Shown: positions 1 through 64,000 of the stretch, piece by piece
Layout of the letters: every line of letters begins with the position of its first letter
Position numbering within the stretch: the first letter of the stretch is position 1
NCBI RefSeq assembly: GCF_940670685.1
Contig: NZ_OW711693.1
Location: 620,001 to 684,000, forward strand
Direction: 5' to 3'
DNA: 64,000 nt
From: Anaeropeptidivorans aminofermentans
GTDB lineage: Bacteria; Bacillota; Clostridia; Lachnospirales; UBA5962
The notes under the pieces: model-generated
Databases searched by the model: none
The model's input: only the letters and a program-made list of their open reading frames with translations
What the model was told of the DNA's origin: nothing
Program-made: the position numbers and the translations under genes

Positions 1-348
1 TTAGCCCATTGCAAAAAGGTTGCCGATGACCCGGAGCTTTCCATTACCATGACGAAGGGTCTGGACCCTTCAAAAATATCCAATATAGACTCCGTAGGCT
101 ATAAGGCCTTGGCAGATGCTACCCAAAAGTTCTTTAACGGCGTTACGGTGGTTCCGGGCCTTGTAACAGGCGGAACAGACTGCCGTTATTTTGAAGATAT
201 CTGTGACTGCTGCTACCGCTTTAGGCCTTTCATTGATAATATGGTATTAGGCTATACAACTCATGCAACAAATGAAAGATGCTACCTGCCGGCCCTGATG
301 CAGGGAATTAAAGGCATCATAGAGATAATGAAAACCACCTGCTTTTAA
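1..348 (+). CDS. M20-family metallopeptidase, C-terminal fragment (5' end outside window)
   Basis: Reading frame 1 is open from the first base to the TAA at 346-348, giving about 115 residues of a C-terminus. The text resembles the end of M20 peptidases of the carboxypeptidase S / PM20D1 type: a 'VVPGLVTGGTDCRYF' stretch (a final metal-ligand and substrate-loop region), then 'HATNERCYLPALMQGI'. The family hydrolyses peptide or N-acyl-amino-acid bonds with a two-zinc centre, but the N-terminal metal site is outside the window. A strong terminator follows immediately. It is the first of three M20-type hydrolases in the first 14 kb, next to amino-acid catabolic genes. Family assignment is fairly sure; substrate unknown. 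Confidence 0.75.
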   Translation, partial: LAHCKKVADDPELSITMTKGLDPSKISNIDSVGYKALADATQKFFNGVTVVPGLVTGGTDCRYFEDICDCCYRFRPFIDNMVLGYTTHATNERCYLPALMQGIKGIIEIMKTTCF

Positions 349-353
349 TTTAA

Positions 354-381
354 AAAACCCCTTGCCTAGGCAAGGGGTTTT
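354..381 (+). terminator. Rho-independent terminator of the M20 gene
   Basis: A 13-bp perfect stem (354-366 with 369-381, GC core CCCCTTGCC/GGCAAGGGG) has a 2-nt loop and ends in T-rich sequence, 5 bases after the stop codon. Confidence 0.85.
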
Positions 382-387
382 CCATAT

Positions 388-518
388 TTATAAAACAAAT
401 ATTATTGAAGCAAAACAGGTTCAAGATAGTAAGAAAAAACTATTTTTCATAAACGGCTTAAGTATATGGAAGTGTTTATATTAAGCTTTTCTTACGGTAA
501 TAAAATCGTTTTACTATA
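388..518. repeat. degenerate intergenic inverted-repeat element (type C-like)
   Basis: AT-rich stretch with the motif 'ACTATTTTTCATAAACGGCTTAAG', shared in part with the elements at 41334-41551 and 44110-44238, and ending in TTTTACTATA. The ends are only loosely complementary, so this is a decayed or composite copy. It lies between the convergent ends of the M20 gene and the stalk-domain gene. Confidence 0.4.
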
Positions 519-543
519 AATATAAAAATATAAAATTTAAGTT

Positions 544-1230
544 TTATTTAAAATATCCCGTATAGGCAGAAGATTCTTCATCCCCTGCGATATCTTCTAT
601 CTTCCAGTAATCCCCATCTTTTATTAATAATAAAGTTACGTTGAAATGATAGCTTCCTTCAGAGGTTTTTGTATTATATTTTATATGGTATTCCTGCTTT
701 ATATCACTTGTATTTACCTTATCTGATATTTCGTAGCTTTCAACCCAGGGGCTTGAAACTCCTGTAATCCAGAAATCATATCCGTTTTCTTCAAGGGATT
801 TTACATAGCTTTCCTTTAAAGCATCCGTCATTACGGCATATTGAATGGCGGCGTTTCTTTCGATTAATCCTTGTGACCATATATCAATGGCTTTTTCAGG
901 AGAAACAGCCCCTAAACGATCTATGGCGTCGTATAACAAACGAAGCTTTGCTTTATCTTTACTGTAGAGTGAAATGGATTTTTCCTGTTCATTGTAAATC
1001 ACTCCGCTGTCTAAGGCTTCTCCAATTTCCTTTATAGGAGCATAGGCCGTATCCTTATATATAAAGGGCTTTTTATCTTCTGGAAAAGTAATTTCCTTAT
1101 CTTGCACAGAAACGGACTTTATATTGTAGAAAACCTCTATCGCATTTGATGCTGCGCCTGCATATACGGAGGTTAATCCTATGCTTCCTATAAATATTCC
1201 TGCAACGATGCTTTTTAAATCAAATTTCAT
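544..1230 (-). CDS. secreted stalk-domain (copper amine oxidase N-like) protein
   Basis: A 228-residue exported protein. A signal peptide spans residues 1-26 (MKFDLKS then a hydrophobic run ending near VYAGA). Residues about 38-92 match the 'copper amine oxidase N-terminal / stalk' pattern: 'KPFIYKDTAYAPIKEIGEALDSGVIYNEQEKSISLY'. The rest (about 95-228) looks like a small alpha+beta domain with 'LLLIKDGDYWKIEDI', reminiscent of NTF2/DUF-type domains that sit on the cell surface. The start is supported by AAGGAGGAT 5-11 bases upstream. It is a lone gene with no operon partner. The stalk domain is a structural module and says nothing about enzymatic activity, so the function is unknown. Confidence 0.7.
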   Translation of the reverse strand: MKFDLKSIVAGIFIGSIGLTSVYAGAASNAIEVFYNIKSVSVQDKEITFPEDKKPFIYKDTAYAPIKEIGEALDSGVIYNEQEKSISLYSKDKAKLRLLYDAIDRLGAVSPEKAIDIWSQGLIERNAAIQYAVMTDALKESYVKSLEENGYDFWITGVSSPWVESYEISDKVNTSDIKQEYHIKYNTKTSEGSYHFNVTLLLIKDGDYWKIEDIAGDEESSAYTGYFK

Positions 1231-1267
1231 AAAAGATCCTCCTTCTTCAATGTTTTTATGTAATGTT

Positions 1268-1422
1268 ATTATACCATAAACATCGTTTTTTTCTCATACA
1301 TTTCCCTGCGGAAAATGTATTCGTGACTTAAACTTAAGCTTTGCCTAAGTTTAAGTCATATTATACCACAAACGTAGGTTTCACTCATACTTTTACTTTG
1401 TGAAATGCATTCACGTTATATC
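1268..1422. repeat. two degenerate ~65-bp direct repeats separated by a hairpin
   Basis: The two stretches 1268-1330 and 1359-1422 share ATTATACCAYAAACRT, then TCATAC, then a GAAAATGTATTC-like end. Between them 1325-1357 forms a perfect 12-bp hairpin (GACTTAAACTTA, 9-nt loop). The region is upstream of the stalk-domain gene (minus strand), so it could hold its promoter or duplicated operator, but no clear -35/-10 pair was assigned. Confidence 0.4.
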
Positions 1423-1427
1423 ATATA

Positions 1428-1499
1428 GTAAATTTGCTTTTCTGCCGCAGTCAGTAATGAACTCCAAGAAGGCATAAAATCTAGGAAAAGCAAATTTAC
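1428..1499. repeat. 72-bp inverted-repeat element (type D)
   Basis: Its 15-bp perfect terminal inverted repeats are GTAAATTTGCTTTTC (1428-1442) and the complement (1485-1499). The same outline (short, about 70 bp, ends reading CAATTTGCTTTT / AAAAGCAAATTG) recurs at 5214-5284 and 21280-21339. No coding capacity. Confidence 0.65.
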
Positions 1500-1585
1500 A
1501 ACGCTACTATTTTACTTTAGTTTGAGTGTAAGCATAGTTTTATAAAAAGTCTATATAGCTTGTATAAGTTTTTATCACTGCTTTG

Positions 1586-1724
1586 TATAGTAAATTTATC
1601 ATAAAGAAGCAGCAAAAGCCTATTCCCTTAAGGCTTAAAAACACGGATTTCCTTCGGAAACGGTACATTTTTGAGCCTTCGTGAATATACGGCTTTGCTA
1701 CGATTTAACTTTAAATTTACTATA
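1586..1724. repeat. 139-bp MITE-like element, type A copy 1
   Basis: It begins TATAGTAAATTTA and ends with the complement TAAATTTACTATA. Inside is the core ACACGGATTTCCTTCGGAAA, itself a small hairpin around TTCGGAA, followed by a 'TTTTTGAGCCTTCGTGAATATACGG' segment. Same length and order as the copy at 14724-14862, and inverted at 33634-33772 and 58519-58657. No transposase or ORF inside. Confidence 0.85.
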
Positions 1725-1826
1725 TAGACAATATTCCTAAATTGAAGCCTTTATCCTGTATCCAGTATAAAGGCATATTTTTATGCTGAAAAGCAGGAGG
1801 GCTAAACATAAAACAAAAAAGAAGAT

Positions 1827-1850
1827 AAATATACTGTTTATAGAATATTT
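1827..1850. promoter_or_regulatory. candidate operator, upstream copy
   Basis: AAATATACT-N6-AGAATATTT. This is a 9+9 inverted repeat with one mismatch, same arm sequence and same 6-bp spacing as the perfect palindrome at 2073-2096. The two sites flank the predicted promoter of the aldehyde dehydrogenase gene. The binding regulator is not known; the XRE-cupin gene downstream is a candidate. Confidence 0.45.
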
Positions 1851-1962
1851 AATTATTTAAAACAATATATTGAACATGAATATATTTATTGGAATTTTAA
1901 CCTGAAATAAGGCATAAATTATGTATATTATTGCTAATTCGTCAAAAGCCTCGAAAAATCAA

Positions 1963-1991
1963 TTGACTTCTATTGGTGTTAATTATATATT
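1963..1991 (+). promoter_or_regulatory. sigma-A-type promoter for the aldehyde dehydrogenase gene
   Basis: TTGACT, a 17-bp spacer and TATATT, about 135 bases before the ATG at 2126. It fits the consensus TTGACA-17-TATAAT with two mismatches. Confidence 0.5.
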
Positions 1992-2072
1992 ATATTTAAT
2001 ATAATTAATTTTAGTTATACATAAAGAATTAATCGTGCTGCATTATTTTTCAACCTGTTTACTCAAGAAAAT

Positions 2073-2096
2073 AAATATACTATCAACAGTATATTT
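2073..2096. promoter_or_regulatory. candidate operator, perfect palindrome before the aldehyde dehydrogenase gene
   Basis: AAATATACT-N6-AGTATATTT, a perfect 9+9 inverted repeat, ends 15 bases before the ribosome binding site region (AAAGGAG) and 30 bases before the ATG. Its near-copy lies at 1827-1850. A position between promoter and start suggests repression by road-block or looping; this is inference. Confidence 0.5.
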
Positions 2097-2125
2097 CATA
2101 ACAATATAATAAAAGGAGTGATATT

Positions 2126-3616
2126 ATGAATCCTATGGGCTATGTAAGAAAGGAACCCTACAAGCTGTATATCAACGGTGCATTTGTTCCTGCGGAAAGC
2201 GGAAAGACATTTGAGGTTGTGAACCCGGCCAACAATGAAGTTTTCGCTGGGGCTTATTACGGCGGGGAAGCAGACGTGCAAAAGGCTATTGAAGCCGCGA
2301 GGGAAGCTTTTGACAATGGCGAATGGAGCAAAATGTCCGCCAAGGACAGAAGCAAGCTTCTTTTAAAGGCAGGAAAAATCTTATCGGAAAGGCTTGATGA
2401 GTTTGCCGTTGTCGAAGCCCTCGACTGCGGAAAAAATTACATGAGTGCCCGTTGGTATGATGCGGTGCTTTCAGTAGATGCTTTTGAGTTTTTCGCGGGA
2501 AAAGCAAGATGCCTTGACGGAAAGGTGGTTGACTGCGGCAATGATGTTTTAAATTACGTTATTTATCAGCCGAAGGGTGTCGTAGGTGAAATTCTCCCAT
2601 GGAACGGGCCGTTTATGATGGGCTGCCAGAAGATTTCCGCCATTCTTGCGGCAGGCAATACTGTAGTTGTTAAGCCGTCGACTTTAGCTTCTCTTACCAT
2701 GCTTATGATAGCGGAAGTTTTCCATGAAGCCGGTTTTCCAAAGGGTGTGTTTAACGTGGTAACGGGAAGCGGCGCAGAAGTAGGCGGCGCCCTTGTAAAA
2801 AGTGCCCTTGTCGATATGGTTTCTCTTACCGGCGGAACTAAGACCGGCAAAGAAATCATAGAGCTTTCAAAAGATACGGTGAAAGACCTTGCTTTAGAGC
2901 TTGGCGGAAAGAGCCCTCACATTATATTTGACGATGTTGATATAAAAAGAGCCGCAAAATGGGCGAAATTCGGATTTACTTTGAATAGCGGTGAAGTCTG
3001 CGTTTCAGGTACAAGGCTTATTCTCCATAAAAATATATATGAGGAATTTCTTGAAGCATTGAAGGAAGAATGCAAAAGCTTTGTTCCCGGGGACGGCTTT
3101 GCTTATGAAAAAGGCGCGAATTACGGAACCCTTATCTCCAAAGAACATGCCCAAACCGTATGGGGATATATTGAAAAAGGAAAGGCGGAAGGGGCAAGGC
3201 TTATCTGCGGCGGAGAGCCTTATACAGACCCTGAAATTACAAAGGGTAATTTCGTTCCTCCTACTGTTTTTGCAGATGTAACACCGGATATGACTATATT
3301 CAATGAAGAGATATTCGGCCCTGTGCTTTGTGTAACGCCTTTTGAAACGGAAGAAGAGGCTATTAAAATTGCCAACATGACTACATACGGCCTTGCGGGG
3401 GCGGTTGCGACAAATAATATGCAACGGGCTTTAAGGGTAGCAAGAGCCATCAAAGGCGGCCAGATTTATATTAACTCCTATTTCTCAAAGGGTATGATAG
3501 AGTCTCCGGGAACAGGCTGGAAGGAAAGCGGTTTAGGTGTAGCCGGAATTCATAAATATATGACAAGCAAAACAATATTTGTTGATATGGATGAAAAGAG
3601 CATACCGCCTATGTAG
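2126..3616 (+). CDS. NAD(P)+-dependent aldehyde dehydrogenase
   Basis: A 496-residue cytosolic enzyme of the aldehyde dehydrogenase superfamily, of normal length, oxidising an aldehyde to its acid with NAD(P)+. Visible landmarks are 'EILPWNGPF' and 'VVVKPSTLASL' of the cofactor fold, 'SLTGGTKTG' after it, the general base Glu258 in 'ALELGGKSPH', and the nucleophile Cys292 in 'NSGEVCVSGTR' (the usual form is GQxC, so SGEVC is slightly unusual). The C-terminal 'EEIFGPVL' is also present. The start ATG follows AAAGGAG. The relatives that look closest are betaine-aldehyde and aminobutyraldehyde-type dehydrogenases. The neighbourhood of an XRE-cupin regulator and an APC permease resembles amine/polyamine catabolic loci (PuuC-PuuR-PuuP arrangement). 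The exact substrate cannot be read from sequence. Confidence 0.9.
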   Translation: MNPMGYVRKEPYKLYINGAFVPAESGKTFEVVNPANNEVFAGAYYGGEADVQKAIEAAREAFDNGEWSKMSAKDRSKLLLKAGKILSERLDEFAVVEALDCGKNYMSARWYDAVLSVDAFEFFAGKARCLDGKVVDCGNDVLNYVIYQPKGVVGEILPWNGPFMMGCQKISAILAAGNTVVVKPSTLASLTMLMIAEVFHEAGFPKGVFNVVTGSGAEVGGALVKSALVDMVSLTGGTKTGKEIIELSKDTVKDLALELGGKSPHIIFDDVDIKRAAKWAKFGFTLNSGEVCVSGTRLILHKNIYEEFLEALKEECKSFVPGDGFAYEKGANYGTLISKEHAQTVWGYIEKGKAEGARLICGGEPYTDPEITKGNFVPPTVFADVTPDMTIFNEEIFGPVLCVTPFETEEEAIKIANMTTYGLAGAVATNNMQRALRVARAIKGGQIYINSYFSKGMIESPGTGWKESGLGVAGIHKYMTSKTIFVDMDEKSIPPM

Positions 3617-3656
3617 AAGGCGGTGAATATGTAAGGCTGTTTTACGGAAGGGCAGT

Positions 3657-3998
3657 TACAGTAAACTTAAAGTTAAACAGTAACAAAACCGTATATTTGT
3701 GAGGATTCAAAAATGCGTTTTAGAAGAAACACAATAAATCGCCTTTGTGAAACTGTCTTTATTTGATTTTATATATTGAAAGGCTTATACCTATTACGAT
3801 ATAAAGGTAATTTCAAATTAAACAGTAATAAAAATCGTATATTTTGAATGGATTAAACTTAGGGATTTTATATGTTTAAGCCATTTATGAAAAATAGATT
3901 TTTATTACATTCTTCAGTGAAATTTACTATAAAGGCAATTTCACTATATTTCCGGAGGGAATCGGTTTTTGTTACCTCTTTATAAGAAATTTACTATA
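3657..3998. repeat. nested composite of inverted-repeat elements (types A, E and B)
   Basis: The outer ends are TACAGTAAACTTAAAG (3657) and AAATTTACTATA (to 3998), as in type A. Inside starts a type E unit (GTGAAACTGTCTTTA at 3747, cf. 5336-5405) whose right end TATAAAGGYAATTTC appears twice (3800-3814 and 3929-3942). Between these lies a type B unit (about 3807-3931, core AAAAATCGTATATTTTGAAT), which also occurs at 27181-27304 and 45392-45521. This reads as successive insertion of one element into another. It fills most of the gap between the aldehyde dehydrogenase and the regulator gene. Confidence 0.6.
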
Positions 3999-4129
3999 AA
4001 TTGCTGAAATCTGATTTGGATTTTCCGTGGAATTTGCAGATTTGCTTTTAAATTTGTATTTTATTGGATTCATACAGTAAATAACAAAAACAGGCAGAAA
4101 TTTATATTTAATTACTGAATAGGGAAAAT

Positions 4130-4158
4130 TTGAAAGTGAATTGGCTATATGGTATTAT
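4130..4158 (+). promoter_or_regulatory. promoter of the XRE-cupin regulator gene
   Basis: TTGAAA, 17 bases, TATTAT, placed about 39 bases before the ATG at 4197. It shows the regulator has its own promoter, separate from the aldehyde dehydrogenase gene. Confidence 0.55.
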
Positions 4159-4196
4159 TCATATTAACTTTTAAAATTTAAAACGGTGGTGTTAAT

Positions 4197-4814
4197 ATGG
4201 ATAAAAGAGAAATGGAAATAGACAAAGAAACAGAAATGGAAGAGGAAGGCGGCAATATTGACATAAGTATAGGCCTTAAAGTAAGGCAGCTCAGAAAGAT
4301 GCGAAACGTATCTCTACAGCAGCTTTCAGAAGAAACTAAAATGAGCTATTCCTTTTTATCGAGGCTTGAAAACGGAAAGCATTCCATATCCATAGTTTCT
4401 CTTCAAAGATTGGCAAAATACTTCAACGTGGATTTAATATACTTTCTTGACAATAAGGACAGCTCCGTTAAGCTTATGCGTAAAAATGACAAGCTGGATT
4501 TTTTTACCGAGGAAGGTATTTCTTTTAGTATCGGTTCATCAAAATCTGAAAAGAACCTTCAGGTGAGTCATTATAATCTTCCGCCGGCATCGCCTCAGGA
4601 AAGGCATGTCCATAAGCATAAAAATGGAGAAGAGTTTATTGTAGTAACCGAAGGAGAGGTTTCTATAATGATAGAAGGAGAGAAGTATCAGCTGGGAGAA
4701 GGGGATTCTATTTTATTTTCATCAGAGGTGGAACATACCATATACACTGAAAGCAAAGGAGCAAAGCTCATCCTTGTGGCAAGCCCTCCCTACGGAAGAG
4801 ACGTACTGGAATAA
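4197..4814 (+). CDS. XRE-family transcriptional regulator with C-terminal cupin domain
   Basis: A 205-residue regulator. After an acidic, charged N-terminal tail (residues 1-22), a Cro/C1-type helix-turn-helix occupies about residues 26-82 ('VRQLRKMRNVSLQQLSEETKMSYSFLSRLENGKHSISIVSLQRLAKYF'). A cupin_2 effector domain follows at about 120-195, with histidines in 'ERHVHKHKNGEEF' and 'GEGDSILFSSEVEHTIY'. Proteins of this build sense a small amino acid, amine or organic acid and usually control the adjacent catabolic genes (PuuR is the known model). Here it lies between an aldehyde dehydrogenase and an APC permease and precedes the selenoprotein pair, so it is the likely local regulator. Start by ATG, weak GGTGG site. 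Confidence 0.88.
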   Translation: MDKREMEIDKETEMEEEGGNIDISIGLKVRQLRKMRNVSLQQLSEETKMSYSFLSRLENGKHSISIVSLQRLAKYFNVDLIYFLDNKDSSVKLMRKNDKLDFFTEEGISFSIGSSKSEKNLQVSHYNLPPASPQERHVHKHKNGEEFIVVTEGEVSIMIEGEKYQLGEGDSILFSSEVEHTIYTESKGAKLILVASPPYGRDVLE

Positions 4815-5144
4815 AACTGAAAAAAGCCAAGAAAAAATAAGGCTATTTTTAGAAAAATAATAGTCGGAATATTCCGTTATATATTATAAAATATGCTGTA
4901 TAACAATATAGCCTCTTTGCTTTGAAAGGCCAAAAAATACGAGGAAATTCAAGGGTTTTTAAGGAGATAACGGCGTAATTGTCAGATTTTTAAAATTGAG
5001 GATTTTGCCATAAGGCTAAAAATGTGTTTCAGCTGAAGCAGATAGATAAAGCATTTTAATTTTCTTTAAATGTCAGTTCAGCTGGATAGGAAGTGAATTT
5101 TCTTTAAAGGTCACGGGGCATAAGCCTTTGCCGAAAAAGTTTCA
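4815..5144. other. intergenic DNA, no gene seen
   Basis: AT-rich sequence with no credible ORF. A short duplicated phrase 'TTTTCTTTAAAKGTCA' occurs at about 5058 and 5098. Nothing else supported. Confidence 0.4.
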
Positions 5145-5586
5145 TATAGTAAATTTAAAGTTAAACAGTAACAAAACCGTATATTTCTTGAATTCACATG
5201 AAATAGCAGCGTTGTCAATTTGCTTTTCTTTTATTTTATGTTCCCTAAAGCTAAATACTTACGGCGGTATAAAAGCAAATTGACTATACGAGGATTCAAA
5301 AATGTGTTTTAGAAGAAATATAATAAAGCACCTTTGTGAAACTGCCTTTATTTGATTTTATATGTTGAAAGGCTTATATCTATTACGGTATAAAGGCAAT
5401 TTCACCATGTTTCCGAAGGTAATCCGTGTTTTTATACTGCGTGAACTTGGAAAAGAATGCAGGCGTAGGCCTGCGAATCTTTTTAAGTGAGCGATTTCTT
5501 ATGGTTATCAACCTTGTTTTTTGTTTGATAGCCAGGAATCCGTAGGGAATCGGTTTTTGTTATTTTTTTATAAGAAATTTACTACA
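5145..5586. repeat. 442-bp nested composite element (A outside; D and E inside)
   Basis: The outer left end TATAGTAAATTTAAAG and right end AAATTTACTACA match type A in the inverted orientation. Inside are a complete type D unit (5214-5284, 14-bp perfect ends GTCAATTTGCTTTT), a type E unit (5336-5405, GTGAAACTGCCTTTA against TAAAGGCAATTTCAC), and a segment (about 5425-5545) that reappears in opposite orientation inside 10383-10623. It ends about 40 bases before the ribosome binding site of the permease gene. Confidence 0.65.
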
Positions 5587-5641
5587 GTATTAAAGTTGAG
5601 CCGGTTTGATGATTTTACATTTTTATAAGGAGGTATATGCA

Positions 5642-7012
5642 ATGAGCGACAAAAGCAACAGTTCAGGCGGAAGCCTTACCATAGCCGCGTGTATTATGAT
5701 AGCGGTAGGCGGCATGGTCGGAAGCTCCATATTTACTCTTTCAGGCGTTACGTACGGCATGGCGGGCCCCGGAGCCATTATATCGTGGATGGTTGCCGGT
5801 ACAATCATATTGTTATATGCGCTGAACCTTTCGGAACTTGCTACGACATTTCCCCGCATGGGCGGTATATTTGTATATCCAAACATCATTTTAGGCAAAA
5901 AACAGCAGACAAAGGATTTTGCGGGATGGATTTCAGCCTGGAGCTGGCTGAACTGTTCCGTTCTCGGAACTGCATTTTCAGCCATATGCATTTCTACATA
6001 TCTTCAGGAATTTATCCCTGTCGTTAAGGATTCTATGGCGCTTCAGTTTATAATTCCCCTTGTGTGGATATTCATGGGCTGGCTTTTAAATGCTAAGGGA
6101 ATTTCCACCATGGGCAAAGCCAATCAGATATTAATTACGATTTTAATGCTGATATTTGCAGTCTTTATTATAGTAGGGCTTGGGCATGCAGATTTCCAGA
6201 ATTTTAACCCCTTTGTAAGCGGAACAATGAAGACTCAGGGGGTTATAGCAGGCGTTCCCATAGCGATGAATGCCTACGGCTCTATCATTGCCATAGCCTC
6301 CATTGCCAATGAAATTAAAAACCCTAAGCGCACCATACCAAGGGCAATGGCTTCTGCGGTTCTTCTTACCATAAGCGTTTACTCTTTGATTCTTTTTACG
6401 ACATTCGGCTTTGCTCCCGTTCAGGACTTTATAGCCGATCCAAGCAGACAGTATTATCCCCTTTTATACGCTTTATTGAGAGGGCTTAACGGCAAATTCG
6501 GATGGCTTATAGGTCTTATTCCCCTCGGGGCTTTGCTTGCCATATCAAACAGTATGCTGATTATGATTATGGACGCCGGAAGAACGGTTTGCGCCGTTGC
6601 AGAATCTGGCTTTCTTCCCAAAAAGTTTAAAGAAATCGATGAAAAGAGCAAAACCCCTGTGTTTGCCCTTGTTCTTGTGGCTGTTGTATCTGCAATTATT
6701 ACATTAAGGCCCGATTTTATATGGCTTATGATTAATACAGGCTCCATATGCTCGGCTGTTACAGGGGCAATCATAGCCTTTACTGTAATCGTGTTAAGAA
6801 AGAAGCAGGCATCGGGAGAAATAAAAAACAAAAGTGAATTTCAGGTTCCCGGGGGCATATTCTTTCCTGTAATTTCAATCATCGCAATATTATTTATACT
6901 GATTGTATTTTACTTCGGCGAAGGCGGCGCTATGTCTTATATGCTTGCCGGCGGATATTATTTAATCGGTATCGTTATTTTCGCCATAAGGCAGATGGTA
7001 AAAAGCAAATAA
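5642..7012 (+). CDS. APC-superfamily amino acid / amine permease
   Basis: A 456-residue inner-membrane transporter with about 12 hydrophobic segments, the usual size for the amino acid-polyamine-organocation family. The first helix contains 'IAVGGMVGSSIFTLSG', the classic unwound G-[ST]-SIF substrate-binding motif. 'NEIKNPKRTIPRAM' is the conserved cytoplasmic loop before helix 7. The start is taken as the ATG at 5642 because AAGGAGG lies 8 bases upstream; an in-frame ATG at 5606 has no such site. It probably imports the substrate handled by the aldehyde dehydrogenase or by the reductase pair downstream. Known betaine reductase loci usually carry BCCT or ABC transporters instead, so an APC carrier argues for an amino acid or primary amine. 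Substrate not determinable. Confidence 0.88.
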   Translation: MSDKSNSSGGSLTIAACIMIAVGGMVGSSIFTLSGVTYGMAGPGAIISWMVAGTIILLYALNLSELATTFPRMGGIFVYPNIILGKKQQTKDFAGWISAWSWLNCSVLGTAFSAICISTYLQEFIPVVKDSMALQFIIPLVWIFMGWLLNAKGISTMGKANQILITILMLIFAVFIIVGLGHADFQNFNPFVSGTMKTQGVIAGVPIAMNAYGSIIAIASIANEIKNPKRTIPRAMASAVLLTISVYSLILFTTFGFAPVQDFIADPSRQYYPLLYALLRGLNGKFGWLIGLIPLGALLAISNSMLIMIMDAGRTVCAVAESGFLPKKFKEIDEKSKTPVFALVLVAVVSAIITLRPDFIWLMINTGSICSAVTGAIIAFTVIVLRKKQASGEIKNKSEFQVPGGIFFPVISIIAILFILIVFYFGEGGAMSYMLAGGYYLIGIVIFAIRQMVKSK

Positions 7013-7028
7013 CAAATACCTATTGAAA

Positions 7029-7079
7029 GGGCCGTATCCGAAGGCGCAAAAGCCGTTAAAAAGTCTTCGGATACGCCCC
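7029..7079 (+). terminator. possible terminator hairpin after the permease gene
   Basis: A 15-bp stem with one mismatch (GGGCCGTATCCGAAG at 7029 with CTTCGGATACGCCCC ending at 7079) and a 21-base loop. The T-run is weak, so termination may be partial. Confidence 0.4.
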
Positions 7080-7287
7080 TATAAAAGATACAATCAGCAA
7101 AACTTGAAAATAAGTTTGTTAACTATAAAAGGCAGCTTACTTAAAAACCGGTAAGCTATCGCTTGTATATTCTGTATTTGACTGTTTTTAAGCTTACTGC
7201 TTGTAGATTGTTTTAAAATTATAAGGCTTGATTAACTTTTTACGGGTGAAAAACGAAAGATTAATTTCTGTCAATTATTTTTAATTT

Positions 7288-7324
7288 ATAGTAAATGAAC
7301 TTAAAAACTAAGTTTATTTACTAT
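7288..7324. promoter_or_regulatory. inverted repeat just upstream of the selenoprotein gene
   Basis: ATAGTAAATGAACTTA and its complement (one mismatch) surround 5 bases, ending 27 bases before the ribosome binding site. It could be an operator or attenuating hairpin; its ends also resemble the TATAGTAAAT ends of the dispersed elements, so it may instead be a minimal decayed copy. The rest of 7080-7287 shows nothing recognisable. Confidence 0.4.
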
Positions 7325-7363
7325 GGACTTAATAAGTATACTTACTTGCCAAGGAGGGATGGT

Positions 7364-8698
7364 ATGGCTAAGCTAAAGGCTGTACACTATATTAACCAAT
7401 TTTATGCAGGCCTGGGGGGAGAAGAATCCGCTCATATGGGAATGACAGTATTGGACGAAAAGAAGGGCCCTGCTTTAGGTCTTGAAAAAGAATGGGGCTC
7501 CGAAATGGAAGTCGTTAAAATCATAGCCTGCGGAGATAACTTCATCAATACCGACGATAAATTTGAAAGCATTAAAGAAGAGCTCCTAAGAGAAATTAAA
7601 GAAGCAGAGCCGGACGTTTTTATCGCCGGGCCGGCATTTAACGCCGGACGCTACGGCGTTGCCTGCGCTAAAATGTGTGATTTGGTAAAAAGAGAGCTGG
7701 GCATAAAAAGCGTATGCGCTATGTGGCATGAAAATCCGGCCATCCGCATGTATGTTCAGAATATTTATATACTGCCTACTGCGGAAACGGCTACGGGTAT
7801 GAAAAAGTCCATTCCTGCTCTTGCTAAGTTTGCCTTGAAGCTTGCAAAAGGAGAGAAAATAGGTCCTGCCCGAGCAGAAGGATATTTTAAAACAGGGCAC
7901 CGTTACAATGAATACAATAAAGAGATCGGTGCGAAAAGGGTTGTGGATATTCTTTTAAAAAAGCTTCGTAACGAGCCTTATGAAACGGAGGTGCCCTTAA
8001 GAAGCTTCGATAAAGTACCCCCTGCGCCCCCTGTTGCGGATATGAAAAATGCCGTAATCGCTCTCATAACAACGGGAGGGCTTGTTCCCGTAGGTAATCC
8101 CGATAAGCTTAAGCAGGCATTTTCCATAACCTACGGAAAATACAACATGACAGGCCTTACGTCCCTTGAGAAAGGCGTTTACGAATCAATTCACGGAGGC
8201 TATGACACAACCTTCGCCAGTGCCGACCCGCACAGGCTGATTCCCTATGACCAGATGCTGGAGCTTAAAAAAGAGGGCGCGATTAAAGGCGTATACCATG
8301 AATTTTTCTCTACCTGCGGTATCGGAACCAATATCGACAGCAGTATCTCCATAGGCGCTTCCATGGCAAAGGCTTTGAAAGAAGCAGGGGTTTCAGCGGC
8401 TATTATGACGACCACCTGAGGCACCTGTACTCGTTGCGGCGCAACGATTTCAAAAGAGCTTGACAGAGAAGGAATACCCAATGCAGTAGTAACGGCTTTT
8501 ACTTCCATAGCGTTTAACGTAGGGGCCAACAGGATTGTATTCGGCGGAGATTTTACGGCGCCGTCGGGAGACCCCAGCCTTCCGCCGGATAGAGAAAAGG
8601 TTTTCAGGCACAGAATTTTAGAGAAGGCGCTTTTTGCCCTTGAGGCCGGTACAAAAGAGCCTGTAATCTATACTGTAGATGAAGGCAAGGAGGGTTAA
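7364..8698 (+). CDS. glycine/sarcosine/betaine-type reductase protein B selenoprotein subunit (Sec352)
   Basis: A 444-residue selenoprotein when the in-frame TGA at 8417-8419 is read as selenocysteine. Reading continues as U-GTCTRCGATISKELDREGIPNA and runs 92 codons to TAA at 8696-8698. The U-x-x-C-x-x-C motif and flanking text match GrdB, GrdF and GrdI, the substrate-activating subunit of component B. It removes the amine from an N-C-C acid, forming a Se-carboxymethyl intermediate that is passed to GrdA. 'HYINQFYAGLGGEE' near the N-terminus is also family-typical. The start ATG 7364 follows AAGGAGG; an in-frame ATG at 7295 has no site. A two-base gap separates it from the proprotein gene, in the selenoprotein-first order. 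Which of glycine, sarcosine, betaine or another substrate it uses cannot be told. Confidence 0.92.
8420..8450 (+). promoter_or_regulatory. candidate bacterial SECIS hairpin
   Basis: A perfect 7-bp stem TCGTTGC / GCAACGA (8431-8437 with 8441-8447) closes a GGC loop and begins 11 bases after the UGA. A stem-loop in this position inside the coding region is what SelB needs to deliver Sec-tRNA in bacteria. Recognition by SelB is inferred. Confidence 0.6.
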
Positions 8699-8700
8699 GA

Positions 8701-10008
8701 ATGAAGCTTAAAAGACAGTATTATGACATTACAGATGTGTGCTTTTCCCATGAGACCAAACTTGAAAATGGTGTTCTTTATATCAATAAAGAAGACTTGA
8801 AAAAAGAAGCCGCTCCTCTTATGAAAAGCATAAAATCCATTGATTTTGAAATAGTAAAGCCGGGAGAAAACACAAGGATTATTCATTTGCTAGACACCCT
8901 GCAGCCTATGTATAAGCTTGAAGGAGGCGTTCAGTATTCGGGGTTCTTTTCAAATCCTGAAACCGTCGGCGAAGGCATCACAAATTTATTGCGGGGCTTT
9001 ACGGTTATGGAATCTGCAGCCCTTCCCTGGGACGAATCCAGCGCCAGCAGCGGGCTTTTATATCCCAGAGACGCCATAATGGATATGGAGGGCCCCATAC
9101 AGGAATTTACGCCCTTTTATAAAACCGTAAATTTTATTATACTCTATGAGCTTGAAGAAGGAAAATCTTCCGTTGAGTACGATAATGAAATAAGGCTGAT
9201 TGGCATAAAAATATCTGCCTATCTTGCCGCCCTCACAAAGGAAATGGAACCGGACGAAACGGAAGAATTTTCAATAGAGGAAACCGATGAAAGCCTTCCC
9301 AATGTCGTATTGGTTTGGCAGTGCCAGAACCAGGGGCCTTATTCCAATACGTATCTTTACGGCCTCAGCATAGATAATCTTGTTCCGACCCTTTTGCATC
9401 CAAACGAAATGCTTGACGGCTGCGTGGTCAGCGGAAATTATGTATGGCCGGCCTTCAAGGTTCCTACGTATCTTCATGTAAATCACCCCATATTGCTGGA
9501 ACTTTACAGAAACCACGGAAAGACTTTGAACTTCAAAGGCGTTATATTCTGCAGAAGCCATAATCCTTCGAACTGGCATAAGACAAGATGCGCCAATTTT
9601 AATATAAAGCTTGCTAAATATCTTAAGGCTAACGGTCTTATCATGGCATGGGAAGGCGGCGGAAATGCAGCCGTAGACGGAATGCTCACTATTCAATGTG
9701 CGGAGCAAAACGGCATTAAGGCTTCTACCATTACCTTTGAATTCGGCGGTGCAGACGGAACAGAAGGAATTCTCCTGGTTGACGACGTACCCGAAGCCGA
9801 TGCCGTCATAAGCGGCGGTTCTATAGAAAAGCATTATACATTGCCTGATGTGGACAGAGTCGTAGGGGGAGACGTTTTAAGGCTCAATAAAGAGTCCGGC
9901 GGATACTTCCCACCGTCAAATAAGTCAATTACTTTTGACACTACTACTCATCTCTATCTTTCAGGAAACCAATCTGCCCACGGAAGCCTATTTGCGGAAG
10001 AATATTAA
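8701..10008 (+). CDS. reductase protein B proprotein (GrdE/GrdG/GrdH-type, Cys241 processing site)
   Basis: A 435-residue protein matching the alpha/beta proprotein of glycine/sarcosine/betaine reductase component B. Family members cleave themselves before an internal cysteine, giving a 22-25 kDa pair whose smaller part starts with a carbonyl (pyruvoyl-type) group. Here the candidate is Cys241 in 'EMLDGCVVSGNYVWP' (codon at 9421-9423), giving halves of about 240 and 195 residues, as expected. 'VWQCQNQGPYSNTYLYG' and the glycine-rich 'EFGGADGTEGILLVDDV' are also family features. AAGGAGG sits 7 bases upstream, overlapping the end of the selenoprotein gene, so the two are translated as a pair. 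No grdA, grdC, grdD or thioredoxin gene is nearby. Confidence 0.9.
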   Translation: MKLKRQYYDITDVCFSHETKLENGVLYINKEDLKKEAAPLMKSIKSIDFEIVKPGENTRIIHLLDTLQPMYKLEGGVQYSGFFSNPETVGEGITNLLRGFTVMESAALPWDESSASSGLLYPRDAIMDMEGPIQEFTPFYKTVNFIILYELEEGKSSVEYDNEIRLIGIKISAYLAALTKEMEPDETEEFSIEETDESLPNVVLVWQCQNQGPYSNTYLYGLSIDNLVPTLLHPNEMLDGCVVSGNYVWPAFKVPTYLHVNHPILLELYRNHGKTLNFKGVIFCRSHNPSNWHKTRCANFNIKLAKYLKANGLIMAWEGGGNAAVDGMLTIQCAEQNGIKASTITFEFGGADGTEGILLVDDVPEADAVISGGSIEKHYTLPDVDRVVGGDVLRLNKESGGYFPPSNKSITFDTTTHLYLSGNQSAHGSLFAEEY

Positions 10009-10094
10009 TTTATATAAAATGAATACAGAATATGCATATAAACACTTTCAAAATACGTTTTTATTACAATATTTGATGATAATCTCCTCACAGG

Positions 10095-10136
10095 AACAAG
10101 AAGAAAACCAAGCCTTGGCTTGGTTTTCTTCTTGTT
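10095..10136. terminator. terminator of the reductase gene pair
   Basis: A perfect 20-bp stem (10095-10114 with 10117-10136; GC core CCAAGCC/GGCTTGG) with a TT loop and T-rich right arm, 87 bases after the stop codon. The rest of the gap to 10382 is AT-rich, with a decayed type D-like stretch at about 10140-10205 and no gene. Confidence 0.8.
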
Positions 10137-10382
10137 TATAATCAATTTGTTTTATTCTGCCGCAGGTATTTAGCTTTAGAGAGCATAAAATAAGAAAAAG
10201 CAATAAGCATTTTTGCTCCGCAAAATACCGTTTATGGTATTTTAATTCAGTCTGGATTTTTTCTATTTCATTTGAGAATGTTCCTGTTTTATATTTATTC
10301 AATTATAGGGTTCTTAAAAAGAAATGCATGAGAAAAATCAGCAATTATGATATACTTTAAGCATAATAAAAAGAGGCCGAAA

Positions 10383-10623
10383 CATAGTAAATTTCTTATA
10401 AAGAAGTAACAAAAACCGATTCACCAGGGATTCATCGTTACCAACATAAAAAATAAGTTTGATAACAATAAGAAAACGCTCACTTAAAAAAGATTTGCAG
10501 GCTTACGCCTGCATCCTTTTCCAAGTTCGCGTGGTATAAAAACACGGATTCCCTTCGGAAACAGTACATCTTTGAACCCTCGTGATACACGTTTTGTTAC
10601 GGTTTAATATTAAATTTACTATA
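10383..10623. repeat. 241-bp long variant of the type A element
   Basis: Left end CATAGTAAATTTCTTATAAAG and right end TAAATTTACTATA, with the type A core ACGGATTCCCTTCGGAAAC. Compared with the 139-bp copies it carries about 100 extra bases, including the GC-rich hairpin GCAGGC-TTAC-GCCTGC. The same segment, inverted, lies in 5145-5586. It ends 11 bases before the ribosome binding site of the DUF1294 gene. Confidence 0.7.
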
Positions 10624-10645
10624 AGCCCCTTCTGGGAGGACAGTA

Positions 10646-10927
10646 GTGGAAAGCGATATAAAATACATAATTTTATCAGCAGTTTTAATATGGAATATAG
10701 CTGTTTTTATAATCTATGCCATAGATAAAAGAAGAGCCGTAAGGAATAAATGGCGCATATCCGAAAAGACCCTTATTTTATCTGCCCTTTTAGGAGGAGG
10801 CATAGGCGCTTTTTCAGGCATGTTTCTTTTAAGACATAAAACAAAGCATATGAAATTTTTAATACTTATCCCCGTTTCGCTTTTTATGGCCATAGGAATT
10901 TTAGCGTACATATTATTTTATATTTAA
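10646..10927 (+). CDS. DUF1294 membrane protein
   Basis: A 93-residue membrane protein with three hydrophobic segments (about 6-24, 42-62 and 70-92). The DUF1294 signature is visible: 'YAIDKRRAVRNKWRISEKTLILSALLGGGIGAFSGMFLLRHKTKH'. The family has no established function. The start is GTG at 10646, supported by GGGAGGA 5 bases upstream. A dispersed repeat element ends immediately before the ribosome binding site, so its promoter may lie inside that element. It is monocistronic. Confidence 0.8.
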   Translation: MESDIKYIILSAVLIWNIAVFIIYAIDKRRAVRNKWRISEKTLILSALLGGGIGAFSGMFLLRHKTKHMKFLILIPVSLFMAIGILAYILFYI

Positions 10928-11139
10928 TGATAAAAAGGCGCTGCTGCAAAATTAAGATTTATAACTTCAGCATAGCCGGCTATTAAAAGAATGGGTAACG
11001 CACTAAAATTAATTCCGCAAATGGGATTTTGCCCCATTGAAAAAAATGGCGTGTTTCATGGCTTTGGCTAAGAAAAGTGATGGAATAACTATTTATTCCT
11101 ATATTATCTCTTTTAAAGCTCTTTTGGGCTTTAAACGAA

Positions 11140-11177
11140 AAGGGGTTGCTGCAAAATTTATTTTGCAGCAACCCCTT
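11140..11177 (-). terminator. terminator of the amidohydrolase gene
   Basis: A 17-bp perfect stem (11140-11156 with 11161-11177, GGGGTTGCTGC core), 4-base loop, T-rich exit on the minus strand, 10 bases beyond the stop codon. The sequence GCTGCTGCAAAATT recurs near 10940, suggesting a small duplication. Confidence 0.8.
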
Positions 11178-11186
11178 AAAATTTTA

Positions 11187-12638
11187 TTATTTACCCATGG
11201 GCTTTGGGTTTACGCCCTTTGGAATCGGATTTTCATAAGGTGTTTTTGAAAGGACTTTATCAAGCTCTGCTTTGGCATTTTTGATGATTTCAGGGTTTAA
11301 AAGTGCATCTACGGCAGAGCCTGCCATAATTTCCGTGGCTTTTATGAGGCCTTTGTGAGCCATAGGGCTTTTTCCTGCACATACCCATTGCCATGTATGG
11401 GCGGAGGTATTTTTAGGAACGGTTGTAATATAAATCTGGGCTGTGGGCATTACCCAGCTTGCATCGCCTACGTCTGTAGAGCCGGACATAACGATAGACC
11501 CCATGGTTTCATGGTAGGGGTATATATAATCACAGATTGGCTTGCGGCTGTTTTCTTCGTCAAGCTCTTTCCAATCAGGATAGGGAACTTGAGCGCCTTT
11601 GCTGTTTGAAAGCTCTGCCTCTGTGAGCGATTTTCTTACTTCTTCAGCGAATTTTATATCTTCTTCGTCAAATTCAGGAGGGCCGAAGGAAAGCATATTT
11701 TCATACATAACCTTCGAAAGGGTAACGTTGGGGATATAATTGGAGCAGGCCTTATCGAAGACGATTTCAAGAGAGGTTTCCGTCATAAGGGCGGCGCCTC
11801 TTGCGATATTGCATACTCTTTCATAAATGGATTTTGCTTCTTTCATTTGAGGGGCTCTTACAAGGTAAAGAACTTCTGCTTCGGCCTGAACTACGTTAGG
11901 GGCGTTTCCGCCGGTATTTGTTACGGCGTAGTGAAATCTTGCCTGGCTTGAAACATGCTCTCTTAAATAATTTGAGCCTACGTTCATAAGCTCTACTGCA
12001 TCAAGGGCAGACCTGCCGTTTTCAGGTGCGCCGGCGGCATGGGCGGATTTTCCCTTGAATCTGAAATAAGCCTGAATATTTGCAAGGCTTGATGTGCCAA
12101 ATACAGTGTTTTCTGCCCCCGGATGCCATGTAAACGCAATATCTGTGCCTGAAAATACATTTTCTCTTGCCATATATGTTTTTCCGGAGCCGCCTTCTTC
12201 TCCTGGGCAGCCGAAATATTTAACGGTTCCGGAAATATTATTATTTTTTATGTAGTCTTTTAACGCAACCGCAGCGCCGAATGCAGCGGCACCCAAAAGA
12301 TTATGGCCGCAGCCGTGGCCCGGCTTTCCGGGGTTTAAAGGCTTTTCATGAGGCTCTCCGGCAACCTGGCTTAAGCCTGCAAGGGCGTCATATTCACCTA
12401 AAAAGCCGATTACGGGAGAACCGCTTCCGTAGGTTCCTACAAATGCCGTTTCTATGCCCGCCACATTTTCTTCAACTGTAAAGCCTTCGGCTTCAAGAGC
12501 CTTTATCAGCTCTGCGGCGGATTTTGTTTCTTCAAAGCGAGTTTCTGCATAATCCCATATGGCGTCACTTACGGAAATTATTTTATCCTGTTTGGAAGCG
12601 ACTAAGTTTTTGATTTCTGTAATTTTACTGCTAGACAT
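11187..12638 (-). CDS. M20 amidohydrolase, AbgB-like (aminobenzoyl-glutamate hydrolase subunit B type)
   Basis: A 483-residue cytosolic metallohydrolase. The M20 features are in order: 'PVIGFLGEYDALAGLSQ' (metal-site Asp), 'GKPGHGCGHNLLGAA' (His and bridging region), 'YFGCPGEEGGSGKTYMA' (catalytic Glu pair), the lid domain 'HAAGAPENGRSALDAVELM', and a late histidine in 'MAHKG'. The spacing and the 'NPGKPGHGCGHN' form match AbgB, the subunit that with AbgA cleaves p-aminobenzoyl-glutamate; in many Clostridia lone homologues act on other N-acyl amino acids or dipeptides. GGAGG precedes the ATG. It is divergent from the M20D gene at 12836, with a 197-bp shared promoter region. Substrate unknown. 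Confidence 0.85.
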   Translation of the reverse strand: MSSSKITEIKNLVASKQDKIISVSDAIWDYAETRFEETKSAAELIKALEAEGFTVEENVAGIETAFVGTYGSGSPVIGFLGEYDALAGLSQVAGEPHEKPLNPGKPGHGCGHNLLGAAAFGAAVALKDYIKNNNISGTVKYFGCPGEEGGSGKTYMARENVFSGTDIAFTWHPGAENTVFGTSSLANIQAYFRFKGKSAHAAGAPENGRSALDAVELMNVGSNYLREHVSSQARFHYAVTNTGGNAPNVVQAEAEVLYLVRAPQMKEAKSIYERVCNIARGAALMTETSLEIVFDKACSNYIPNVTLSKVMYENMLSFGPPEFDEEDIKFAEEVRKSLTEAELSNSKGAQVPYPDWKELDEENSRKPICDYIYPYHETMGSIVMSGSTDVGDASWVMPTAQIYITTVPKNTSAHTWQWVCAGKSPMAHKGLIKATEIMAGSAVDALLNPEIIKNAKAELDKVLSKTPYENPIPKGVNPKPMGK

Positions 12639-12835
12639 GCGTTACCTCCTTTTAATCTTTGCTTCTCTTATTTTTTATTTAATATATAAATAATTATATC
12701 AGTTTTTTTATGCAATAGATAGATTTCATTGGAAAAGAAGAAAAGTTTATATGAATAAATATGAAATAAGGCTTTTATAAAAGGGATAAATTCTATATAA
12801 TTATATCTATATACTAAAATAGAAGAGGTGAGCAG

Positions 12836-14041
12836 ATGAAAGGAATTATGGAACAATCCAAAAGCATTCAGGAAGAACTTGTAAAGCACAGAAGGCAGCT
12901 TCATGAAAACGCAGAGATACATACAAATCTTCCTAAAACAAGGGCTTATGTTAAAGAACAGCTTATTTCCATGGGGTACGAGCCTATTGACTGCGGAGAA
13001 GGCGGCATCGTTGCCGTCGCCGGCAAAAAAGAGGGGAAAGTGTTTTTAATCAGAGCCGATATGGACGCCCTTCCCATAGTTGAGGAAACCGACGAACCTT
13101 TTAAATCAAAAACCTGCAATATGCATGCCTGCGGGCATGATATGCATACGTCAATGCTTTTAGGCGCGGCAAAGCTTCTGAAAGAAAATGAGGATTATCT
13201 TGAAGGAAAAGTTAAACTCATGTTCCAGCCTGCCGAAGAAACCCTTTACGGAGCAAAAAGCATGATAGAAGACGGTCTTCTTGAAAATCCCAAGGTAGAC
13301 GCCGGCATGATGATACACGTAGCCGTAAACGACGATTGTGAAATAGGTGATGTTTTAGTATCAAGGCCGGACGTAATCTCTGCTTCATCAGATTGGCTTC
13401 GTATAGATATACAGGGAAAAGGCGGCCATGGTGCAAGGCCTTCCGAATGCATAGACCCTCTTACTGCTTTAAGCCATATCCATATAGCCCTCCAGTCTAT
13501 TCACGCAAGAGAGCTTTCGGCTTCCGATGAGGCCGTTCTTACTATCGGCCAGATGCACGGCGGAAACACTTCAAACATTATTCCGGATTCCGCCTATATG
13601 GAAGGTACCATCAGATGCTTCAATAATGATACAAGAAACTTCATTAAGAAAAGAATTGAAGAAATGGCCGTAGATACAGCAAAGGCTTTAAGGGCCGAAG
13701 CCAAGGTAAGCTTCCCTATAAGCTGCCCTTCTGTTATAAACGATAAAGAGCTTTTTGAGGAATTCTTTCAATATAACGGCGAAATTTTACCGGAGAGAAC
13801 TTTGATTAACATGGCCGGAAAAGTAGGCTATGCCAATGCTAAAACAACAGGCTCCGAAGACTTTGGTTTCGTAAGTGAGCTTATACCTACAATAAGCTGC
13901 AATGTTGTTGTTGGAAATGCTAAAAATGGGCATCTGTATAAGCTCCATCACCCCAAGGTAACGTTTAGCGAGGAGCCATTATACATAGGCGCTGCAGTAT
14001 ATGCAAATACTGCCATAGAGTGGCTTAAGAACAATAAATAA
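12836..14041 (+). CDS. M20D amidohydrolase (hippurate / N-acyl-amino-acid hydrolase type)
   Basis: A 401-residue protein with the M20D pattern: 'HRRQLHENAEIHTNLPKTRAYVKEQL' at the N-terminus, 'RADMDALPI', the Cys/His metal site 'MHACGHDMHTSMLLGAA', 'LMFQPAEETLYGA', the dimerisation domain with 'GGHGARPSECIDPL', and a late 'HHPKVTFSEE'. Enzymes of this group (HipO, IAA-amino-acid hydrolases, N-acetyl-diaminopimelate deacetylase) remove an acyl group from an amino acid. GAGGTG lies 6 bases before the ATG. Hydrolysis of an N-acylglycine would yield a substrate for the reductase pair 3 kb upstream, but no direct evidence links them. Confidence 0.85.
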   Translation: MKGIMEQSKSIQEELVKHRRQLHENAEIHTNLPKTRAYVKEQLISMGYEPIDCGEGGIVAVAGKKEGKVFLIRADMDALPIVEETDEPFKSKTCNMHACGHDMHTSMLLGAAKLLKENEDYLEGKVKLMFQPAEETLYGAKSMIEDGLLENPKVDAGMMIHVAVNDDCEIGDVLVSRPDVISASSDWLRIDIQGKGGHGARPSECIDPLTALSHIHIALQSIHARELSASDEAVLTIGQMHGGNTSNIIPDSAYMEGTIRCFNNDTRNFIKKRIEEMAVDTAKALRAEAKVSFPISCPSVINDKELFEEFFQYNGEILPERTLINMAGKVGYANAKTTGSEDFGFVSELIPTISCNVVVGNAKNGHLYKLHHPKVTFSEEPLYIGAAVYANTAIEWLKNNK

Positions 14042-14100
14042 GGTTTGTAATGAGCTAAAAATTAGGAAAAATCCAATGCATAAGTTAACAGGGGTTTTGG

Positions 14101-14241
14101 ATGAAAATGAAAAATCAGAAATCTGTAATAATACCTGAGTATTATGCATGCGGATTCAGGGCCCTTGAAGTATTCCACTTAATATGGGGAAAGGATAATC
14201 CTTGTCTATTTATGGCAAAGAGTATAGGTCATAGCAAATAA
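14101..14241 (+). CDS. possible small protein (46 residues)
   Basis: ATG at 14101 opens a 46-codon frame (MKMKNQKSVIIPEYYACGFR...) ending at TAA 14239-14241, with AGGGG 7 bases upstream. It has a mixed composition with Cys and Trp and no recognisable domain. It may be a short real gene, a remnant, or chance. Confidence 0.25.
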   Translation: MKMKNQKSVIIPEYYACGFRALEVFHLIWGKDNPCLFMAKSIGHSK

Positions 14242-14337
14242 ATCTGCGATTTTCAAGATAATAAACCATATTTGATAGTTACGTTCAAATATTTTTGAAC
14301 TATGCTTAAGAGCATAAATTGATAGCAGCTTAATTAT

Positions 14338-14375
14338 AAAATAATCATATATGATATATCATATATGATTATTTT
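14338..14375 (-). terminator. 38-bp perfect palindrome over the 3' end of the small hypothetical gene
   Basis: AAAATAATCATATATGAT-AT-ATCATATATGATTATTTT. The last codons and stop of the minus-strand gene at 14359 lie inside the palindrome. It is very AT-rich, so its strength as a terminator is uncertain; a protein-binding site is also possible. Confidence 0.45.
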
Positions 14376-14637
14376 TATTTGAGTTTAAGTATTTATGCAG
14401 TTCAATAATAATTGCAGACATCGTATCCTTGTTTGTTATTCCATTTTTAGTAAACTGCTTATAAACAGCTCTTTCCTTTCTTAATGTGAAGATTCTTATC
14501 CAAGAGCCTAAGGTAGTATTATAGATTTGCAGGTTATCGCCAGATGTATTGATAAAAGTGAATAAAAAATTCTTATTAAAATGCTGGATTAGTCTAGGAA
14601 ACATAAGTTTAATAGATTTTTCTAAAGATTTATCCAT
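14359..14637 (-). CDS. hypothetical protein, 92 residues
   Basis: A 92-residue basic protein without a recognised domain (MDKSLEKSIKLMFPRLIQHFNK...). It has several aromatic and basic residues, no signal peptide and no clear membrane segment. The start is ATG 14637, with AAGGTG 5 bases upstream; a GTG two codons earlier overlaps the site and is less likely. It is oriented away from the XRE gene at 14885 and shares a 247-bp upstream region filled mainly by a dispersed repeat. No function can be offered. Confidence 0.5.
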   Translation of the reverse strand: MDKSLEKSIKLMFPRLIQHFNKNFLFTFINTSGDNLQIYNTTLGSWIRIFTLRKERAVYKQFTKNGITNKDTMSAIIIELHKYLNSNKNNHI

Positions 14638-14723
14638 ATGCACACCTTTTATATATATTTATATCAGTATAACGCTAACATCCGATATACGCAATAGCGC
14701 ATACGCGTTGGCGAAGTTATTGC

Positions 14724-14862
14724 TATAGTAAATTTATCATGAAGAAGCAGCAAAAGCCGATTCCCATTAAGCTCAAAAACACGGATTTCCTTCGGAAACG
14801 GTACATTTTTGAGCCTTCGTGAATATACGGCTTTGCTACTGTTTATCTTTAAATTTACTATA
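14724..14862. repeat. 139-bp MITE-like element, type A copy 2
   Basis: Perfect TATAGTAAATTTA / TAAATTTACTATA ends and the same core and orientation as 1586-1724; only scattered substitutions separate the two. It ends 8 bases before the ribosome binding site of the XRE gene, so any transcript from upstream must cross it. Confidence 0.85.
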
Positions 14863-14884
14863 ATCTCTTTATGAGGTGATTCAT

Positions 14885-15127
14885 ATGGGAATAAAAAATG
14901 CGGCAGTCATCAGAATTACGAATATTTGCAATGAAAGAAATCTTGCAATAAATGCATTGGCGAATCTTTCGGGAATTACGCCGTCAACCCTTTATAGCAT
15001 TATCGACTCCGAAAGAAAAGACATTGGTATAGTTGTAATTAAAAAACTCTGTGACGGCTTAGGCATGACGCTGAAAGAATTTTTTGATGATGCAGTGTTC
15101 TTCAATCTGGACCAGGAAGTGAAATGA
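14885..15127 (+). CDS. small XRE-family DNA-binding protein
   Basis: An 80-residue Cro/C1-type helix-turn-helix protein with almost nothing outside the domain: 'VIRITNICNERNLAINALANLSGITPSTLYSIIDSERKDIGIVVIKKLCDGLGMTLKEFF'. The start is ATG 14885, with GAGGTG 6 bases upstream; the GTG three codons earlier falls inside that site. Short XRE proteins of this kind often repress their own promoter. No toxin or prophage genes are adjacent, and the divergent small gene at 14359-14637 is the only partner candidate. Target unknown. Confidence 0.75.
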   Translation: MGIKNAAVIRITNICNERNLAINALANLSGITPSTLYSIIDSERKDIGIVVIKKLCDGLGMTLKEFFDDAVFFNLDQEVK

Positions 15128-15194
15128 AAATCAGCGTGTCCATAAAGCTGATTTTAGTTTTTTCTTTATATAAGGATAATGGACGGCATAGTAT

Positions 15195-15243
15195 AAAAAA
15201 GCGTTTTGCAGATTCTTTAAGGGAATCTGCAAAACGCTTTTTT
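15195..15243. terminator. bidirectional terminator between the XRE gene and dacF
   Basis: A 21-bp perfect stem (15195-15215 with 15223-15243, core GCGTTTTGCAGATTC) flanked by A- and T-runs, serving the two convergent genes. Confidence 0.85.
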
Positions 15244-16673
15244 TAATTATTCCTGTATCTGTAATGATAATTATTTTTTTTCATATAATAGGAGTTCCTG
15301 TATTTCAATTGCCTTTTCCTTCTGTTTCTGCGGCGTATTCTTACGATTCTTGAAGATACGGAAATTACGGTGAGGAAAACTGCGATAAACCCTGCAATTT
15401 TAAGTATAAGGACAAAGTTTTTGCTTATTCCGGTTAATGTGCTGCCCTTCTTTTCGGCAAGGGTGTTTTTTTCTTCCGAAGGCATATCCTTCGGGATAGG
15501 TACTTCTGATTTGCTGTAAAGGTCAACCGTTTTAAGCACATTTCCGTTATACATAATATCAAGGGTCCCTACCTTTTGATTCAGCGCTACGGGAGGGCTT
15601 ATCTGATAAGATATATTAGATTTTAAAATAATATCGTCTTTTGACAGGGTCGAAGGAAGGTTCATCGTAATATCTTCCTTGGCGTAAAGCTCGGCTATTC
15701 CTGCTTCACGGATTAAGCCTTCTTTTTCGTATACTACATTTATTTTTTCCGTATAGCTTTTGCTGTCGAATATATTGACATTGCAATAGGTATTAAAGCC
15801 ATAGTCCAAAAGGGTTTTCGTATCTGTATAGGAGGCCTTTGCGCTGGAATCGTGAAGGATTACGGCAATAAGGCCCTTTTCGTCCTTTTTTGCATAAGTT
15901 ACGAGGGTATTTCCGGCTTCCGTAGTAAAGCCTGTTTTGCCGCCTACTACGTTTTCATGATAATTGGCGTTGCCGGAAAAAATCATTTTATGGTTATTGT
16001 TAAGAGGCCTTTCCAAAGGCTGCTTTTCCGTAGGGGGAAGCTTCATGGATTGAGTGGAGATTATTTTGATAAATTCAGGATTTTTTATTGCTGCCTGCAT
16101 GATTAAAGCCATGTCGTAGGCCGTCGTATAATGGTTTTCATCGTGAAGGCCATGAGGATTTGTAAAATGCGTATTTTTAGCCCCAAGGTCCTTTGCCTTT
16201 TTATTCATCATTTCGGCAAAGCCTTCGTTTGTCCCGCCAAGATGCTCCGCAACGGCATTAGATACCTCATTTGCGCTTTCAAGCATTATGGCGTAAAGAG
16301 ACTGCTCCATGGAAAGGCTTTCGTCCTCGTCCATGGCTATGTGGCTTGAATTATAAGGAAGGGAGAAAACGGCCTGATGGCTGAAGAGAACCCTTTCGTC
16401 AAGCTTTGCGTTTTCAAGGGCAAGCATGGCAGTCATTATTTTTGTGATGCTGGCGGGGAACTTTTTTATATCTTTGTTTTTATCGTATATGACGCAGCCT
16501 GTTTCTGCGTCGATAAGAACGGCAGCTTCCGCTTCTATGGATATATCTGAGGAGCTTGTTTCCGTAGGCTCCGTTAAAGGCAGAGGAATTTCAGATGCAT
16601 AAGATACCTGTGAAAATGCTGATATATATGTTAAAATTATACACATAATTGAAGTTAATTTTTTAAATTTCAT
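15243..16673 (-). CDS. dacF: D-alanyl-D-alanine carboxypeptidase (DacF/PBP5 type)
   Basis: A 476-residue serine peptidase S11 (penicillin-binding protein) that trims the terminal D-Ala of peptidoglycan stem peptides outside the membrane. The signal peptide covers residues 1-27. The three active-site motifs are Ser75-x-x-Lys78 ('PASITKIM'), Ser133-Ala-Asn135 ('LESANEV') and Lys246-Thr-Gly248 ('VGGKTGFT'). A C-terminal PBP5-type beta domain follows at about 300-390, then a membrane helix near 425-447 and a very basic tail rich in Arg, Lys and Tyr. The tail helix replaces the usual amphipathic anchor, so it is firmly membrane bound. AAAGGA precedes the ATG. It could equally be named dacA/dacB; sporulation control is not visible. 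Confidence 0.9.
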   Translation of the reverse strand: MKFKKLTSIMCIILTYISAFSQVSYASEIPLPLTEPTETSSSDISIEAEAAVLIDAETGCVIYDKNKDIKKFPASITKIMTAMLALENAKLDERVLFSHQAVFSLPYNSSHIAMDEDESLSMEQSLYAIMLESANEVSNAVAEHLGGTNEGFAEMMNKKAKDLGAKNTHFTNPHGLHDENHYTTAYDMALIMQAAIKNPEFIKIISTQSMKLPPTEKQPLERPLNNNHKMIFSGNANYHENVVGGKTGFTTEAGNTLVTYAKKDEKGLIAVILHDSSAKASYTDTKTLLDYGFNTYCNVNIFDSKSYTEKINVVYEKEGLIREAGIAELYAKEDITMNLPSTLSKDDIILKSNISYQISPPVALNQKVGTLDIMYNGNVLKTVDLYSKSEVPIPKDMPSEEKNTLAEKKGSTLTGISKNFVLILKIAGFIAVFLTVISVSSRIVRIRRRNRRKRQLKYRNSYYMKKNNYHYRYRNN

Positions 16674-17143
16674 GGGAATATCCTTTCGGGGTGCAAGTTT
16701 TTTGTAATGATTAATGATTATACCATAAATTGTCTATTGCTTAAATACCTATATGTATAAAATCATGAAAATCAGGCTTGAATTTTATAGATGCTTAGGG
16801 AATAAGCCGTAGATTTAGTTTTTATTGCTGATATTTTGATTATGTATTATTTATGTTATAATCATATTTAGGCATAAAATATTTATGAATACTCCGGCGA
16901 TTATAGCCGAAGAATAGGGATAATAAGAATTTAACATTCAGTATACCCGTTTTTTAACAGCCTTATTAAAATTACCGTTATTTTCAAACCACGTTTTAAG
17001 AATATATTTTTACTGATTATGATATATGCTAAAAATCATTTCTATAATCCTAAAAGGCTTGTTTCATGGCATAATTTGCAGAATTAAAAGTGTTAATTTA
17101 TATAGCTTCTATGTTATACTATTCCTATTATACGGAGGTCTTT
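16674..17143. other. intergenic DNA between divergent dacF and comEA
   Basis: 470 bases of AT-rich sequence. A TATACT box at 17115-17120 lies 24 bases before the comEA start and may be its -10 element, but no good -35 pairs with it. No gene, repeat copy or riboswitch was recognised. Confidence 0.4.
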
Positions 17144-17812
17144 ATGAAGGAAAAGCTGCAAAGCCTTAATATTATTGCCACTGTTTTTATAATTATAATG
17201 CTTGTTTTTATTTGTTATAAGCTTGTAACACAAAAAGAAGCTGCTTCGGAAGGCCTTATTCTTTATAATTATTCAGAAGAAGATAATAAACCAGCTGAAA
17301 AGGCCCCTTTAGAGGAGGCAACAAAGGAGGAAGAAAATGTTCCTCAAACTTTCCGCCTTTACATAACCGGTGCGGTTAAATCTCCGGGGGTTTATGAAAT
17401 TGAAGAAGGAAAGCGCATCGTCGACCTGATAGAGCTTGCAGGAGGAGCATTGGAAAACGCCAATTTGGGAAATATAAACTTAGCGGCATATGTTGAAGAC
17501 GCAAAGCATGTAAAGATACCTGTGAAAACCGAAGAAGGGGCAGAAGAAATACCCCGGGACGAAACATGGTATCAAGGAGAAGAAGTTTCGGAAAAAGATG
17601 CTCCCGTGCCAAATAACGGCCTTATAAATATAAATGATGCAAGCCTTAAAGAGCTTACTGCCCTTCCCGGAATAGGCAATGTCATAGGCCAGAATATTAT
17701 AAATTACAGGCAGGCAAAAGGGCCTTTTAAATCCATAGAAGAAATAAAAAACGTAAGCCGTATAGGAAGCTCCGTATTTGATGAAATAAAAGATAAAATC
17801 ACGGTGGAATAG
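17144..17812 (+). CDS. comEA: ComEA family DNA-binding competence protein
   Basis: A 222-residue protein anchored by one N-terminal membrane helix (about 8-27). An acidic linker (about 40-65) leads to an SLBB domain ('FRLYITGAVKSPGVYEIEEGKRIVDLIELAGGALENA') and then the double helix-hairpin-helix DNA-binding module at the C-terminus ('LININDASLKELTALPGIGNVIGQNIINYRQAKGPFKSIEEIKNVSRIG'). It binds incoming double-stranded DNA at the outer face of the membrane for uptake by ComEC, whose gene is 3.5 kb downstream. The start is ATG 17144, with GGAGG 5 bases before it; an earlier in-frame ATG lacks a site. Confidence 0.9.
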   Translation: MKEKLQSLNIIATVFIIIMLVFICYKLVTQKEAASEGLILYNYSEEDNKPAEKAPLEEATKEEENVPQTFRLYITGAVKSPGVYEIEEGKRIVDLIELAGGALENANLGNINLAAYVEDAKHVKIPVKTEEGAEEIPRDETWYQGEEVSEKDAPVPNNGLININDASLKELTALPGIGNVIGQNIINYRQAKGPFKSIEEIKNVSRIGSSVFDEIKDKITVE

Positions 17813-18047
17813 GCAGATAAAGTTAGAAATTATTCAAATTATAAGAAATAGGCTTTTTATTACTTTCTTATAAGAAATTTACTGTATAATTAACATGCTT
17901 GAAAACTTGTTTGTGAACTTACAGGCAACGCTTAGTTGAAAACAACTTGCAGGCTTAGGATTATATAATTTTTTAAATTCACTTAGTATAAATAAATTTT
18001 CGTTTCAGATTTTAATATAATGCATAATATGTTTAGGAGGGGTTTCA

Positions 18048-18737
18048 TTGTATAATATACTTGTCGTAGATGATGAAAAGCTTATCGTTAAAGGCATAAA
18101 ATTCAGCCTTGAGCAGGAAGACATGAAAGTCGATGCTGCTTATGACGGAGAAGAAGCGCTTGTTTTGGCAAAGGGGAAAGAATACGACCTTATAGTCCTT
18201 GATGTGATGCTTCCGAAGGTAGACGGCCTTCAGGTATGTCAACAGATAAGAGAATTCAGCGGCGTTCCCATTATCATGGTTACTGCAAAAGGCGATGATA
18301 TGGATAAAATCATGGGCCTTGAATACGGCGCAGATGATTATATAACAAAGCCCTTTAATATATTAGAGCTTAAAGCAAGGATTAAAGCGATATTAAGAAG
18401 AAGCGTAAGAAAGGTAAGCCCTCAGGAAGCAAAGGAAGAAAGGGGCCTTACCTATAATGAGCTGAGGCTCGAACTTGACAGCAGGCGGGTGTTTATAAAT
18501 TCCAAGGAAACCAATCTTACGGCTAAGGAATTTGACCTTTTAGAACTTCTTATGGAAAACCGCGGCAAGGTATACAGCAGAGAAAGCCTTTTAAATACTG
18601 TCTGGGGATATGATTATCCCGGGGACGTAAGAACGGTTGACGTCCATGTAAGAAGATTAAGAGAAAAGATTGAGGAGAACCCAAGCGACCCTAAATTTAT
18701 TCACACGAAATGGGGAGTTGGTTATTATTTTGGATAG
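18048..18737 (+). CDS. OmpR/PhoB-family response regulator
   Basis: A 229-residue two-component response regulator. The receiver domain (1-120) has the acidic pair in 'VVDDE', the phospho-acceptor Asp52 in 'LIVLDVMLP', Thr79 and Lys101 ('YITKPF'). A winged-helix DNA-binding domain (about 140-228) ends in 'DVHVRRLREKIEENPSDPKFIHTKWGVGYYF'. The start is TTG at 18048 behind AGGAGGGG; no other start fits the domain boundary. It overlaps the sensor kinase gene by 8 bases, so both are co-translated. The upstream gap (17813-18047) contains a fragment resembling the right end of a type A element. Regulon unknown. Confidence 0.92.
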   Translation: MYNILVVDDEKLIVKGIKFSLEQEDMKVDAAYDGEEALVLAKGKEYDLIVLDVMLPKVDGLQVCQQIREFSGVPIIMVTAKGDDMDKIMGLEYGADDYITKPFNILELKARIKAILRRSVRKVSPQEAKEERGLTYNELRLELDSRRVFINSKETNLTAKEFDLLELLMENRGKVYSRESLLNTVWGYDYPGDVRTVDVHVRRLREKIEENPSDPKFIHTKWGVGYYFG

Positions 18738-20160
18738 ACTTAACTGGTTTGGCAGCCTAAGATGGAAGTTTTTTCTTTCTTTTATATCGGTGGGGCTGAT
18801 CCCGATTATGATTTTCGGCTTTACTACGACGAATTTCATAGAGTCTTATTTCATATCAAATAAGGAAAACGATATTAAAAGAAAAGCTGCCGTAATCACA
18901 GATACTGTAATAAAAGGTAATTTTCTTACGGATAGCAGTAAGGACAAGCTTAATCTTTTATCCGTCAATATGACGGATAAAAGCAGGGCCGAATCCTTCA
19001 GGATTCTTATTATTGACGATAAAGGCGTCGTTATTAACGACACCAATTATACCTATAACAATACGACCTTCATATCCCCTGAAATAATCCATGCCATGGA
19101 GGATATGAAGCCTTATTCCAAGCTTCAAGAGGACGGCATGACTCTTTATACGGCTGTTCCTATGCTGAATGACGACTCTACCAAGGCCATAGGAACGGTT
19201 CTTATCGTAAGCGGCGTTTCAGATGTTTTTAATCTGATAAACTCTGTAAAAAGGTCTTTGATGCCCCTTATAGGCATTATTACCCTTGTGGTTTTCATAT
19301 GTGTATTTTTTATATCTCATATAATTATAGGGCCTTTGAAAAATATTTTAAGGGTCGTTACGCTTATGAGCGAGGGTCATTTGAACCAAAGAATCGGTGT
19401 TCGGGGAAGAGATGAGTTTTCCCAGCTTGCCGTAGCTTTTAACAATATGAACGACAAGCTTGAACAGGTAGAAAAAACAAGGGAAGAATTTGTTTCCAAT
19501 GTATCTCATGAGCTTAAAACCCCTTTAAGCTCTATTAAGGTTCTTTCTGAGTCTATTTTATTTCAGGAGAATGTTCCCGTGGAAATGTATCGGGAATTCT
19601 TGCAGGATATTAATTCAGAGGTAGACAGAATGACCTTTATCGTGAATGACCTGCTTACCCTTGTTAAGCTTGACCAAAGAACCATAGGCCTTAATATTAA
19701 GCCTACAGAAATAAATAAAATGGTTGAAGATATATTAAAGCGGCTTTATCCTCTGGCGGAGCAGAAAAAAATAGAGCTTCTTTATGAGGATGTTAAGCGG
19801 GTTGTCATAGACGCGGATGAAATGAAGCTTAGCCTTGCCATATCAAACCTTGTAGAAAACGGCATAAAATATACTCCAGACGGAGGTACCGTAAAGGTAA
19901 TTGTAGATGCCGACCATCAAAATGCCTTTATCACCGTTCAGGATACAGGGGTGGGCATTGCGGAGGAAGAGCAAAGCAAGGTGTTTACAAGGTTCTACCG
20001 CATCGACAAAACCAGAGACAGGGGCACAGGAGGCACAGGCCTTGGCCTTTCCATAACCCATTCGACAGTTCTTCTGCATAACGGAAGCATCCGTCTTTCC
20101 AGCAAGGAAGGCGAGGGTACTACATTTGTGGTAAGGCTTCCTATTAAGCATACAAGTTAG
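18730..20160 (+). CDS. membrane sensor histidine kinase
   Basis: A 476-residue kinase partner of the preceding regulator. Membrane helices lie at about 13-35 and 178-200 and enclose an extracellular sensor domain of about 140 residues. HAMP follows (about 200-255), then the HisKA box with phospho-accepting His260 ('FVSNVSHELKTPLSS'), and the ATPase motifs N ('NLVENGIKYTP'), G1 ('DTGVGIAEEE'), F ('VFTRFYRID') and G2 ('GTGGTGLGLSI'). The start is TTG 18730 inside the end of the regulator gene, with GGGGAG upstream; a longer frame exists but would eat into that gene. The layout resembles WalK/ResE-type kinases. Signal unknown. Confidence 0.9.
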   Translation: MDRLNWFGSLRWKFFLSFISVGLIPIMIFGFTTTNFIESYFISNKENDIKRKAAVITDTVIKGNFLTDSSKDKLNLLSVNMTDKSRAESFRILIIDDKGVVINDTNYTYNNTTFISPEIIHAMEDMKPYSKLQEDGMTLYTAVPMLNDDSTKAIGTVLIVSGVSDVFNLINSVKRSLMPLIGIITLVVFICVFFISHIIIGPLKNILRVVTLMSEGHLNQRIGVRGRDEFSQLAVAFNNMNDKLEQVEKTREEFVSNVSHELKTPLSSIKVLSESILFQENVPVEMYREFLQDINSEVDRMTFIVNDLLTLVKLDQRTIGLNIKPTEINKMVEDILKRLYPLAEQKKIELLYEDVKRVVIDADEMKLSLAISNLVENGIKYTPDGGTVKVIVDADHQNAFITVQDTGVGIAEEEQSKVFTRFYRIDKTRDRGTGGTGLGLSITHSTVLLHNGSIRLSSKEGEGTTFVVRLPIKHTS

Positions 20161-20171
20161 GAGGGGTCTTG

Positions 20172-21230
20172 ATGTTTACACCCGGAAAATGGCTTAGAGC
20201 GGCTGCCATAGCAATTGTTTCTTTAGTTGTTATATTTGGCATATTTACTTTTTTTAATTATAAAGCAGGAGAAGCAGACCAAAATGCAATAAATACTAAA
20301 ATATACTTTCTTAATCCAACAACCTACAGCCTTGAATATGAAAACAGAAGCATTCCTAAATATATTAAAAGCGAAACAGGTGAAATGAAAGCAAAGGAAG
20401 ATACGGACTTTGTGGAAGAGGTTCTTTATGAGCTTATCATTATAGGGCCTAAAAGTGCAAATCTTGTGAAAACATTTCCGCCGGAGCTTAAGATCGCAAG
20501 GGAAGTTACTCTTTTTTCCTCTTATGATGAGGGGGGGGCAACGTCTAAAAATAAAACCGTGGAAATTGTATTTTCAAAAGAATATAAGGATTTAAGTCCG
20601 GCAGATGAAATTCTTCTAAGAGGTTCTTTGGTTTATACCCTGACGGAATTGGACTTTGTTAAAAATGTTGAAATATTTATTGAAAACGGCGCAGTTGAAG
20701 AAAGGCTTACTCAGGCAAACAATCAGATTATGGGCCCCATGAATAGAGAAAACGTTCTGCTTACGCCCAATATTACTTCCGACAGCGTTATAAGAAAACA
20801 AGTAGTCCTTTATTTTGCTAATAAGGAAATGACAGGGCTTGTACCGGAGGTAAGGCTTATAGAGGTTCAGTCTCCTTTAGACTCTTCAGAAGAAAAGGCC
20901 ATATTGGAGCAGCTTATAAAAGGGCCTTCTTCAAAAAATTTAGTAGGGCTTCTTCCCTCTGATATGAAGATAAACGACGTCAATACCACTACAGATAAAA
21001 CCTGCTATATTGATTTAAGCAGTATTCCCGAAATCAATAAGGGAACGTATAACGAAAACTTGCAGAAGCTCACAATATATTCCATCGTAAATACCCTTAC
21101 TATCCCCGATAAAAATGTAAAAAGGGTTCAGTTTCTCATAAACGGAGAAAAGGTGAGTAATCTCAATCAGGCATATGAAAAAGATGAGTCCCTGATACTC
21201 AATACTGAGATAAAGCAGGATGAAGACTAA
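20172..21230 (+). CDS. membrane-anchored protein with two GerMN domains
   Basis: A 352-residue protein with an N-terminal membrane helix (about 8-30) and no lipobox cysteine. Two GerMN-type repeats can be seen: one at about 37-170 and a clearer one at about 212-330 ('LYFANKEMTGLVPEVRLIEVQSPLDSSEEKAILEQLIKGPSSKNLVGLLPSDMKINDVN'). GerMN domains occur in sporulation and germination protein GerM and in lipoproteins next to two-component systems (LpqB type). It follows the kinase gene by 11 bases behind AGGAGGGG, so it probably belongs to the same operon and may modulate the kinase. The start is ATG 20172, one codon after a TTG. Confidence 0.75.
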   Translation: MFTPGKWLRAAAIAIVSLVVIFGIFTFFNYKAGEADQNAINTKIYFLNPTTYSLEYENRSIPKYIKSETGEMKAKEDTDFVEEVLYELIIIGPKSANLVKTFPPELKIAREVTLFSSYDEGGATSKNKTVEIVFSKEYKDLSPADEILLRGSLVYTLTELDFVKNVEIFIENGAVEERLTQANNQIMGPMNRENVLLTPNITSDSVIRKQVVLYFANKEMTGLVPEVRLIEVQSPLDSSEEKAILEQLIKGPSSKNLVGLLPSDMKINDVNTTTDKTCYIDLSSIPEINKGTYNENLQKLTIYSIVNTLTIPDKNVKRVQFLINGEKVSNLNQAYEKDESLILNTEIKQDED

Positions 21231-21279
21231 AAGATTTACTTCTGCTCTTATATTCGAATAAATATGAAACAGCAGCATT

Positions 21280-21339
21280 GTCAATTTGCTTTTCTTTTAT
21301 TTTTAGCCGTCTAAAGCCTAATATTAAAAGCAAGCTGGC
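21280..21339. repeat. type D inverted-repeat element, 60 bp
   Basis: GTCAATTTGCTTTT (21280-21293) faces AAAAGCAAGCTGGC (21326-21339), 12 of 14 positions complementary. The flank AGCAGCATT also matches the copy at 5214. It ends 9 bases before the ribosome binding site of comEC. Confidence 0.55.
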
Positions 21340-21358
21340 TATAGTACAAAGGTGAACT

Positions 21359-23710
21359 ATGAAAAGACCGATGGTTCAAGGCATGGTTATTTTAATAGGC
21401 TCTGTGCTGACATATTTTTATTTTAATGAGGCTTTATGGGCTATAGGTATTTTTATTACGGCGTTATTTTCAGTATTCCTTTATAAAAAGCTGAAATGGA
21501 AGGGCGCATTTATATTTATTTTATTCTGGGCTTTCGGCCCTATAAGCCTTTATATGCCTGCAGCGAAACATGAAAAAATCATAAACGAGGCCGCCCTTCA
21601 TGAAAAGAGGGCCGGCCTTTATGGCGTTATTGAAAGGGTTTCCAGTACATCCTCTGGAAAGCAAAAAGCCGACGTAAGAATAAGAAAGATATATCTTGCA
21701 AATAATGTTTTTGACGGCAATTTTAAAGCAAGGATTTATCTTCCTGAAAATAAATATTATGAAGCAGGAACAATACTCTATGCCGAAGGAACAATTTTAT
21801 TTCCTGAAAAACAGCGTATTCCGGGAGGTTTTGATGAATATGTATATTTGACCTCTCAGAATATAAAATATAAGGTTTATGCGGATAAGGCTCAGGATTA
21901 CGGTAAAAGCAAGGGCTTGCTTTCTGCAATGGGCAGCTTAAACAAAAGAATAGGAAATATCTTTGATACCACCCTTTCCAAGCAGGAAAGCGGAATCATA
22001 AAAGCAATGACCATAGGGGATACGGAAGATTTAAATGATGAAATTTCAGAGCTTTATAAGAAGACGGGGATTTTTCATATCATCGTTATTTCAGGGTTTC
22101 ATATTACTTTAATAGCATTTATGCTATATAAACTTCTATCTTATATATTTCCTCTGGATATAAGCGCTGTTTTGAGTATTCTCGCAATTGTATTATACTG
22201 TATGCTTACAGGCGCAGGGGTATCTTCTGTAAGGGCGGTTATTATGACCTCCGCTTTTATTTTAGGCAGGTCCTTTTACAGAGATGCAGACCCCCTCACG
22301 TCTACGGCTTTTTCGGCTTCTGTTCTGGTTTTATATAATCCTGTTTTTATTTTTAATGCAGGCTTTCAGCTTTCCTTTGCATGTGTTTTTTCAATTATAA
22401 CGGGAACAGAGCCCATCAATAGGCTCATAGGCCTTATACTTTTGAAAATACCCTTGGGAAATAGGCTTGTTCATTATACGAAAGCCCGCCTGGCTATAGC
22501 TTCAAGCATTGCCGCCTTTATAGGCTCAAGCCCTATCCTTATTCACCATTTTAATTACATATCCCCTTATTCGGTATTAATTAATATTATTCTGCTTCCC
22601 TTTACGTCTTTACTTACGGTTTCAAGCTTCATTATGGCTCTTTCGGGTATGATAAGTACGGGATTTGCCGAGGTTTTAAGCGGAATCGTGTTTTTTATAC
22701 TTAAGTTTTATGAGGTTGTCTGCCTGTTTTTTATTGAGCTTCCTTATTCCTATATTTCTATAGGAACAAAGCCTGTTTTTATTACTTTTCTTTTTTACAT
22801 ATGCTATATTTTATTTATAAGATTATTTTCGGAACCTAAATTAAATCCCAAAGAGCTCAAAACCTTGGGAATGGCAATATTAATTTTTATAGGGTCCAAT
22901 ATTATATACGAAATTTACCCGAGACCCTTAAGCATAACAATGCTTGACGTAGGGCAGGGAGACTGCTTTATCGTAGAAGGCAGTTCAGACACCTTTTTAA
23001 TAGACGGCGGAGGGTGGAATAATATAGGCTTAGGGGAAAATACCGGCTTTAAAGTAATTTCACCTTATTTAAGCCATCAGGGAATAGATAAAATAAAAGC
23101 CGCCTTTATATCTCATCTTGACGCTGACCATGCATATGGTATAATTGAGCTTCTGTATATAAAAGAAGTGGAATTTGTGGTTCTTCCGTCTACAGCCGAT
23201 AAAGAAAGCAGTATGTATAAAAACCTTGAATACGCCGCAAAAGAAAATAATACGAAGATTATCTTTCTTTCTGAAGGAGAAGCCATATCCTCAAAGGACG
23301 GATTCCAGTTTCTTATTCTCTCACCGGAAAAGAACGCTTATTATAAGGATATTAATGACGCATCTCTTGTGATAAAGCTTTTATATGAAGACGTGAGCTT
23401 CTTATTTACAGGTGACATTGGCTTTGAAACGGAAGAAAAGCTTATGGCAAATGGGAATATAAAATGTGATATACTAAAAATTGCCCACCACGGTTCCAAT
23501 AATTCCACCTCTGATAAATTTATTGAAAAAACAGCCCCGAAGGCTGCCATAGTAAGCGTGGCCAAAAGAAATAATTTCAATCAGCCGGGGGAAGACCTTT
23601 TAAATCGGCTTGCAGAAGAGAATATTACGCTGTTTTCAACTGCCGACAGAGGAACTGTTATAATAAAAACAGACGGAAGAAAAATAAAAATAGAAACCAT
23701 GCTGAATTAA
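21359..23710 (+). CDS. comEC: ComEC/Rec2 DNA-uptake channel
   Basis: A 783-residue polytopic membrane protein that translocates single-stranded DNA into the cytoplasm during transformation. An N-terminal DUF4131/OB-like external domain (about 60-180) sits between membrane helices. The competence domain with 'GIFHIIVISGFHITLIAFMLYKLL' and 'LTGAGVSSVRAVIM' follows (about 230-500). A C-terminal metallo-beta-lactamase-like domain starts at 'ITMLDVGQGDCFIVEGSSDTFLIDGGG' and carries the metal motif 'SHLDADH' and later 'IAHHGSNNSTS'. The length is normal for the family and no motif is broken. AAAGGTG precedes the ATG. With ComEA it suggests a DNA-uptake system, or at least its retained core. Confidence 0.93.
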   Translation: MKRPMVQGMVILIGSVLTYFYFNEALWAIGIFITALFSVFLYKKLKWKGAFIFILFWAFGPISLYMPAAKHEKIINEAALHEKRAGLYGVIERVSSTSSGKQKADVRIRKIYLANNVFDGNFKARIYLPENKYYEAGTILYAEGTILFPEKQRIPGGFDEYVYLTSQNIKYKVYADKAQDYGKSKGLLSAMGSLNKRIGNIFDTTLSKQESGIIKAMTIGDTEDLNDEISELYKKTGIFHIIVISGFHITLIAFMLYKLLSYIFPLDISAVLSILAIVLYCMLTGAGVSSVRAVIMTSAFILGRSFYRDADPLTSTAFSASVLVLYNPVFIFNAGFQLSFACVFSIITGTEPINRLIGLILLKIPLGNRLVHYTKARLAIASSIAAFIGSSPILIHHFNYISPYSVLINIILLPFTSLLTVSSFIMALSGMISTGFAEVLSGIVFFILKFYEVVCLFFIELPYSYISIGTKPVFITFLFYICYILFIRLFSEPKLNPKELKTLGMAILIFIGSNIIYEIYPRPLSITMLDVGQGDCFIVEGSSDTFLIDGGGWNNIGLGENTGFKVISPYLSHQGIDKIKAAFISHLDADHAYGIIELLYIKEVEFVVLPSTADKESSMYKNLEYAAKENNTKIIFLSEGEAISSKDGFQFLILSPEKNAYYKDINDASLVIKLLYEDVSFLFTGDIGFETEEKLMANGNIKCDILKIAHHGSNNSTSDKFIEKTAPKAAIVSVAKRNNFNQPGEDLLNRLAEENITLFSTADRGTVIIKTDGRKIKIETMLN

Positions 23711-23736
23711 AACAGGATTAAAGATTAAGGTGAAAT

Positions 23737-24732
23737 ATGAAAAAGCTGGCAGAGGAAATAAAAAATAATAAAATAAGTGACCTTTATTTATTTTACGGAG
23801 AAGAAGGCTATCTTAAGCGCCAATATCTTAATTTAATAGAGAAGGCCTTATTTGAAGGCGAAAAGGACATGATGAACTATGATACCTTTGAAGGCAAAAG
23901 CTGTGACGTTACGAAAATAGCCGATGCCCTTAAAACCATGCCCTTTATGAAGGAAAGAAGGCTTATTGCCGTAAAAGACAGCAGGCTTTTTATAAACGGC
24001 AGAAAAAACGACAGCCAGTATATCCTTGAGGAGCTTAAGGATATACCTGAAAGCACCGTAATTGTATTTATAGAAGACGAGGTCGATAAAAGAAGCGCCC
24101 TTTATAAATTCGTAAATAAAGAAGGTAAGGCCGTAGAATTTAAATTCTTAAAGGAAGCAGAGCTTACAGGCTGGGTTGTAAGGCGGTTTATGAAGCTTAA
24201 CATCGGTATGAACCAAGGGACGGCAGCTTATTTTATACGAAGCGTATCGCCCAATATGGAGCTTATGGAAAGGGAAATAGAGAAGCTTTCCAATTATGTT
24301 GAAAAAAACGTAACGAAGGCTGATATTGATACTATCTGCACGAAAAGCATAGAATCAAGAATATTTGACCTTACAGGGGCAATCGGAATGAAAAATACCG
24401 CAAAGGCCCTTGAAATATATTCTAATCTTATGCTTTTAAAGGAATCGCCTATAATGGTTCTTTCCATGCTTGCAAGGCAGTTTAGAATCATTCTTCAAGT
24501 GAAGGAATATAGGGGTCTTAGCTCTCAGGAAATCGGAACGGAGCTCTCCCTTCATAGCTTTGTCGTAAGCGAGGCAATGAAGCAGGGGGAAAAGTTTTCA
24601 AGAGAAACACTGATTTCAGCCCTGAAAGAATGCCTTGAAACGGATGTTGCTATAAAAACAGGCCGAATGGGAGATAAGCTGGGGGTAGAAATGCTTATTG
24701 TAAAATACTCAGGCGTACTTGAATTAATATGA
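23737..24732 (+). CDS. holA: DNA polymerase III delta subunit
   Basis: A 331-residue clamp-loader subunit of the AAA+ fold without a Walker nucleotide site. Typical phrases are 'LYLFYGEEGYLKRQYLNLIEKALF' at the start, 'DALKTMPFMKERRLIAVKDS', 'STVIVFIEDEVDKRSALYKFVNKEGKAVEF' and the C-terminal collar 'MVLSMLARQFRIILQVKEY'. It opens the beta clamp at the replication fork. It follows comEC by 26 bases behind AAGGTG; the comEC-holA order is common in Firmicutes. rpsT, often next, is not present here. Confidence 0.92.
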   Translation: MKKLAEEIKNNKISDLYLFYGEEGYLKRQYLNLIEKALFEGEKDMMNYDTFEGKSCDVTKIADALKTMPFMKERRLIAVKDSRLFINGRKNDSQYILEELKDIPESTVIVFIEDEVDKRSALYKFVNKEGKAVEFKFLKEAELTGWVVRRFMKLNIGMNQGTAAYFIRSVSPNMELMEREIEKLSNYVEKNVTKADIDTICTKSIESRIFDLTGAIGMKNTAKALEIYSNLMLLKESPIMVLSMLARQFRIILQVKEYRGLSSQEIGTELSLHSFVVSEAMKQGEKFSRETLISALKECLETDVAIKTGRMGDKLGVEMLIVKYSGVLELI

Positions 24733-25064
24733 AATAGCAGTATTGTCAATTCGTTTTTCTCCTATAATTCACAAAGATAAAAAGGCTTTATCAACTATAA
24801 AAAGGCGCTCAGATAAAAACTACTTATAAGCTTAGGCTTGTGTAATTTTTCATTTTCCCTTAGTATTTTTTATGCCTTCTAAAGCCAGATACTTACAGTG
24901 GAATAAAACTAAATTGACTGTAGAGTAAATAAACTAAAAAAGCTGTTTTAAAGTTTTATAAGGCTGAATAAATTTTAGCTTGATTTTTTTACCAAATACA
25001 TTTACCCTAAATAATGAGATAAATGGGGTATACTTATTATAAAATTGATGTTTGGAGGGAATTT
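24733..25064. other. intergenic DNA with decayed type D-like ends
   Basis: It begins with TATTGTCAATTCGTTTTTCT and later has AACTAAATTGACTGTAGAG (about 24907-24925), resembling the two ends of a type D element spread by about 150 bases of unrelated AT-rich DNA. No gene seen. Confidence 0.35.
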
Positions 25065-26237
25065 ATGCAAGAGAAGAATTATATATCCAATAAGGTTAAG
25101 GAAATGCCGTTTTCGGGGATAAGGAAGTTTTTTGATGTTGCGGCGGAGATGGAGGGGGTCATTTCTTTAGGCGTAGGGGAACCGGATTTTGACACCCCTA
25201 TAAACATCAGAAAAAAGGCTATAGAAAGCATAGAGGAAGGCAAAACCACCTATACCTCAAATTTAGGCACGAAAGAGCTTAGAAAAGAAATAAGCAGATA
25301 CCTTAAAGAAAGATTTCAATTGGAATATGATTCTAAAGATCAGGTGATTGTAACTGTAGGGGCAAGCGAGGGAATCGACATTGCTCTTCGGGCCCTAATA
25401 GACCCAGGCGATGAAGTATTGTATCATGAGCCTTGCTATGTATCGTATATGCCTTGTATCGTTATGGCAGGGGGCGTTCCTGTTCCCATAGTAACAAGAA
25501 ATGAGAATCAGTTCAGGCTTACGCCGGAGGATTTGGAAAAAGCCATAACACCGAAAACTAAGGTTCTCCTTTTAAATTATCCCAATAACCCTACAGGGGC
25601 TATTATGGAAAAGGAAGATTTGGAGAAAATAGCAGATATTTTAGTAAAGAATGATATTCTTGTAATCACCGATGAAATATATTCAGAGCTTACTTACGGC
25701 GGCAGAAAGCACGTAAGTATTGCCTCTCTTCCGGGAATGTACGAAAGGACCATTGTTCTTAATGGATTTTCCAAGGCCTTTGCCATGACAGGCTGGAGAC
25801 TTGGCTATGCGGCAGGTCCTAAAGAGATTATTTCCGCAATGACAAAGATACACCAGTATGTTATCATGTGTGCGCCTACCATGAGCCAATATGCAGGGCT
25901 TGAGGCTTTAAAAAACAGCATGGATTCTGTTGAGCAAATGCGCTTGGAATACGATGAAAGACGACAATACGTTGTAGAGAGATTTAGAGCCATTGGAATG
26001 GATTGCTTTGAGCCTTTAGGGGCCTTTTACGTATTTCCCTCAATAGAAAAATCTAAAATGACAAGCGATGAATTCTGCGAGAAGCTTCTTTTTACGAAAA
26101 AAGTAGCCATCGTTCCGGGAACTGCCTTTGGTGCCTGCGGAGAGGGCTTTGTGAGGGTTTCTTATGCCTACTCTATGGAAGAACTTAAAAATGCCATAGA
26201 TATTATAGAGCAGTTTATGGCGGAAATTAACGGATAG
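25065..26237 (+). CDS. class I/II pyridoxal-phosphate aminotransferase
   Basis: A 390-residue fold-type I aminotransferase. The PLP lysine is Lys237 in 'NGFSKAFAMTGWRLGY'; other fixed points are 'NYPNNPTGA' (Asn174 region), 'VITDEIYSELTYGG' (Asp203, Tyr206) and the carboxylate-binding arginine in 'GFVRVSYA'. The sequence fits the PatA/AspC-like group that transfers amino groups between aspartate, aromatic or branched amino acids and 2-oxo acids. The start is ATG 25065, with GGAGGG 5 bases upstream; an earlier ATG at 25023 lacks a site. It lies 11 bases before pyrE and so is likely cotranscribed with it. Confidence 0.9.
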   Translation: MQEKNYISNKVKEMPFSGIRKFFDVAAEMEGVISLGVGEPDFDTPINIRKKAIESIEEGKTTYTSNLGTKELRKEISRYLKERFQLEYDSKDQVIVTVGASEGIDIALRALIDPGDEVLYHEPCYVSYMPCIVMAGGVPVPIVTRNENQFRLTPEDLEKAITPKTKVLLLNYPNNPTGAIMEKEDLEKIADILVKNDILVITDEIYSELTYGGRKHVSIASLPGMYERTIVLNGFSKAFAMTGWRLGYAAGPKEIISAMTKIHQYVIMCAPTMSQYAGLEALKNSMDSVEQMRLEYDERRQYVVERFRAIGMDCFEPLGAFYVFPSIEKSKMTSDEFCEKLLFTKKVAIVPGTAFGACGEGFVRVSYAYSMEELKNAIDIIEQFMAEING

Positions 26238-26248
26238 GAGCGTACAGT

Positions 26249-26923
26249 ATGGATTATAAAGAGAAATTTGTAAGGCTTATGCTTGAAGCCGGCGTATTAA
26301 AATTCGGTGAGTTTAAGACCAAAAGCGGAAGGCTTTCCCCTTATTTCATTAATACCGGAAATTACAGCACAGGAAGAGAGCTTAAGCTTTTAGGAGAATT
26401 TTACGCGGACCTTATCATGGATAAGCTTAAAGACAAGGTGGATTTTCTTTACGGTCCGGCTTATAAGGGTATCCCCCTTGCGGCGGCCGTTTCCATAGCC
26501 CTTTACAATAAATATAATATTGAAATGCCTTATTGCTTTAACAGAAAAGAAGCCAAAGACCACGGAGAGGGCGGCGTAATCGTGGCTTATCAGCCGAAGG
26601 ACGGGGATCGGGCATTGATTATTGAAGATGTTATCACCGCCGGAACCTCCGTTAGAGAAAGCGTACCTATTTTGAAAGCAAAAGCAGATGTTCATATCGG
26701 CAGCATGGTTATATCCGTTGACAGAATGGAAAAAGGCTATAACGGGAAAACGGCAATATCAGAGGTTAAAGAGGAATTTAACATCGACACCTATCCTATC
26801 GTAAGCGTAAAAGACATTATTGAAATCCTTTACAATAAAGAAATTGACGGAAAAATAATAATGAACGACGCAATAAAGGCTTCCATAGAAGCTTATATGG
26901 CTGAATACTGTGTAACCGAATAA
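26249..26923 (+). CDS. pyrE: orotate phosphoribosyltransferase
   Basis: A 224-residue enzyme joining orotate to PRPP to make orotidine monophosphate in pyrimidine synthesis. The PRPP-binding motif is 'RALIIEDVITAGTSVRES', 'LYGPAYKGIPLA' binds orotate, and the flexible loop is 'NRKEAKDHGEGG'. AGGAG precedes the ATG. A strong terminator lies 107 bases downstream. The other pyrimidine genes in the window, pyrB and pyrC, are 7 kb away and not in one operon with it. Confidence 0.95.
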   Translation: MDYKEKFVRLMLEAGVLKFGEFKTKSGRLSPYFINTGNYSTGRELKLLGEFYADLIMDKLKDKVDFLYGPAYKGIPLAAAVSIALYNKYNIEMPYCFNRKEAKDHGEGGVIVAYQPKDGDRALIIEDVITAGTSVRESVPILKAKADVHIGSMVISVDRMEKGYNGKTAISEVKEEFNIDTYPIVSVKDIIEILYNKEIDGKIIMNDAIKASIEAYMAEYCVTE

Positions 26924-27030
26924 TAATCATAGATAGCTAATTTCACATGAAACAGTAAGGATTCTTATGCCCATAGAGAGCATATGCCTTATGTTATGGA
27001 TTAGGCGATATAATAAATTTATAAAACAGT

Positions 27031-27072
27031 AAGGCCGGATTCTAAAGCTTATATTCTTTAGAATCCGGCCTT
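27031..27072 (+). terminator. terminator downstream of pyrE
   Basis: A perfect 17-bp stem (27031-27047 with 27056-27072, core GGCCGGATTC) and an 8-base loop, followed by CATTTTAT. The bases between pyrE and it hold no gene. Confidence 0.8.
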
Positions 27073-27099
27073 CATTTTATAGTAAAACAAAAGCAAAGC

Positions 27100-27304
27100 A
27101 CAGTAAGTTTTTATAAAGAAATAACAAAAAACGATTCCCTATGGACTTAAAACACGAATTCCCTTCGGACAGTATATCGTGAATTTCAAATTAAACAGTA
27201 ATAAAAATCGCATGTTTTGAAGGGCTTAAACATAGAGGTTTTATATGTTTAAGCCATTTATGAAAAATAGATTTTTATTACAACCTTCAGTGAAATTTAC
27301 TATA
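27100..27304. repeat. composite of half a type A and a complete type B element
   Basis: From 27100 (ACAGTAAGTTTTTATAAAG) to about 27180 it follows type A (core ACACGAATTCCCTTCGGACA). From 27181 to 27304 it is type B (AAATTAAACAGTAATAAAAA ... GTGAAATTTACTATA). The B unit seems to have replaced or inserted into the right half of the A unit. Confidence 0.6.
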
Positions 27305-27373
27305 GTGTGAATTATTCCGAATACACGGTTTTATAGTATTTATTTGTTTTACTATAATTAAAAGTCAATCATA

Positions 27374-27811
27374 TTATTTGCATAAATAAGCTTCAAGCAT
27401 CCAAAGAAGTTTTTCATAAGCACCAACATAATTGTTGAACTGGTCTTCCGTTACGCCGTCGCCTTCTTCTCCGGCAAGGCTGCGGATTTCTTTGCTTAAG
27501 TTATTAAAGAATTTCACGTCTTCAATAAGAGTTTTTACAGAATCGTCACCGGAAATTTTTTCATCACAGAGTTCTTTTATAGTGGCAATTTCAGAAGCCT
27601 TTTTCACGCTTGCAACAGGGCTTCCGCCTAAGGCGAGAATTCTCTCAGCAACGTCGTCAACAATAGCAGCCGATTCATCGTACAATTCCTCAAATTTGGC
27701 ATGCAAGGTGAAAAAAGAAGGACCTACCACATACCAATGAAGGTTATGAAGCTTTACATAGAAAACCTGTTGATTTGCTAAAAACTCATTTAACTTATTT
27801 ACTAAACTCAT
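27374..27811 (-). CDS. dps: Dps-family ferritin-like protein
   Basis: A 145-residue four-helix-bundle protein. The inter-subunit ferroxidase site is visible as 'KLHNLHWYVVGPSFFTLHAKFEELYDESAAIVDDVAERILALGG' (His near 22 and 25-34, Asp/Glu in the second helix). Dps proteins oxidise and store iron with hydrogen peroxide as dodecamers, protecting DNA. GGAGG precedes the ATG. Upstream lie a promoter-overlapping dyad and a Fur-box-like site, matching iron or peroxide control. There is no basic N-terminal tail, so DNA binding itself is doubtful. Confidence 0.9.
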   Translation of the reverse strand: MSLVNKLNEFLANQQVFYVKLHNLHWYVVGPSFFTLHAKFEELYDESAAIVDDVAERILALGGSPVASVKKASEIATIKELCDEKISGDDSVKTLIEDVKFFNNLSKEIRSLAGEEGDGVTEDQFNNYVGAYEKLLWMLEAYLCK

Positions 27812-27858
27812 ATTAATTGCCTCCTTTTGTATTTGTTTTTGTTAACTTTATTTAAGTG

Positions 27859-27897
27859 TACCATAATTGTGCATTTTTGCAATATATAATTATGGTA
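27859..27897 (-). promoter_or_regulatory. dps promoter with overlapping dyad
   Basis: A 10-bp perfect inverted repeat TACCATAATT / AATTATGGTA, 19 bases apart. On the minus strand TTGCAA and TACACT are 16 bases apart within or touching it, a plausible -35/-10 pair about 45 bases from the dps start. Confidence 0.45.
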
Positions 27898-28027
27898 TAA
27901 ATATTTTGAAATTTATCAATTTAAACAAACTTAAGGCAAGTATTATTGGTTTATGACATAAAAACAAGAAGGAATGCAGCAATATATACAAGGGATTATA
28001 GTTCAAAATAAAATCTCTTTACATAAT

Positions 28028-28042
28028 TAATAATGATTATCA
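28028..28042. promoter_or_regulatory. Fur-box-like site
   Basis: TAATAATGATTATCA matches the 7-1-7 Fur consensus TGATAATNATTATCA with one mismatch. It lies about 217 bases upstream of dps and 88 bases past the end of the yqeY gene. The surrounding 27898-28090 is AT-rich and holds no gene. Confidence 0.45.
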
Positions 28043-28090
28043 ATTAATAATAATTATATTTTAACTCTTTTAAATTACAGCATATTAAAA

Positions 28091-28118
28091 TCCCCGTTTT
28101 ATGAAAATAAAACGGGGA
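28091..28118 (-). terminator. terminator of the rpsU-yqeY operon
   Basis: A 12-bp perfect stem TCCCCGTTTTAT with a 4-base loop and T-run on the minus strand, 12 bases after the yqeY stop codon. Confidence 0.8.
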
Positions 28119-28129
28119 TAAATAAGAAA

Positions 28130-28579
28130 CTATTGCTTATTTAAAAGTTTTTTAACGATGCCGCTAACGGTTTTATTATCGGCTTTGCCTTTAAGCTCAG
28201 GAGTAACAGCGGCCATAACGGCGCCCATATCCTTCATAGAGCTTGCATTTAATTTTTCAATGGCAGAAGCTACGATAGTTTCAATCTCATTTTCAGATAA
28301 TTGCTTTGGAAGGTAGGATTTCAAGAGTTCAATTTGTCTGAGTATTTCCTTTACAGAATCTTCCCGCCCGCTTTTTTCATAATCTGGGAGAACATCGTTT
28401 CTCTTTTTTAACTCTCTGGAAATAACATCGATTACACCAAAATCGTCAAGCACGATTTTTTCATCCTTCTCAATTTGAAGGATACCTGCGCGGACAATCT
28501 GTATGGTGTCCTTACGAAGGGTGTCTTTTTCCCGCATAGCTTCTTTCAGGTCACTAAAGAGCTGCTCTTTTAAAGACAT
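28130..28579 (-). CDS. yqeY: GatB/YqeY-domain protein
   Basis: A 149-residue all-helical protein of the YqeY family ('LKEQLFSDLKEAMREKDTLRKDTIQIVRAGILQIEKDEK' then 'KDMGAVMAAVTPELKGKADNKTVSGIVKKLL'). It corresponds to the tRNA-contacting tail domain of GatB, and its own role is not established. The start is ATG 28579, with GGGTGG 5 bases upstream; a GTG three codons earlier overlaps that site. It directly follows rpsU on the same strand (22-bp gap), the standard Firmicutes arrangement. Confidence 0.88.
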   Translation of the reverse strand: MSLKEQLFSDLKEAMREKDTLRKDTIQIVRAGILQIEKDEKIVLDDFGVIDVISRELKKRNDVLPDYEKSGREDSVKEILRQIELLKSYLPKQLSENEIETIVASAIEKLNASSMKDMGAVMAAVTPELKGKADNKTVSGIVKKLLNKQ

Positions 28580-28601
28580 AGGAACCACCCATCAATTAGA
28601 A

Positions 28602-28778
28602 TTAGTTATATTTACGCTTTCTTGCAGCCTCAGACTTTTTCTTGCGTTTAACGCTGGGCTTGTCGTAGTGCTCTCTTTTACGTACTTCTCCCATTATACC
28701 TGCTTTAGCGCAGTTTCTCTTAAAGCGACGAAGAGCGCTGTCTAAGGACTCGTTATCTTTAATTTTAACCTCTGACAT
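28602..28778 (-). CDS. rpsU: 30S ribosomal protein S21
   Basis: A 58-residue basic protein: [20 protein letters not shown] at the start, then '[37 protein letters not shown]'. This is the full S21 length with its Arg/Lys-rich tail. S21 sits near the anti-Shine-Dalgarno end of 16S rRNA on the small subunit. GGAGGGAGGG lies 5-14 bases before the ATG at 28778. First gene of the rpsU-yqeY operon. Confidence 0.95.
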
Positions 28779-28915
28779 GAATTTCCCTCCCTCCGGTTAT
28801 GTGTTGCGAGATTATAGAAATCATTCGTCTTAGAAATTATACACAAAATAATAATAACAGTCAATTATAATTTACATATTTGAAGCCAGAAAGATGCCGA
28901 AAGTATCAAAAAACA

Positions 28916-30421
28916 TTAAAAAGTATCTTTAATATTCTGATCTTCGTTATTTTCCTCTGTCTCTTCCAGCGTTTCGGCAGAGTATATTTCATTATCCTCT
29001 GTTTCTTCCAGCGCTTCGGCAGGATATATTTCATGCTCTTCGGGTTCTTCTGAAACGGATACCTCAGCATAAACATTTTCCAAAGGCGCCCTGTTTTCTT
29101 CTTTTATGATTTCAGCCTCATGAGCCTTTTGAGCAGCCAGAGCCTTCCATGAAGCCTCAAGAACGGCAAGATTATTTTTCAGGCTTACGATTTCGCTTTC
29201 ATATTTCTGCCTGTCTTCTTCAAAGCTCCTTTTCATTCTTTCCATTGCGTTTGTTCTTTCACCTAATTCTTCCGCGGCTTTTGCATACCGGTACCTTAAA
29301 TCCTGATTTTCGCTTGCAATTTTATTAAGCCTTTCCATAATCATATCAGGCGTTGTGTTTTCTGCAGGCTTGGGCTCCGGCTCTTTTATCTCCGGCTCAA
29401 CAGGTACAGGCTCTGGAATAATCACATCCGGAAGGAAATTTCTCGATATATCGGGAAGAATTTGAACGTCCCAGGGATTATACATATCGATATATACTTC
29501 TCTTACGAAGAAATCGCTTTTATCCATTGGCATTTCAGAAATATAGGACGCCCTTATAGGATTCAGGCAGAATTTATTTTTATAAATTTCAGGCTGATAA
29601 AAGGTATTGCCGTTATTTGTAGATTTTTGCATATAGAGGCTTTTGCCGGACATAAAAGACGCAATAAGATCATCTGAATTAATCCATAAAAGGCAATTGT
29701 CTATTCTCTGGCCTTCCCAAAGGATTATGGGCTTTGTAAAGGTGTCATCTGTTTTTTTCTTGTACATAAGACGCAGATTAAAGAAATTTCCCGTTATATA
29801 GAGAAAATGGATTGCGTCGTTTGTAGCAAGAATGCTGTAATCCAAAATATTATCCGATAATGGGGCTATGGGGCAGAATTCACTGTGTTTTTCAGGATTT
29901 ATTTCCCTGTATCCCAAGGTTCCTCCTGCATCCATATATATTATTATATGATGATTTTGCCCAATTGTTTGAATTGAAAACATTTTATCTTTAAATCCTT
30001 GGAAGATATCGATATCTTTAGGTTTATCCCAAACGCCGTCTTCCGATAAGGACTGCTTTAAAAGTTTATACCTTTTTCCGGTTTCGGGTATATTGTAAAT
30101 AAGACTCATGTTTTTATCCTGCCCGAGAGAATGGAAAAGAATCTTATGTACCTGCTCCGATTTGTTTTTAAGGATTGCCTGGGCGGAATATACGTCGTTC
30201 TGCCTTGAAATCAGAAAGATGCTTCCAGATTTGTCCCTGCAGAAAATATTCGGTTCTCCGTTTTTAATGCTCAATGTAAAGTCAGGCAAAGCGTCTTGAA
30301 ACAAAACTTCCGGCTGGCTGAATTTGCCGTTTTCATACTTTTTTACCATAATACCCTTATCTTCTAAGTAATAGAAACTCAGCAGGCTGTTTTTAAGCCT
30401 CAATATGTAATTGTTATTCAT
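28916..30421 (-). CDS. hypothetical protein: propeller-like N-terminal region plus coiled coil and acidic repeats
   Basis: A 501-residue protein without signal peptide or membrane helix. Residues about 1-330 are made of repeated short beta segments with phrases such as 'GKSLYMQKSTNNGNTFYQPEI' and 'NAIHFLYITGNFF', suggesting a sialidase-like beta-propeller fold without its catalytic residues. A Pro/Glu linker (about 332-356) leads to a predicted coiled coil ('NKIASENQDLRYRYAKAAEELGERTNAMERMKRSF...', about 365-440). The acidic tail contains a 14-residue tandem duplication (EIYPAEALEETEDN / EIYSAETLEETEEN), mirrored in DNA as 42-bp repeats at 28954 and 28996. The start is ATG 30421 with GAGGTG upstream. 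It is monocistronic and divergent from aroB. Function unknown. Confidence 0.7.
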   Translation of the reverse strand: MNNNYILRLKNSLLSFYYLEDKGIMVKKYENGKFSQPEVLFQDALPDFTLSIKNGEPNIFCRDKSGSIFLISRQNDVYSAQAILKNKSEQVHKILFHSLGQDKNMSLIYNIPETGKRYKLLKQSLSEDGVWDKPKDIDIFQGFKDKMFSIQTIGQNHHIIIYMDAGGTLGYREINPEKHSEFCPIAPLSDNILDYSILATNDAIHFLYITGNFFNLRLMYKKKTDDTFTKPIILWEGQRIDNCLLWINSDDLIASFMSGKSLYMQKSTNNGNTFYQPEIYKNKFCLNPIRASYISEMPMDKSDFFVREVYIDMYNPWDVQILPDISRNFLPDVIIPEPVPVEPEIKEPEPKPAENTTPDMIMERLNKIASENQDLRYRYAKAAEELGERTNAMERMKRSFEEDRQKYESEIVSLKNNLAVLEASWKALAAQKAHEAEIIKEENRAPLENVYAEVSVSEEPEEHEIYPAEALEETEDNEIYSAETLEETEENNEDQNIKDTF

Positions 30422-30540
30422 AATGCACCTCACTATGGTTTTTCTATATTCTATAATTTACTTTGCTTAATAATGACACTATAATGAATAACTGTTACAG
30501 AAAATTTTCGGCGGAATATTTTGTTTTTCTAATTGAGTTT

Positions 30541-30570
30541 TTGACACTGCAGTTTAAGATATGGTATTAT
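30541..30570 (+). promoter_or_regulatory. promoter of aroB
   Basis: TTGACA, 18 bases, TATTAT, about 73 bases before the ATG. Confidence 0.55.
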
Positions 30571-30642
30571 GATGGTTAAGGAAATTTATGTATTTTTACT
30601 TATCATTATCTGAACTTTTAAAAAGCAAATTAAGGAGAAAAA

Positions 30643-31731
30643 ATGGCTCTTTTAAACGTAAATGCGAAAACCAAGGAATACCCCATATATATAGAAAAGG
30701 ATTTCTCCGGCTTAAAAGCCTGTATTGAAAAATCAGGGCTTCTGAAGGCTAAAATACTTATTGTTACGGATTCAAACGTAGAGAAGCTTTATTTAGCGGA
30801 TTTGAAAGAAGCATTAAAGGATATAGAAGAAAATATATGTGTTCATGTATTTCCTGCCGGAGAAGAAAATAAAACCCTTGATACAATAAAAGGGATATAT
30901 GAAAGCTGCATTTCCAATAAGCTTGACAGAAGCTCTGCAATCATTGCTCTTGGCGGGGGTGTATGCGGTGATATGGCAGGCTTTGCTGCGGCAACCTATA
31001 TGCGGGGCATAAAATTTATCCAAGTTCCTACAACCCTTCTTTCTCAAGTGGACAGCAGCGTCGGAGGAAAAACTGGTGTTGATTTTTCAGGGGGCAAAAA
31101 TATCATAGGCGCTTTTTATCAGCCTGAATTTGTCTATGCCAATGTATCTGCCATAGAAACCCTTCCCTATGACGAATTCATATCGGGCATGGGTGAGGTA
31201 ATAAAACATGGCCTTATCATGGATAAAGCTTATTTTGACTATATTTTTAAAAATAAAGAAAGCATAAAGGAAAGAAAAAAGGATACCCTTTCTTATATAA
31301 TAGAAGGCTCCTGCGAAATAAAGGCAAGAGTAGTGGCCCAGGATGAAACAGAACAAGGATTAAGAGAAATACTTAATTTCGGACACACTGCAGGCCATGC
31401 CATAGAATCCCTTTCAGGCTTTACCATTCCCCATGGAAAATGCGTTGCACTGGGAATGATTTGCGCCCTTAACTTAAGCCTAAAATACGGCAACATTAGA
31501 AAAGAAGATATAGAAGAAGTAAAGGCGCTTTTAAGCTATTTTGACTTTCCTTCTAAAGTTTCAGGAATAGCATCAAAAAGTATTTACGACCAGATGTTTT
31601 ATGATAAAAAAGCAAGGAATAATGTACTCACTTTTGTTATTCTTTCGGAAATGGGAAAGGCAGTTTCCACAAAGGCTGTGACGAAAGAGGACATTTTTAC
31701 GGCTTTAGAAGAAATTATCGAATTTAGTTAG
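30643..31731 (+). CDS. aroB: 3-dehydroquinate synthase
   Basis: A 362-residue enzyme of the shikimate pathway converting DAHP to 3-dehydroquinate with NAD+ and a divalent metal. NAD- and substrate-binding motifs are 'ALGGGVCGDMAGFAAATYMRG', 'QVPTTLLSQVDSSVGGKTGVDF' and 'KNIIGAFYQP'; metal ligands lie in 'GMGEVIKHGL' and 'NFGHTAGHAIE'. AAGGAG precedes the ATG. The TAG stop overlaps the end of an inverted-repeat element (31728-32034), so the element inserted at, and may have supplied part of, the stop region. No other aro gene is nearby. Confidence 0.95.
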   Translation: MALLNVNAKTKEYPIYIEKDFSGLKACIEKSGLLKAKILIVTDSNVEKLYLADLKEALKDIEENICVHVFPAGEENKTLDTIKGIYESCISNKLDRSSAIIALGGGVCGDMAGFAAATYMRGIKFIQVPTTLLSQVDSSVGGKTGVDFSGGKNIIGAFYQPEFVYANVSAIETLPYDEFISGMGEVIKHGLIMDKAYFDYIFKNKESIKERKKDTLSYIIEGSCEIKARVVAQDETEQGLREILNFGHTAGHAIESLSGFTIPHGKCVALGMICALNLSLKYGNIRKEDIEEVKALLSYFDFPSKVSGIASKSIYDQMFYDKKARNNVLTFVILSEMGKAVSTKAVTKEDIFTALEEIIEFS

Positions 31732-32034
31732 GGCGTGTCTGAAAACTCCAAACTCTAGGATACTTTGCCATAAAAGTGCGACTTCATCGTCGTAAATCCT
31801 CAAGAAATGCCGTACAGGTTTACCCAGGGTAAACCTGCACGCTCAACATTTTTGCATAAAGCAAAAATGTAAATGCATGCTATCTTTGCGGTTTTCTCCT
31901 CGAATTCACACTTCCTTACAAACAATACTTTTTTAGCTTTAAGGCTGAAAAATGTATTTCTGCTGTAAAATGATAAATAAACTTTAGTTTATTTATCATT
32001 CTTGTCGGTTTTCCGGTTTTCAGACACTGCCTAA
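31728..32034. mobile_element. 307-bp non-autonomous element with 19-bp terminal inverted repeats
   Basis: Left end TTAGGGCGTGTCTGAAAAC (31728-31746) and right end, read on the other strand, TTAGGCAGTGTCTGAAAAC (32016-32034), 17 of 19 positions equal. Inside are hairpins AGGTTTACCC/GGGTAAACCT (around 31820-31840) and a perfect GATAAATAAACT stem (31972-31997), but no ORF of note. The GTGTCTGAAAA ends resemble those of IS elements, so it is probably a deletion derivative or MITE mobilised by a transposase elsewhere. Only one copy in the window. The remaining gap to 32232 is AT-rich with no gene. Confidence 0.7.
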
Positions 32035-32232
32035 CAAAAATGAAAAGATTTTTATTAATTATAAGGAGATGCTCTTTTAAACCAATTACAAGCTGACCCC
32101 TGATAAATTTTTAAGTTCGCTTAGGGCTTGCATGTAAAAACGAATCTTAACTTATTTACGAATAACGTTTAGTATAAATCAGGATAAAAGCAAGATAATT
32201 ATATAAGTATTTTTTCTGAAAGGGGAAATATT

Positions 32233-32712
32233 ATGAAAGCATTTTTTCCGTCGGCTGTTCTTGCAATTCTTGTGTTTATAGACCAGCTTACAAAATCTTT
32301 AGCCAGAACAAATTTAATGAATCAAGGGGATTTCAGTATTATAGACGGCATATTAAGTCTTTCTTATCATACAAATCAAGGCATGGCCTTCGGGCTTTTT
32401 AAAGGCGGCAGATGGTTTTTTCTAACCTTTGCCGTAATCATTCTCATGATCGTAATTTATTATTACAGGCGTCTTGGCGAAGATAAAATATCAAAGCTTG
32501 TGAAGGCCTGCCTCATCATAATATGCGCAGGGGCCATAGGCAACTCCATAGACAGGCTTTTAAACGGTTATGTAATTGATTTTTTTAAAACAGAGTTTAT
32601 TAATTTCCCCATATTTAACGTAGCAGATATTTATGTGGTTGTAGGCACCATAAGCCTTGCCCTTTTATATATATTTTTCTCCAAAGAATTAGAAAGTGAT
32701 GACAATGAGTGA
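32233..32712 (+). CDS. lspA: lipoprotein signal peptidase
   Basis: A 159-residue aspartic membrane peptidase (A8) that cuts prolipoprotein signal peptides ahead of the lipid-modified cysteine. Four membrane helices are seen. The conserved boxes are 'IDQLTKSLA', 'NQGMAFGLFK', 'GAIGNSIDRLLNGYVIDFF' (first catalytic Asp) and 'FNVADIYVVVG' (second catalytic Asp). AAAGGGG precedes the ATG. It overlaps rluD by 8 bases; lspA-rluD pairing is usual in Firmicutes. Several probable lipoproteins in the window are its clients. Confidence 0.95.
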   Translation: MKAFFPSAVLAILVFIDQLTKSLARTNLMNQGDFSIIDGILSLSYHTNQGMAFGLFKGGRWFFLTFAVIILMIVIYYYRRLGEDKISKLVKACLIIICAGAIGNSIDRLLNGYVIDFFKTEFINFPIFNVADIYVVVGTISLALLYIFFSKELESDDNE

Positions 32713-33622
32713 AAAATACCTGTTTCATATAGACGAAGAGGAAGGAGAACGTATAGACGTTTTTCTTTCTTTGAATATGAAGGAAAAATCAAGAAACGCT
32801 ATACAAAAGCTGATGGCAGGCGGCATGGTTACGGTAAACGGAAAAATTGTAAAGCCCAGCTACAAGCTTAGCCTTGACGACGAAGTTGCGCTTTTTCTTC
32901 CTGAACCCATAGAGCTTAATATAGAGGCGGAAAATATACCCCTTGATATCGTATATGAAGACGGCGATATCATCATTATCAATAAGCCCCAGGGCATGGT
33001 GGTTCACCCGGCTCCGGGGCATTATACGGGAACCGTCGTTAACGCGCTTATGTATCACTGCAGAAACGGGCTCTCCGGTATTAACGGCGAGCTAAGGCCC
33101 GGTATCGTCCACAGAATCGATAAGGATACCTCAGGAATCATCGTCGCAGCAAAAAACGATATAAGCCATCAAAAATTAAGCGGGCAATTTGCAGAGCACA
33201 GCATAAACAGAAAATATGAGGCTGTCACATTTAATACTATAAAAGAAGAGAGCATTAAAATAGACGCTCCCATAGGCAGAAACCCTCTGAACAGAAAGAA
33301 AATGTGCGTTACTGATAAAAATTCCAAAAGGGCCGTAACTTATATTACTGTATTGGAAAGCTTCGGCAAGTTTACCCATGTGGAAGCAAGGCTTGAAACA
33401 GGCAGAACCCACCAGATTAGGGTTCATCTTTCTTATATGGGTTATCCCATTTTAGGGGATTTGGTTTACGGCTATAAAAAACAGCCCTTTAAATTAAACG
33501 GGCAGGCGCTTCATGCCGGCCTTTTGGGCTTTATCCACCCTGCAACGGGAGAATATATGGAGTTTTCATCGCCCACCCCTGATTATTTTAAGGATATTTT
33601 AAGGATACTCAGAATGCAGTGA
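32705..33622 (+). CDS. rluD: 23S rRNA pseudouridine synthase, RluD family
   Basis: A 305-residue RluA/RluD-type synthase. The N-terminal S4 RNA-binding domain ('RIDVFLSLNMKEKSRNAIQKLMAGGMVTVNGKIVKPSYKL') is followed by the catalytic domain with the invariant Asp in 'GIVHRIDKDTSGIIVAAK', plus 'INKPQGMVVHPAPGH' and 'ETGRTHQIRVHLSYMGYPILGD'. It isomerises uridines in helix 69 of 23S rRNA or a near relative. Three possible starts (GTG 32696, ATG 32699, ATG 32705) all overlap lspA; none has a clear site, so translation is probably coupled. Confidence 0.92.
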   Translation: MSEKYLFHIDEEEGERIDVFLSLNMKEKSRNAIQKLMAGGMVTVNGKIVKPSYKLSLDDEVALFLPEPIELNIEAENIPLDIVYEDGDIIIINKPQGMVVHPAPGHYTGTVVNALMYHCRNGLSGINGELRPGIVHRIDKDTSGIIVAAKNDISHQKLSGQFAEHSINRKYEAVTFNTIKEESIKIDAPIGRNPLNRKKMCVTDKNSKRAVTYITVLESFGKFTHVEARLETGRTHQIRVHLSYMGYPILGDLVYGYKKQPFKLNGQALHAGLLGFIHPATGEYMEFSSPTPDYFKDILRILRMQ

Positions 33623-33633
33623 TTTTCAACAAT

Positions 33634-33772
33634 TATAGTAAATTTAAAGTTAAATAGTAGCAAAGCCGTATATTCACGAAGGCTCAAAAATATACCGTTT
33701 CCGAAGGAAATCCGTGTTTTTGAGCCTGATGGGGATAGGCTTTTGCTGCTTCTTTATGATAAATTTACTATA
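33634..33772. repeat. 139-bp MITE-like element, type A copy 3 (inverted)
   Basis: TATAGTAAATTTAAAG start and AAATTTACTATA end, core reading CCGTTTCCGAAGGAAATCCG, which is the complement of copies 1 and 2. It fills most of the gap between rluD and pyrB and ends 21 bases before the pyrB ribosome binding site. Confidence 0.85.
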
Positions 33773-33803
33773 AAATATGCTCAGGACTTTTAAGAGGTGT
33801 GCT

Positions 33804-34736
33804 ATGGTTATTAAAAGAAAAGACTTTATCGGTCTCAAGGATTTAACTGCTGAAGAAATCCTTTACATTTTAGATACGGCAGAGACCATGAAATACGTGT
33901 TTAACCAAAAGAATAAAAAAGCGCCCCATTTGCAGGGGAAATCCATAGTTCTTCTTTTCTATGAAAATAAATCAAGAACAAAGGTAAGCTATGAGCTTGC
34001 AGGGCAGTACTTAAGCGCCAATATCGTTGATATGACCGTATCCCACTCCCTTGAAGCAAAGGAGAGTATTCTTGATATGGGAAGAATTGTCGACCAGATG
34101 GGGGCGGATTTTATCGTGATACGCCATCCCATGTCGGGAAGCGCCCAGTTTCTTGCGGAAAACGTATCCTCCTGCGTAATCAACGCCGGTGACGGCTTAA
34201 ATGAAAACCCCAGCCAGTCTCTTCTGGACCTTATGACCATAAGGGGCGAGAAAGGAAGGGTTGAAGGGCTTAAAGTAGCCTTAATAGGGGATGTTTTAAA
34301 CAGCAGAGTAGCAAGAAGCAATATATGGGCTCTTTTAAAGCTTGGAGCAGAAGTTTCCGTATCGGGGCCCCTTACTCTTATTCCGGAGGACATCGAAAGC
34401 TTCGGGGTTTCCGTATATATGGACCCGGAAGACGCCGTAAAAGATGCAGACGTTATTATGTCTTTAAGAATGATGCAAGAAGAGGACCAGTATGTAAATA
34501 CTTTGCCTTCTTTTAACGAATATAAGAATTTGTTTGAGATTAATAGCCGCCTTATTGCGGAGGCTAAAAAAGACGTCATTATCATGCACCCGGGGCCTAT
34601 TAAAAGAGGGATTGAAATTTCATCGGGGCTTATAGACTCAAGCCGATGCCTTGTAAATGACCAGATAGCAAACGGCGTAGCCGTAAGAATGGCAATGCTC
34701 TATATTCTTTCTTTAAGGGGAGGGATCATGATATGA
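33804..34736 (+). CDS. pyrB: aspartate carbamoyltransferase homologue with altered active-site motifs
   Basis: A 310-residue homologue of the catalytic chain that condenses carbamoyl phosphate and aspartate. The overall fold signals are intact: 'IVIRHPMSGSAQFLAE', 'LKVALIGDVLNSRVARSNIWALLKLGAEV', 'IIMHPGPIKRGIEI'. Two motifs differ from the family rule. The carbamoyl-phosphate loop S-T-R-T is K56-S-R-T59, and H-P-T-Q is N135-P-S-Q138, so the usual catalytic His (His134 in E. coli) is Asn. The 80s-loop Lys region is also unusual ('SLEAKES'). No pyrI follows. The start is ATG 33804 after GAGGTG. A 4-bp overlap couples it to pyrC. Activity is uncertain. Confidence 0.85.
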   Translation: MVIKRKDFIGLKDLTAEEILYILDTAETMKYVFNQKNKKAPHLQGKSIVLLFYENKSRTKVSYELAGQYLSANIVDMTVSHSLEAKESILDMGRIVDQMGADFIVIRHPMSGSAQFLAENVSSCVINAGDGLNENPSQSLLDLMTIRGEKGRVEGLKVALIGDVLNSRVARSNIWALLKLGAEVSVSGPLTLIPEDIESFGVSVYMDPEDAVKDADVIMSLRMMQEEDQYVNTLPSFNEYKNLFEINSRLIAEAKKDVIIMHPGPIKRGIEISSGLIDSSRCLVNDQIANGVAVRMAMLYILSLRGGIMI

Positions 34737-36004
34737 GATTAATTATAAAAAATGCCTGTATTCCTCATAAAGACGGAAGAGAAGAAATAAAATCTATTGC
34801 AGTTGACGACGGTAAAATCGTTGAAATATCCGAGAAAATAGAAAACGGAGATTCTTTTGTAGACGCAGAAGGAAATTTCGTCCTCCCGGGTCTTATAGAT
34901 ATGGATTGTAATATATGTGACCCGGGATATGAAAATAAAGAAGATATTTTATCTGTATCAAAGGCTGCGGCAAGGGGCGGCTTTACCTCCATAACCTGCC
35001 AGCCTAATACTTTGCCCGTCATCGACAATAAAACCGTTGTAAACTACATCATATCAAAAAGCAAAAAGCAGGCTTCAACCAATATTTATGTATACGGCAG
35101 CATGACAAGAGGTATGGAATGCAGAGAAATGGCAGAAATCGGTGAAATGGTAAACGCAGGCATCGTAGGCCTTTCAGACGGAGGCATATCTATTCCCAAT
35201 GCTTTCTTAATGAGAAATATACTGACATATTCAAAAATGTTCGGCATCCCTGTGATAGCCATGTGCCAGGATAACGATATTGCCAGAGACGGCGTGGCTA
35301 ACAGCGGAAGAATATCAACGGCCTACGGCCTTAAGGGAATACCCAAAGAGGCAGAGGAAACCTATGTTGCAAGAAATATCATCCTTGCAGAGCATACAAG
35401 GGCAAGGCTCCATATTTCCTCCGTTACGACAAAGGGGAGCGTTGAGCTTATCAGAATGGCCAAGAAAAAGGGGATTAATATTACCTGCGAAACCAAGCCC
35501 CATTACTTTACCCTTACAGACGAAAGCATAAAGGGCTATAATACCTTTGCCAAGGTAAGCCCGCCTTTAAGAAGCAAAGAAGACGTAGAGGCAATTAAAG
35601 AAGGCCTTCTTGATGATACCATAGATGTTATTTCAACAGGCCATTCCCCCGATACCATAGAAAGCAAGGATACGGAATTTGACCTTGCAAGCTTTGGCAT
35701 ATCGTCTCTTGAAACCGCCTTTTCCATAAGCTATGATGCCCTTGTTTCCAAAGGGCTTATGACTATGGGCCATTTATGCGAAAAGTTCTGCAAAAATCCG
35801 GCAGAAATACTTAAAATAAATGGCAAAGGAAGGATAAAAGAAGGTTACGACGGGGACATTATTATATTTAATAAAAATAAGTCATATTATATATTACCGG
35901 AAAAATTCGTGTCAAAGGCAAAATATTCTCCTTATAGCGGAAGCGAAATTTGCGGAAAACTCGTATATACTATTGTAAAGGGAGAAATAGTATATTCAAG
36001 CTAG
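34733..36004 (+). CDS. pyrC: dihydroorotase homologue lacking several metal ligands
   Basis: A 423-residue amidohydrolase-fold protein of the 'multifunctional complex type' dihydroorotase family. Landmarks: 'FVLPGLID', 'AAARGGFTSITCQPNT', 'RLHISSVTTKGSVELIRMAKKKGINITCETKPHYFTLTDE', 'SPPLRSKEDVEAIKEG', and an 'FGISSLETAFSISY' tail. The metal-binding H-x-H followed by R is here D58-C-N60 with C62. A second His position is Met177 ('VIAMCQD'), and the catalytic Asp of the T-D-H motif is Gly303 ('STGHSP'). His227 and His257 remain. In Pseudomonas an inactive PyrC' supports PyrB assembly, and this pair may work likewise. A functional dihydroorotase would then lie elsewhere. Confidence 0.85.
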   Translation: MRLIIKNACIPHKDGREEIKSIAVDDGKIVEISEKIENGDSFVDAEGNFVLPGLIDMDCNICDPGYENKEDILSVSKAAARGGFTSITCQPNTLPVIDNKTVVNYIISKSKKQASTNIYVYGSMTRGMECREMAEIGEMVNAGIVGLSDGGISIPNAFLMRNILTYSKMFGIPVIAMCQDNDIARDGVANSGRISTAYGLKGIPKEAEETYVARNIILAEHTRARLHISSVTTKGSVELIRMAKKKGINITCETKPHYFTLTDESIKGYNTFAKVSPPLRSKEDVEAIKEGLLDDTIDVISTGHSPDTIESKDTEFDLASFGISSLETAFSISYDALVSKGLMTMGHLCEKFCKNPAEILKINGKGRIKEGYDGDIIIFNKNKSYYILPEKFVSKAKYSPYSGSEICGKLVYTIVKGEIVYSS

Positions 36005-36013
36005 GAGAGAACT

Positions 36014-36700
36014 ATGAAAAATAAGATTATATTATTTTTAGCCGTTATTTCAATGGCGGTTTTCGGCGGATATATTCTTAATGACACCGTAAATAAGGAG
36101 ATTGATCCTAACTCCATTTCAGGCATATCTCAATTAGCGGGGGTTAAGGGTATTTCCAACAGAATCATAGCAGAAGATGTTCTTATTGAGGCCATGGAAA
36201 CCAATGCAAAGCTTGTGGTAATGGAAGTAGGGGCCAGAGAAAAAATTTACTATGATGACAGCTATTTCAATTCAGAGATTTTCAGAAAAAGCCAGGAAAT
36301 AAGCTTCTACGCCGACGGCGTCTTTACCGTAAGCCTTGAAGGCCTTGGACCGGACAGTATATTGATAGACGACGGGAATAAAACCGTTGCCATTACGATA
36401 GCAAGGCCTGAGCTTTCTTACATAGCCTATGACCCTGAAAAAACCTTATACGGAAATACGGAGAAGGGGCTTCTTCGCTTTGGAGACGTAAAGATATCCA
36501 TGGAGGAATTTAATCAGCTTCAAATAAGGGCAGAAGAGCTTTTAAAGGCAAAAATAAACGGCAATGATTTTATCCGAGAAGCTGAAAAAAGGACGGAAGC
36601 GGCAGCAAAGGAATTGTTTAAGGCGGCCCTTTCCAAAACGGAATTATCTAAGTATGAAATCATAATAATTTTAAAGGGTGAGGAATCTGATTTGGCTTGA
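36014..36700 (+). CDS. DUF4230-like secreted/membrane-anchored protein
   Basis: A 228-residue protein with one N-terminal membrane helix (about 4-22). It resembles the DUF4230 pattern: an extended beta segment 'LVVMEVGAREKIYYDDSYFN', 'FYADGVFTVSLEGLGPDSILIDDGNKTVAITIARPELSYIAYDPEKTLYGNTEKGLLRFGDVKISMEEF', then an amphipathic, charged helix (about 178-215). Function of the family is not established. AGGAGAG precedes the ATG, 9 bases after pyrC, and the end overlaps the acetyltransferase gene, so it is probably in the pyrBC transcript. Confidence 0.65.
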   Translation: MKNKIILFLAVISMAVFGGYILNDTVNKEIDPNSISGISQLAGVKGISNRIIAEDVLIEAMETNAKLVVMEVGAREKIYYDDSYFNSEIFRKSQEISFYADGVFTVSLEGLGPDSILIDDGNKTVAITIARPELSYIAYDPEKTLYGNTEKGLLRFGDVKISMEEFNQLQIRAEELLKAKINGNDFIREAEKRTEAAAKELFKAALSKTELSKYEIIIILKGEESDLA

Positions 36701-37238
36701 AAGTGAAAGACTTATTTTAAGAGACCATGTGGAAGCAGATTTTGAAAGCCATCATGAGCTTATAAGCAATGAAAAAAACATGTATTATATGCCGGAAGTT
36801 CTTACCCATTCGCTTAAAGAAAGCCGTGAGAATTTCAATGTTACCCTGAATGCCTCGAAGGAAGAAAAAAGAAGCAAATATTTTCTGAGAATAGAAACAA
36901 AAGACGGAATTCACGTAGGTGAAATAGGCTATAGCATTACGTCCTTTACCCCTTTAGGAAACATGGGGGAACTGGGCTATTTTATCAGAGAAGAAATGCA
37001 GAGAAAAGGCTATGCATCGGAAGCCGCCAAAAGGCTGATAGAATTTGCCTTTAAAGAAGGGGACCTAATCAGGCTTTACTGTTCATGCCTTAAAGAAAAT
37101 GCACCTTCAGAAGCCCTGATGAAAAAAATAGGGCTCATTAAGGAAGCGGAGCTTAGAGACTATGAATATCATGACGGAAAATTGAAAACAAGAGTTATTT
37201 ACAGGCTTTTGAAAGACGAGTATGCTTATGAAACTTAA
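36678..37238 (+). CDS. GNAT-family N-acetyltransferase (RimJ/RimL type)
   Basis: A 186-residue acetyltransferase of the RimJ/RimL group. Motifs: 'LESERLILRDHVEADFE' at the start, 'VGEIGYSI' (strand 4), the acetyl-CoA loop 'LGYFIREEMQRKGYASEAAKRLIEFAF' (R-x-x-G-x-A) and 'LKENAPSEALMKKIGL'. Substrate may be a protein N-terminus, an antibiotic or a small amine. The GTG at 36678 is the only start covering the first motif; it overlaps the preceding gene by 23 bases with no clear site, so the start is uncertain. Confidence 0.85.
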   Translation: MRNLIWLESERLILRDHVEADFESHHELISNEKNMYYMPEVLTHSLKESRENFNVTLNASKEEKRSKYFLRIETKDGIHVGEIGYSITSFTPLGNMGELGYFIREEMQRKGYASEAAKRLIEFAFKEGDLIRLYCSCLKENAPSEALMKKIGLIKEAELRDYEYHDGKLKTRVIYRLLKDEYAYET

Positions 37239-37310
37239 AAACAGTCTTCATGTGTTTTAATGGAATAAGTTTTCCATAGGGCTATAGTAAATACACTTGA
37301 CCTTAAATAA

Positions 37311-37350
37311 AAAAAGCTTATAGGCCGCAGAAAATGCCTATAAGCTTTTT
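37311..37350. terminator. bidirectional terminator between the acetyltransferase gene and cheV
   Basis: A 15-bp stem AAAAAGCTTATAGGC / complement with a 10-base loop, T-runs on both strands, between convergent genes. Confidence 0.8.
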
Positions 37351-37385
37351 TATAGTAAGATTAAAATTGTATTCATTATGTATAT

Positions 37386-38318
37386 CTATTTATTTTTATT
37401 TCTTGTTAAAATGTATCCGTCAAGGATTTCAACCAAGTCTTCTATCTCAGGCTTTGCAACCTGAGCGTTGGCTCCTAAGGAATCGCCTTTTATTTTCATA
37501 TCGTCGCTGATTAAAGAAGAGAATATAATAACAGGGACGGGGGCTAAAACCGGGTCTGTTTTTATCTTTTTTAGTAAAGTATATCCGTCCATCTGGGGCA
37601 TTTCTATATCTGTTATGATACATGAAACATGGTTAAAAATATCATCATTTTCTTCTTTTATTTTTACAATTTCGTCCCAGGCTTCCTGGCCGTTCGAAAA
37701 GGAGCGGATATTCTTATATCCTGCCGTATCCAGGCAGTTTATAATCATCTCTTTCAGGAAGCTTGAGTCTTCAACCACAAAGACGTCGTTTTGAATTTGC
37801 CTTTGGAATTTACGGGTTTCAAAACGCTTGGGGTCAAAGCTCTTATCGGAGCCTATATCGGAAAGCACTTTTTCAAAATCCAATATGGTAATTAATCTAT
37901 CTTCTATCCTTGCTATTCCCACAGCAAGGGTTTCCATTCCGCCGTATATGGTTTTATCCGGCTTTTCAAGATCCGTCCATGAAAGCTTTTGAATAAGCTC
38001 AACAGAATGAACATGAAACGCCGTTGTAAGACTGTTAAAATGGGTAACAATCATAATGTCTCTTTCGGGATGCTCCGATTCGGGAAGCCCCAGATAGGCA
38101 GCTAAATTAACGACAGTAATGATTTTATCCCTTGGTTTAAAAACACCCTCCACATAAGGGCTTGTATGGGGTATGGACATAACAGGCTCATACTGCATGA
38201 TTTCAAGTATTTTAGCAACATTTATACCGAAGCTTCTGCCGCCTATTTTAAATTCCATAACCTGAAGCTCGTTGCTGCCGGCTTCTATAAGCATATCTTC
38301 TTTGCTTTGTACAGCCAT
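37386..38318 (-). CDS. cheV: chemotaxis coupling protein CheV
   Basis: A 310-residue fusion of a CheW domain (about 15-160: 'LQVMEFKIGGRSFGINVAKILEIMQYEPVMSIPHTSPYVEGVFKPRDKIITVVNLAAYLG') and a response receiver (about 172-305, with phospho-acceptor Asp in 'VSCIITDIEMPQMDGYTLL', and Thr/Ser and Lys in 'IIFSSL' and 'AQVAKPE'). It couples chemoreceptors to the CheA kinase and takes part in adaptation. GGAGG lies before the ATG. It stands alone here. With flagellin at 54.9 kb it indicates motility. Confidence 0.93.
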   Translation of the reverse strand: MAVQSKEDMLIEAGSNELQVMEFKIGGRSFGINVAKILEIMQYEPVMSIPHTSPYVEGVFKPRDKIITVVNLAAYLGLPESEHPERDIMIVTHFNSLTTAFHVHSVELIQKLSWTDLEKPDKTIYGGMETLAVGIARIEDRLITILDFEKVLSDIGSDKSFDPKRFETRKFQRQIQNDVFVVEDSSFLKEMIINCLDTAGYKNIRSFSNGQEAWDEIVKIKEENDDIFNHVSCIITDIEMPQMDGYTLLKKIKTDPVLAPVPVIIFSSLISDDMKIKGDSLGANAQVAKPEIEDLVEILDGYILTRNKNK

Positions 38319-38684
38319 AATTGACCTCCTTGCTGATATTTATAAAAATCCATAATGAATGCCGGTAATCCGTGAAGGACTAAAATAATAAAGCCCTTTG
38401 ATTTCTTGGTAGTATAATTACGTATGATTATACTATAAAATGGCAAATAATTAAAGTAATACCTCTTAATATTATATATCGGCATAAGGTTTAGGTTTGT
38501 TGATTTTATTTTTAATTTATGCTAATATTTTTATTTATAGTAAGTCGAGTTCAGCCTTGCAGTCAATGGGCTTTTTTAAAGCTGACTGCTGTATTAATAA
38601 ATTAATAGAAATATGCGGACAATAAACGCTTAAGCCCGTATGCTTAAGTGATTATATATAGTTCAAGACTTAGGAGGAAAGCCT
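38319..38684. other. intergenic DNA between divergent cheV and asnB
   Basis: 366 AT-rich bases. No T-box, riboswitch, repeat copy or ORF with a plausible site was recognised; GACTGCAAGGCTGAAC-like and GCTGACTGC phrases near 38550-38590 could form a weak hairpin. Confidence 0.35.
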
Positions 38685-40514
38685 ATGTGCGGCTTATGCG
38701 GTTTTACCCGGCATGAAAAAGAGGATTTTCATGGAAGCGCCTTAAACAATATGATGGATAAAATAATCCACAGAGGGCCTGACAGTGAAGGAACTTACGA
38801 AGGCGAAAATATCATGCTGGGTTTTAGAAGGCTCAGTATCATTGACCTTGACGAAGGTTCACAGCCGATATATAACGAGGATAGAACCAAGGTTATCGTT
38901 TTTAACGGCGAAATATATAACTATCAGTCTTTGAGGGCTGAAATGATTGAAAAGGACCATGTTTTTTCAACGAATTCCGATACGGAAGTTCTGATACATC
39001 TTTATGAGGAATACGGAACAGGGCTTTTAAACCATATCAGAGGAATGTTTGCCTTTGCAATTTACGATATGGAAAAGGACGAGCTTTTCTGTGCCAGAGA
39101 TTTTTTCGGGATAAAGCCCTTTTATTATGCCTTGTGTAACGGTGAGCTGGTGTTTGCCTCTGAAATAAAAAGCATATTGGAATATCCGGGCATAAAAAAA
39201 GAAGTGAATACCCTTGCCTTGGAAAACTATCTTACCTTTCAGTATTCTGTTCTTGAAGAGACGTTTTTTAAGGGTATTTATAAGCTTATGCCTTCCCATT
39301 ACCTTATTTTTAAAGAAAACCAGCTGGAAAAAATCAGGTATTTCCAGCCGGAATTTACGCCTGATAAAGCTCTCAGCCTTACGGAAGCCATAGACGCCAT
39401 AGATAAAGGCGTTGAAGAGTCTATAAAAATGCATAAAATAAGCGACGTAGAAGTAGGCTCCTTTCTTTCAAGCGGCGTTGACTCAAGCTATGTGGCCGCC
39501 TGCTTTAAAGGGGATAAGACTTTTACCGTAGGCTTTGATTATGATAATTACAATGAAATAGAATATGCCAAAAGCCTTTCGGAAAAGGTAGGAATAGAAA
39601 ATTATTCCAAAACAATTACCACAGAGGAATTTTGGGACGTGCTTCCTAAGGTTCAGTATCAGATGGACGAGCCTTTGGCAGACGCCGCCGCAATCGCTCT
39701 TTATTTTGTAAGCCAGATGGCATCACAGCATGTGAAGGTAGCCCTTTCGGGAGAAGGCGCAGACGAATTTTTCGGCGGATATAATATTTATAAAGAGCCC
39801 ATAGACCTTAAAATATTAACCGACCTGCCTATGCCCATCAGAAGGCTTTTAGGAAAAATTGCTTCCAAAATCCCCTTTAAAATAAAGGGAAAGAATTTCT
39901 TTATCAGGGGCTCTAAAACTGTTGAAGAACGTTTCATAGGAAACGCCAACGTGTTTTCCAAAAGTGAAAGGGAAGCTATTTTAAAAGATCCCGCAGGAAA
40001 ATTTGACCCTATGGAAATTACAGGGCCTTTATACGAAAAAATAAAAAATTACGACGATATTACAAAAATGCAGTATATAGACATCCACCTTTGGCTTATA
40101 GGAGATATTCTCTTAAAGGCGGATAAAATGAGCATGGCTCATTCCCTTGAAGTAAGGGTTCCTTATCTCGATAAGGAAATATTTAAAATAGCATCTAAAA
40201 TTCCCGTTAATTACAGGGTAAATAAAACAGCGACAAAATATGCCTTTAGAATGGCTGCAAAAAGGCATCTGCCGGAAGACGTTGCCAATAAGAAAAAGCT
40301 TGGATTCCCTGTTCCCATAAGAATATGGCTTAAAGAAGACAAGTATTATCATATTGTTAAAGCTGAATTTGAAAGCGAAAATGCGGAGCTTTTTTTCAAT
40401 AAAGAAAAGCTTAGCGCTCTTTTAGACGGCCATAGAGCAGGAAAAGCAGACAACAGCAGAAAAATATGGACTGTATTTATGTTTTTGATTTGGTACAGAG
40501 CGTATTTTAATTAA
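38685..40514 (+). CDS. asnB: asparagine synthase (glutamine-hydrolysing)
   Basis: A 609-residue enzyme making asparagine from aspartate, glutamine and ATP. The N-terminal glutaminase begins with the nucleophile Cys2 (MCGLCGF), followed by 'IIHRGPDSEGTYE', 'LGFRRLSIIDL' and 'NGEIYNYQSLRAEM'. The synthetase domain has the PP-loop 'SSGVDSSYVAACF' and 'ALSGEGADEFFGGYNIY'. Length and order are normal. AGGAGG lies 7 bases before the ATG. In Firmicutes relatives some AsnB enzymes amidate meso-diaminopimelate in the cell wall, a role that cannot be excluded. Confidence 0.93.
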   Translation: MCGLCGFTRHEKEDFHGSALNNMMDKIIHRGPDSEGTYEGENIMLGFRRLSIIDLDEGSQPIYNEDRTKVIVFNGEIYNYQSLRAEMIEKDHVFSTNSDTEVLIHLYEEYGTGLLNHIRGMFAFAIYDMEKDELFCARDFFGIKPFYYALCNGELVFASEIKSILEYPGIKKEVNTLALENYLTFQYSVLEETFFKGIYKLMPSHYLIFKENQLEKIRYFQPEFTPDKALSLTEAIDAIDKGVEESIKMHKISDVEVGSFLSSGVDSSYVAACFKGDKTFTVGFDYDNYNEIEYAKSLSEKVGIENYSKTITTEEFWDVLPKVQYQMDEPLADAAAIALYFVSQMASQHVKVALSGEGADEFFGGYNIYKEPIDLKILTDLPMPIRRLLGKIASKIPFKIKGKNFFIRGSKTVEERFIGNANVFSKSEREAILKDPAGKFDPMEITGPLYEKIKNYDDITKMQYIDIHLWLIGDILLKADKMSMAHSLEVRVPYLDKEIFKIASKIPVNYRVNKTATKYAFRMAAKRHLPEDVANKKKLGFPVPIRIWLKEDKYYHIVKAEFESENAELFFNKEKLSALLDGHRAGKADNSRKIWTVFMFLIWYRAYFN

Positions 40515-40515
40515 T

Positions 40516-40541
40516 AAAAGCCCCGGATTTCCGGGGCTTTT
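40516..40541. terminator. terminator of asnB
   Basis: A 12-bp perfect stem AAAAGCCCCGGA with TT loop, immediately after the stop codon; it can serve the convergent DUF1836 gene too. Confidence 0.88.
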
Positions 40542-40545
40542 GAAT

Positions 40546-41109
40546 TTATTTTCCTGGCTTTACCTTTGAGAAATACTGATCTATAAGGCTTTCGGCTATT
40601 TGCTTTTTCGTAGCGGCGTCAATTGAAAGATAGAGTATTAAAAGAAGGGCTTTCAGCTCATCTTTATTTTTGACATTTAAAGTTCCTATGACTCTTTGTA
40701 TCTCTTCTTCTGCAAGTGCATGGGCCGTTTCCCAGACACTTTCGATATGGGATTTTTCTGCTTCCTGAGCCCTTGTAAAAAGCTCATAAATGGTTTCAAT
40801 ACCGCTTTCTTTAATAATATCTGAATTTAAGAGCTTGCCTATATCAGCAATAGACAGGCTGTATTTCAAATGAAAAATCATAATCAGAAGCATCATCTGA
40901 GAGGAGGAATATTTCTTTCTGTCAGGAGGAGGAAGTATTCTGCCTTTTGTATAATTATTTATCATGGTTTTTGTAATAATTTTATCATCGTTTGTTCTCT
41001 TATAGGAAGACAGGTTCTCCTCCATAAAGGTAGTAACCTGGTCCATATAAAGCCGGATATTGGGGATTTCTTCGGCATCTATAATTTTAATAAAGTCTTT
41101 TTCCTCCAT
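40546..41109 (-). CDS. DUF1836 protein
   Basis: A 187-residue mostly helical protein with the DUF1836 signature 'IPNIRLYMDQVTTFMEENLSSYKRTNDDKIITKTMINNYTKGRILPPPDRKKYSSSQMMLLIMIFHLKYSLSIADIGKLL'. The N-terminal half reads like a MerR/helix-turn-helix relative, and members are thought to be DNA-binding, but no function is established. AAAGG precedes the ATG. Single gene, convergent with asnB. Confidence 0.8.
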   Translation of the reverse strand: MEEKDFIKIIDAEEIPNIRLYMDQVTTFMEENLSSYKRTNDDKIITKTMINNYTKGRILPPPDRKKYSSSQMMLLIMIFHLKYSLSIADIGKLLNSDIIKESGIETIYELFTRAQEAEKSHIESVWETAHALAEEEIQRVIGTLNVKNKDELKALLLILYLSIDAATKKQIAESLIDQYFSKVKPGK

Positions 41110-41333
41110 AACACTGTACCTTTCATAGATAAATTTATTAAATATTAAAATAAAAGATTATTTTAATATTTAATAAATCCTAGTCTTAATATTCAGTTTC
41201 AATTATATACAAAAAATTATAATATTGCAACCATATAATATGGTTTTGTAAACTACATAGGAAATACCTATGACCACGGGGAAAAGGGGAAAAACGAGAA
41301 ACCCACGAAAAATACTGAATAAGATTTTAATTT

Positions 41334-41551
41334 TATAGCAAAATAACTTTCCGGTAGGAACAAAAACCTATTTTTCATAAACGGCTTAAATATAATAGAA
41401 ACACTTATATGAAGCCATTCATAGGCAACAAAGCTGAAAAGGTCTTTGCTGCCTACAAAGGAACGTTTAGCTAGCTTCTCTGTAAGTGTTTTCAGGTTCA
41501 CTAAGGATAAAATACACGGTTTTTGTTCCGGTAATTAAATTATTTTACTTT
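41334..41551. repeat. type C-like element, 218 bp, with interior insertion
   Basis: The left part (TATAGCAAAATAACTTTCC, GGTAGGAACAAAAACC) and the right part (GGTTTTTGTTCC, GGTAATTAAATTATTTTACT) are imperfect complements. The phrase TATTTTTCATAAACGGCTTAA is shared with 44110-44238. A central stretch (about 41420-41500) is unrelated to other copies. Confidence 0.5.
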
Positions 41552-41791
41552 AGTGTTGAAGACTTAACCAACTTGATGGGAGTATTTTTGACTAGCAAAA
41601 ACCTGAGCATAATGCCTTTGGTATTATGTTTTACGGCCGGATTTTTTGACCGTAGCAATTTATTTCCGTAAAATTGCAGAGACTTATAAGGTTTCTCTGG
41701 AAACTTTGCAAGCCTTCCTATAGTGTATCGCCAAAATAAAATTTTGACTTCGGGGCAAACACTTTCAAGTGTTCATCCTGAGAGAAAAGGC
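41552..41791. other. intergenic DNA upstream of recU
   Basis: No gene. A small hairpin ACACTT-TC-AAGTGT lies at 41759-41772. The sequence composition is less AT-rich than the flanking repeats. Nothing else could be assigned. Confidence 0.3.
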
Positions 41792-41820
41792 TTGCATATA
41801 TATTTTTCTGTAATTATACT
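41792..41820 (+). promoter_or_regulatory. promoter of recU
   Basis: TTGCAT, 17 bases, TATACT, 24 bases before the start codon. Confidence 0.55.
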
Positions 41821-41844
41821 TTATTGTAATAAGGAGGCAGAAAA

Positions 41845-42384
41845 ATGGGGTATTTTAAAACAAGAGGATTAAGAGGCTCTACCTTTGAGGAGATGATTAA
41901 TCTTACCAATGAGGTATATTTAAAGAAAAATCTGGCAATTATACAGAAGATACCAACGCCTATTACACCCGTAAATATGGATAAAAGCAAAAACACCATT
42001 ACCCTCGCATATTTCGAGAAAAAGAGCACGGTAGACTACATAGGGGCGGTCCAAGGCATACCTATATGCTTTGACGCCAAGGAAACAAACAGAAAGAGCC
42101 TTCCCATGCAGAATATCCATTCCCATCAGATCGAGTTTATGGAGAATTTTGAAAAGCAAAAGGGCATTGCTTTTTTCCTGGTTAATTTCACTCTTTATGA
42201 CAGGATATTTTATCTTCCTTTCAGAGAGCTGAAATTTTATTGGGATACTGCCGTAAAAGGCGGCAGAAAAAGCATACCTTATGAAGCTTTTCACGAGGAT
42301 TTTATAATACAGAATAAAAACGGGGCATATGTTCATTATCTTGAAGGGATAAACAGAGATATTATCATAAAGGAAGGCTTATAG
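41845..42384 (+). CDS. recU: Holliday junction resolvase RecU
   Basis: A 179-residue nuclease of the PD-(D/E)xK fold that resolves four-way DNA junctions in Firmicutes. Conserved elements: 'RGSTFEEMINLTNEVYLKKNLAIIQKIPTPI', the catalytic 'KSTVDYIGAVQGIPICFDAKET', and 'QIEFMENFEKQKGIAFFLVNFT'. AAGGAGG is 7 bases upstream. In Bacillus it is paired with a penicillin-binding protein gene (ponA); here a probable lipoprotein gene follows instead after 58 bases. Confidence 0.93.
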   Translation: MGYFKTRGLRGSTFEEMINLTNEVYLKKNLAIIQKIPTPITPVNMDKSKNTITLAYFEKKSTVDYIGAVQGIPICFDAKETNRKSLPMQNIHSHQIEFMENFEKQKGIAFFLVNFTLYDRIFYLPFRELKFYWDTAVKGGRKSIPYEAFHEDFIIQNKNGAYVHYLEGINRDIIIKEGL

Positions 42385-42442
42385 GAATTTCACTTGTATG
42401 CAGCTTTTTATAGCGGCATATGAAAGAGAAGCAGGAGGTACT

Positions 42443-43720
42443 ATGAGCCGTATTAAGCCCTTTTTAATCATATTTGTTATAATGCTCCTTTCGGCCTGCG
42501 TAAGAACAGGAGAGCCGGAAAATACGCCCGAAATAACGGAAGAAGCCGTGGAAGTTTCCACAATTCAAAAAACTGAGCCGGAGGCAATGCTTGCCATTTA
42601 CTATGAAAAGGAAATGGAGACAGCACTTTATGAGCCGGAAGAAGGCTGCTATCTAGGGGCCTATATCTTATCCGATAAGGCAGTGGACTTTGACATAAAG
42701 AAATTCGAAAGCCTTACGGAAGCAAACCACAGCCTATACAGCTATTATACCAAGCTTTCAAGCCCTTTGCCTACAGAATGGATATTAAGCTGTATCGCAA
42801 ATATGAAAACCCCAAATATATTCGTTTACCCCGACTCCATAGAAAACCCTTATGACTACGCAAAGCTTGAATCAGCGGCAAAAAAATTCGGGGAATTTTA
42901 TGTGCCTATGTTTGTGCATTTATATCCCTTAACGGAGGACATGCCTTATGACCCTGAAAATTACAGGGATTTTTATCAGAGGGCAAAGGATATATTTGAA
43001 GAACACGCCTCAAATGTGGCTTTTGTATGGACTGTATCCGAGAAAAACCTTCCGCTTATAAATAATTACTACCCCGGTGACGATTCTGTGGACTGGGTGG
43101 GAATAAGCATAAAGAAATCCGCCCATAAAGACAAGGGAATCGATATGAATATACTGCCGAAAATAGACTATTTTTATAATACCTTTCAGGATCGAAAGCC
43201 TGTTATGGTGTCGGAGCTTGCCATAAGCCATTTTTCCTCCGAAAACCATGCCTATTATTCAAAAGAAGCAGGAGACGCCCTTAAAGAGGTATATAATGCG
43301 GTAATATCTGATTATCCAAGAATAAAGGCAATTAATTATATGAGCTATAATGGCCTTGAGCCGGTAAATCAAACCCCCGGGACAGATAATTTCAGCATCA
43401 CGGATAATGAGACCATGCTTCAATATTATAAGGAAGCCGCTGGAAATACAGGGTTTATAAAGGCGGTTGACTTTTCTGCCGGAGGAGATAAATTCATGGG
43501 AAAAGTAAAAGCCTTTCAGGAAGGGGCTTATTATCAGGGAGAGGCTTATTTGCCGGAAAATTTTATTTTAGAGGTTTTCAATGCAGACCCTAAAGGGGAG
43601 GCAGAATATAAGCTCTTTAATGATGAAAAATATTTTTCCCTTAAAGATATAGCAAAAGCAAAAAGCAATTTTGACTATAAGAATAAAAAGATAGATATAA
43701 ACAATATAAATAAGGAATAG
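42443..43720 (+). CDS. GH26-like lipoprotein with C-terminal stalk-type segment
   Basis: A 425-residue lipoprotein. The signal peptide ends with the lipobox L-S-A-C (Cys19). Residues about 55-330 look like a (beta/alpha)8 glycoside hydrolase of the GH26-like group: 'YLGAYILSDKAVDFDIKKFESLT', 'YVPMFVHLYPL', 'VAFVWTVSEKN', the family-typical 'YYPGDDSVDWVGISIKK', and a candidate catalytic Glu in 'KPVMVSELAISH'. The end (about 375-425) resembles a copper-amine-oxidase/stalk motif ('NDEKYFSLKDIAKAKSNFDYKNKKIDI'). The start is ATG 42443 after AGGAGG. It could cleave a beta-mannan-like or cell-wall glycan; the second catalytic Glu was not securely identified, so activity is uncertain. Confidence 0.65.
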   Translation: MSRIKPFLIIFVIMLLSACVRTGEPENTPEITEEAVEVSTIQKTEPEAMLAIYYEKEMETALYEPEEGCYLGAYILSDKAVDFDIKKFESLTEANHSLYSYYTKLSSPLPTEWILSCIANMKTPNIFVYPDSIENPYDYAKLESAAKKFGEFYVPMFVHLYPLTEDMPYDPENYRDFYQRAKDIFEEHASNVAFVWTVSEKNLPLINNYYPGDDSVDWVGISIKKSAHKDKGIDMNILPKIDYFYNTFQDRKPVMVSELAISHFSSENHAYYSKEAGDALKEVYNAVISDYPRIKAINYMSYNGLEPVNQTPGTDNFSITDNETMLQYYKEAAGNTGFIKAVDFSAGGDKFMGKVKAFQEGAYYQGEAYLPENFILEVFNADPKGEAEYKLFNDEKYFSLKDIAKAKSNFDYKNKKIDINNINKE

Positions 43721-43899
43721 CATAGTAAATTAACTTGAAAAAGATTCCTTGTCAATTTACTTTATTTATGCTTGGAGCAGCTTTCGTACAGTCAAAATAA
43801 AAGAAAATTAACCATACGTAAATAGATATGAAAAATAAATATGTCTTTAAAAGCGGCGCAGACTGTAGTCACTTTAACAATATTTATTCCCGATAAGGT

Positions 43900-43963
43900 G
43901 CAGAAAAATTAAAAGTTTCGAGTTTTTCGTGCGAAAAATGACGGAACTTTTAATTTTTTCTGC
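43900..43963. repeat. nested palindrome
   Basis: An outer arm GCAGAAAAATTAAAAGTTTCG (43900-43920) is complementary to 43942-43963 apart from one mismatch and one extra base. Inside is a second perfect palindrome TTTTTCG-TG-CGAAAAA (43923-43938). The rest of 43721-44109 is AT-rich, with a type D-like GTAAATTAACTT/TTGTCAATTTACTT start near 43728 and no gene. Confidence 0.6.
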
Positions 43964-44109
43964 TATAGGTATCTGGATTTAAAACTAATAAAATCAAAGA
44001 AGAGAAAAAGAATTTTTGTTTCATAAAACGATTCTTTGTGCGTTCGGAGGTCTTTTCGATTCTCCAGTATTTTTTCTTGCTCAATTGACAATGCTGCGAT
44101 GTTCATATT

Positions 44110-44238
44110 TATAGTAATATAGCTTTAAGGCAGTAACAAAAAACTATTTTTCATAAACGGTTTCATCTATAGAAGCGTTTAAATGAAGCCATTCAAAATA
44201 TACGTTTTTTGTTACCCTATTTAAGGTATATTACTATA
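44110..44238. repeat. 129-bp inverted-repeat element, type C
   Basis: The ends TATAGTAATATAGCTTTAAGG and TTAAGGTATATTACTATA are complementary with few mismatches, and the inner AGTAACAAAAAAC / GTTTTTTGTTACC arms also pair. It shares the phrase ACTATTTTTCATAAACGG with 388-518 and 41334-41551. It ends 18 bases before the ddh -35 box. Confidence 0.65.
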
Positions 44239-44256
44239 TTCGGGCATATAAAAGTT

Positions 44257-44285
44257 TTGACAAAAAAAGGCAGTTAGATTATAAT
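44257..44285 (+). promoter_or_regulatory. perfect-consensus promoter of ddh
   Basis: TTGACA, exactly 17 bases, TATAAT; 31 bases separate it from the ATG at 44317. All 12 positions match the sigma-A consensus, so strong constitutive expression is likely. Confidence 0.8.
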
Positions 44286-44316
44286 AACAAAAAACTTATT
44301 TTTAGGGGAAATCAAT

Positions 44317-45204
44317 ATGGAAAAAATTAAGGTTGCAGTAGTTGGTTACGGAAATATCGGCAAATATGCGGTTCAGGCGGTACAGGCAGCAAAGGACATG
44401 GAGCTTGTAGGCATCATAAGCAGAAGCCTTAAAAATGACATTGAAGGCGTTAAGGTAGTGGATAGCATTGAAAAGCTTGGCTCTGTTGACGTTGCTATCT
44501 TATGTACCCCTACGAGAAGCGTAGAAGAAGAAGCGCCTAAATATCTTAAGCTCGGTATAAACACTGTAGATAGCTATGATATTCACGGAACAATTTTTGA
44601 ATTAAGAGAAAAGCTCAGTAAGTATGCCAAAGAAAATAACGCCGTATCTATTATTTCGGCAGGCTGGGACCCCGGCAGTGACTCCATCGTAAGAACCCTT
44701 TTAGAAGCGTGTGCGCCAAAAGGCATTACCTATACGAATTTCGGCCCGGGCATGAGCATGGGCCATACGGTTGCTGTAAAGGGCAAAAAGGGTGTAGCAG
44801 GAGCTTTAAGCGTTACAATACCCACAGGAACAGGCATTCATAGAAGAATGGTTTATGTTCAGCTTGAAGAAGGGGCAAATATTGAAGAAGTTACAAAGGA
44901 TATTAAGAACGATCCTTATTTTGCCTATGACGAGACCCACGTAAAACAGGTTGCCGACATTAATGATTATATTGATAAGGGCCACGGTGTAAATCTTGTA
45001 AGAAAAGGCGTTTCAGGAATGACAGACAATCAGCTTTTTGAGTTTAATATGAAAATCAATAATCCCGCCCTTACTTCTCAGGTAATGGTAAGCTGTGCAA
45101 GAGCTTCCATGAGACAAAATCCCGGGGCATATACTATGATAGAAATACCTGTGATAGATCTTCTTCCCGGATCAAAAGAAGAAGCCATAAGACATCTTGT
45201 ATAA
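44317..45204 (+). CDS. ddh: meso-diaminopimelate dehydrogenase
   Basis: A 295-residue NADPH-dependent enzyme that reductively aminates tetrahydrodipicolinate to meso-diaminopimelate in one step, bypassing the acylase branch. A Rossmann fold opens with 'KVAVVGYGNIGKYAVQAVQAA'. Other family markers are 'VAILCTPTRSVEEEAPKYLKLGINTVDSYDIH', 'ISAGWDPGSDSIVRTLLEAC', 'TYTNFGPGMSMGHTVAVKGKKGV' and 'DETHVKQVADINDY'. It is single-copy and monocistronic behind a consensus promoter, with a hairpin right after the stop. Its product serves lysine and peptidoglycan synthesis. Confidence 0.93.
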   Translation: MEKIKVAVVGYGNIGKYAVQAVQAAKDMELVGIISRSLKNDIEGVKVVDSIEKLGSVDVAILCTPTRSVEEEAPKYLKLGINTVDSYDIHGTIFELREKLSKYAKENNAVSIISAGWDPGSDSIVRTLLEACAPKGITYTNFGPGMSMGHTVAVKGKKGVAGALSVTIPTGTGIHRRMVYVQLEEGANIEEVTKDIKNDPYFAYDETHVKQVADINDYIDKGHGVNLVRKGVSGMTDNQLFEFNMKINNPALTSQVMVSCARASMRQNPGAYTMIEIPVIDLLPGSKEEAIRHLV

Positions 45205-45205
45205 G

Positions 45206-45240
45206 ATAGCATGAAAAGCCCAAAGGGCTTTTCATGCTAT
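45206..45240 (+). terminator. hairpin after ddh
   Basis: A 16-bp perfect stem ATAGCATGAAAAGCCC with a 3-base loop, starting 2 bases after the stop codon. There is no T-run, so it may act more in mRNA stability than in termination. Confidence 0.65.
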
Positions 45241-45391
45241 GAGTATAAATTTGCAGTGTTTTCTGCAAATTTATACGAATACTATCAAAAGTACGAGGGG
45301 ACTTTAATTCCGTCGAACTTCCATTAATATAAATGCAGGCTGGAGGCTTTGTCTCCAGCCTTTTGTTAGCCGGCGGAGCCTGCTTTGCAGT

Positions 45392-45521
45392 TATAGTAAA
45401 TTTCAAATGAAACAGTAATAAAAATCGTATATTTTGAATGGCTTAAACATAGAGGTTTTATATGTTAAATCCGTTTATGAAAAATAGATTTTTATTACAT
45501 CCTTTAGTGAAATTTACTATA
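45392..45521. repeat. 130-bp inverted-repeat element, type B, intact copy
   Basis: The ends are TATAGTAAATTTCAAATGAA and GTGAAATTTACTATA. Inner arms TAATAAAAATC / GATTTTTATTA pair as well. Best-preserved type B copy in the window (others at 3807-3931 and 27181-27304). The following 45522-45705 holds no gene; a short CCTCTATTTTC-like phrase is repeated inverted near 45570 and 45600. Confidence 0.75.
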
Positions 45522-45705
45522 AAAGTCTGTGACGCTAAAGGATAAGGCTTTACTACGTCAAAGAAAATAGAGGGTTTCAAGGTAATTAAGCCGATGGAAC
45601 CCTCTGTTTTTACCTGGAAAAGCTTTGGAACAGTATCCGAAAGACACTTTTTCGACAGGTTTTATTACTATTTTATGAATTCATCTGCACCAAAGGCCAA
45701 AAGCG

Positions 45706-45734
45706 TTGTAAGACAAGGAAAGATTTGGTATACT
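45706..45734 (+). promoter_or_regulatory. promoter of the polysaccharide operon
   Basis: TTGTAA, 17 bases, TATACT, 53 bases before the flippase start. It is the only good promoter seen before the seven-gene run 45787-53746. Confidence 0.55.
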
Positions 45735-45786
45735 AAACTTCGTTATATACTCGTATCAGTATAAATTTATCGTATCGGGGAGCATT

Positions 45787-47307
45787 ATGGGAAAAACAAT
45801 CGCATCTGTTGCTTTTATATCGCTTGTTTCAAGATTTTTATCTTTAATAAGCCAGATCATATATATATCCTATTTTGGCAATACTGTTGAAATGGGGATT
45901 TTTTCCTATGCCCTGAATATGCCCAATATTATTTTTAACTGTATGGGGACGGCTCTTAATTTAGTCATTATCCCTGTCTATACCTCCCTTTTGGCAAGAG
46001 ACGATAAAAAAGGTGCCGAGGATTTTATCAATAATATTATCACTATGGCAGGGGCGCTGATTTTTGCTATTGTGGCTTTGGGTATGATTTTTGCGCCGGC
46101 GATAGGGCGGATAACCGATTATAAAAATAATCCTGAGGAGTTTAATTTTCTCATTTATTCCTTAAGGGTTTTAATGCCTGTGATGCTTTTTTATGGGCTT
46201 AATTATATCCTTCAGGGAATGCTTCAGTCTAACGGTATATTTAAGCTTCCGGCTTTTGTGGCCCTTCCCACAAGCATCATTACCATACTCTATACGATTA
46301 TTCTGGGGGATAAATTTGGCGAAAGAGGGCTTTTATTTGCAAGTTTAACAGGTCTTATGGCCCAGCCCCTAATATTAATCCCAGCTGTGATAAAGCTGGG
46401 ATACAGGTTCAGGCCTCAGTGGGATTATAAAAACCCCTATGTAAGAAATGCTTTTTCTCAAATCGGCCCTGTGCTGATTTCAGCTTCTTCTTATCAGATT
46501 AATATGCTTTTTAACAGCACCATGGCTACAAGCTTCAATACGGTGGTTTTTATGAACTTTTCCCAGCAGCTTGTGGTAACGTCTGTTTTAACTATAATCT
46601 ACTCCATCACGGGAGTGTATTTTCCGAAGCTTACAAGGCTTTGGGCATTAGATGAAAAAAAAGAATTTTCAAACATTTTAAGAGAAATTCTAAGCCTTGT
46701 CATATTTATTCTCATTCCCGCAGGGGCAGGGTTTTTCTATCTTCGGTTTGAAATTATAGATTTTCTCCTGAACTATAAAAGCATCAACAGCGAAAACGTT
46801 ATCGTCGCCGGAAATATTTTAGGCATTTATGGAATCGGGGTATTATTTATCGGCCTGAAAGAGGTGCTGGACCGAGCCTTTTATTCTCAAAAGGACGCTA
46901 AAACTCCTGCAAAATACGGATTTGTCATTATGGCTGCGAATATCGTAGTGACCTTTATCCTTCTTAGCCCCATGGGGAAATACAGTATGCCTGCGGCTTA
47001 TTCCATTGCCGCCGCGGCAGGTGCAACAGGGCTTTTTATTTCTATCAATAAAGGCGCTCATATAATAAATAAAGCTATGGCAGTAAATGCTTTAAAGTGT
47101 ATTTTATCTGCAATACTGATGCTTCTAGCCATAAATATTGTAAAATCTTTTACGATAGATTTAAAAGTAGGAGGAGAATTTCTAACGAGAGCCGTAAACA
47201 TTATTTTACTTGTTTCAGTAGGTGTTTTAACTTATTTTATAGCTGCTTTCATACTTAAGATTTCCCAGGTTAAAACCCTCGTAAAGGGTATAATCAAGAG
47301 AGGCTGA
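45787..47307 (+). CDS. MOP-superfamily flippase (MurJ/Wzx type)
   Basis: A 506-residue membrane protein with about 14 helices and the MurJ-like opening 'ASVAFISLVSRFLSLISQIIYISYFGNTVEMGIFSYALNMPNIIFNCMGTALNLVIIPVY'. 'GLKEVLDRAFYSQKDAKTP' is the conserved loop of the MVF/MurJ group. Such proteins flip undecaprenyl-linked sugar units or lipid II to the outer face of the membrane. As first gene of a polysaccharide operon it most likely flips that polymer's repeat unit, but a lipid II role cannot be excluded. GGGGAG precedes the ATG, and it is 7 bases from the glycosyltransferase gene. Confidence 0.88.
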   Translation: MGKTIASVAFISLVSRFLSLISQIIYISYFGNTVEMGIFSYALNMPNIIFNCMGTALNLVIIPVYTSLLARDDKKGAEDFINNIITMAGALIFAIVALGMIFAPAIGRITDYKNNPEEFNFLIYSLRVLMPVMLFYGLNYILQGMLQSNGIFKLPAFVALPTSIITILYTIILGDKFGERGLLFASLTGLMAQPLILIPAVIKLGYRFRPQWDYKNPYVRNAFSQIGPVLISASSYQINMLFNSTMATSFNTVVFMNFSQQLVVTSVLTIIYSITGVYFPKLTRLWALDEKKEFSNILREILSLVIFILIPAGAGFFYLRFEIIDFLLNYKSINSENVIVAGNILGIYGIGVLFIGLKEVLDRAFYSQKDAKTPAKYGFVIMAANIVVTFILLSPMGKYSMPAAYSIAAAAGATGLFISINKGAHIINKAMAVNALKCILSAILMLLAINIVKSFTIDLKVGGEFLTRAVNIILLVSVGVLTYFIAAFILKISQVKTLVKGIIKRG

Positions 47308-47314
47308 TTATTTT

Positions 47315-48400
47315 ATGAATGTATTGTTTCTAATCAATTACGCGGGAAAAGGCGGAACGGAAAAATATGTTAAAATACTTTCCCATATGCTTTTGGATAA
47401 GGGGGATTATTTATTTTTCGCATACAATGAAAAGGGGCCTTTGGCAGAGGAAATGAAGGAATTAGGGGCAAAAACAGTTCATTTTCCTATGAATTCCCCC
47501 TATGATATAAAGGCCGCAAAAGCCCTTTCAAAAATATGCAGGAAATATCAAATAGACATTATCCATACCCAGTTCGCAAGGGAAAATTATATTGCGGTGC
47601 TATCTGCTGTTTTTTATAAAAACAAGGCTAAAATAATTCATACAAGCCATATCAATCTGCCCAATAGCCCTATATGGAAAATGGGGAACAGGCTTTTTAT
47701 GAATAAAAACAGCGGGATTATAGCCGTATGCCAATCTGTGAAAAATCATCTTATAAAAAACAAGTATCCGAAAGAAAAAATACATGTAATCCATAACGGC
47801 ATAAAATATCAGGATTTTCAGGGAAAATCCAATAAAATCAGAGAAGAATTTAATATAGAAGGCTTTTTGTTTTCTACTCTTACCCGGTTTTCACCGGAGA
47901 AGGGAACCCAATTTCTTTTAGAATCCGCTATGATTCTAAAAGGCATTACAGATAAAAAATTTACTGTACTCTTTGCAGGAGATGGGGAGCTTCTTTCGGA
48001 AGCCAAGGAATTTATTAAAGAAAACCATATGGAAGACTATATTATCCTTGCAGGATTTAGAAAAGACGGAGAGGAAATATTAAAATCTTCTAATTGCTTT
48101 ATTAATAGCTCCCAGACGGAAGCTTCAAGCTTTGCGGTATTTGAAGCCATGGGACAGGCCCTTCCCATTATAGCGACAAATGTGGGCGGTAATCCCGATA
48201 TTATCAATAATAAAACCAACTGCGGCATTTTAGTTGAGTACGGAGACAGAAAGGCCATGGCTTTAGCCATGAAGGAGCTTTTGGACTATCCCAACAGAGC
48301 CGAAATCCTTGGAAAAAATGCCCTCAATGCCGTAAAAAATATATTTAATATAGACATAAGCTTAAAGAAAACCTATGAGCTTTATAAAAACGCAAAATAA
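47315..48400 (+). CDS. glycosyltransferase family 4
   Basis: A 361-residue cytosolic GT-B glycosyltransferase. N-terminal 'INYAGKGGTEKYVKILSHML' is the acceptor-side loop typical of GT4, and 'DIIHTQFARENYIAVLSA' follows. The donor domain has 'VIHNGIKYQDF', 'LTRFSPEKGTQFLLESAMIL', and the E-x7-E motif in 'EASSFAVFEAMGQALPIIATNVGG'. It transfers an activated sugar to a lipid-linked intermediate; donor unknown. GAGAGG upstream, tightly behind the flippase gene. Confidence 0.88.
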   Translation: MNVLFLINYAGKGGTEKYVKILSHMLLDKGDYLFFAYNEKGPLAEEMKELGAKTVHFPMNSPYDIKAAKALSKICRKYQIDIIHTQFARENYIAVLSAVFYKNKAKIIHTSHINLPNSPIWKMGNRLFMNKNSGIIAVCQSVKNHLIKNKYPKEKIHVIHNGIKYQDFQGKSNKIREEFNIEGFLFSTLTRFSPEKGTQFLLESAMILKGITDKKFTVLFAGDGELLSEAKEFIKENHMEDYIILAGFRKDGEEILKSSNCFINSSQTEASSFAVFEAMGQALPIIATNVGGNPDIINNKTNCGILVEYGDRKAMALAMKELLDYPNRAEILGKNALNAVKNIFNIDISLKKTYELYKNAK

Positions 48401-48471
48401 AATAATTCTTTATCAAATTGCTGTATATAAAAAATATAAAGCAGATTGAGTATAAGTGAAAGGAGGTAAAA

Positions 48472-48966
48472 ATGATTTTAGATGATAAAGGAAGACTTTT
48501 CGGAAAAATAAGCATCATAGATATTTTTGTACTGGTAGTTCTGATAGCCGTGGTATCCGTAGGATATTTCAAATTCGGCAATAAGTCCCATTCCGGTACT
48601 AGAGAGCCTGAGCAGCTGGTACACATTAAGTTTTATTCTCCAAGTGTTGAAAATTATACTGCCTTTGAGGTTAAAGAGGGGGATATCGTAACAAACGAGG
48701 GAAATAACAACCCCATGGGAAAGGTAGTAGCCGTTGAAATCAGAGAAAGCGAGGAATTCAGCCCCGACAGCAGCGGTAAATTTGTTAAAAGCGTTGTTGA
48801 AGGATATTCGTCTCTTGAAGTTACTTCGGAGGTTATCGGAAGGCTTAAGGAAGGCAGCCTTATAATCAACGGAAATATGTATTCCACAGGTTCCGAAATC
48901 ATTATAAGAGCCGGCAAAACAAAGCTTTTCTTAAAAATATCCGGTATAGAGCCGGCAGAATCATAA
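48472..48966 (+). CDS. DUF4330 membrane-anchored protein, first paralogue
   Basis: A 164-residue protein with one N-terminal helix (about 15-35) preceded by 'DDKGRLFGKISIIDIFVLVV', the DUF4330 signature, and an external domain with 'HIKFYSPSVENYTAFEVKEGDIVTNEGNNNPMGKVVAVEIRES'. The external part resembles a two-lobed beta domain. It is a paralogue of the gene at 49129: the same 'LFGKI-IID' start, 'NPMGKVV/MPLGVIT' and 'LEVTSEVIG/IEITSELMA' blocks. AAAGGAGG precedes the ATG. Function unestablished; the family tends to occur in surface polysaccharide loci. Confidence 0.8.
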   Translation: MILDDKGRLFGKISIIDIFVLVVLIAVVSVGYFKFGNKSHSGTREPEQLVHIKFYSPSVENYTAFEVKEGDIVTNEGNNNPMGKVVAVEIRESEEFSPDSSGKFVKSVVEGYSSLEVTSEVIGRLKEGSLIINGNMYSTGSEIIIRAGKTKLFLKISGIEPAES

Positions 48967-49000
48967 GCTTTAGAAAAATACTGAATAAAAGCTTTAGAGG

Positions 49001-49110
49001 AAAGTAAATTAAAGGATAATAAAAATCTATTTTCTATATCTCAAAATATAATAACTTATTTTGAGCCATAGAGAATATGGGATTTTTCTGAACCATTATT
49101 GCTTTACTTC
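49001..49110. repeat. type C-like inverted-repeat element between the DUF4330 genes
   Basis: AAAGTAAATTAAAGGATAAT with AAAAATC and, on the right, GATTTTTCTGAACCATTATT then GCTTTACTT are imperfect complements over about 110 bp. It sits inside the operon, between two paralogous genes. Confidence 0.5.
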
Positions 49111-49128
49111 ATACGGAAGGAGATTTAT

Positions 49129-49629
49129 ATGCTTATCGATAAAGACGGAAAACTTTTTGGTAAAATAAATATTATAGATTTTGCAATCATACTGGTCTTA
49201 ATAGGAGCTGCCATCTTTATATTTATGAAGCTTAATAAAAGCGGGGAAATCGTTCCCGTTGCGGCCCAGAAGCAGTATGAGCTTAAGGTGTATGTTGCGG
49301 AGGTTGAATCCTTCGTTACAAAGGGAATGAAGGTAGGAGATACCCTATATGATGACTCTAAAAACATGCCTTTAGGCGTAATTACCGATATAGCCGTTGA
49401 CGACAGTGTGGATTTTAACCCAGACACTACAGGAAAGCTTGTGAAAAGCGGCAAAGAAGGCTATAACTCTATAGAGATTACATCAGAGCTTATGGCGACT
49501 CCCTTTGATAACGGAATCATCATAAGCGGCAACAAATACGGAATAGGCCACAGCCTTACCATAAGAGCAGGGCAAAGCATTTGCTTTATGCGTATTTCCG
49601 GCCTTTCAGAGAAGGGCGCTGATAAATAA
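49129..49629 (+). CDS. DUF4330 membrane-anchored protein, second paralogue
   Basis: A 166-residue paralogue of the preceding gene product, with 'DKDGKLFGKINIIDFAIILVLIGAAIFIFMKL' as signature and membrane helix and an external domain 'LKVYVAEVESFVTKGMKVGDTLYDDSKNMPLGVITDIAVDDS'. The start is ATG 49129, with GGAAGGAG 6 bases upstream; an in-frame ATG ten codons earlier is less likely. The stop shares a base with the next start (TAATG), so it is coupled to the following membrane-protein gene. The duplication probably arose in place. Confidence 0.8.
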   Translation: MLIDKDGKLFGKINIIDFAIILVLIGAAIFIFMKLNKSGEIVPVAAQKQYELKVYVAEVESFVTKGMKVGDTLYDDSKNMPLGVITDIAVDDSVDFNPDTTGKLVKSGKEGYNSIEITSELMATPFDNGIIISGNKYGIGHSLTIRAGQSICFMRISGLSEKGADK

Positions 49630-50180
49630 TGGAAACAAATAGCTTTATCATTAATAAGTTTATAGCCTTATTTTCTCTTATTGGAAAGTATTATGAATAC
49701 AGCCTTATTTATGCCGTTCTCCATAAATTATCCTTGTGGATAGGGGAAAGCAGGCTTTGGCGCTTAGTTAAAAAGGGCCTTTTTATACCATCAGGAAGGA
49801 ATTATATCGAAGGAAGCTTTTTTTTAAGGCTTCCCGTTATGATATTTGAATTTATATTCAATATCATTAAAAGACTTTATAATTTTGCAGGTGCGCTGAA
49901 TAAATCGAGCCTGAATAAAAAGCTTTTTGACAGGTATATTATGCCTCTCAGAAACCCTGTGAATATTGTAGGGGCTGTAGGGGGATTTTTAGGCGGCGTA
50001 TTTTTGTTTATGACATTATATACGGCCATCACTTCATTTTCTTTAAAGAAGCTCACTATACTTGTGTGTATCACTTTAATATGTTTTTATATTACTTTTT
50101 TTATAAGCGGCAATATTAGAAATGCCGTAAAAAACTCTATTCCCTATAAACTGATGCTGTCTTTTTTCGACAGGGATTAG
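49629..50180 (+). CDS. hypothetical membrane protein of the polysaccharide operon
   Basis: A 183-residue protein with hydrophobic segments at about 115-137 and 140-160 and amphipathic stretches before them ('YIEGSFFLRLPVMIFEFIFNIIKRLYNFAG'). No domain was recognised. Its start overlaps the DUF4330 stop by one base, and it precedes the polymerase/ligase gene by 9 bases, so it is part of the operon. A similar soft, basic N-terminal part is seen in proteins next to Wzy in Clostridia, but this is only an impression. It might anchor or regulate chain assembly. Confidence 0.55.
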   Translation: METNSFIINKFIALFSLIGKYYEYSLIYAVLHKLSLWIGESRLWRLVKKGLFIPSGRNYIEGSFFLRLPVMIFEFIFNIIKRLYNFAGALNKSSLNKKLFDRYIMPLRNPVNIVGAVGGFLGGVFLFMTLYTAITSFSLKKLTILVCITLICFYITFFISGNIRNAVKNSIPYKLMLSFFDRD

Positions 50181-50189
50181 GAGGTTTCA

Positions 50190-51527
50190 ATGGATACGGA
50201 AGTAAGAAAACTTGATTTTAAGCTTGCTTATATTTTAATAGGCGTTTTAGCCGCAGCGGCTATGACGATGCTCCCTCTTAAATATTCTGTTCTCCTGATT
50301 GCAGGGGCCGGATTTGCTGTGTTTACATTTTTTAAATTAGAGATTTCTTTTGGCATGTTTATTTCCGTGATGGCTTGTGCCCCTCATGAATACTGGAACA
50401 ATATGCTTATCGTTCTAGGGGCTCTGTTTTATGCCGGTGTATATGCCATACAGTATTTTTCGGGAAAAAGAAAGGGAATGGATTTAAAATATCTTGCCCC
50501 AAGCCTCATAGTTTATGTGTTCTTCTGCATTGTAAGCCTTTTTATAGGCTTCGGCGGAATGGACAGCGTAAGGGTATTTGCCATTCTTTTCGGGTGTATT
50601 ATCATTTCCGTGCTTTTTATCAATATTATTTCAACAAAAGAATATTTCGACATGGCAGTAAAAATGATTACTATAGCCATAACCCTTTCAGCTCTTCTGG
50701 GGATATACAGATATATGGCAGGAATAGAAATAAAGTCTGAATTTGTAGACCTTACGAAAAGCCAGGGTCTTTCAAGGCTTTATTCCGTTATGGCAAATCC
50801 CAATAACGACGCCGAATTTTGGGTAATGCTTCTGCCTTTTTCCATAGCGTCAGCATTTATAACAAAATCAGATGTAAAACGTCTTTTTATCGGAGGCATG
50901 ATTGTAATCTGCCTTGCAGCTTTGATGCTTACTTATTCAAGAGCCGGGTATATTGCTTTGATGGGTGCCGCCGGTATTTTTATTCTTCTTACGGCCCCAA
51001 GGCTCGTTCCCGTATGTATCCTTCTATTCATTATGCTGATACCTTTTATTCCTTCGTCTATTGTTGACCGCTTGCTTACTGTGGGAAAGGATACTTCCAG
51101 CAAATACAGGTTTTTTATCTGGGAAGGCTCTATTAATATGGTGAAGGATTACTGGGTTCAGGGTATTGGTATGGGCCCTTCGGCTTTTTCCACAATTTAC
51201 AGAGGATATGCCAACAGAAGTGCTTTGAATGCCATGCATGCCCATAATGTCCTTTTAAACGTATGGGTGGAAACAGGCATCGGCGGTTTCATCGCCCTAT
51301 TAGCATACCTTATTAAAACCTTGAAGGCAGGGGTTTCGGCGTTTTATCATGGAGAAGATAAATTAGTTAAATTTTATTCTGCAGCGGCAGTTTCAAGCTT
51401 TGGTGCTTTTTTCATATTCAGCATGGTTGAATATGTATGGTATTACCCAAGGGTAATGCTTTGCTTCTGGATAATCTCTGCCATGGCGTTTTCTCTTCAT
51501 AAAATCAACGGAGGTAAAAGGGCATGA
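50190..51527 (+). CDS. O-antigen ligase / Wzy-like polymerase
   Basis: A 445-residue polytopic membrane protein (about 10-12 helices) with the Wzy_C/O-antigen-ligase signature near the large external loop: 'SKYRFFIWEGSINMVKDYWVQGIGMGPSAFSTIYRGYANRSALNAMHAHNVLLNVWVETGIGGFIALLAYL'. The His of 'HAHN' and the preceding Arg are conserved in the family. It polymerises repeat units or ligates polysaccharide to a carrier at the outer face. AGGAGG precedes the ATG. It overlaps the next gene by 4 bases. Confidence 0.88.
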   Translation: MDTEVRKLDFKLAYILIGVLAAAAMTMLPLKYSVLLIAGAGFAVFTFFKLEISFGMFISVMACAPHEYWNNMLIVLGALFYAGVYAIQYFSGKRKGMDLKYLAPSLIVYVFFCIVSLFIGFGGMDSVRVFAILFGCIIISVLFINIISTKEYFDMAVKMITIAITLSALLGIYRYMAGIEIKSEFVDLTKSQGLSRLYSVMANPNNDAEFWVMLLPFSIASAFITKSDVKRLFIGGMIVICLAALMLTYSRAGYIALMGAAGIFILLTAPRLVPVCILLFIMLIPFIPSSIVDRLLTVGKDTSSKYRFFIWEGSINMVKDYWVQGIGMGPSAFSTIYRGYANRSALNAMHAHNVLLNVWVETGIGGFIALLAYLIKTLKAGVSAFYHGEDKLVKFYSAAAVSSFGAFFIFSMVEYVWYYPRVMLCFWIISAMAFSLHKINGGKRA

Positions 51528-53746
51528 AGGTATTGCATCTCATAAGCGGAGGAGATAAGGGCGGCGCTAAAACCCATGTTTTTACGCTGCTTTCTGCTCT
51601 TACGGAAGAAATAGACATCAGAGTAATATGCTTTATGGAAGGGGCCTTTTATAATGAAATAAAGGATATGCCTATACCTTCTATGCTGATAAAGCAAAAA
51701 TACAGAAATGACCTTACCATAATAAAGCCTCTTGTATCCCATATCCGGAAGGAAGGATATCATCTGATTCATGCCCATGGGGCAAGGGCAAATTTTATTG
51801 CCATGTTCCTTCGGCCCTTTATTAAAATACCCATAATTACAACTGTTCACAGCGATTATAAGCTGGACTTTACAGACAGCCTTTACAGGCGATTTTTTTA
51901 TACGGGGCTCAACAGGCTTGCCCTGAAATATATGGATTATTATATCGCCGTATCTGAAAGCTTTAAGGCCATGCTTGAAGGCAGGGGCTTTCCTGGGGAT
52001 AAGATTTATACGGTGTATAACACGATAGATTTTGAAAGAAAGATTGACTACACTTCCCGTGAGGAATTTTATAATAGATACAATATAGATGCTCGGGGGA
52101 AAACCGTTGTAGGTATTATCGGGCGCTTTGACTATGTAAAAGGCCACGATATTTTTATAAATGCCGCGGCGGAGGTTTTAAAGAAAAATAAGGACGTTAT
52201 TTTTCTTCTTGCCGGAGAGGGCACAGAACAGCCGGGCCTTGAACAGCAGGCTGAAAAGCTTGGCATTAAAGATAAAGTTATATTTACAGGATTTGTTGAC
52301 GACATATTCAGCTTCATAAATGCCATAGACATCAATGCATTAAGCTCCCGTTCCGAATCCTTCCCCTATGTGCTTCTGGAAGGGGCCAGAATGAAGAAGG
52401 CTACGGTTTCCACCAATGTGGGGGGAATCGGAGATTTAATAAAGGAAGATGAAACAGGCCTTTTGGCAGAGCCGGGGAATTTTAAGGAGCTTGCTGAAAA
52501 GATACTTAAATTTGTAAATGATGAAGACTTCAGAAACACTATGGGAGAAAACCTCTATCATTTCGCAAGCAAAAACTTCTCAAAAGAAAGCATGAAACGC
52601 AGACATATCAGCATATATGAAGACGTTTTACGCAGGCGAAAGACGGAAAGTAAGCTTTTCGACGTGGTTTTATTCGGCTATTACGGATACAGTAACAGCG
52701 GAGACGAGGCTATTTTAAAATCCATCATCAGTTCTTTGAAAGAGGAAAAAGAGGATATTAATATATTGGTTCTTTCCCGGCGGCCTTCGGAGACTACGAA
52801 AGAACATAAGGTATTTGCCATAAACCGTTATAATATCTTTCAAACCATAAAATATCTTAAAATAAGCAGGGCGATTATTTACGGCGGCGGAAGCCTGATA
52901 CAGGACGTAACCAGCACCCGTTCTTTGGTTTACTATACTTTCGTCTTGAAAATAAGCAAATATTTCGGCTTAAAGCTTATGCTTTACGGAAATGGCATCG
53001 GTCCTGTTTTAAAGGAAAGAAATATACTAAGAGCCCAGAAAGCCCTTGAACTATGCGATTATATCTCTTTAAGAGACCCTGAATCCTTTACGGAAATTAA
53101 GAGGCTGGGGGTAAAAAATGAAAATGTCCATGTTTCTGTTGACCCGGTATTTGCCATAAAATTAGAGGAAAATAAAAAGCCTGAGGATATATTCAGAGCG
53201 GAAGGCATAAAGCTTTCAGGAAAGTATTTTGTAGTATCTGTCCGTATGTGGCGGTTTAACGATTCTGAATTTTGCCGGAAAATGGCGGAAGTTATTAAAG
53301 AAATCAGCAAAAAGCATCATATTACCCCCATATATATCCCCATGCTTCCAGATGATATTGTTATAATAAAAGATATTGCCGGAAGGGCGGAGGTAGACTG
53401 CGGTATCATAAAGAAGGTTTATGATATTTCAAGCATAATGGCTTTGATAGGCGGGGCCGAATTAGTCCTGTCCATGCGCCTTCATGCTCTTATATACGCC
53501 GTAAGCGGGGGAGTTCCCGTTATTGGGCTTTCTTATGACCCGAAGGTTAAAAGCTTTATAGAATATATTAAAGAAGAATATTGTATGGATACATCTTCCA
53601 TAGATACTTATAGGCTTATGGAAATGGCCGACGAAATCATGTGCGACAGGGAAAAGGCGGCAGAAAGAATAAGAAGTCAGGCGGCACGGTTAAAATCTCT
53701 TTCAGGGCATGATGCCAAGGAAGCCATAAGGCTTGTAGAAGAATAA
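51524..53746 (+). CDS. csaB: fused GT4 glycosyltransferase - CsaB polysaccharide pyruvyltransferase
   Basis: A 740-residue two-domain protein. Residues 1-375 form a GT4 glycosyltransferase ('LHLISGGDKGGAKTHVFTLLSAL', 'YNTIDFERKI', 'IIGRFDYVKGHDIFINAAAE', 'SRSESFPYVLLEGARMKKATVSTNVGG'). From about 378 it reads as CsaB ('VLFGYYGYSNSGDEAILKSIISSL', 'IYGGGSLIQDVTSTRSLVYY', 'LRDPES', 'SMRLHALIYAVSGGVPVIGLSYDPK'). CsaB adds pyruvate ketals to secondary cell-wall polymer, the ligand for SLH-domain proteins. Fusion to a glycosyltransferase would make and modify the unit in one enzyme. It starts inside the preceding gene (ATGA overlap) and ends the operon. Confidence 0.9.
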   Translation: MKVLHLISGGDKGGAKTHVFTLLSALTEEIDIRVICFMEGAFYNEIKDMPIPSMLIKQKYRNDLTIIKPLVSHIRKEGYHLIHAHGARANFIAMFLRPFIKIPIITTVHSDYKLDFTDSLYRRFFYTGLNRLALKYMDYYIAVSESFKAMLEGRGFPGDKIYTVYNTIDFERKIDYTSREEFYNRYNIDARGKTVVGIIGRFDYVKGHDIFINAAAEVLKKNKDVIFLLAGEGTEQPGLEQQAEKLGIKDKVIFTGFVDDIFSFINAIDINALSSRSESFPYVLLEGARMKKATVSTNVGGIGDLIKEDETGLLAEPGNFKELAEKILKFVNDEDFRNTMGENLYHFASKNFSKESMKRRHISIYEDVLRRRKTESKLFDVVLFGYYGYSNSGDEAILKSIISSLKEEKEDINILVLSRRPSETTKEHKVFAINRYNIFQTIKYLKISRAIIYGGGSLIQDVTSTRSLVYYTFVLKISKYFGLKLMLYGNGIGPVLKERNILRAQKALELCDYISLRDPESFTEIKRLGVKNENVHVSVDPVFAIKLEENKKPEDIFRAEGIKLSGKYFVVSVRMWRFNDSEFCRKMAEVIKEISKKHHITPIYIPMLPDDIVIIKDIAGRAEVDCGIIKKVYDISSIMALIGGAELVLSMRLHALIYAVSGGVPVIGLSYDPKVKSFIEYIKEEYCMDTSSIDTYRLMEMADEIMCDREKAAERIRSQAARLKSLSGHDAKEAIRLVEE

Positions 53747-53759
53747 GAGATTTGCTCCG

Positions 53760-53880
53760 GCCGGGCCGGGGGGGGGGGGCAGCCTCGCTGTCGGCCTGTG
53801 CGTCGGCTGCCCCCCATGAAAGAACTGTAGGGACTGATGCCTGCCAGGCGAACGGCTTCATCAGCCCAAATATACGAATC
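53760..53880. repeat. GC-rich REP-like unit with a 12-G tract, upstream of the RAYT gene
   Basis: A run of 12 G (53768-53779) begins a hairpin GGGGGGCAGCC ... GGCTGCCCCCC. After it, CTGATGCCTGCCAGGCGAAC and ATCAGCCC match the second half of the tandem unit found after the RAYT gene (54401-54812). Its base composition is strikingly GC-rich against the neighbourhood. Confidence 0.65.
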
Positions 53881-53919
53881 ATGGAAAACAGCCTAAATTA
53901 AAATTCCATAGGTGATATT

Positions 53920-54390
53920 GTGAATTGGATAAAACGCAAACAAAACCGTTTGAAAGGGTACGACTATAGCAGAAATGGTGTTTATTTTATAACTATATGT
54001 ACAAAAGAGAAGCGGAATATATTAGGCCGGATATCATCAGCACCTGAAGCAGTGACGGAGCTTTCGGCATATGGGATTATTGCGGATAAATATCTAATGC
54101 GGATAAGAGGTTTAAAGAATTATATAATAATGCCGAACCATATACATATGCTGATATCTATTGAATCAGCTGATGATACCTATAAATCCATACCCCAGAT
54201 AATCAAATCCTTTAAAATATTAGTAACAAAGGAAGTTGGTTTTTCGGTGTTTCAGCGTTCATACCATGACCATATTGTACGCAATGAAAGTGAGTATCAA
54301 AAGATATGGAAGTACATTGATGAAAACCCCATAAAGTGGCAGGAGGATTGCTACTACAATCAGAGGGGGCACCATGAGTGGGAAGAATAG
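53920..54390 (+). CDS. REP-associated tyrosine transposase (RAYT, Y1_Tnp family)
   Basis: A 156-residue single-strand transposase of the HUH/Y1 class related to IS200/IS605 TnpA. The start block 'RLKGYDYSRNGVYFITICTKEKRNILGRI' and the metal-binding 'MPNHIHMLISI' (H-x-H) are complete. The nucleophile is one of the tyrosines in 'YHDHIVRNESEYQKIWKYIDENPIKW'. RAYTs are domesticated enzymes that move or maintain REP palindromes. Here REP-like units flank the gene on both sides, as expected. The start is GTG 53920, with AGGTG upstream. It is intact with no frameshift. Confidence 0.92.
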   Translation: MNWIKRKQNRLKGYDYSRNGVYFITICTKEKRNILGRISSAPEAVTELSAYGIIADKYLMRIRGLKNYIIMPNHIHMLISIESADDTYKSIPQIIKSFKILVTKEVGFSVFQRSYHDHIVRNESEYQKIWKYIDENPIKWQEDCYYNQRGHHEWEE

Positions 54391-54400
54391 GGAATAATAT

Positions 54401-54812
54401 CGGGGCGATGAGGGCATCGCCCCCTACGAATCAGCGCATGAGAGCCCTGTAGAGGCTTGATGCCTGCCAGATGAAGCCTGCATCAGCCCGAAGTATAATG
54501 TGCGGAATGCCGGGGCAATGAGGGCATCGCCCCCTACAGATAGCCCATAGAAGCCCTGTAGAGGCTTGATGCCTGCCAGGTGAACGCCTATCAGCCCGAA
54601 GGATATAATGTGCGGAATGCCGGGGCAATGAGGGCATCGCCCCCTACAGATAGCCCATAGAAGCCCTGTAGAGGCTTGATGCCTGCCAGATGAAGCCTGC
54701 ATCAGCCCGAAGGATATATATGTGCGGAATACCGGGGCGATGAGGGCATCGCCACCTACAGATAGCCCATAGAAGCCATGTAGGGGCTGATGCCTACATC
54801 AGCCCGAATAGT
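54401..54812. repeat. tandem array of four ~110-bp REP-like units
   Basis: Units begin at 54401, 54511, 54621 and 54733 (periods 110, 110, 112; the last is truncated). Each has a first palindrome GGGGCRATG-AGGG-CATCGCCCC and a second GGCTTGATG ... CATCAGCC, joined by 'AGATAGCCCATAGAAGCC'. Copies differ by few bases; the last copy carries ACC instead of CCC in the first palindrome. The array lies between the RAYT gene and the flagellin gene; the remaining 54813-54853 has nothing further. Confidence 0.88.
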
Positions 54813-54853
54813 CTCCATAAGGAAAGAAAATGCCCCATTGAATAAACCGCAAA

Positions 54854-54878
54854 AAAAACGCCCCGTAGGGGCGTTTTT
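54854..54878 (-). terminator. terminator of the flagellin gene
   Basis: An 11-bp stem AAAAACGCCCC with a 3-base loop, followed on the minus strand by eight T, 14 bases past the stop codon. Confidence 0.88.
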
Positions 54879-54891
54879 AATATGGTTCTGA

Positions 54892-56127
54892 TTATTGTAA
54901 TAACTGAAGGATACTCTGTTTGGACTGATTAGCCTGTGCAAGCATAGAAGTAGCGGCCTGCTGTAATACGTTAGCCTGAGTGAAGTTCATCATTTCCTTA
55001 GCCATATCAGTATCACGGATACGTGATTCAGAAGCTGTAAGGTTTTCAGATGAAATGTCAAGGCTCTTCTGAGTGTATTCAAGTCTGTTCTGAGCAGCAC
55101 CTAATTTAGATCTCTCAGTAGTTACGTATGTAAGAGCTGTGTCAAGAGTATCAAGGATAGCAGTAATATCTTTACCGGAAGCTTTCTTTACATCAATAGA
55201 TGATGTACCATTGCCGTCACCTATGCCAAGAGCGTCAGATTTAAGAGAGTTGATGGAAAGCTCCATTTTCTGATTGCTGTTTGCGCCAACCTGGAAATAA
55301 AGGCCTTCAACATCACTAGCGTCAATAGCAGCCTGAGCATCATTTACACCAGTAACTGCAGCCTCATAAGCTGTAAGGCTAAGAGTAGGGGCAGTATAAG
55401 TTTCAGAGCCTGAGTAAGCGGTTATAGCATCCTCAAGAGCAGTATAGGCACTAGCTATTTCACTTGCTGTTGTTGCATCTTTAAGAGAATTGGCAGCAGC
55501 AAGAACATCATCACTATCAGTACCATCTGCCTCAGCAGCTGTGATAAGAGAACCAAGAGCTGTTTGAACAGATGAATTACCAAATGCGGTTACGAGAGCA
55601 CTAGATTGGGTTTCTAATGTAGCTTTAGCAGATTTAAGAGTTGCTTTTTGAGTAGGAGTACCTTTAGCATAATCGCCACTGATAACCTTTTTCTTGTTGA
55701 ATTCTACTCTTTCAGCCATAGAGTCGATTTCTTCTATAAGCTGATTGATTTCGTCCTGAATTTTTGTACGGTCGCCCTGAGCAGTTGAAGTAGTGTCGGT
55801 ATTATCCTGGTCGTTTGTATCACTGGAAGCCTGAACAGTAAGCTCACGGATTCTTTGAAGCATGTTGTCGATTTCCTGCATTCCGCCTTCAGCAGTCTGG
55901 ATAAGAGAAACCGCATCCTGAGTATTCTTAGAAGCCATATCAAGACCTCTGATCTGTGCTCTCATTTTTTCAGAAATAGCAAGGCCTGCTGCGTCATCGG
56001 CTGCAGAGTTGATTCTGTAACCGGAAGAAAGTCTTGTGGAAGCCTTAGTCTGCTGATTTCCAACGCCTTTAAGGGCTCTGTGGCTGTTAAGGGCCAAAAT
56101 GTTTGTATTAATTGCCATATTACTCAT
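54892..56127 (-). CDS. hag: flagellin
   Basis: A 411-residue filament protein. The conserved N-terminal D0/D1 region ('MAINTNILALNSHRALKGVGNQQTKASTRLSSGYRINSAADDAAGLAISEKMRAQIRGLDMASKNTQDAVSLIQTAEGGMQEIDNMLQRIRELTVQASSDTN') and C-terminal D1/D0 region ('LGAAQNRLEYTQKSLDISSENLTASESRIRDTDMAKEMMNFTQANVLQQAATSMLAQANQSKQSILQLLQ') are both complete. The middle (about 140-285), rich in Ala, Thr and Ser, is the exposed variable part. The start is placed at ATG 56127, 10 bases after AAAGGAAGG; an ATG directly on that site and one three codons later also exist. Monocistronic, with a structured leader and its own terminator. Confidence 0.95.
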   Translation of the reverse strand: MSNMAINTNILALNSHRALKGVGNQQTKASTRLSSGYRINSAADDAAGLAISEKMRAQIRGLDMASKNTQDAVSLIQTAEGGMQEIDNMLQRIRELTVQASSDTNDQDNTDTTSTAQGDRTKIQDEINQLIEEIDSMAERVEFNKKKVISGDYAKGTPTQKATLKSAKATLETQSSALVTAFGNSSVQTALGSLITAAEADGTDSDDVLAAANSLKDATTASEIASAYTALEDAITAYSGSETYTAPTLSLTAYEAAVTGVNDAQAAIDASDVEGLYFQVGANSNQKMELSINSLKSDALGIGDGNGTSSIDVKKASGKDITAILDTLDTALTYVTTERSKLGAAQNRLEYTQKSLDISSENLTASESRIRDTDMAKEMMNFTQANVLQQAATSMLAQANQSKQSILQLLQ

Positions 56128-56137
56128 AATATTCATC

Positions 56138-56173
56138 CTTCCTTTGATAGAATGGCAAAGTTCCTTCTTTGCC
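56138..56173 (-). promoter_or_regulatory. candidate CsrA-binding leader of flagellin mRNA
   Basis: On the minus strand GGCAAAG-AAGGAA-CTTTGCC (56154-56173) forms a 7-bp hairpin presenting AGGA in the loop, and 7 bases on the ribosome binding site itself reads AAAGGAAGGAT (56136-56146). Two GGA sites, one in a hairpin loop and one over the Shine-Dalgarno sequence, are the layout known for Bacillus hag control by CsrA. Confidence 0.5.
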
Positions 56174-56224
56174 TATTAAATTTTAATTTGAATATAAACC
56201 AAGGCCCCGGCCGGGAAAGGCGTT

Positions 56225-56298
56225 AAAGTAAAATAGTCTTAAGGTAGTAACAAAAACTGTAAATAAGCTTTTGTTACTGTTATTAAATTATTTTACTA
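56225..56298. repeat. short type C-like inverted-repeat element
   Basis: AAAGTAAAATAGTCTTAAGG with GTAACAAAAAC on the left, and GCTTTTGTTACTG with AATTATTTTACTA on the right, are imperfect complements. It lies in the flagellin upstream region. No clear sigma-D promoter was found in 56174-56480. Confidence 0.5.
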
Positions 56299-56480
56299 TG
56301 ACCAACCTCGGCGTATAATCTTTTAAGCGAACAAGATTATTAAAATCTTGTTTTTTGCTTTCATAATGTTTATCGGTATAAGAAAAAAATACTTTAATGT
56401 TTTTTCAAAATATTTGCAGAAAAATGATTATTAAATACAGTAAAGGAGCTTAAAAAAGCTAAAACTAATGTTTAGAGAAT

Positions 56481-56512
56481 AAAAACCGGGGCGGTTAACC
56501 GCCCCGGTTTTT
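56481..56512 (-). terminator. terminator of the LTA-synthase-like gene
   Basis: A 32-bp perfect palindrome, arms AAAAACCGGGGCGG with a TTAA centre, overlapping the stop codon region of the minus-strand gene at 56511. Confidence 0.88.
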
Positions 56513-58397
56513 ATTTTGAAAATATCTTATAAAACTCCCAATCTCTATAAAGCAAGAGGTCCTTTTTATCCTCAGGGGATATGTTTGCCGTGGAATCTCC
56601 GTAAGCGGTAAAGCTTGTATGCTCAAATATAAGGGGATAAAGCTCCCTTAAAGAATTCACATAATCAAAGAAGGGAGAAATATTTTTATAGCCTAAAAGG
56701 TCTATTAAATACGCGCCGACATAATTGGAACTTATTGTCCTATCTTCCGGCATAAAGAGGGTTTTTGCATTTTCTTCTATAGCGCTTATTTCCTTTGCCG
56801 CCTTATTTTGGTAAATGATGAAGGGGGTGCGATAAAGGCGCGTAAGGTCTTCCTTGGAATTCACTTCGTATTCCTCAGGATAAAATGCCTTATAGACCTC
56901 TTGGGAGAAAGCCGGAAGATGGTCTCCGTAATAAAGAAGCACAATAGGCTCTTTGCTTTCATTGATATAATTTATAAGGCGCATCAGCTCAATATCCGCA
57001 TCTTTAAGGCCTTCAAAATAATTTGAAAGGGCGTTTATATCAGAATCCGATAAAGGTATTGAGGAGGAAAAATTGGTTTTTGCCTGATATTTGTCGTTAT
57101 AAGGCCCATGGTTTTGTATTGTAACACAGAAGCCGAAATAAGGGGTATCAGGATTTTCGTTAATACTTTCCTCGTACATTTCTATAACCTTATCTATGGT
57201 GACTTCTTCATTTATATACATGCCTTTATTTTGGGTCTCGGGGTTGAAATCATCTAAAAATACGGATTTTTCAAAGCCGAAGAATTTGAAAACGTTTTCC
57301 CTGTTATAAAACCATGAATAGCCGGGGTGAAGGGCTTCGGATTTATATCCTATTTCAGAAAGGACGGAAGGCATAGCTTCAAAATCATTTCCCACAAGGC
57401 GGTATGCAAAGGGCGCCCCTCTTAAATGCCTTGAGGAAAGGCCTGTAAGGCTGTCAAATTCCGTGTCTGCCGTTCCGCCCCCAAGGTTTGGCACAACGAT
57501 TTGACCGTAAATGGAATCTTCCTTTATTTTTTTGAAATTTTCCAAGGGGTCTGTGTAGCCGGTAAAATCAAAATTGGGATTTAAGCTGATTTCGGAAAAA
57601 GCTTCCCCCATAATCATGAATATGTGAGGCTTTTCAGCAGATTTTAATTCTTCGATGCCTGATTTTTCAAAGGAATTCATTTTTTCTATGACCAAATCAG
57701 GATTATAGCCGTCGGGCTTTGAAATTCTGTTGGTATTGTTGGCGTAAATAAAGCTATATAAAAATCCTTTTGAATTAAAGGTATTTACCTGATTATAGAC
57801 ATTTCCGATTACTGCAAGGCTTGAGTTGATTTTCTGGTTTTTATATAGAGAGCCATTTAAAAAGAATGCAGAGAGAATGCATATGAAAACCCCGCCAAGC
57901 CTTATTTTAACATCAAGTTTTTTATTTTTTACCAGAATAAAAACTGCCGCGGAAAACAAAATATAAAGAAGTATACCGAAAATTACGGCAAGAATCATTT
58001 TTAAACCGAAGCTTTTGGCAATACCCATTACCTCAAACCCAAGAGAAATATCCCAAGGAAGAAAAGGGTCGTTTCTTAAAAGGATTTTTTGCCTGTTTAC
58101 AAATCCCATGAGAAGCATTACAAATGCCGTTATGCTAAAGGAGATAACGAGGTTTGAGCTTATAAAAAACAAAAGCAGCGAAAAGATTAAAACGGGGATA
58201 AAATTAAGTAAAATATTAAGCCCTTTGGTCCTTCTCGTGCATTCGATAATATCCATTATTCCGTCGGGCTGCAGCCACAGCATCATTAAAGTAAGACCTA
58301 TGGAAAAAAGAAATATCAATATGAAGGACACTGTAAAATTCAGATTTAAAAGAGGTTTAAGCCTTTTTTTATTATTCATTGTCATATTCCTTTTCAT
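56511..58397 (-). CDS. lipoteichoic-acid-synthase-like sulfatase-fold membrane enzyme
   Basis: A 628-residue protein with five N-terminal membrane helices (about 12-200) and an extracellular alkaline-phosphatase/sulfatase domain (about 245-600). Catalytic features: 'PHIFMIMGEAFSEIS' (metal-binding Glu), the nucleophile Thr in 'NLGGGTADTEFDSLTGLSSRHL', 'GFCVTIQNHGPYNDKY' and 'IVLLYYGDHLPAFSQEV' (metal-binding Asp-His). LtaS enzymes move glycerol-phosphate from phosphatidylglycerol to a growing chain; relatives modify other surface polymers. The start ATG 58397 has AAGGA 6 bases upstream; one at 58403 touches that site. Monocistronic. It likely acts on the cell envelope together with the polysaccharide operon, but its substrate is not known. 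Confidence 0.88.
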   Translation of the reverse strand: MKRNMTMNNKKRLKPLLNLNFTVSFILIFLFSIGLTLMMLWLQPDGIMDIIECTRRTKGLNILLNFIPVLIFSLLLFFISSNLVISFSITAFVMLLMGFVNRQKILLRNDPFLPWDISLGFEVMGIAKSFGLKMILAVIFGILLYILFSAAVFILVKNKKLDVKIRLGGVFICILSAFFLNGSLYKNQKINSSLAVIGNVYNQVNTFNSKGFLYSFIYANNTNRISKPDGYNPDLVIEKMNSFEKSGIEELKSAEKPHIFMIMGEAFSEISLNPNFDFTGYTDPLENFKKIKEDSIYGQIVVPNLGGGTADTEFDSLTGLSSRHLRGAPFAYRLVGNDFEAMPSVLSEIGYKSEALHPGYSWFYNRENVFKFFGFEKSVFLDDFNPETQNKGMYINEEVTIDKVIEMYEESINENPDTPYFGFCVTIQNHGPYNDKYQAKTNFSSSIPLSDSDINALSNYFEGLKDADIELMRLINYINESKEPIVLLYYGDHLPAFSQEVYKAFYPEEYEVNSKEDLTRLYRTPFIIYQNKAAKEISAIEENAKTLFMPEDRTISSNYVGAYLIDLLGYKNISPFFDYVNSLRELYPLIFEHTSFTAYGDSTANISPEDKKDLLLYRDWEFYKIFSK

Positions 58398-58518
58398 TAG
58401 CATTCCTTGAGCCTATGCTTCTGTAAAGATGCCATTGACTCAAGGTTTTTCAGTTTTTACAGTAAATAAACCTGAAAAAAGACCGGATATATTTGCTATA
58501 AACTGAAGGAAAACTTAT

Positions 58519-58657
58519 TATAGTAAATTTAAAGTTAAATAGTAGAAAAGCCGTATATTCACGAAGGCTCAAAAATGCACCGTTTCCAAAGGAAATCCGT
58601 GTTTTTGAGCCTGATGGGAATAGGCTTTTGCTACTTCTTTATGATAAATTTACTATA
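58519..58657. repeat. 139-bp MITE-like element, type A copy 4 (inverted)
   Basis: TATAGTAAATTTAAAG and AAATTTACTATA ends; same orientation and near-identical text as 33634-33772 (CACGAAGGCTCAAAAATRYACC shared). It lies between the divergent LTA-synthase-like and glycosidase genes. Confidence 0.85.
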
Positions 58658-59208
58658 AATTTAAAAACGAAGAGACTGTTTTTAAGTTTAATAAGTATAT
58701 CTGTAATATTGTAGCCCTTTATGTAAAAAATGTAAAGCTTAGCATAGGGAACATACGGATTAAGTAAGAAAATCTTAATATTATTTTTATATTACTAAAT
58801 GGTTAAAAAACTGTATAAATAGAGGCATTTGAAATTTAAAATCCGCATAAATCCAAGCCTTTTTAAAGCTCTTTTCTGTAAAGCTGGAAAACCTTGGTCC
58901 ATTGAAATGAAAATCCAATTTTGCTATACTTGGATATGCTTATGAAAGCTATAATATGAATAAAATCAAGCGAAAATTGATTTTGTTCAGAAATACATTT
59001 TCAGAAGAAAAATGTATGAGCAAAAACTTTTGCTTTTTATTATTTATAGCATATCCCGAAAAGACATAATTAAGCATTGAAGACGTGATCAGGTAGAGTA
59101 AAACAAATAAACAGATGCTGTAAAAACGTATATTCGGAATAATTCAAAAATGTAGTGTTTTTGAATTATGGAGGGTAGTTCTTTGCAGCTATGCCGCTTT
59201 TGTTTTAC
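58658..59208. other. long intergenic stretch, no gene seen
   Basis: 551 AT-rich bases between two type A elements. A minor inverted pair AAAATTGATTTTG/CAAAAACTTTTG-like and TTTTACTGTAGTG at the right edge are visible. No promoter was assigned and no ORF has a ribosome site. Confidence 0.35.
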
Positions 59209-59348
59209 TGTAGTGAATTTAAAGTTAAACAGTAGCAAAACCGTATATTCATTCAGGCTTAAAAATATATCGTTTCCAAAGGAAGCCTGTGTTTTTGAGC
59301 CTACAGGAAATAGGCTTTTGTTACTTCTTTAATAATGAATTTACTATA
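59209..59348. repeat. 140-bp type A element, copy 5 (inverted, diverged)
   Basis: TGTAGTGAATTTAAAG at the left and AATTTACTATA at the right, core CGTTTCCAAAGGAAGCCTG. More substitutions than the other copies, including in the ends. It stops 18 bases before the AGGAGG of the glycosidase gene. Confidence 0.75.
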
Positions 59349-59377
59349 TATTTCAGCTTATGATTAAGGAGGTTTTT

Positions 59378-62197
59378 ATGGAGAATTTGATTGTTAAAAA
59401 ACTAAAAAAGAGTCTTATAATTCCTGCGGCGGCAGTAGTAGTAGGGCTTTCTATATTCAGCATGCCCCAAAGGGTTTATGGGTCTGTTTTTTACGAATCA
59501 AGGGTAAAAGAAGATATTTTAAAGGGAGTCACCTATGAAAGAAGCACTCAGGTAGGAGAAAGCGGGCTTCTTGATGTTCATGTGCTTAAAATTGATGTGA
59601 ATAACCCCAATGTTAAAATAAGCCCCATACGTACCGCAGGGGTTTACGGAACGAAGGAAAATGTTTTTGATATGGCGGCTCAAAGCGGTGCAGTGGCTGC
59701 CGTAAACGGCGACTTTTTCGATATGAATTTAAGCCCTGCAACACCTTTTGGAACGGTGATCGAAGACGGAAAGATAATATCTGCCGATATGGAATATGAC
59801 GGTTATGCTACATTTTTTATCGATGAGGGAAATAATCCCTTCATCGAATACGTAAAGCCAGAAATCATATTTACAAATAACGGCGAATTAAATATGAAGG
59901 TTCACGCGATGAATAAATATAAAAGAGATTTCAGCGCCGTATATTTTGACAGAAGCGCAATTACAAATACTGCGGAGCTTGATAAGAAATTCCCGGATTT
60001 AGTGAAATTCGTTGTTGAAAACGGAGTAATTACATATGTTTCAAAGGGCAGCGAGACCGTTGAGGTTCCTGAAAACGGCTATATCATCGTTGCCGCGGCT
60101 ACATACGCCCAGTATTTTTATAATTCTGTAAAAGTAGGCCATACGGCTGAAATAAAGGTTCAGGCGAGATTTGATTTTGATGCCATAGAAACGGCCATAG
60201 GCGGCGCCGGAAAGATACTTGAAAACGGAAATTACAGCAATTACGGCTACGTTGTAGGCCCTAACGGAAGAAATCCAAGAACAGCCATCGGCGTAAGCCA
60301 GGATAAAAGCACGGTTTATATGGTGGTTGTAGACGGCAGAAACCACAGCGTAGGGGCAACCCATGCGGAAATGGCCTCAATACTCCTTAGGGAAGGTGCA
60401 TGGAACGCCATGCACTTAGACGGCGGCGGCTCTTCTACTATGGTTGCCGATACAAATGAAAGAAACGGCCTTGAAGTAGTAAATTCTGTATCAGGCGGTT
60501 CCATGAGAAAGGTCGTTAATGGCATCGGCGTTTTTAGCGAAGCGCCCTTAGGCGCACCGGTTTCCCTTAAATTAAATATTTCCTCCGATAAGGTTTTCGT
60601 AGGAAACCCTGTTACTTTAAGCCCGGTTGGCCTTGATGAGAACTTAAGAAAAACTTCTCTTCCCGAAGGCTCTATCACTTATTTTTCAGACGACACAGAA
60701 GGCATTTGGAAAGAAAATGTGTTTTATCCTTCAAAAACAGGCCTTGCCCTTGTAAAAGCGACCTTTAACGGCTTTACGGAAGAGCAGGCTATAGAGGTTT
60801 TACAGCTTGCTCAGATTGTTCCCCTGAGGGATTCTTTGAAAATGTCTTTAGGCGACAGCTATCAATTGAAGTTTGAAGGCATCAGCACAACGGGCACATC
60901 GGCCCCTATTGAAAATGTAAACTATGAGGTTATTCCGGCAGAGCTTGGAGAAGTAACGGATAATGTTTTCCATGCAAAGGGCGGAAAAAGCGGATATATA
61001 AAATGCTATATAGGAGATATTGTAACTTATATCGATGTCAGCATCGGAACTGAAAAACGCTGGGTTAATAATTTTAACAAGCCTGAAAATACCCCTATTG
61101 AATTTGTAGCTTCGGGGGACAGCGTTAAAGGCAAGGTTTTTTATTCAGACGCGCCTAATGCTCCGGGGAATAACGCCATAGGCCTTGAATATAGCTTCTC
61201 TGCAAGCGACGCTACCCAGGCGGCATATGTACAGTTTAAAAATCCTATTACCTTTGCCGACGGAATAGATGCCATGGTGATATCGGCCTACGGCCTTAAC
61301 AACGGCGGCTGGTTAAGGGCAAAAGTTACCGACGCAAACGGAGACGCCTTCCTTTTAGACCTTTCAAAAGACTTTAATCAAAAAGGCTGGACACAGCTTG
61401 AGGGTAAAATTCCTCAGGAGGCAGTTCACCCCATTAAGCTTGAAAGACTTTATATAGCGGCTTTATCCAATACGGATTTATCTGCAAAAACCATATATTT
61501 TGATGATTTAGGCGGGCTTTTTCCGGCAGATATGGGCGTTATTCAAAAGCCCCAGTCAACAACTTACCAAAATCCTTATATTGCAGATTTAAGCAGTGCT
61601 CCGCAAAACGGAGAAATGGATATAACAATAGCAGGAGATACCCTTCTTTCTTCAAAAGAAAAGCCTGAAAACTACGCAGAGATACAAAATAAGGCCCTGG
61701 CTAAATTCAGGACTAATTCCAGCTACATTATATATGCCGGCGAAACAGATATTGAAAACACAGGCGGAAATTCATATAAATGGACAGGCGGATATAATTT
61801 CACCATTAAGGATAACTATGCCATTATACAAATGAGTGCCGCTAAAGGAGGAATCGCGTCAACGAATCCTAAGAGCTGGGGCTTTGTAAGCCAGGCAAAG
61901 GCATCTCCTGCAAACCATGTAATAATACTTTTAGATAAAAAACCCAGCAATTTAAGCAGCAGCGTTGAATACGAGCTTTTTAAGAAGGCTGTAAACGAAA
62001 TAAAACTTACGGGTAAAAACGTAATTGTCATTTCTACAGAAGGAAGTGCAAATTCCTCTCAAATAGTAGACGGAATTAACTATATTAATGTAGGCGGGTT
62101 ATTTAACGGTGATAAAACCGTAAACTCGAATTTCTCAACCCTGCGCCTTAGAATCAAAGGAACAGATATAAAATATCAGTTTGAAAAAAGCAATTAA
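59378..62197 (+). CDS. large secreted phosphodiester glycosidase (NAGPA-domain) protein
   Basis: A 939-residue exported protein. A signal peptide covers about residues 1-36. The NAGPA (phosphodiester glycosidase, formerly DUF2233) domain lies at about 45-330, with 'AAVNGDFFDMNLSPATPFGTVIEDGKI', 'NPRTAIGVSQDKSTVYMVVVDGRNHSVGATHAEMASILL' and 'NAMHLDGGGSSTMV'. It is followed by Ig-like/bacterial-Big segments, a carbohydrate-binding-like domain (about 560-710, 'RWVNNFNKPENTPIEF...') and a C-terminal calcineurin-phosphatase-like region (about 745-930). No SLH or LPxTG anchor is present. The start is ATG 59378 after AGGAGG. It could remodel sugar-phosphate links in the surface polymers made by neighbouring genes. 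Confidence 0.85.
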   Translation: MENLIVKKLKKSLIIPAAAVVVGLSIFSMPQRVYGSVFYESRVKEDILKGVTYERSTQVGESGLLDVHVLKIDVNNPNVKISPIRTAGVYGTKENVFDMAAQSGAVAAVNGDFFDMNLSPATPFGTVIEDGKIISADMEYDGYATFFIDEGNNPFIEYVKPEIIFTNNGELNMKVHAMNKYKRDFSAVYFDRSAITNTAELDKKFPDLVKFVVENGVITYVSKGSETVEVPENGYIIVAAATYAQYFYNSVKVGHTAEIKVQARFDFDAIETAIGGAGKILENGNYSNYGYVVGPNGRNPRTAIGVSQDKSTVYMVVVDGRNHSVGATHAEMASILLREGAWNAMHLDGGGSSTMVADTNERNGLEVVNSVSGGSMRKVVNGIGVFSEAPLGAPVSLKLNISSDKVFVGNPVTLSPVGLDENLRKTSLPEGSITYFSDDTEGIWKENVFYPSKTGLALVKATFNGFTEEQAIEVLQLAQIVPLRDSLKMSLGDSYQLKFEGISTTGTSAPIENVNYEVIPAELGEVTDNVFHAKGGKSGYIKCYIGDIVTYIDVSIGTEKRWVNNFNKPENTPIEFVASGDSVKGKVFYSDAPNAPGNNAIGLEYSFSASDATQAAYVQFKNPITFADGIDAMVISAYGLNNGGWLRAKVTDANGDAFLLDLSKDFNQKGWTQLEGKIPQEAVHPIKLERLYIAALSNTDLSAKTIYFDDLGGLFPADMGVIQKPQSTTYQNPYIADLSSAPQNGEMDITIAGDTLLSSKEKPENYAEIQNKALAKFRTNSSYIIYAGETDIENTGGNSYKWTGGYNFTIKDNYAIIQMSAAKGGIASTNPKSWGFVSQAKASPANHVIILLDKKPSNLSSSVEYELFKKAVNEIKLTGKNVIVISTEGSANSSQIVDGINYINVGGLFNGDKTVNSNFSTLRLRIKGTDIKYQFEKSN

Positions 62198-62237
62198 TAA
62201 AAGAGTGCGTTGAACCAAAAGCTTGATTGCTTAGAAT

Positions 62238-62261
62238 AAAAAAGCCCCTAGGGGCTTTTTT
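62238..62261 (+). terminator. terminator of the glycosidase gene
   Basis: AAAAAAGCCCC-TA-GGGGCTTTTTT, an 11-bp perfect stem with T-run, 40 bases after the stop codon. Confidence 0.88.
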
Positions 62262-62273
62262 ATTTATATTAGC

Positions 62274-62408
62274 TATAGTGGATTTAAAGTGAGCTGGTAA
62301 TCTGTATATTCCCTTAAGCTCAAAAATGTACTCTTTCCGAAGAGAATCCGTGTTTTTGAATCTGTAATGGATAGGTTCTTATGACTTCTTTACAAGAAAT
62401 TTACTATA
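62274..62408. repeat. type A element, copy 6 (inverted, degenerate, 135 bp)
   Basis: TATAGTGGATTTAAAG and AAATTTACTATA ends with CTCTTTCCGAAGAGAATCCG as the core; a few internal bases are lost. It lies between convergent genes. Confidence 0.65.
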
Positions 62409-62417
62409 TAGTAAATA

Positions 62418-62861
62418 CTAGGGTACGTATTGCTCTTCCACACTTAAGACAGTATCTTTTTCTATTGCTATCCAAAATGGCGGGGAAAAATCGGGATACC
62501 TTTTCATATGCTCCATCAGCCCGTCTAAATCCGTTTCGGAGTGCGTAAAATCCTTTTCCCAGTCGACGATTTGAAATGAAGTGTCTTTTTTCAATTTATA
62601 GGTTTTTGTACTGGTATCAGGATTATAAATATAAAATCCGTTTGGAAAGTCGTAATTTGCATCAAGGCCAAGCTCTTTAATTCTTTCCGTATCCTCTTGC
62701 TTTATCCATTCAATAGGGTCAAATTCAAATCTTTTATTTTCGGCGTCTAAATTATAGATGAATCCGATTTCCTTAGACGATGCTTCCTCCGCAGGCTTAT
62801 CCTTTGTGCAGCCGCTGAAAAAAAGAAGGCCGGCAAATATAAATACAATGTTTTTAATCAT
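62418..62861 (-). CDS. small lipoprotein of unknown function
   Basis: A 147-residue protein with a lipoprotein signal peptide: basic start MIKN, hydrophobic core and lipobox F-S-G-C (Cys18), followed by a charged TKDKPAEE spacer. The mature part has 'FDPIEWIKQEDTERIKELGLDANYDFPNGFYIYNP', similar in flavour to secreted proteins that answer to DUF-type beta domains, but no family was recognised. The start is ATG 62861, 8 bases after GGAGG; ATGs at 62867 and 62876 are too close to that site. No operon partner. It would be processed by LspA. Confidence 0.6.
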   Translation of the reverse strand: MIKNIVFIFAGLLFFSGCTKDKPAEEASSKEIGFIYNLDAENKRFEFDPIEWIKQEDTERIKELGLDANYDFPNGFYIYNPDTSTKTYKLKKDTSFQIVDWEKDFTHSETDLDGLMEHMKRYPDFSPPFWIAIEKDTVLSVEEQYVP

Positions 62862-63456
62862 TTTCATTCCCTCCATTCCTATGGATTTTTAAAAAATTCA
62901 TATTCTATTAATAGTATAATTTACATATATAGGAATTACAAGTTCAGGAAGATTACAAAAAAGTAAAGATAATCTCTGGTATCAGCCGATACATATATAG
63001 GACGTGCTGATACGAATCTAAGCAAGCACCTAAAATGACGTTAGTCAGCGTTTCCCGGCAGATGCCTTCCAGTATGCGTCGTCAATGCCTCCTCGCCTGG
63101 CTATTATCTGCATATTTATATAGCGTGAGCATGCCCCAGCATAAAAACAATATATGCCTATACCAGTCTTATTTGCTCTGGAGAATCTATTGATTAAAGG
63201 TATTTCTTCGTATTATAATTATATTAAAGTTTAAATAGGCGCTTATATTGCAAAGAGGACTATTTATTAAAAAACTGAAGATATTCAGATACTCCTTGTT
63301 TTTTACTCAATCGGGTCTATGATTTAAACTGTTGTTTTACCTTTAAAAAAATCTGTTAAGTAAAAATTGAACTCTCATTTGAAAAAGAGCCTGGAATTTC
63401 TTCTTCGGGCCCGCTTCGTATAAGATATTTCCTGAAGGAACAGAGAGGAATTTTAA
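62862..63456. other. intergenic DNA with a GC-richer foreign-looking patch
   Basis: 62960-63160 is clearly less AT-rich than its surroundings (CAGCGTTTCCCGGCAGATGC, CCTCCTCGCCTGGC). Read on the minus strand it gives a short 'RRGGIDDAYWKASAGKR'-type phrase ending in a stop, without start or ribosome site. It looks like a remnant of an inserted element. No promoter for the following gene was assigned. Confidence 0.35.
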
Positions 63457-64000
63457 ATGAATGAAAAAATAAGGCTTGCAACCACGGATCCTCTTTTAAA
63501 GGACAAAATAAAAGTGGATTTGGAAGGAGAGCTTAAAACTATATATTGGTATATTAAATTTAATATACCCCTTGATGAAAATACCGTGTCGGAAGAAACC
63601 ATGAGGGTTACGGATACAAAGGGCTATATCATGAAAACCAATATAAAATATTATGAAGACAGAAATACCATCATCGTATCGCCTTTTGATTCTTATATGG
63701 AAAACGTATATTATGTGCTTAGTATTTCCAAAAAGGTTAAAAGTAAAAGCGGTAAAAATTTAAAAAGGGATACCCATATACTTTTTAAGCTTAAAGACAA
63801 TCAAATCTCTGAATACGAGCTCTTAAAATCCACGGTTAAAATTCCCAAGCCGGAAGCAAGGCCTGAAAATTACGATGAAATTATGATAGAAACTTATCCC
63901 GATGCAGTTCTTAAAAAGGTTCACACAAAGGTCTATGAAAAGAAAATAAAAAGCGCTGCAAAAAAAATTAAAAGGCAAAATACGCCGAAACTGCCTAAGC
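63457..64000 (+). CDS. unknown protein with Ig-like domain, 3' end outside window
   Basis: An open frame of 181 codons running off the window. The start is ATG 63457, with GAGAGGAA 6-13 bases upstream. The text 'KFNIPLDENTVSEETMRVTDTKGYIMKTNIKYYEDRNTIIVSPFDSYMENVYYVLSISKKVKSKSGKNL' matches the SbsA/Big_5-type Ig-like pattern (a 'new value at border' fold). It has no signal peptide. The tail seen so far is basic (KKIKSAAKKIKRQ). Possibly a surface or spore-coat associated protein; no further assignment is safe. Confidence 0.6.
   Translation, partial: MNEKIRLATTDPLLKDKIKVDLEGELKTIYWYIKFNIPLDENTVSEETMRVTDTKGYIMKTNIKYYEDRNTIIVSPFDSYMENVYYVLSISKKVKSKSGKNLKRDTHILFKLKDNQISEYELLKSTVKIPKPEARPENYDEIMIETYPDAVLKKVHTKVYEKKIKSAAKKIKRQNTPKLPK

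Follow-up and report, generated by a model that had tools for sequence, protein, structure and literature searches.

A selectively maintained pyrB-pyrC-like gene pair lacking catalytic residues in Anaeropeptidivorans aminofermentans and related bacteria

The gene pair and its genomic setting

The window, by which we mean the whole 64,000-nucleotide stretch analysed here, covers positions 620001-684000 of the single-contig 3.76 Mb genome of Anaeropeptidivorans aminofermentans. Two adjacent genes lie on its forward strand. The first, pyrB' (33804..34736), encodes an aspartate transcarbamylase (ATCase)-like protein without the SxRT and HPxQ motifs, and the second, pyrC' (34733..36004), a protein resembling type-I dihydroorotases (DHOases) without their metal ligands. 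The reading frame of pyrB' is open from 33777, and the internal ATG at 33804, which the first-pass annotation had also taken as the start, agrees with the homologues. The two genes overlap by four bases in a start-stop ATGA. The gene order around them is aroB, lspA, rluD, pyrB', pyrC' and a DUF4230 gene, with lspA and rluD (32233..33622, forward strand) as the upstream neighbours. The DUF4230 protein gene (36014-36700) begins 9 bases past pyrC', and the neighbours at that place vary among most relatives. Between rluD and pyrB' lies a palindromic, MITE-like element some 140 bases long (33633-33773) with terminal TATAGTAAATTTA. At least 40 copies are present in the genome at 91-100% identity (40 of 533 candidates scored), and its RNA has strong predicted folding (z -6.1).

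Both proteins score above curated model cut-offs. PyrB' reaches 324.5 bits (cut-off 263) with the ATCase catalytic subunit models NF002032 and TIGR00670, and PyrC' 369.4 bits (cut-off 279.05) with the dihydroorotase model TIGR00857, so that automatic annotation would call the pair working enzymes. Structure predictions from 12-row alignments (mean pLDDT 83-84) gave a DHOase fold for PyrC' (TM 0.91-0.93 to 4yiw, 3d6n and 3mpg) and an ATCase fold for PyrB' (TM about 0.8 to 6pnz, 3r7l and 3d6n_B). The models thus indicate that both folds are retained.

Elsewhere in the same genome, a canonical pyrB is followed by pyrI, and a canonical pyrC heads the run pyrC-pyrF-carA-carB-pyrK-pyrD (pyrF, car, pyrK, pyrD and pyrI named by eye); one ornithine-type transcarbamylase gene is also present. 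The window pair is therefore extra, and the canonical set rules out that it supplies the sole pyrimidine enzymes of the cell. The first-pass annotation had made its reading depend on finding another pyrB, together with a canonical pyrC, in the genome; both are there. Downstream of the canonical pyrBI lie three mutually similar ORFs, each some 150-160 aa long (L004, 8341-8805, 14900-15388 and 15521-15976), which resemble IS200/REP-type transposases by eye. A third dihydroorotase-superfamily gene (L009, G000:C1:1545922-1547172) has 30% identity to PyrC' and is hydantoinase-like by eye.

We surveyed 28 pair-carrying genomes, a subset that includes the window's own and was picked for isolates and longer contigs. 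Canonical PyrB (with STRT and HPTQ) and canonical PyrC were each found in 28/28. Canonical pyrB is adjoined by pyrI in 15 of these genomes and by canonical pyrC in the other 13, and so has its own partner in each. In a separate census of 57 genomes, canonical PyrC was not seen in G001, and the second match in G016 (L218) is of a divergent type.

Residues lost and kept

Residues of PyrC' were mapped by alignment to Aquifex numbering, with the ligand list taken from PMC3880350. All positions given below are on the forward strand. Codons 58-62 (34904..34918) read DCNIC in place of HxHxR (His61, His63, Arg65), which creates C59xxC62. Further along, Gly replaces the zinc ligand Asp153 (codon 150, 35180..35182), Met replaces His180 and is followed by Cys178, the counterpart of Aquifex Cys181 (codons 177-178, 35261..35266), Ser replaces His232 (codon 230, 35420..35422), and Gly replaces Asp305 (codon 303, 35639..35641). 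None of the six type-I metal ligands is retained, His61/His63/Asp153/His180/His232/Asp305 having become Asp/Asn/Gly/Met/Ser/Gly, and His309 is changed as well (Asp307).

In PyrB', KSRT stands in place of STRT (33969..33980, codons 65-68 of the frame from 33777), and the His of HPxQ (His134 in E. coli) has been replaced by Asn (codon 144, 34206..34208), giving NPSQ. SxRT, HPxQ and HxLP are described as characteristic of every known transcarbamylase (PMC4581275, in part). The first-pass annotation had seen KSRT and NPSQ in PyrB, and in PyrC DCN for HxH, Cys62 for Arg65, Met177 for His180 and Gly303 for Asp305, which it named as the catalytic Asp. All are present, and its claim of catalytic loss in both proteins was right but understated, the changes of Asp153 to Gly150, His232 to Ser230, His309 to Asp307 and PyrB Lys84 having to be added.

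The same losses were followed through 72 distinct PyrC' sequences and 72 PyrB' rows, counted after identical rows had been merged; L027, L058 and L071 are partial, the fragment L108 was excluded, and L009 and L218, as other amidohydrolases, were kept out of the degenerate set. The alpha metal site (His61, His63, Asp153) is intact in none of the 72 PyrC' sequences. In Aquifex DHOase this is the site that the enzyme needs, the metal-free enzyme being inactive (PMC3880350, in part). Asp153 and Arg65 are lost in all 72 and His63 in 71, followed by Asp305 (63), His232 (34), His180 (33) and His61 (29). Gly recurs at Asp153 (64/72) and at Asp305 (58/72), and the His63 position is variable, carrying Asn, Lys, Glu, Asp, Ser, Thr, Arg or another residue. 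Asp305 is retained in 9/72, with Gly303 standing there in the window. None of the six ligands is left in 24/72 sequences; three or four are retained in 33/72, and some PyrC' proteins might for that reason bind metal.

We took 70 positions nearly invariant across 61 canonical PyrC sequences and counted a position as kept at 90% or more. In PyrC', none of nine listed active-site positions was kept, against 33 of 61 others (p 0.0025), and selection on the old catalytic site has therefore been lost. The test used 73 rows, L193 being a second reading of L052's gene, which became 72 after merging.

The pattern in PyrB' is different. The HPxQ His is gone in 72/72 rows, replaced by Asn, Asp or Ser, with Asn in 63/72. 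The window's change of Ser52 to Lys is rare in the clade, Ser being retained in 61 of the 69 rows with a letter there. Thr55 is lost in most rows (Ala in 47/69). At the column of Lys84, a residue that transcarbamylases take, like Ser80, from the neighbouring chain, the window has Ala, with Lys95 adjoining, and Lys occurs in 8/72 rows, in a poorly aligned loop where the column is uncertain by one. Retention is high at Arg54 (68/69 rows), Arg105 (69/71), Gln137 (69/72) and Arg167 (72/72), and the equivalent of Asp100, a trimer contact in E. coli, is present in all 70 rows with a letter there. With residue roles taken from PMC4581275 (in part), the alignment indicates that PyrB' retains the phosphate- and carboxylate-holding residues of the transcarbamylase site without its His, and mostly without its Thr and Lys. 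Among 73 positions nearly invariant across 39 canonical rows, the listed active-site positions were retained at 4/10, compared with 34/63 for the others (p 0.51). Ligand binding by PyrB' is thus a guess, since retention in the active site is not above that of other conserved positions.

PyrC' has also gained residues. Eight columns carry clade-specific gains at a frequency of at least 78%, and three of these are cysteines, at 59 (69/72), 62 (58/72) and 128 (60/72), which sit at or just past the points where the predicted strands 54-59 and 117-123 end. The third lies in the triplet MEC of the window (codons 128-130, 35114..35122), where the cysteine found at 128 in most relatives is at 130 instead. 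Cys178, after predicted strand 174-177, is retained in 60/72, and its Aquifex counterpart Cys181 coordinated zinc when the enzyme was studied in isolation (PMC3880350, in part). Across the 72 sequences, 41 have all four cysteine positions, 26 have three, none has two and five have one. Total cysteine content is not elevated (1.97% vs 1.84%). The five sequences with a single position are mutually similar, and they also lack Cys291 of PyrB' (codon 291, 34647..34649), a residue gained in 57/72 PyrB' rows where 39/39 canonical rows have Ser. Position 291 is Val or Phe in these five and Ser in the Vallitalea-like branch. A random-placement simulation of the cysteine pattern gave 0.0045, having been run after the pattern was seen, and the events were too few for a paired test to decide. 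A putative cysteine site (C59xxC62, the 128-130 Cys and C178) that replaced the His/Asp zinc centre, as a metal or iron-sulphur site or a redox switch in a redox- or metabolite-sensing complex made from a dead enzyme pair, is a doubtful proposition at present, and we treat the pattern as a lead.

Distribution, origin and selection

A census within the order covered 57 genomes, the window's own included, and 13 of them, from 10 of 25 coded families, carry a degenerate PyrC'. Each genome in this census was classed by its best PyrC match; 6/57 gave no match, and all matches in G023, G028 and G048 were weak. A scan of species representatives, of which the best 80 of 331 relatives were taken, returned 67 loci of the degenerate type and 13 canonical ones, and the breadth of the pair is accordingly a lower bound. 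Among the carriers are Anaerotignum, Vallitalea, Clostridium sp. MD294, a Tyzzerella and many MAGs. Since 72 distinct sequences repeat the losses together with the open frames and the pairing, chance, a sequencing error or a single odd gene is ruled out.

With catalytic columns masked, the degenerate rows fall into a single group in the PyrC tree (SH-aLRT 99; 42 of 91 rows) and again in the PyrB tree (SH-aLRT 99; 27 of 69 rows), which rules out independent decay in each lineage. Whether the changes are clade-wide, a question that the first-pass annotation had put to the homologues, can thus be answered: they run throughout the clade and have one origin. The canonical group next to the PyrC' clade comes from Thermosediminibacter-like Firmicutes, Nitrospirota and a small number of MAGs, and the pair genomes' own canonical PyrC is not part of it; this neighbouring group was perhaps favoured by sampling, since the rows came from a scan with the degenerate profile. 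All nine members of the Vallitalea-like branch retain Asp305, as an earlier stage would. In G001, a genome of the same family (locus L027), a stop-filled insert of roughly 757 bases interrupts pyrC' after residue 70 and before residue 72; either this relative may have lost the pair or its contig is misassembled. From its presence in 13/57 genomes of the order and the split in G001, the pair is dispensable.

Where the pair is kept, it is kept under constraint. Over 29 close pairs, the median dN/dS was 0.094 (0.027-0.182) for pyrC' and 0.037 (0-0.093) for pyrB'; the comparison genes rluD (20 pairs) and lspA (17 pairs) stood at 0.082 and 0.100. These ratios were computed by NG86 for close pairs only, which are non-independent, and distant pairs have near-saturated dS and higher ratios. 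Both pyrB' and pyrC' are kept by purifying selection, and plain pseudogene decay is rejected on the same ratios.

The two genes are adjacent in 67/67 loci showing both (the window and the scan loci), with the 4-bp overlap in 44. Among 58 loci with enough upstream DNA, rluD lies within 4 kb upstream of the pair in 51 and is absent in 7. Downstream genes vary from lineage to lineage and pointed to no function, and no consistent new metabolic neighbour was found across the loci. Only one of the 13 canonical loci, L111, has lspA-rluD before pyrB-pyrC-carB-pyrK-pyrD, with rluD 1191 bases upstream (later genes named by eye); in the other 12, some of which have too little flank, rluD was not seen upstream. 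A pyrR-like gene lies upstream of the pair in four Vallitalea-like loci (L091, L098, L100 and L102). Because of the L111 order, these pyrR-like genes and the order lspA-rluD-pyrR in Bacillus, the pair likely occupies the old pyr-operon site, a reading drawn from thinly sampled loci. A uracil-permease-like gene is also upstream in L091, L098 and L100, where searches with Rfam gave PyrR leaders at 48.7, 48.0 and 52.8 bits, all just below the gathering score of 54. The same searches gave no PyrR leader in L102 or L087 and found no leader of pyrimidine genes beside the window pair; in eight loci, none reached the gathering threshold. No pyrR lies beside the window pair. The two Vallitalea genomes with L091 and L100 have one more gene upstream of pyrB', separating it from the uracil permease gene; by eye its product is glycosyl-hydrolase-like and has S-layer-like repeats.

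Relation to known systems and possible roles

A Pseudomonas genome carries a working dihydroorotase besides its PyrC', a feature that the present genome shares. The Pseudomonas class A2 ATCase, with which the first-pass annotation had compared the pair, resembles it in combining pyrB with a catalytically dead pyrC homologue (PMC7053772, in part). The class A2 complex is a dodecamer with six copies each of PyrB and PyrC'. The comparison holds for the dead PyrC' beside pyrB and fails for its partner, since the Pseudomonas PyrB is intact and competent in the complex, whereas here PyrB' is degenerate too and a separate ATCase gene is present (PMC7053772, in part). Class A2 thus shares with this pair the inactive DHOase homologue beside pyrB, and not the intact PyrB. 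Furthermore, the PyrC' clade adjoins canonical type-I DHOases in our tree, which was built without Pseudomonas PyrC'.

The class A1 ATCase-DHOase of Aquifex aeolicus is alike in both protein families, in the adjacency of the two genes noted here, and in predicted folds, 3d6n chains being among the best matches; both Aquifex subunits are active in the complex (PMC3880350, in part), whereas in the present pair PyrC' lacks the alpha zinc site and PyrB' the HPxQ His. The fungal CAD-like pseudo-DHOase, as PMC7053772 describes it, is a domain fused beside active CPSase and ATCase, and has no degenerate ATCase as its partner. In the open-access papers searched, we found no description of a doubly inactive ATCase-DHOase pair.

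Because related bacteria also keep the pair without its catalytic residues, a new and perhaps non-enzymatic job is probable. We propose that the pair is a non-catalytic complex derived from ATCase-DHOase, with a regulatory or sensing role, a reading to which we give an even chance as a whole. It would be an ancient paralogue of the ATCase-dihydroorotase enzyme in which both subunits have, very probably, lost their named chemistry. Association between PyrB' and PyrC' would still be formed, and that the two assemble with each other is moderately probable. PyrC' would serve as a scaffold for PyrB', which, having retained its phosphate- and carboxylate-holding arginines, may still bind a negatively charged metabolite, be it carbamoyl phosphate, aspartate, carbamoyl-aspartate or a nucleotide, with no turnover. 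The complex could then sense or regulate pyrimidine or carbamoyl-phosphate metabolism, although a sensing role taken by itself is only tentatively assigned. The pyrR-like genes of the four Vallitalea-like loci, with leaders just short of the threshold in three, speak for this reading, and the absence of both beside the window pair speaks against it. An anion-binding PyrB' on a PyrC' scaffold, sensing pyrimidine or carbamoyl-phosphate status, would be the most economical account.

Two of the three readings offered by the first-pass annotation, a structural or regulatory pair and a pair with a changed function, still stand. The latter would be a changed enzyme pair in which PyrB' applies its retained arginines to a different substrate, and a new centre, perhaps built on cysteines, replaces the His/Asp zinc site of PyrC'. 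The low dN/dS would suit it, as would the fixed new pocket residues, namely Asn at His134 in PyrB' and, in PyrC', Gly at Asp153 and Asp305 and Cys at 59, 62 and 128. The complete loss of retention at the listed PyrC' active-site positions (0/9), several of which drift freely (e.g. His63), and the lack of a consistent new metabolic neighbour speak against it, and we consider it rather unlikely. A structural role, with PyrC' or PyrB' stabilising canonical PyrB or PyrC, has a precedent in P. aeruginosa, whose PyrC' does so for its PyrB (PMC7053772, in part). Here, however, the pair genes stay together and away from the canonical genes, many genomes of the order manage without them, and canonical pyrB is already partnered in all 28 surveyed genomes, which makes this quite improbable.

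The remaining reading of the first-pass annotation, an unusual subfamily of pyrimidine enzymes active despite the substitutions, draws on the scores of both proteins above curated equivalog or subfamily cut-offs. It is very unlikely given clade-wide changes of single origin, the loss of the metal site and of the HPxQ His in every member, and the canonical set in 28/28 surveyed genomes. That the genes are functionless, decaying relics, as the varied replacements at ligand positions, the split gene in G001 and the patchy distribution (13/57) might suggest, is scarcely credible when 10 of 25 sampled families have the paired genes with their frames open and dN/dS lies far under 1.

If the pair is, as we favour, a non-catalytic complex, PyrB' and PyrC' labelled as enzymes would mislead metabolic models. 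Pseudo-dihydroorotases are known; what we did not find described in the open-access papers searched is a partner transcarbamylase that is also degenerate, yet under selection in many lineages. The pair thereby offers a clean case for following the fate of a two-subunit metabolic enzyme after its chemistry has been lost.
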